Source: Clostridia bacterium
GTDB lineage: Bacteria; Bacillota_A; Clostridia; Christensenellales; Aristaeellaceae
DNA: 13,116 nt
Assembly: GCA_025997215.1 (NCBI GenBank)
Contig: BNUH01000081.1
Span: forward strand, 1-13,116
Direction of reading: 5' to 3'
Each line of letters begins with the position of its first letter. Within the stretch, counting starts at the first letter, position 1. The notes under the pieces are model-generated. The model worked only from the letters and a program-made list of their open reading frames with translations. It was not told where the DNA came from and did no database searches. The position numbers and the translations under genes are program-made. This document shows, one piece after another, positions 1 to 13,116 of the stretch.

Positions 1-8
1 GCGCGACT

Positions 9-30
9 GGGAACCTCGAAAGGGGTTCCT
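9..30 (+). terminator. Hairpin upstream of endolysin, possible terminator
   Basis: An eight-base-pair stem (10-17 with 22-29, one G-U pair, extendable by an outer G-U at 9/30) closes a GAAA tetraloop. It is followed by a U-rich but interrupted tract (about 30-47). It lies between whatever precedes the window and the lysis genes, so it could end the upstream tail/fibre transcript or shape the 5' leader of the endolysin gene. The broken U-tract makes a strong intrinsic terminator uncertain. Confidence 0.45.
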
Positions 31-63
31 CTTCATTATATTACTTTATGGAGGGAAACGCAC

Positions 64-924
64 ATGGCTATTCAAGCGCGGCATCTGGCTGAGGAAGCCT
101 TGAAATTGTTGAGCTATTCACAGATTCCATATGTACACGGCGGATCGTCACTCAATGGGATGGACTGCATCGGTCTGGTGAAATATTGTGCGAAACAGGC
201 CGGAGCGTGGCTGAATTACGCGGGTTCAAACGACGCGTTCCGTAACGCATGTTCGTGGCTGGGCACGTATACCGAAGCAAAGGCACAAGGTCGGCTTGTC
301 CCAGGTGCGGTCGGGTTCATGCTTGAGCATGACGGTCAAGAAGGCGTGAAATACCGCGCTGACGGCATTGGCAACGCCAGTCATATTGGGGTGATAGTGC
401 TGTCAGGCGATATACACAGCATCGATGCGTCGTCCAGCGCTGGCCGCGTCCGTACTCGTACCGCGCGCGACGCCGAGCGCATTTGGACACATATCGGCTG
501 GTTGAAGGAGTTGAATTACGGAATGACGACAGTGACGGATGAAATTGGTGGTACGATAATGAATCCAGCGGCGCAGCAGTTGCGCACGGCGACGATTGTC
601 ACTTTGGATGGTGGAAACCTAAACATCCGAAGGGATCCAACTGATAAGGTTGACAACCGCGTCGGCAAGGCGCCGCATGGCACGACGGTCGAGGTGCTGG
701 AGACGCGCGGCGATTGGACGCGGATCAGATACTCCAGCGTTACAGGCTGGGCGGCGACGCGCTATCTCGCATTCAACGGAACCGCACCCACATCAGCAGT
801 GGAAGTCACGCCCGCGCCTCCGATCGCGCTTATGCCGTTGCCAACAGGATATCGTACGATAACACTTTCCGAGCAAACCGTCCACGAGCTGTATTCCGTA
901 CTGGATGCGGCGATGTTTGGGTAA
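64..924 (+). CDS. Endolysin: NlpC/P60 peptidase with SH3 domain
   Basis: Predicted peptidoglycan hydrolase of 286 residues that would cleave stem peptides in the cell wall at the end of infection. The N-terminal half (about 5-145) has the NlpC/P60 pattern: YVHGG followed by DC with the likely nucleophile Cys35, then SHIGV with the likely general base His107. The third catalytic position probably lies in the HSIDASSSAGRV stretch (118-129), where Asp121 seems to replace the usual residue. Residues about 175-236 (TIVTLDGGNLNIRRDP to GWAATRYL) form a bacterial SH3 domain, typical of wall binding. There is no signal peptide, so it should need a holin, and two follow downstream. GGAGGG at 50-55, eight bases before ATG 64, fixes the start. 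The family call is secure; the bond cleaved is not known. Confidence 0.9.
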   Translation: MAIQARHLAEEALKLLSYSQIPYVHGGSSLNGMDCIGLVKYCAKQAGAWLNYAGSNDAFRNACSWLGTYTEAKAQGRLVPGAVGFMLEHDGQEGVKYRADGIGNASHIGVIVLSGDIHSIDASSSAGRVRTRTARDAERIWTHIGWLKELNYGMTTVTDEIGGTIMNPAAQQLRTATIVTLDGGNLNIRRDPTDKVDNRVGKAPHGTTVEVLETRGDWTRIRYSSVTGWAATRYLAFNGTAPTSAVEVTPAPPIALMPLPTGYRTITLSEQTVHELYSVLDAAMFG

Positions 925-928
925 GCGG

Positions 929-1789
929 ATGATTCAGGTACTATCAATACCGGAATATCAGCCGCCGCCGTTGTCGTTTACGATTCAGCCCACTTTGACC
1001 CGCGATGTGACCTTCAACGGGATGGCATGGCGCGAATATCAGATAGACCTATCCTGCTCGATAACGGTAAGCGGTGATGTCCCCAGCAACTGCGCGGTAT
1101 GGTTGTGCGGCGGCGGTGGTTCGGGATTATCAGGCGGAGGTAACAATATAGCGGGTTCGGGCGGCGGATCTGGCGCTTCCTGTGCGAGTTACACAGGCAG
1201 GATTGCATCAGGAACAATAACCATTGGCGCTGGTGGATCAGGCGGTGCGGGAGGCAAAACATCGTATACCGCGCCAGAAATCGGGCTGTCGCTATCTGCG
1301 AGCGGCGGCAACCGAGCCGGTTACCCATCAGGCATCGGCGAGGCAATCATTGCTGGCAGTGGCGGTTCTGGCGGCGGCATGCCATATACTGTCGGGAACC
1401 AGAGTTCAGCCAAAGCGGGCACAGGCAGCGGCAAAACAACGGTGCCTTTCGGCGACACAACCAATCACAAACCATTATGCGCAGGAGGCGGAGGCGGCGC
1501 CGCGTATTCCAGCAGCACGAGCCGTGGAAGCGGCGGGGTCGGCGGAACAAACGGCGGTAATGGCGGTTCGTTCACCAGCGCAGGTACAGCGAGCAACGGC
1601 GGCTTAGGTGGAAACTATGGCGGTGGCAAAGGCGGCGACGCATCTTCTGCTTCTGTGACAGCGGGTGCAGACGGCAGCGCATACGGCGCAGGCGGCGGTG
1701 GCGGCGCATGCCGAAGCTCTGGCTCAACTAAATCCGCAGGCGGCAAGGGTTATAAAGGCGTCGTTATGATCCGCATACCAATAACGTAA
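929..1789 (+). CDS. Glycine-rich phage protein (tail adhesin-like)
   Basis: About 286 residues from ATG 929. An in-frame ATG at 905, overlapping the endolysin end, is also possible; neither has a clear Shine-Dalgarno. After a short N-terminal part with PPP, the protein passes through CAVWLCGGGGSG and then about 200 residues dominated by GGxGG, GSGG and GGGGGA runs, ending in KGVVMIRIPIT. This layout (a beta strand leading into polyglycine, then a closing hydrophobic strand) matches glycine-rich domains found in phage tail-tip or fibre proteins, where polyglycine helices can form a receptor-binding sandwich. The position just after the endolysin, at the fibre/lysis boundary, fits a virion-surface role. 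No chaperone or anchoring domain is visible, so function is inferred from composition and position only. Confidence 0.6.
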   Translation: MIQVLSIPEYQPPPLSFTIQPTLTRDVTFNGMAWREYQIDLSCSITVSGDVPSNCAVWLCGGGGSGLSGGGNNIAGSGGGSGASCASYTGRIASGTITIGAGGSGGAGGKTSYTAPEIGLSLSASGGNRAGYPSGIGEAIIAGSGGSGGGMPYTVGNQSSAKAGTGSGKTTVPFGDTTNHKPLCAGGGGGAAYSSSTSRGSGGVGGTNGGNGGSFTSAGTASNGGLGGNYGGGKGGDASSASVTAGADGSAYGAGGGGGACRSSGSTKSAGGKGYKGVVMIRIPIT

Positions 1790-1800
1790 TGAGGTGCATC

Positions 1801-1980
1801 ATGTTGATAAAGAAGAATCGCCCGAAGATAGCATTACGCGCCGCGCCTGAAAAGGACGGCGCGGTTATTTGTGCCATAGATTCGACAGCGGCAAAGGAAG
1901 TCATTCAGGTCAAAGGCGACTGGCAGTATGTGCGAGTAAAAGTAGGCAAACGATCTTGTATGGGTTGGGTGAAAACATGA
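1801..1980 (+). CDS. Small lone SH3-domain protein
   Basis: A 59-residue protein that is almost wholly one bacterial SH3-like domain: KIALRAAPEKDGAVI, then VKGDWQYVRV, then CMGWVKT. This is the same strand pattern as the SH3 domain of the endolysin at 64-924 (NIRRDP..., RGDWTRIRY, GWAATRYL). I chose ATG 1801 because GAGG at 1791-1794 lies six bases before it. An in-frame ATG at 1789 overlaps the previous stop and lacks a ribosome-binding site. The stop overlaps the next ATG (ATGA at 1977-1980), so translation is probably coupled. Without a catalytic domain it could be a wall-binding accessory or inhibitor of the lysin, or a virion component; this is inference. Confidence 0.65.
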   Translation: MLIKKNRPKIALRAAPEKDGAVICAIDSTAAKEVIQVKGDWQYVRVKVGKRSCMGWVKT

Positions 1981-2612
1981 GAAGAATACCTCGCGGGACG
2001 CTGATATTGGTTAGCCTGGCCACACTCATTGTGTTTTCAGTAAGTTTATATAACGTTGTAGATAGAGTTGACCAAGCGCTATTCATGGCACAATGGGACG
2101 AGAAAGTGCGTACTGTCAACCTGTTCTGCGATGAAGTCGATCGCTATGTCATAGAGGATCAAGACTGGCTCGAGTACGATTACGCTACTCTTATGCGCGG
2201 TCAGGCTCAAGAAATGGACGCGTGGCCGAACCTGTTCGCCGCGTTGTATGGCGACGATATGAACCTGTTGACGGATCGAACGACGCCCCCTGGTGAGATA
2301 CTGATGTATCCAGTATCTGACCCAATGATACGCGGCGCCGTTCACTCAAGTGAACAAGGCGAGTTCACAACCCGATATCATGGTGAGAACAGCGCGGGTG
2401 AAGAGATTCGTGTCTACTATCGCTGGGTGCCTTCAGGTCCCGGGTATGAGCATAAAATCCTGTTTATTATCGCAATGCGCGAACGTCCATTGGATAGCGC
2501 GCCCAGCGCAATGCTGATCCGGTGGTGCATACTGCTGATTGCGCTGACTGGTGTAATAAACCTTGTTGCCGGTATATCGTACGCGGCCACGAGCAGGAGA
2601 CGGCCATCATGA
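1977..2612 (+). CDS. Membrane protein, two TM segments, in lysis cassette
   Basis: I do not recognise this 211-residue protein. It starts with a positively charged MRRIPRG followed by a hydrophobic segment (about 8-27). Then comes a polar, acidic domain (about 28-175) with WDEKVRTVNLFCDEVDRYV and VYYRWVPSGPGYEHKILFII, and then a second hydrophobic segment (about 180-202) ending in RRRPS. Both positive ends should be cytoplasmic, putting the middle domain outside. That topology resembles extracytoplasmic sensor domains of two-helix receptors, but no signalling domain follows. ATG 1977 overlaps the upstream TGA, and the open frame continues upstream inside the SH3 gene only as a shadow. Its 3' end overlaps the holin start by ATGA. 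The position suggests a lysis-timing, envelope-disrupting or exclusion role; this is inference. Confidence 0.7.
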   Translation: MRRIPRGTLILVSLATLIVFSVSLYNVVDRVDQALFMAQWDEKVRTVNLFCDEVDRYVIEDQDWLEYDYATLMRGQAQEMDAWPNLFAALYGDDMNLLTDRTTPPGEILMYPVSDPMIRGAVHSSEQGEFTTRYHGENSAGEEIRVYYRWVPSGPGYEHKILFIIAMRERPLDSAPSAMLIRWCILLIALTGVINLVAGISYAATSRRRPS

Positions 2613-2923
2613 AAGATAGAGATTATTTAGCGTTGGTCATCCAAGTTTTGATGGCGGCGGCAGGTGCGCTGGCGCGGATCTTTAACATGAGCGAACCGAC
2701 GGAACTGAAAAGTGTACTCGGTCAGGTATTTGTCGCGGGCTTCACAGGCGCATGTCTATACTGGGTGTCCGACATGTTGAAGTTCGATCAAGGACTCATG
2801 TTCGCGCTGGCAGGGATTGCGGGTTGGATGGGTCCGCGCGCATTGGACGGCCTGAGTGCGAAGTTGTCAAAACAGGCGGGGATTGATCTGACAGGGAAAG
2901 ACGATAATGATAGGAGTATATAA
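2609..2923 (+). CDS. Phage holin, LydA-like (holin superfamily III type)
   Basis: A 104-residue small membrane protein. Three hydrophobic stretches can be seen: about 7-25 (ALVIQVLMAAAGALARIF), 40-60 (GQVFVAGFTGACLYWVSDML) and 67-82 (LMFALAGIAGWMGPRAL). A hydrophilic, charged tail ends in KDDNDRSI. The GIAGWMGPRALDGLSAKL block is typical of LydA-type holins. Its expected role is to form holes in the membrane that release the endolysin. AGGAG at 2595-2599 precedes ATG 2609 by nine bases. The start overlaps the TGA of the upstream membrane protein, so an upstream in-frame ATG at 2522 is rejected. Confidence 0.8.
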   Translation: MKDRDYLALVIQVLMAAAGALARIFNMSEPTELKSVLGQVFVAGFTGACLYWVSDMLKFDQGLMFALAGIAGWMGPRALDGLSAKLSKQAGIDLTGKDDNDRSI

Positions 2924-3223
2924 ATGGCTAACATTATAATAGAAACCGCTATCGCGATAGCGCTTTTGTGCATTACAGGGTTATTGATCCCGTGGATCAA
3001 AACGCGGACGACTGCGGCGCAGCAGGATACATTGAACAAAGTGGTTGCGGTACTCGTCCGCGCTGCTGAGATGATATACCCTGGCGAGGAGGGTTCCGAG
3101 AAGTATAAAGCGGTTCACGACTGGTTGACAGAAAGAGGGTTCACGGAAGACGAGGCGGCTATTGAGACAGCGATCGAGGCTGCGGTGTATCAGTTATGGC
3201 AACATAACACCGATAGCGCTTAG
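2924..3223 (+). CDS. Phage holin, LL-H family
   Basis: A 99-residue protein with one N-terminal transmembrane segment (about 3-24, IIIETAIAIALLCITGLLIPW), then a long amphipathic, charged region. YPGEEGSEKYKAVHDWLTERGFT inside it is the typical motif of LL-H holins. ATG 2924 directly follows the stop of the first holin, with AGGAG at 2912-2916 seven bases upstream. Having this and a LydA-like holin side by side suggests a holin plus a second membrane component, possibly an antiholin. Which is which cannot be decided from sequence. Confidence 0.8.
   Translation: MANIIIETAIAIALLCITGLLIPWIKTRTTAAQQDTLNKVVAVLVRAAEMIYPGEEGSEKYKAVHDWLTERGFTEDEAAIETAIEAAVYQLWQHNTDSA
2947..2962. repeat. Perfect 16-bp palindrome inside second holin gene
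   Basis: CGCTATCGCGATAGCG reads identically on both strands. It lies in the coding sequence of the LL-H holin transmembrane segment, at codons reading T-A-I-A-I-A. It may simply reflect the Ala/Ile codons, or it may be a protein-binding site or an mRNA hairpin close to the start codon. Confidence 0.6.
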
Positions 3224-3238
3224 CATTATAAAGCGGTA

Positions 3239-3436
3239 TTATTTGACATCGCGATACGCTTGTGCATCATGTAGGAACGTATCTAAGGGTATATCCTTGA
3301 ATAGTCCTTGCCGCCACTCAGTGTAATCGAATGGCTCACGCCGCAACAACATAATGAACCGTTCTGCTTCCACTAACCCGAGCGATTCAGCAAGCACGCG
3401 CATACCTTCTGATTTTAGTAAAGTATTGTTAAGCAT
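3239..3436 (-). CDS. Small partner of PIN protein, putative antitoxin
   Basis: A 65-residue protein reading MLNNTLLKSEGMRVLAESLG, then EAERFIMLLRREPFDYTEWR, then a C-terminal amphipathic part with FLHDAQAYRD. I choose ATG at 3436 because AGGAGG lies seven bases before it on the minus strand, overlapping the end of the PIN gene by eight bases. A longer in-frame start at 3460 has no such site. It resembles small conserved proteins found next to PIN proteins and is a plausible antitoxin, although no ribbon-helix-helix or AbrB DNA-binding domain can be recognised. The order is unusual: it lies downstream of the PIN gene. Function is inferred from pairing alone. Confidence 0.6.
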   Translation of the reverse strand: MLNNTLLKSEGMRVLAESLGLVEAERFIMLLRREPFDYTEWRQGLFKDIPLDTFLHDAQAYRDVK

Positions 3437-3869
3437 CGTGATACCTCCTAATAAAATCAATAGGGTTCATCACAGTTATCTCGCTTACGGTTTTATTCAG
3501 AATCCGTTTATCCGTGGTCAGGAAATAATCCGCTTCACTATGGATGGCGCAAGCAATGTGAGAAGCATCCATTTGCTTTAAGCCCAGCTTCATAAGTTCA
3601 TGGGCTGTAGTGGTTATCGCATTAGAAAGCGAACAATCAGCATAAGCAAAAGTCTTCCATTGCGCGACTCTCTCGCGTACTTCTGGATAGGGATTCTGAG
3701 CGCTTTCATAGTCAAGAACAAATGACCATGCGAGCTTGATCTCACCGATCAGTATGAGTTCCTGGATACGCAGTTTCGCTTCAGTCTCAAGGTAAACAAC
3801 CAAAGACGTTTGGTCATCAAATGGCCTGTTGAAGCAACAATTATCCAGGTAAACCTTTATATTGTCCAT
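3429..3869 (-). CDS. PIN-domain protein, putative toxin ribonuclease
   Basis: A 146-residue PIN-domain protein. The acidic residues expected for a metal-dependent RNase site are visible: Asp9 in VYLDNCCFNRPFDD, Glu55 in FVLDYE, Asp101 in KQMDASHIACAI and Asp120 in FLTTDKRIL. PIN toxins of the VapC type cleave tRNA or rRNA, but the target here is unknown. ATG 3869 has only a weakly placed GGGAG upstream (about 12 bases). A promoter-like pair (TTGCAA, 17 bases, CACAAT) lies just upstream on the same strand. It is co-transcribed with the small gene 3239-3436. The island runs against the phage late genes and is AT-richer than them (a 60-base sample is about 42% GC), which suggests acquired cargo. 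Confidence 0.85.
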   Translation of the reverse strand: MDNIKVYLDNCCFNRPFDDQTSLVVYLETEAKLRIQELILIGEIKLAWSFVLDYESAQNPYPEVRERVAQWKTFAYADCSLSNAITTTAHELMKLGLKQMDASHIACAIHSEADYFLTTDKRILNKTVSEITVMNPIDFIRRYHDA

Positions 3870-3905
3870 GTTTGCGGTGTCTCCCTATCGTTCATTGGCA
3901 GCTCT

Positions 3906-3934
3906 ATTGTGGCACACATCAAGGAAATTTGCAA
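3906..3934 (-). promoter_or_regulatory. Putative promoter of the PIN operon
   Basis: On the minus strand, TTGCAA (3929-3934) and CACAAT (3906-3911) are separated by exactly 17 bases. Each matches four of six positions of the sigma-70-type consensus. The -10 box is 37 bases upstream of the PIN start codon. It is modest by sequence but is the only reasonable candidate in this intergenic region. Confidence 0.45.
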
Positions 3935-3945
3935 GGGGGGGGGGG
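3935..3945. repeat. 11-base G homopolymer abutting the PIN promoter
   Basis: A run of eleven G (C on the minus strand) directly touches the outer edge of the putative -35 box of the minus-strand PIN promoter, and lies 34 bases before the terL start codon. Such runs slip during replication, so the length may vary between genomes or be a sequencing or assembly artefact. Confidence 0.85.
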
Positions 3946-3979
3946 CGGCTGATGTGGTGTTCTATGATCCCGCTTAGCT

Positions 3980-5590
3980 ATGCAGGACATGAAACAGAGT
4001 ATACCTAAACTAGCCCAAAGCTTCATGCTTCCTGAATCGCACTATGATCATGATTGCGCTGAGTTGGTGGTTCGGTTTATTGGTGCGTTAAAGCATACAA
4101 AAGGCGAGTGGAAGAATAAACCATTCGATCTGCTGCCCTGGCAAGAGGAAATAGTACGCACAATATTTGGCGTAATCGGGAAGGACGGATACCGCCAATG
4201 CAGAACATGTTATATATTCATATCAAAGAAGAATGGTAAGACTATGCTTGCCGCTGCGCTCGCGCTGTATATGCTGGTTGCGGATGGTGAGTATGGCGCG
4301 GAGATTTATTCATGCGCAGCTGACCGCGCGCAGGCGTCGCTGGTATATCGCGAAGCTGCGACCATGGCGCGCGACTGTCCTGCGCTTGCCAAGCGGATAA
4401 AGATATTGGAATCCCAAAAGCGGCTTGTGTACTCGCCAACCAACAGTTTCTATCAAGTCCTGTCCAGCGAGGCGTATAGTCACCATGGGGTGAACGCCAG
4501 TGCTATACTTTATGACGAATTACACGTCGCCGATAGAGAAATGTTTCGCGTTATGACGCACGGTTCGTCAGACGCGCGCCGCCAGCCGCTGCATGTGTTT
4601 ATTACAACCGCTGGCAACAACACAAACAGTATCGGGTATGAGATGTACCAGCGCGCCGTCGATATACGCGATGGCAGGAAGGTCGACCCGTCGTTTTTGC
4701 CTGTTATATATGAAGCGGTGCCTACGGACGACTGGTCTGATCCGAAGGTATGGGCGAAGGCTAACCCGTCTATGGGACATACATTCTCGGAGGACGCGTT
4801 GCGCCGCGCGTTTGAGAGCGCAAAGCAGAATCCGTCCGAGGAGAATAGCTTCCGCCAACTGCGGCTTAATCAGCACGTGAAGCAGAGTATCCGCTGGATG
4901 CCTATGGAGAAGTGGGACGCTTGCGCGTTCACTGTGGATACTGACGGCCTCCATGGTCGTATATGCTATGGCGGGCTCGACTTGTCGTCCACGACCGACC
5001 TGACCGCATTCGTACTGGTGTTCCCGCCGCAAGATGATAACGACCGTTACACCGTCCTACCGTTCTTTTGGCTTCCTTCGGAAAACATGCTCCAGCGCGT
5101 GCGCAGAGATCATGTGCCCTATGATGTGTGGGAGCGGCAGGGCTTCCTGAAAACTACGGAGGGTAATGTCGTACATTACGGGTTCATCGAGAAATTCATT
5201 GAAGAGCTTAGCGAACGGTATGACATCCGCGAAATCGCCTACGATCGTTGGAGTGCTACGCAAGTATCCCAAAATCTGGACGGCGCAGGAATGACGATGA
5301 TTCCGTTTGGACAGGGATTCAAGTCGATGTCCGCGCCGACCAACGACTTGATGCGGCTGACATTTAGTAAATGCATAGCACATGATGGGCATCCCGTACT
5401 ACGCTGGAACATTGACAACATCTTCATCAAGACTGATCCCGCCGGAAACATCAAGGTTGATAAGGAAAAAAGCACCGAGCGCGTGGATGGTGCGGTCGCG
5501 TTGATTATGGCGCTCGATAGGGCGGTCAAGCGCGGAGGCGGTAACAGTGGCGCCAGTGTTTACGATACGCGCGGGCTCCTTATTGTCTAG
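3980..5590 (+). CDS. terL: Terminase large subunit (HK97/Terminase_1 type)
   Basis: DNA-packaging motor ATPase and nuclease, 536 residues, a full length for the family. The N-terminal ATPase has a Walker A-like SKKNGKT at 82-88, Walker B ILYDE at 176-180 and a likely coupling motif at FITTAGN (207-213). The C-terminal RNase H-like nuclease begins at YGGLDLSSTTD (330-340), with Asp334 as a probable metal ligand. A late acidic residue sits in ERVDGAVALIMALDRA near the C-terminus. ATG 3980 and ATG 3989 are both possible, and neither has a usable Shine-Dalgarno; an in-frame stop at 3965 rules out a longer protein. No small terminase gene precedes it. The 3' end overlaps the convergent Fic gene by 11 bases. 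Confidence 0.95.
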   Translation: MQDMKQSIPKLAQSFMLPESHYDHDCAELVVRFIGALKHTKGEWKNKPFDLLPWQEEIVRTIFGVIGKDGYRQCRTCYIFISKKNGKTMLAAALALYMLVADGEYGAEIYSCAADRAQASLVYREAATMARDCPALAKRIKILESQKRLVYSPTNSFYQVLSSEAYSHHGVNASAILYDELHVADREMFRVMTHGSSDARRQPLHVFITTAGNNTNSIGYEMYQRAVDIRDGRKVDPSFLPVIYEAVPTDDWSDPKVWAKANPSMGHTFSEDALRRAFESAKQNPSEENSFRQLRLNQHVKQSIRWMPMEKWDACAFTVDTDGLHGRICYGGLDLSSTTDLTAFVLVFPPQDDNDRYTVLPFFWLPSENMLQRVRRDHVPYDVWERQGFLKTTEGNVVHYGFIEKFIEELSERYDIREIAYDRWSATQVSQNLDGAGMTMIPFGQGFKSMSAPTNDLMRLTFSKCIAHDGHPVLRWNIDNIFIKTDPAGNIKVDKEKSTERVDGAVALIMALDRAVKRGGGNSGASVYDTRGLLIV

Positions 5591-6362
5591 TTTCACGATC
5601 CAGGGTTAAGCCCCATGTTTTTACAGTCTCCGACCTGAGAAAATCGCACATGGGGCGGATGACTTCATCACTATCATAGCTTTCCAGCGCTTTATAATAC
5701 AGCGCTTTGTCTTCATCGTACACAATGACTGGAGGATGGTTATGTATCATTAGGAAATAGTTCGTTAGAGTCCGCCCGACGCGGCCATTCCCATCAGCAA
5801 ACGGGTGTATATGCTCAAATGACGCATGAAAATAAGCGGCGGCTTTCAGGATTGCTTCAAAGGGTTTGCTGTCCGGCTGACCATCGGATGGCATCTCCTT
5901 GAGCTCTTCCAACAAATCCATGACAGCCTGTGGCGCTTCATCGGGCGTTGCGCCTACCTCTGCGCGACCTGTCACATAATCGTGTTTTTTGAAAGCACCT
6001 GGACGTTCGCCTCGCTCGATGAATCGGCGTGCGTCATATGTGCCGCTCGTAAGTATGCAATGTGTTTCAAGCACGATGTTCTTGCTGAGCGGTTCGCGAG
6101 CGGCTATTTTATGCTTTAGATACTCATAGCATAGTTTTTGATTACCCAGTTCAAACAGAGCGCGTGGATCGCCGGTGTAGTTAAGCACTCGGCCATTCTC
6201 AAACAATTCGCGAGTATCAAAATATGTAATCGAGTCGTTCTCGATCTTTGTCGAGTTAAACGCGAAAAGGATCCTGAAGTTATCAAGACGGCAATCGATA
6301 TCCGAGACGGTTGCGACATGCCAGCCACGCCACATGTCAATGATTTTCTCGTATGACACCAT
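5580..6362 (-). CDS. Fic-domain protein, putative AMP/nucleotidyl transferase
   Basis: A 260-residue Fic protein. The catalytic motif HPFADGNGRVGR (186-197) is complete, with His186 as the base, Asp190 for metal and the phosphate-binding GNGR. Residues about 121-138 (PGAFKKHDYVTGRAEVGA) are the likely target-binding flap. S-T-K-I-E-N at 37-42 matches the (S/T)xxxE(G/N) inhibitory motif, placing it among Fic proteins with an N-terminal self-inhibition helix. Such enzymes usually transfer AMP from ATP to a protein hydroxyl; the target here is unknown. ATG 6362 is chosen because AAGGGG lies eight bases upstream; an in-frame GTG at 6371 is rejected. It runs against the late genes with its own promoter, and its stop lies inside terL, so it looks like a moron. 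Confidence 0.9.
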   Translation of the reverse strand: MVSYEKIIDMWRGWHVATVSDIDCRLDNFRILFAFNSTKIENDSITYFDTRELFENGRVLNYTGDPRALFELGNQKLCYEYLKHKIAAREPLSKNIVLETHCILTSGTYDARRFIERGERPGAFKKHDYVTGRAEVGATPDEAPQAVMDLLEELKEMPSDGQPDSKPFEAILKAAAYFHASFEHIHPFADGNGRVGRTLTNYFLMIHNHPPVIVYDEDKALYYKALESYDSDEVIRPMCDFLRSETVKTWGLTLDRETRQ

Positions 6363-6380
6363 GGTTATCACCCCTTGGCT

Positions 6381-6389
6381 AGTATACCA
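6381..6389 (-). promoter_or_regulatory. Extended -10 promoter of the Fic gene
   Basis: The minus strand reads TGGTATACT, an extended -10 element (TGn followed by TATACT, five of six to consensus), about 19 bases before the Fic start codon. There is no good -35 box, which is usual for extended -10 promoters. It is back to back with a similar plus-strand element at 6406-6414. Confidence 0.55.
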
Positions 6390-6405
6390 TAAATAGCGAT
6401 CAGTT

Positions 6406-6414
6406 TGGTAAAAT
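6406..6414 (+). promoter_or_regulatory. Extended -10 promoter candidate for portal/head genes
   Basis: TGGTAAAAT is TGn plus TAAAAT (five of six to the -10 consensus) on the plus strand, divergent from the Fic promoter. Transcription from here would start near 6421 and give a leader of about 98 bases before the portal start. No clear -35 box is seen. Confidence 0.4.
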
Positions 6415-6471
6415 ATTTGCCGTCTGTGTTGAACCTACGCAAGCAGCATTAGAAACATTTAGCATGGCAGT

Positions 6472-6504
6472 AGAGTCTCGTCTTGAGGCTCTGTTTCATT
6501 TTTT
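6472..6504 (+). terminator. Intrinsic terminator in the portal leader
   Basis: A stem of eight pairs (6472-6479 with 6485-6492, one G-U) has a five-base loop and is followed by the U-rich run GTTTCATTTTTT (6493-6504). The run ends exactly at the portal Shine-Dalgarno GGAGG (6505-6509). As there is no plus-strand gene between terL and this point, it would end transcripts coming from the 6406-6414 promoter or reading through from terL, unless antitermination occurs. Confidence 0.6.
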
Positions 6505-6518
6505 GGAGGCTTCTGTTC

Positions 6519-7748
6519 ATGAAACTACCCAAATGGATCCCATGGCCGCGAGACAAGCCGCAGAACAGACTCGGCGGCGGGTTTTCGTTCCTGTATGGCG
6601 GTACACCCAGCGGTCAGGTGGTAAACGAACAAACCGCCATGCAAAATACCGCAGTGTTCGCTTGCGTGCGCATCCTCGCGGAAGCCGTAGCCAGCCTGCC
6701 GCTTCACGTATACCAATATAAACAGGACGGCGGCAAGGATCGTGCGCCAGAGCATCCACTATATACACTGCTGCATGACGCGCCGAACCCAGAGATGACC
6801 AGTTTCACATTCCGCGAAACGCTCATGAGCCATCTGCTGCTATGGGGTAACGCATACGCGCAGATTATCCGCAGCGGACGCGGGCAGGTCGCCGCGCTGT
6901 ACCCTCTGCTCCCCAGCAAAATGGACGTCTCAAGATCGAAAACGGGTCAGCTTGTATATAACTACTGGCGCGATATGGACGATCATGGCGGCGGGTCTGT
7001 AACGCTGCGTCGGGAGGATATACTCCATATCCCTGGCCTGGGGTTTGACGGATTGATAGGATACAGCCCTGTCGCCATGGCCCGCAACGCCATCGGCATG
7101 TCCGTTGCGACGGAAAACTTCGGCGCGCGCTTTTTCGCTAACAGCGCGCAGCCGTCTGGTGTACTGGAGCATCCAGGCGTTGTGAAGGATCACGACCGCT
7201 TACGTAAAGCATGGCAGTCGCAATTCACAGGCGCGGGTCAACATTCCGTGGCCGTGCTGGAAGAGAACATGAAATTCCACCCGATCTCCATTAACCCAAA
7301 CGACGCACAGTTTCTCGATACTCGCAAATTCCAAATACTGGAGATCGCACGCGTGTTCCGAATACCGCCATCCATGCTCGGCGACCTTGACCGCGCGACA
7401 TTCTCGAACGCGGAACAATTGTCCCTGGACTTTGTGAAGTTTACCCTTGCGCCATGGATTATGCGCTGGGAGCAGGGGCTTCAACAGTCGCTGCTGCTTC
7501 CGTCTGAGCGTATGGATACATTCATCCGCTTCAATGTAGAAGGGCTACTTCGCGGCGACTACAAGTCGCGGATGGAGGGCTATGCAGTCGGGCGTCAGAA
7601 TGGCTGGCTGTCGGTCAACGACATCAGGGAACTCGAAAACATGAACAGGATTCCAGCAGATCAGGGAGCCGACGACTACCACGTGAACGGAAGCACCACC
7701 AAGTTAGCGGACGCGGGATTATTTGGAAACAAAACGGGGGGTAAGTAA
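6519..7748 (+). CDS. Phage portal protein (HK97 type)
   Basis: A 409-residue portal, the ring at one capsid vertex through which DNA enters and to which the terminase docks. The family pattern is clear: TAMQNTAVFACVRILAEAVASLPLHVY near the N-terminus, HPLYTLLHDAPNPEMTSFTFRE, LLWGNAYAQIIR, then FRIPPSMLGD and the FSNAEQLSLDFVKFTLAPWI block. GGAGG at 6505-6509, nine bases before ATG 6519, fixes the start; an in-frame ATG at 6483 lies within the terminator hairpin and is rejected. The stop is directly followed by the protease start codon, so the two are translationally linked. Confidence 0.95.
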   Translation: MKLPKWIPWPRDKPQNRLGGGFSFLYGGTPSGQVVNEQTAMQNTAVFACVRILAEAVASLPLHVYQYKQDGGKDRAPEHPLYTLLHDAPNPEMTSFTFRETLMSHLLLWGNAYAQIIRSGRGQVAALYPLLPSKMDVSRSKTGQLVYNYWRDMDDHGGGSVTLRREDILHIPGLGFDGLIGYSPVAMARNAIGMSVATENFGARFFANSAQPSGVLEHPGVVKDHDRLRKAWQSQFTGAGQHSVAVLEENMKFHPISINPNDAQFLDTRKFQILEIARVFRIPPSMLGDLDRATFSNAEQLSLDFVKFTLAPWIMRWEQGLQQSLLLPSERMDTFIRFNVEGLLRGDYKSRMEGYAVGRQNGWLSVNDIRELENMNRIPADQGADDYHVNGSTTKLADAGLFGNKTGGK

Positions 7749-8498
7749 ATGAACAAAATCAACCGATTCTGGAATTGGGCACGCGACGCGGATAGTGATG
7801 AACGTGTGCTTTACCTCGAAGGCGTGATTGCTGAACAGGCCTGGCTCGACGACGACATCACTCCGGCGGTATTCAAAGACGAACTATTCTCTGGCAGCGG
7901 CCCTATTACCATCTGGCTGTCTAGTCCTGGTGGGGATGTGGTAGCTGCAAGCAAGATCTACTCACTGCTCATGGATTATCCATGGGATGTCACAATCAAA
8001 ATCAATGGCGTCGCGGCCAGCGCTGCGAGTGTTATCGCAATGGGCGGCACGCGCGTACTGATGGCGCCGACCAGCCTCATGATGCTGCATAACCCGTTCA
8101 CTGCGGTAATCGGCGATACGGAGGAAATGCGCAAAGCCATCGAGATGCTGTCGGAAGTCAAGGATGCTATCTTGACAGCGTATGAGCTGCGTACCGGATT
8201 GTCGCGTGCTCGGCTGTCACACATGCTCGACGCGGAAACATGGTTGTCAGCGAACAAAGCGGTCGCACTACACTTTGCGGATGGCATCCTGTTCGAGGAT
8301 CACCGCCGGCAGCCTGATGAAGCGGCGGCGGAACCATCGTATATGTTTAGTCGGCGCGCGGTCACGAACTGTCTGCTGGATAGCCTGAGGATGAAGCTGC
8401 CAAAGGAAATCCCGAAGCCGCCCGATCCCACACCCGAACCGCCAACCGGTATCTCCGTCGAGTCGCTGAACAAACGGCTCGATTTACTTTCACATTGA
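7749..8498 (+). CDS. ClpP-type prohead protease
   Basis: A 249-residue serine protease of the ClpP fold that should trim the capsid protein's N-terminal scaffold region during head maturation. IWLSSPGGDVVAASKIYSLL (from residue 55) matches the ClpP substrate strand. Ser91 in NGVAASAAS is the likely nucleophile, and His114 in LMMLHNP the likely base. The acidic member should lie in WLSANKAVALHFADGI. After the protease domain there is a proline-rich linker (KPPDPTPEPP) and a short tail that may bind the capsid or portal. ATG 7749 follows the portal TAA without a gap, behind a G-rich stretch that serves as ribosome-binding site. Confidence 0.93.
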   Translation: MNKINRFWNWARDADSDERVLYLEGVIAEQAWLDDDITPAVFKDELFSGSGPITIWLSSPGGDVVAASKIYSLLMDYPWDVTIKINGVAASAASVIAMGGTRVLMAPTSLMMLHNPFTAVIGDTEEMRKAIEMLSEVKDAILTAYELRTGLSRARLSHMLDAETWLSANKAVALHFADGILFEDHRRQPDEAAAEPSYMFSRRAVTNCLLDSLRMKLPKEIPKPPDPTPEPPTGISVESLNKRLDLLSH

Positions 8499-8520
8499 TA
8501 ATCAAGGAGGAAAACGTTAT

Positions 8521-9726
8521 ATGTCACAGATTCTATCACTTCGGGAAAAACGCGCGGCTGAATGGGAACGCGCGAAATCCTTTCTCGACACGAGCCGCGA
8601 TGAAAACGGTCTCGTATCTCCCGAAAACGCCGCCATCTATGAAAAGATGGAGAGCCAGATCGTCGCTATGGGCAAAGAGATCGACCGACTCGAACGGCAG
8701 GCGTCGATCGAAGCGGAGATGAACGCGCCGACCAGCGCGCCGATTTACATCGCTCCAACAAAACCGCAAACGGAAGCAAAGCCCAGCCGCGCGTCCGGTG
8801 AATACAAGAACGCGTTCTGGAACGCGATGCGGCAGTCCGTCCCCAATTACGAGGTCATGAACGCGCTGAAGATCGGCACCGAAGCCGAAGGCGGCGTGCT
8901 AGCACCGGACGAATACGAGAAGACGCTGATCGAGGGTCTCGCAGAGGAAAACATGCTGCGCCGATTCGTGCACATCATCCGCACGTCCAGCGGCGAGCGG
9001 AAAATCCCCGTCGTTTCGTCGAAAGGCTCAGCAGCGTGGACGGACGAGGAGGGTACGATCCTCGAAAGCGACGACTCGTTCGGCTCCGTTACCCTTGGCG
9101 CGCACAAGGTATCCACGATGATCAAGGTGTCAGAGGAGCTTTTGAACGATTCGGTCTTCGACATCGAGAGCTACATCGCCAAGGAATTCGCGAGACGAAT
9201 TGGTCAGAAGGAAGAGGAAGCGTTTTTTGTCGGAGATGGAACCGGCAAGCCGACCGGCCTTCTGAACGCAACTGGTGGCGCGCAGATCGGTGTTACCGCC
9301 AACAGCCCGACCGCGATCACACTTGACGACACGATCGACCTATTCTACAGCCTTAGTACGCCATACAGGACGCGCGCGGTATTCATCACGAACGACGCGA
9401 CGGTCAAGGCGATCCGCAAGCTCAAAGACAGTACGGGCCAATATCTCTGGGCGCCATCTATTAAGGAAGGAACACCCGACACAATCCTCAACAAGCCGCT
9501 GTATACATCCGTATACATGCCGACCATTAGCGCGGGCGCGAAGAGCATCATCTTCGGTGATCTGTCATACTTCTGGGTCGCGGATCGTCAGGGGCGCGTA
9601 TTCAAGCGGCTGAACGAACTCTTCGCCCAAACTGGGCAGGTCGGCTTCCTCGCCACACAACGCGTCGACGGTAAGCTTACGCTGCCGGAAGCAGTGAAGG
9701 TGCTACGGATGGGCGGCGGCGCGTAA
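8521..9726 (+). CDS. Major capsid protein (HK97 fold)
   Basis: A 401-residue major head protein. Residues 1 to about 85 are charged and helical (SLREKRAAEWERAKSFLD, EKMESQIVAMGKEIDRLERQ), a coiled-coil scaffold (delta) domain of the kind normally removed by the protease encoded just upstream. The HK97 shell domain follows, with GGVLAPDEYEKTLIEGLAEENMLRRFV, IPVVSSKGSAAWTDEEGTI, EEEAFFVGDGTGKPTGLL and VFITNDATVKAIRKLKD. The C-terminal part (GDLSYFWVADRQGRVFKRLNE, then VDGKLTLPEAVKVLRMG) is also typical. A strong AAGGAGG at 8504-8510, ten bases before ATG 8521, suits high expression. The cleavage site is probably between about 85 and 105, but I cannot place it exactly. Confidence 0.96.
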   Translation: MSQILSLREKRAAEWERAKSFLDTSRDENGLVSPENAAIYEKMESQIVAMGKEIDRLERQASIEAEMNAPTSAPIYIAPTKPQTEAKPSRASGEYKNAFWNAMRQSVPNYEVMNALKIGTEAEGGVLAPDEYEKTLIEGLAEENMLRRFVHIIRTSSGERKIPVVSSKGSAAWTDEEGTILESDDSFGSVTLGAHKVSTMIKVSEELLNDSVFDIESYIAKEFARRIGQKEEEAFFVGDGTGKPTGLLNATGGAQIGVTANSPTAITLDDTIDLFYSLSTPYRTRAVFITNDATVKAIRKLKDSTGQYLWAPSIKEGTPDTILNKPLYTSVYMPTISAGAKSIIFGDLSYFWVADRQGRVFKRLNELFAQTGQVGFLATQRVDGKLTLPEAVKVLRMGGGA

Positions 9727-9743
9727 GGAGGGGGCTAGGCAGC

Positions 9744-10067
9744 ATGCGCAAGATTGTAAACAAACTGCTGCCACGCATCAAGGCAAATCTGATCATCCAG
9801 CATAATGAGGACGACGGGCTGCTCCGGCAGCTCGTCTCCTCGGCCATCGACTACGCCGAGCGCTTCCAGCATCTGCCTCGCAGTTACTATAACACAAACA
9901 CAATGCCCGAATCAACCATGCAAGCGATCGTTATGTTGACATCACATTGGTTTGAGTCGCGCGATGGGAGCACGGGCGGGTTCTTCGGCGATAGCGTCCA
10001 AGCGGCTCAGCGGGTGGATAACACGGTAAACGACTTACTGCGTCTTGGGCGCGAATGGGAGATATAG
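9744..10067 (+). CDS. Head-tail connector, gp6-like
   Basis: A 107-residue, mostly helical protein: KANLIIQHNEDDGLLRQLVSSAIDYAERFQH, then STMQAIVMLTSHWFESRDGSTGG, then NTVNDLLRLGREWEI. This is the pattern of gp6-like connector proteins that form a ring below the portal. It lies right after the capsid gene, as in HK97-type phages. GGAGGGG at 9727-9733, ten bases before ATG 9744, sets the start. Confidence 0.85.
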   Translation: MRKIVNKLLPRIKANLIIQHNEDDGLLRQLVSSAIDYAERFQHLPRSYYNTNTMPESTMQAIVMLTSHWFESRDGSTGGFFGDSVQAAQRVDNTVNDLLRLGREWEI

Positions 10068-10070
10068 GCG

Positions 10071-10406
10071 ATGAGTTTTGGGAAGATGCGCTGTCCGATT
10101 ACCATTTTGGTACAGTCCGCAGTATCGGATTCGGAAGGCTATACCCATCAACTGGATACCGTACTCGCATCCGTTCGCGCGTACAAAGAAGAACGCCATG
10201 GCACAGAGAAATGGGCGAGCCGCGCGGCATTTTCTGAGGCTACATGCCTGTTCCGCTTTCGTATGATACCAGGTCTGGTTGTATCAACAGCTCATGTAAT
10301 TGAGTGCGCGGGCGTGCGATACCGAATTATCTTCATAGAGAACGTCCGCAACCGCGGCATGTACATTGAAGCCCTCGCGGATCGAATTACACCCAGCAAG
10401 AGGTGA
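10071..10406 (+). CDS. Head-tail adaptor (head closure) protein
   Basis: A 111-residue protein in the position of the HK97/SPP1-type head-tail joining protein. It has PITILVQSAVSDSEGYTHQLDTVLASVRAYKEERHGTEKWASRAAFSEATCLFRFR, then HVIECAGVRYRIIFIENVRNRGMYIEALAD. The pattern (early strand, central polar stretch ending in xxFRFR, then the strand pair YRIIFIEN...YIEALA) fits the family, in which the protein closes the portal channel and docks the tail. ATG 10071 is three bases after the previous stop. The 3' end overlaps the next gene by GTGA. Confidence 0.82.
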   Translation: MSFGKMRCPITILVQSAVSDSEGYTHQLDTVLASVRAYKEERHGTEKWASRAAFSEATCLFRFRMIPGLVVSTAHVIECAGVRYRIIFIENVRNRGMYIEALADRITPSKR

Positions 10407-10840
10407 TATGCATAGCGAAGTGTGAAGTGATGCTTCCAGAAGAGTTCATGGCAAAGCTGGAAGGCTTAGGGGAGCGCGTCGATGAGGTTATCGAGAAGTC
10501 GCTCAAAGCCGGCGGCGAGGTCGTGAAAGCCGCTGTATCCAGCAAGCTCGCCTCATCCATCGGCAAGACCAAGCGCCTTTCACGCTCTACTGGCGAACTG
10601 CAAGGCGCGCTTGGTGTGTCGCCCGTTAAGGTTGGCAGAGAGGGTTCGGTCGATATACATGTCGGCTTCGCGGAGCCACGCCGGAATGGTGTTGCTAACG
10701 CTATGCTCGCGAACGTGTTGGAATTTGGGAAGGCGGGGCAGCCAGGGCACCCGTTCATCAAGCCGGCTCAGTCAGCGTCGAAATCTGCTGCTGAGGCGGC
10801 AATGGCGGCGGTTATCGATGGGGAGATCAACAACCTATGA
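10403..10840 (+). CDS. HK97 gp10-like head-tail joining protein
   Basis: A 145-residue protein of the HK97 gp10 / tail-component family. It has KCEVMLPEEFMAKLEGLGERVDEVIEKSLKAGGEVVKAAV, then RSTGELQGALGVSPVKVGREGSVDIHVGFAEP, then NAMLANVLEFGKAGQPGHPFIKPAQSASKSAA, with a final helix. It is thought to act at the head-tail interface. The start is GTG 10403, which forms a GTGA overlap with the previous stop and keeps the family-like KCEV segment. An ATG at 10430 would drop that segment and has no good ribosome-binding site. The end overlaps the next ATG (ATGA at 10837-10840). Confidence 0.85.
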   Translation: MICIAKCEVMLPEEFMAKLEGLGERVDEVIEKSLKAGGEVVKAAVSSKLASSIGKTKRLSRSTGELQGALGVSPVKVGREGSVDIHVGFAEPRRNGVANAMLANVLEFGKAGQPGHPFIKPAQSASKSAAEAAMAAVIDGEINNL

Positions 10841-11181
10841 ACCTGCTGAATGAAATGGTCGAAGCCCTTAACGCGCTAGGCATCCCCGTGGAAACAGGCG
10901 TGTTTTCCGAAACGCCACCCGACACATATGCCGTGATAACGCCTCTGGCTGATACGTTTCCCATATGCGCGGATGATACGCCAGAGATAGACCTACAGGA
11001 AGCGCGCGTCTCCCTGTTCACAAAAAATAACCCGCGTACATTGCGCAACCAGATCATCCGCGCGTTTCTGGCGGCGGGGATAAGCATCACAGATCGCGTC
11101 TATGTCGGGTATGAGGCCGATGTCAGCCTTCACCATATCGCCATTGACGCGGAGAAACAATATTTATGGAGGGATCAATAG
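10837..11181 (+). CDS. Tail completion / tail terminator-like protein
   Basis: A 114-residue protein directly before the presumed tail tube gene, the usual place of the tail terminator or tail completion protein (DUF3168 / gp11-like). It starts with a helix (MNLLNEMVEALNALGIPVETGVF), then TYAVITPLADTFPICADDTPEIDLQEARVSLFTKNNPRTLRNQIIRAFLAAGISITDRVYVGYE, and ends in a strand-rich HHIAIDAEKQYLWRDQ. The order (helix, paired strands, helix, strands) fits the family, but the assignment rests mainly on synteny. Translation is coupled to the preceding gene through ATGA. Confidence 0.68.
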   Translation: MNLLNEMVEALNALGIPVETGVFSETPPDTYAVITPLADTFPICADDTPEIDLQEARVSLFTKNNPRTLRNQIIRAFLAAGISITDRVYVGYEADVSLHHIAIDAEKQYLWRDQ

Positions 11182-11202
11182 TTGGCTACGATTGGCATGG
11201 AC
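11182..11202 (+). CDS. Major tail protein, 5' exon (intron-split)
   Basis: TTG 11182 follows the previous stop without a gap, with GGAGGG (11168-11173) eight bases upstream. It encodes MATIGMD, the typical opening of phage major tail proteins that begin MATIG followed by a hydrophobic residue. The place (right after gp10-like and tail-completion-like genes) is where the tail tube gene belongs. After codon 7 the sequence becomes a group II intron. Read through, the frame would add only VRPDRAS before a stop at 11224-11226. Exon 2, with nearly the whole protein, must lie beyond the window. Confidence 0.72.
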
Positions 11203-11755
11203 GTGCGCCCAGATAGGGCATCGTGAAGTGTGGATTTGGCGCCACCCCGCATGGTAACGCGGGAACCAACCTGCCTAACCGAAAGGCGAAAGCTGGCACG
11301 GGAACAGAGCACGGCAGGGAAGCGGGGAGTCGGCTAAAGGTATTTTGCCGAGACTGACCTGCGATTGGAAGCGGATATGAGGATTATGCTGTGTTTGCAA
11401 AACGTGAGTCTCTAGTGTCCTTTCCGAATAGGATGTGGGAAATGTACCTGAAACCCACACTGTGGACAACATTGCGGACTGTCCAGACGCAATGGGTTGC
11501 CAAATAGTCCACGGCACAAGCCGGAGAACCGGTTCCAACGAGACGAAAGCGAATCCGACAATCCGAATGCCTCATCACGATGCTAACTGGGGATACCCTA
11601 AACGGACACGCCGCAAGGCTATAGCAATTGCGCTTGAATAGTCCGCAAGGGTACGGAGCGTTCGTAGTAGTCTGAGGACGGTAACGCCGTCCACATGGCG
11701 AAGGAGCGCAGCTGGTACGCTTGGAATCAAAATTGATTAGAGAGGAATACCTCGT
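11203..11755 (+). ncRNA. Group II intron ribozyme, domains I-III and start of IV
   Basis: This is the structured RNA part upstream of the maturase gene. The EBS1 loop is on a perfect seven-pair stem (11470-11476 with 11488-11494). Its loop holds GTCCA (11481-11485), which pairs fully with TGGAC at exon positions 11198-11202. A second loop on the TCCT/AGGA stem (11418-11421 with 11430-11433) holds CCGA (11424-11427), which can pair with TTGG at 11192-11195 with one G-U pair. An adjacent stem is GTGGG (11435-11439) with CCCAC (11454-11458). Domain assignments follow from likeness to Ll.LtrB as I know it; no folding was run. Confidence 0.85.
11742..11753 (+). promoter_or_regulatory. Domain IVa hairpin covering the maturase ribosome-binding site
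   Basis: GAGG (11742-11745) pairs with CCTC (11750-11753) around an AATA loop. The same GAGG is the Shine-Dalgarno for the maturase ATG at 11756, ten bases away. In Ll.LtrB the equivalent element is the high-affinity LtrA binding site, and LtrA binding there represses its own translation. The same layout here suggests the same control. Confidence 0.6.
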
Positions 11756-13116
11756 ATGAAATCAACAATCGAGATTCTGGGCAGATTGAACAGGGATTCT
11801 GCCATGAACACAAATGAAGTGTTCACGCGTGTCTACCGCTACATGCTGCGACCGGACATTTACCACGTTGCGTATCGAAATCTATACGCGAACAATGGCG
11901 CGGCCACAAAAGGCGTAAACGACGACACGGCAGACGGCTTCGGTGAGGAGAAAATCAACCGTATCATTGAACGGTTGAAAGATGGTTCATTTGAACCCTC
12001 ACCTGTTCGCAGAACGTATATCAGAAAGAAAACCAACAGCGCCAAACTGCGTCCGTTAGGTATTCCAACCTTTACGGATAAGCTGGTGCAGGAAGTGATC
12101 CGACTGATACTGGAAGCGATATACGAACCCGTCTTTCTGCCATGTTCGCATGGTTTTCGTCCGAAACGAAGCTGCCATACGGCACTTGCGGAGTTAAAGA
12201 AGAGCTTTACTGGCGTCAAATGGTTTATTGAGGGCGACATCAAAGGGTGTTTCGATAATATCGATCACCATGTGTTGATCAGCTTGATTGAACGGAAAAT
12301 CAAGGACGCACGTTTCATCCAATTGCTCTGGAAATTTCTAAAAGCAGGATATATGGAAAACTGGCGGTATAACGCCACGTACAGCGGCACGCCGCAGGGC
12401 GGTATTGTCTCGCCGCTGCTTGCCAATATCTACTTGCATGAGCTGGATAAACGAGTACTCAGTGAGAAGGAAGCATTTGACCTGCCACGAAAAAGCTACT
12501 ATAACTCCGCGTACTCCAGCCAAGCTGCCAAGGTGCACGTCTTACGTAAAAAGATCGGCGAGGCTGCTGCCAACGAACGCCCAGAACTGATTAAGGTGTT
12601 GAAAAACGCCCGCAAGATTCTGCAATCAATACCCGCGAAGATGCAGACCGACAAACGGCTGGTCTACATCCGTTATGCTGATGACTTTATCATCGGCGTC
12701 AACGGTGATAAAGCGGACTGTGAGCGAATCAAACATGATCTGGGACAATTCGTGAGCGATACCCTGAAAATGGAACTGAGCGCTGAAAAGACCCTCATCA
12801 CGCATAGCAGCGAGAAGGCGCGATTCCTAGGGTATGATATCCGTGTCCGTAGAGAAAATGCGGTAAAGCCTAATGGTCTAGGCTATACACAGCGCACGCT
12901 GAACTATAAGGTGGAACTGGGCATACCATTCAAAGATAAGATCGAACGATTCTTGTTTGATAAGAAAGTTGTATGGCAAGATGCATATGGGTATCTCAAG
13001 CCATGCCATCGAACCAAACTTGTTCATCTCAGTGACCTGGAGATAGTAACTGCGTACAATGCTGAACTAAGAGGGATCTGCGGATACTATAGTTTAGCCG
13101 TGGACTATGCGCATCT
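11756..13116 (+). CDS. ltrA: LtrA-like group II intron reverse transcriptase/maturase (partial)
   Basis: The first 453 codons of an intron-encoded protein, open to the window edge. LtrA of Ll.LtrB is about 600 residues, so the end of the maturase (X) region and any DNA-binding and HNH endonuclease domains would be outside. Reverse transcriptase motifs are intact: KLRPLGIPTFTDKLVQEVI; SHGFRPKRSCHTAL; EGDIKGCFDNIDH, with catalytic Asp161; TPQGGIVSPLLANIYLHELD, with PQGG from residue 213; YIRYADDFIIGV, with YADD at 307-310; and EKARFLGYDI. A charged insertion before YADD (about residues 237-300) is characteristic of the mitochondrial-like/LtrA class. The protein should help the intron fold and splice and copy it into new DNA sites. 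Nothing visible inactivates it. Confidence 0.93.
   Translation, partial: MKSTIEILGRLNRDSAMNTNEVFTRVYRYMLRPDIYHVAYRNLYANNGAATKGVNDDTADGFGEEKINRIIERLKDGSFEPSPVRRTYIRKKTNSAKLRPLGIPTFTDKLVQEVIRLILEAIYEPVFLPCSHGFRPKRSCHTALAELKKSFTGVKWFIEGDIKGCFDNIDHHVLISLIERKIKDARFIQLLWKFLKAGYMENWRYNATYSGTPQGGIVSPLLANIYLHELDKRVLSEKEAFDLPRKSYYNSAYSSQAAKVHVLRKKIGEAAANERPELIKVLKNARKILQSIPAKMQTDKRLVYIRYADDFIIGVNGDKADCERIKHDLGQFVSDTLKMELSAEKTLITHSSEKARFLGYDIRVRRENAVKPNGLGYTQRTLNYKVELGIPFKDKIERFLFDKKVVWQDAYGYLKPCHRTKLVHLSDLEIVTAYNAELRGICGYYSLAVDYAH

Follow-up and report, generated by a model that had tools for sequence, protein, structure and literature searches.

The closest described system to the element analysed here is Ll.LtrB, the group II intron of Lactococcus lactis plasmid pFI430, which resides between codons of a relaxase gene. 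According to reviews, most bacterial group II introns lie outside housekeeping genes (PMC4424553 and PMC6003770, in the passages available). A report of 2025 (PMC12350094) described group II introns that interrupt phage genes for which intronless homologues exist, as is the case here; in the parts available, genes for tail, portal or capsid proteins go unmentioned in its main text, which also includes no analysis of the insertion sites in IMG/VR. In integrative and conjugative elements (ICEs) of Streptococcus suis, group II intron families likewise each occupy one conserved protein motif, and splicing is needed for the conjugation genes (PMC12479173); these homes are conjugative elements, not virion genes, and the passages concerned include no analysis of codon phase or wobble. 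Splicing within capsid and tail genes has been demonstrated by RT-PCR for the introns of cluster J mycobacteriophages, which, unlike the present one, are group I introns lacking a reverse transcriptase (PMC3706429, in the passages available). Among the literature matches listed, drawn mostly from papers outside subscription, neither group II introns in virion genes nor a codon-phase rule was found. The intron described below is of a known kind, and it is the repeated use of virion genes by its lineage and the codon-phase pattern that are of specialist interest, the latter being the most novel aspect.

The window, that is, the whole stretch of DNA analysed, is a complete contig of 13116 bases that ends within the open reading frame of an intron-encoded protein. 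Very probably, a Heliusvirales-like siphophage has its major tail protein gene interrupted here by a mobile, splicing group IIA intron of the Ll.LtrB type. The window directly supports the conserved insertion site, the core of the intron, its pairing with the exon and an intron protein whose frame is open as far as it extends, and the complete arrangement with filled and empty alleles is supported in relatives, where it fits splicing and retrohoming; for the window itself, we infer splicing, mobility and an exon 2 of its own.

Profile matches delineate a siphophage late region in the order terminase large subunit, reversed Fic, portal, ClpP-type protease, HK97-type capsid, two head-tail connectors, HK97 gp10 and tail terminator. 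The capsid protein is 59-66% identical to the best 30 of 564 matching phage records, mostly gut phages filed under Ca. Heliusvirales, with Erysipelothrix phage phi1605 also among them. The tail terminator gene (10837..11181, + strand; phrog_78, E 5.5e-13) directly precedes exon 1, and its product is 31-50% identical to that of the gene preceding the tail gene in 17 loci of relatives; used alone as a query in viral contigs, it returned seven pattern matches, none of them a relative. The Fic/DOC gene (5580-6371, - strand) lies between terminase and portal, a position occupied in relatives by an abortive-infection protein, a regulator or a nucleotidyltransferase (L053, L055 and L054, respectively), so that it looks like a hot spot for cargo. 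Just before the terminase, a small gene (3239-3869, - strand) overlaps a PIN-domain match that is weak, reaching 20.2 bits where the cut-off is 23.6, and the two possibly constitute a toxin-antitoxin pair. Lysis-type genes, namely an NlpC/P60 gene with SH3 and two holin matches, precede the terminase large subunit in positions 1-3980, and no small terminase was seen between them and the large subunit in that region; possibly, the map is circularly permuted.

Exon 1 of the major tail protein gene occupies positions 11182..11202 (+ strand) and consists of a TTG start and seven codons reading MATIGMD; it is preceded by a ribosome-binding site, GGAGG, read from the sequence at 11168..11172, and by the TAG stop of the tail terminator gene at 11179-11181. 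The start of this gene was thus described accurately in the sequence-only reading of this stretch, strong ribosome-binding site included, and so was the 5' end of an Ll.LtrB-class intron at 11203. The sequence from that base onward is GTGCGCCCAGATAGGG, and its first five bases, GTGCG, conform to the GUGYG of group IIA introns. When the whole window was compared with 50,697 phage records by megablast, a single record, PV036457.1, was retrieved, with a match that begins at exactly 11203 (73.5% identity over 11203-11776, E 6e-46). The intron (11203..13116, + strand) is cut by the contig end, such that D1-D3 and part of D4 are present, whereas D5, D6, the 3' splice site and exon 2 lie beyond 13116. 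In the frame of exon 1, the unspliced message reads MATIGMDVRPDRAS and stops seven codons past the exon, so that virion assembly would depend on splicing.

The window intron resembles Ll.LtrB in its 5' end, in the alignment of D1-D3, in the layout of EBS and delta, in its LtrA-type protein and in its insertion between codons, and differs in that it interrupts a phage tail gene and carries other guides. The 5' regions of 28 introns, including Ll.LtrB, align and fold into one structure of 132 pairs, 102 of which show at least one compensatory change. When the structure was derived from the 27 relatives with the window left out, the window formed 127 of 133 pairs, compared with 44-50 when the partners were slid by 1-3 columns and with a mean of 48 and a maximum of 64 in 500 letter shuffles. 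The EBS1 guide GTCCAG (11481..11486, + strand) pairs with exon positions -1 to -5 of IBS1 (-6 to -1) and is mismatched at -6, and the EBS2 guide CCGAA (11424..11428, + strand) pairs with -8, -9, -10 (a G.U pair) and -11 of IBS2 (-12 to -8) and is mismatched at -12, both IBS elements being contained in exon 1. This gives 9/11 pairs (5/6 for EBS1-IBS1 and 4/5 for EBS2-IBS2); with both strands of the window counted, 28 of 26206 positions do as well, the true site being one of them. The delta base is T at 11480..11480 (+ strand), from which exon 2 is expected to open with A; in 52 of 61 relatives, delta pairs with the opening base of exon 2. A hairpin of the form GAGG...CCTC (11742..11753, + strand), conserved in the family and located before the start of the intron protein, is taken by us to be likely DIVa, by analogy with Ll.LtrB.

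An Rfam search of the window with E values up to 1 gave no match. All five complete relatives searched (L007, L013, L039, L089 and L148) matched the D5/D6 model RF00029, with the matches ending at the boundary used here, and none of the five matched the D1-D4 models; the null result in the window therefore probably reflects a limit of the D1-D4 models. Because Rfam detects this type of intron by D5/D6 alone, copies cut before their 3' end go unannotated.

An artificial junction at 11203, in which assembly joined a phage contig to a bacterial intron, is extremely improbable: the junction is represented by one contig only and by no second sample, but it falls on the exact base where relatives carry the intron, and the guides fit this particular exon.

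The intron-encoded reverse transcriptase/maturase (11756..13116, + strand) is represented by 453 residues up to the contig end, most complete relatives being about 600 residues long. It matches RVT_1 (E 9.9e-36) and the group II reverse transcriptase/maturase model (E 1.2e-82; 277.8 bits against a cut-off of 300), contains the YADD motif and, cut as it is, scores 20.3 bits for Intron_maturas2, with a cut-off of 20.8; no endonuclease domain is seen in the part present. With 58.5% identity to LtrA, the protein is LtrA-like, as had been read from the sequence; the further description as intact did not hold, because the contig breaks off at residue 453 of a frame that is open up to that point. On the protein tree, the window protein forms a long branch.

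The identity of the interrupted gene emerges from relatives with the same site. In all 15 viral contigs matching a pattern of site plus intron, MATIGLD directly precedes the intron, which lies at the same codon boundary as in the window. Nine of these contigs reach exon 2, where the frame resumes with SLYYA..., one more leaves a single codon, and five end inside the intron. In same-site relatives, exon 2 continues in frame 0 and is open across the length of the gene, for example, over 858 bases in L013 and L019; the intron is also found at this site in L033. The second exons of L013 and L033, the two tested, match the phrog_88 major tail protein (E 4.4e-43 and 3.1e-47, respectively), whereas a Pfam search of the L013 exon gave no match. 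An uninterrupted gene starting with MATIGLD was found at 15 loci, all with an ATG start as opposed to TTG in the window. Among 11 annotated relatives, the protein encoded after the tail terminator starts with MATIGLDK in four (L039, L054, L060 and L062) and with other sequences in seven. In the window, the gene likewise follows a phrog_78 tail terminator and begins with MATIGMD, compared with MATIGLD in the relatives. The assignment of the interrupted gene to the phage major tail, made before any of these comparisons, is therefore upheld by the second exons and the intronless loci: in relatives with this type of site, a tail frame continues past the intron, and the intronless ones carry the same gene.

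Filled and empty alleles can be aligned to the base. The 500 bases before the tail-gene intron of L019 correspond to positions 1088-1587 of L004, which is empty at this site (95.4% identity), and the 500 bases after it correspond to positions 1588-2087 (93.4%), so that the two flanks are contiguous at 1587/1588 and the intron boundary is fixed. Conversely, L004 harbors an intron in gpG at a stretch that is uninterrupted in L019 (93% identity upstream; the frame and 88/135 bases downstream), and L005 and L019 lack the intron that L003/L065 carry in the tape-measure gene. Tested on 13 empty tail alleles, the guides of the window intron form 9 or 10 of 11 pairs in every case, and the base that follows the site pairs with delta in 11 of the 13. 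In a quick tree, the tail-site introns of L013, L019, L065 and L033 form a clade (SH-aLRT 98.7) from which the window stands apart; in topology tests on the 68-row set minus 10 rows, plus two, none of the trees in which the window was forced together with L013/L019/L065 (p-AU 0.104), with L033 (0.11) or with all four (0.258) was rejected, so that the tail site may have been invaded once or several times.

In the mechanism that we propose, codons 7 and 8 of the major tail protein gene would have been separated by a sense-strand insertion of the intron at their exact boundary. Its RNA would fold with the help of its own maturase, EBS1, EBS2 and delta would pair with the exon ends, and the intron would splice out, joining MATIGMD to an exon 2 predicted to start with K or S followed by L-Y-Y-A. 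The ribonucleoprotein may subsequently spread to related phages in which this conserved site is empty. It is very unlikely that the insertion is instead dead or non-splicing, marking a defective phage, a prophage remnant or a mere gene interruption. The contig is cut, two relatives have disrupted intron-protein frames (L033 and L034, the latter through an IS3-like insertion), and a prophage helicase that bears a putative group II intron has been taken to be inactivated (PMC11318856, in the passages available); yet in the window, the intron core and the guides are conserved and the protein frame is open as far as the contig goes, and the open second exons of the relatives also argue against this reading. 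Copies can nevertheless decay, as indicated by L033 (925-2700), a tail-site intron with a broken protein frame and both exons still readable. In L034 (2424-3941), an insertion that carries IS3-like transposase frames, named by eye, on the opposite strand splits the protein of a protease-site intron.

We compiled related introns from 38 viral loci and 64 genome loci with related proteins, from pattern matches and from PV036457.1; 18 of the 64 genome loci lacked a 5'-end match and were dropped. The 137 raw 5'-end matches (105 distinct) yielded 82 distinct introns, the remainder being duplicates, lacking an intron protein or lying in unrelated places. Of the 82, 78 were aligned, 77 of these with 13 exon bases, giving 73 unique combinations. 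The introns fall into 34 site clusters built from exon similarity, with the relaxase site split over two (L089 and L101) and several coupling-protein positions lumped in one. Virion genes account for 15 clusters with 43 introns and conjugation genes for nine clusters with 29 introns, including an NlpC/P60 gene cluster that we take to be conjugative; two clusters are in other phage genes (exonuclease, L098, and holin-like, L149), and eight bear no label. The virion clusters comprise six positions in the ClpP-type protease (assigned by reading), the portal, a head-tail connector, a gp10-type neck protein, gpG, two in gpT, the tail protein phrog_365, the tape measure and the major tail gene. These labels are based on a match to a named family in nine clusters, on an unnamed family in one (gpT, L039) and on motif reading only in five; most conjugation labels come from one tested representative each, with L101 and L105 assigned by reading. 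With virion genes this common in the lineage, and with group II introns in phages already reported in 2025 (PMC12350094), the home of the window intron is not the unusual one that it had appeared to be from the sequence.

Two introns of the lineage are present on each of the contigs L065 (tail and tape measure) and L007 (portal and protease). The genome loci L081, L082, L086 and L104 likewise have introns of this lineage, in genes of phage type. On the protein tree, which contains 60 labelled and 8 unlabelled rows and has weak deep forks, at least three changes between phage and conjugation genes are required. The EBS1 sequence GTTGTG is common to the phage protease site MIHN|P (L139-L148) and the relaxase site HN|H (L089), a possible bridge between phage and conjugative hosts. 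The gpT intron and the tail genes of the gut phage PV036457.1 recur in L093, a contig titled as a Micrarchaeota MAG that probably represents mis-binned phage DNA.

The catalogue, which covers this intron lineage only, reveals a pattern in the codon phase of insertion. Frame 0 is the longest open frame on both flanks of 52 of the 82 introns and on one flank only of 13; with only the upstream flank available, 12/82 fit frame 0, and in 5/82 another frame is longer. All five, including the window, belong to the tail site, with its exon 1 of seven codons. In none of the 82 introns do both flanks contradict frame 0. By cluster, 26 of the 34 fit on both flanks, five upstream only and three are mixed, and none contradicts phase 0. 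The guides pair on average at 9.9 of 11 positions with the exon of their own site, compared with 5.1 for exons of other sites. With one intron taken per cluster, non-Watson-Crick guide pairs amount to 52/102 (51%) at third codon positions (-1, -4 and -10) and to 30/272 (11%) at the other positions (Fisher p 2.6e-15), and the guide base is G or U opposite 75/102 third positions, compared with 136/272 elsewhere. In the window, the sole third-position imperfection is the G.U pair.

Phase controls beyond the close lineage are few. Among 24 further loci, eight of the more distant ones (L120, L124-L129 and L155) have frame 0 as clearly the longest after the 3' end, five or more of these representing one site. 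Three loci of the close lineage also fit frame 0, L078 and L115 after the intron and L094 before it; in L123 and L132, another frame is longest downstream, and the rest are not decisive. Phase 0 together with wobble is thus a strong tendency of the lineage rather than a law.

We give an even chance to the interpretation that the lineage reads its targets codon by codon, inserting between codons in conserved stretches of genes that a phage or conjugative element has to keep. Pairing by the guides would be strict at the first two bases of a codon and lenient at the third, which may let one intron follow a protein motif across drifted phages, with virion and conjugation genes as its two main homes and moves between them. 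The chance is a little short of even that the pattern is not an adaptation and stems either from descent together with jumps among sites having short coding motifs in common, or from protein-read bases that happen to match the codon rhythm. In line with jumps of this kind, the EBS1 GTTGTG serves both the relaxase HN|H and the protease MIHN|P, and GCCTTT serves two coupling-protein sites. In line with a coding rhythm, several first codon positions near the site are often G, as in coding DNA generally. LtrA contacts T-23, G-21, A-20 and T+5; in a search for a protein-contact signature around the site, only G-21 (0.51) and T+5 (0.48) were mildly favoured and, because other first codon positions favour G too, we do not claim such a signature. 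Some observations also depart from the codon-phase scheme: the two guide mismatches of the window (-6 and -12) are at first codon positions, L013-type introns are mismatched at -5, a second codon position, and the more distant intron of MT836071 (L156) appears to be in phase 1, which is open upstream for 213 bases, compared with 3 and 18 in the other frames. Against a non-adaptive origin, the guides differ widely among the 34 clusters, and the imperfect pairs concentrate at -1, -4 and -10.

Annotation that ignores these introns misses head and tail genes. More broadly, a single intron lineage is found repeatedly in the genes with which phages build their particles, with two introns at once in at least two contigs. 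Such phages offer a test bed for group II splicing under high demand and for the passage of introns between viruses and conjugative elements, and the codon-phase pattern provides a testable account of how a sequence-specific mobile element may track a protein motif through synonymous drift.
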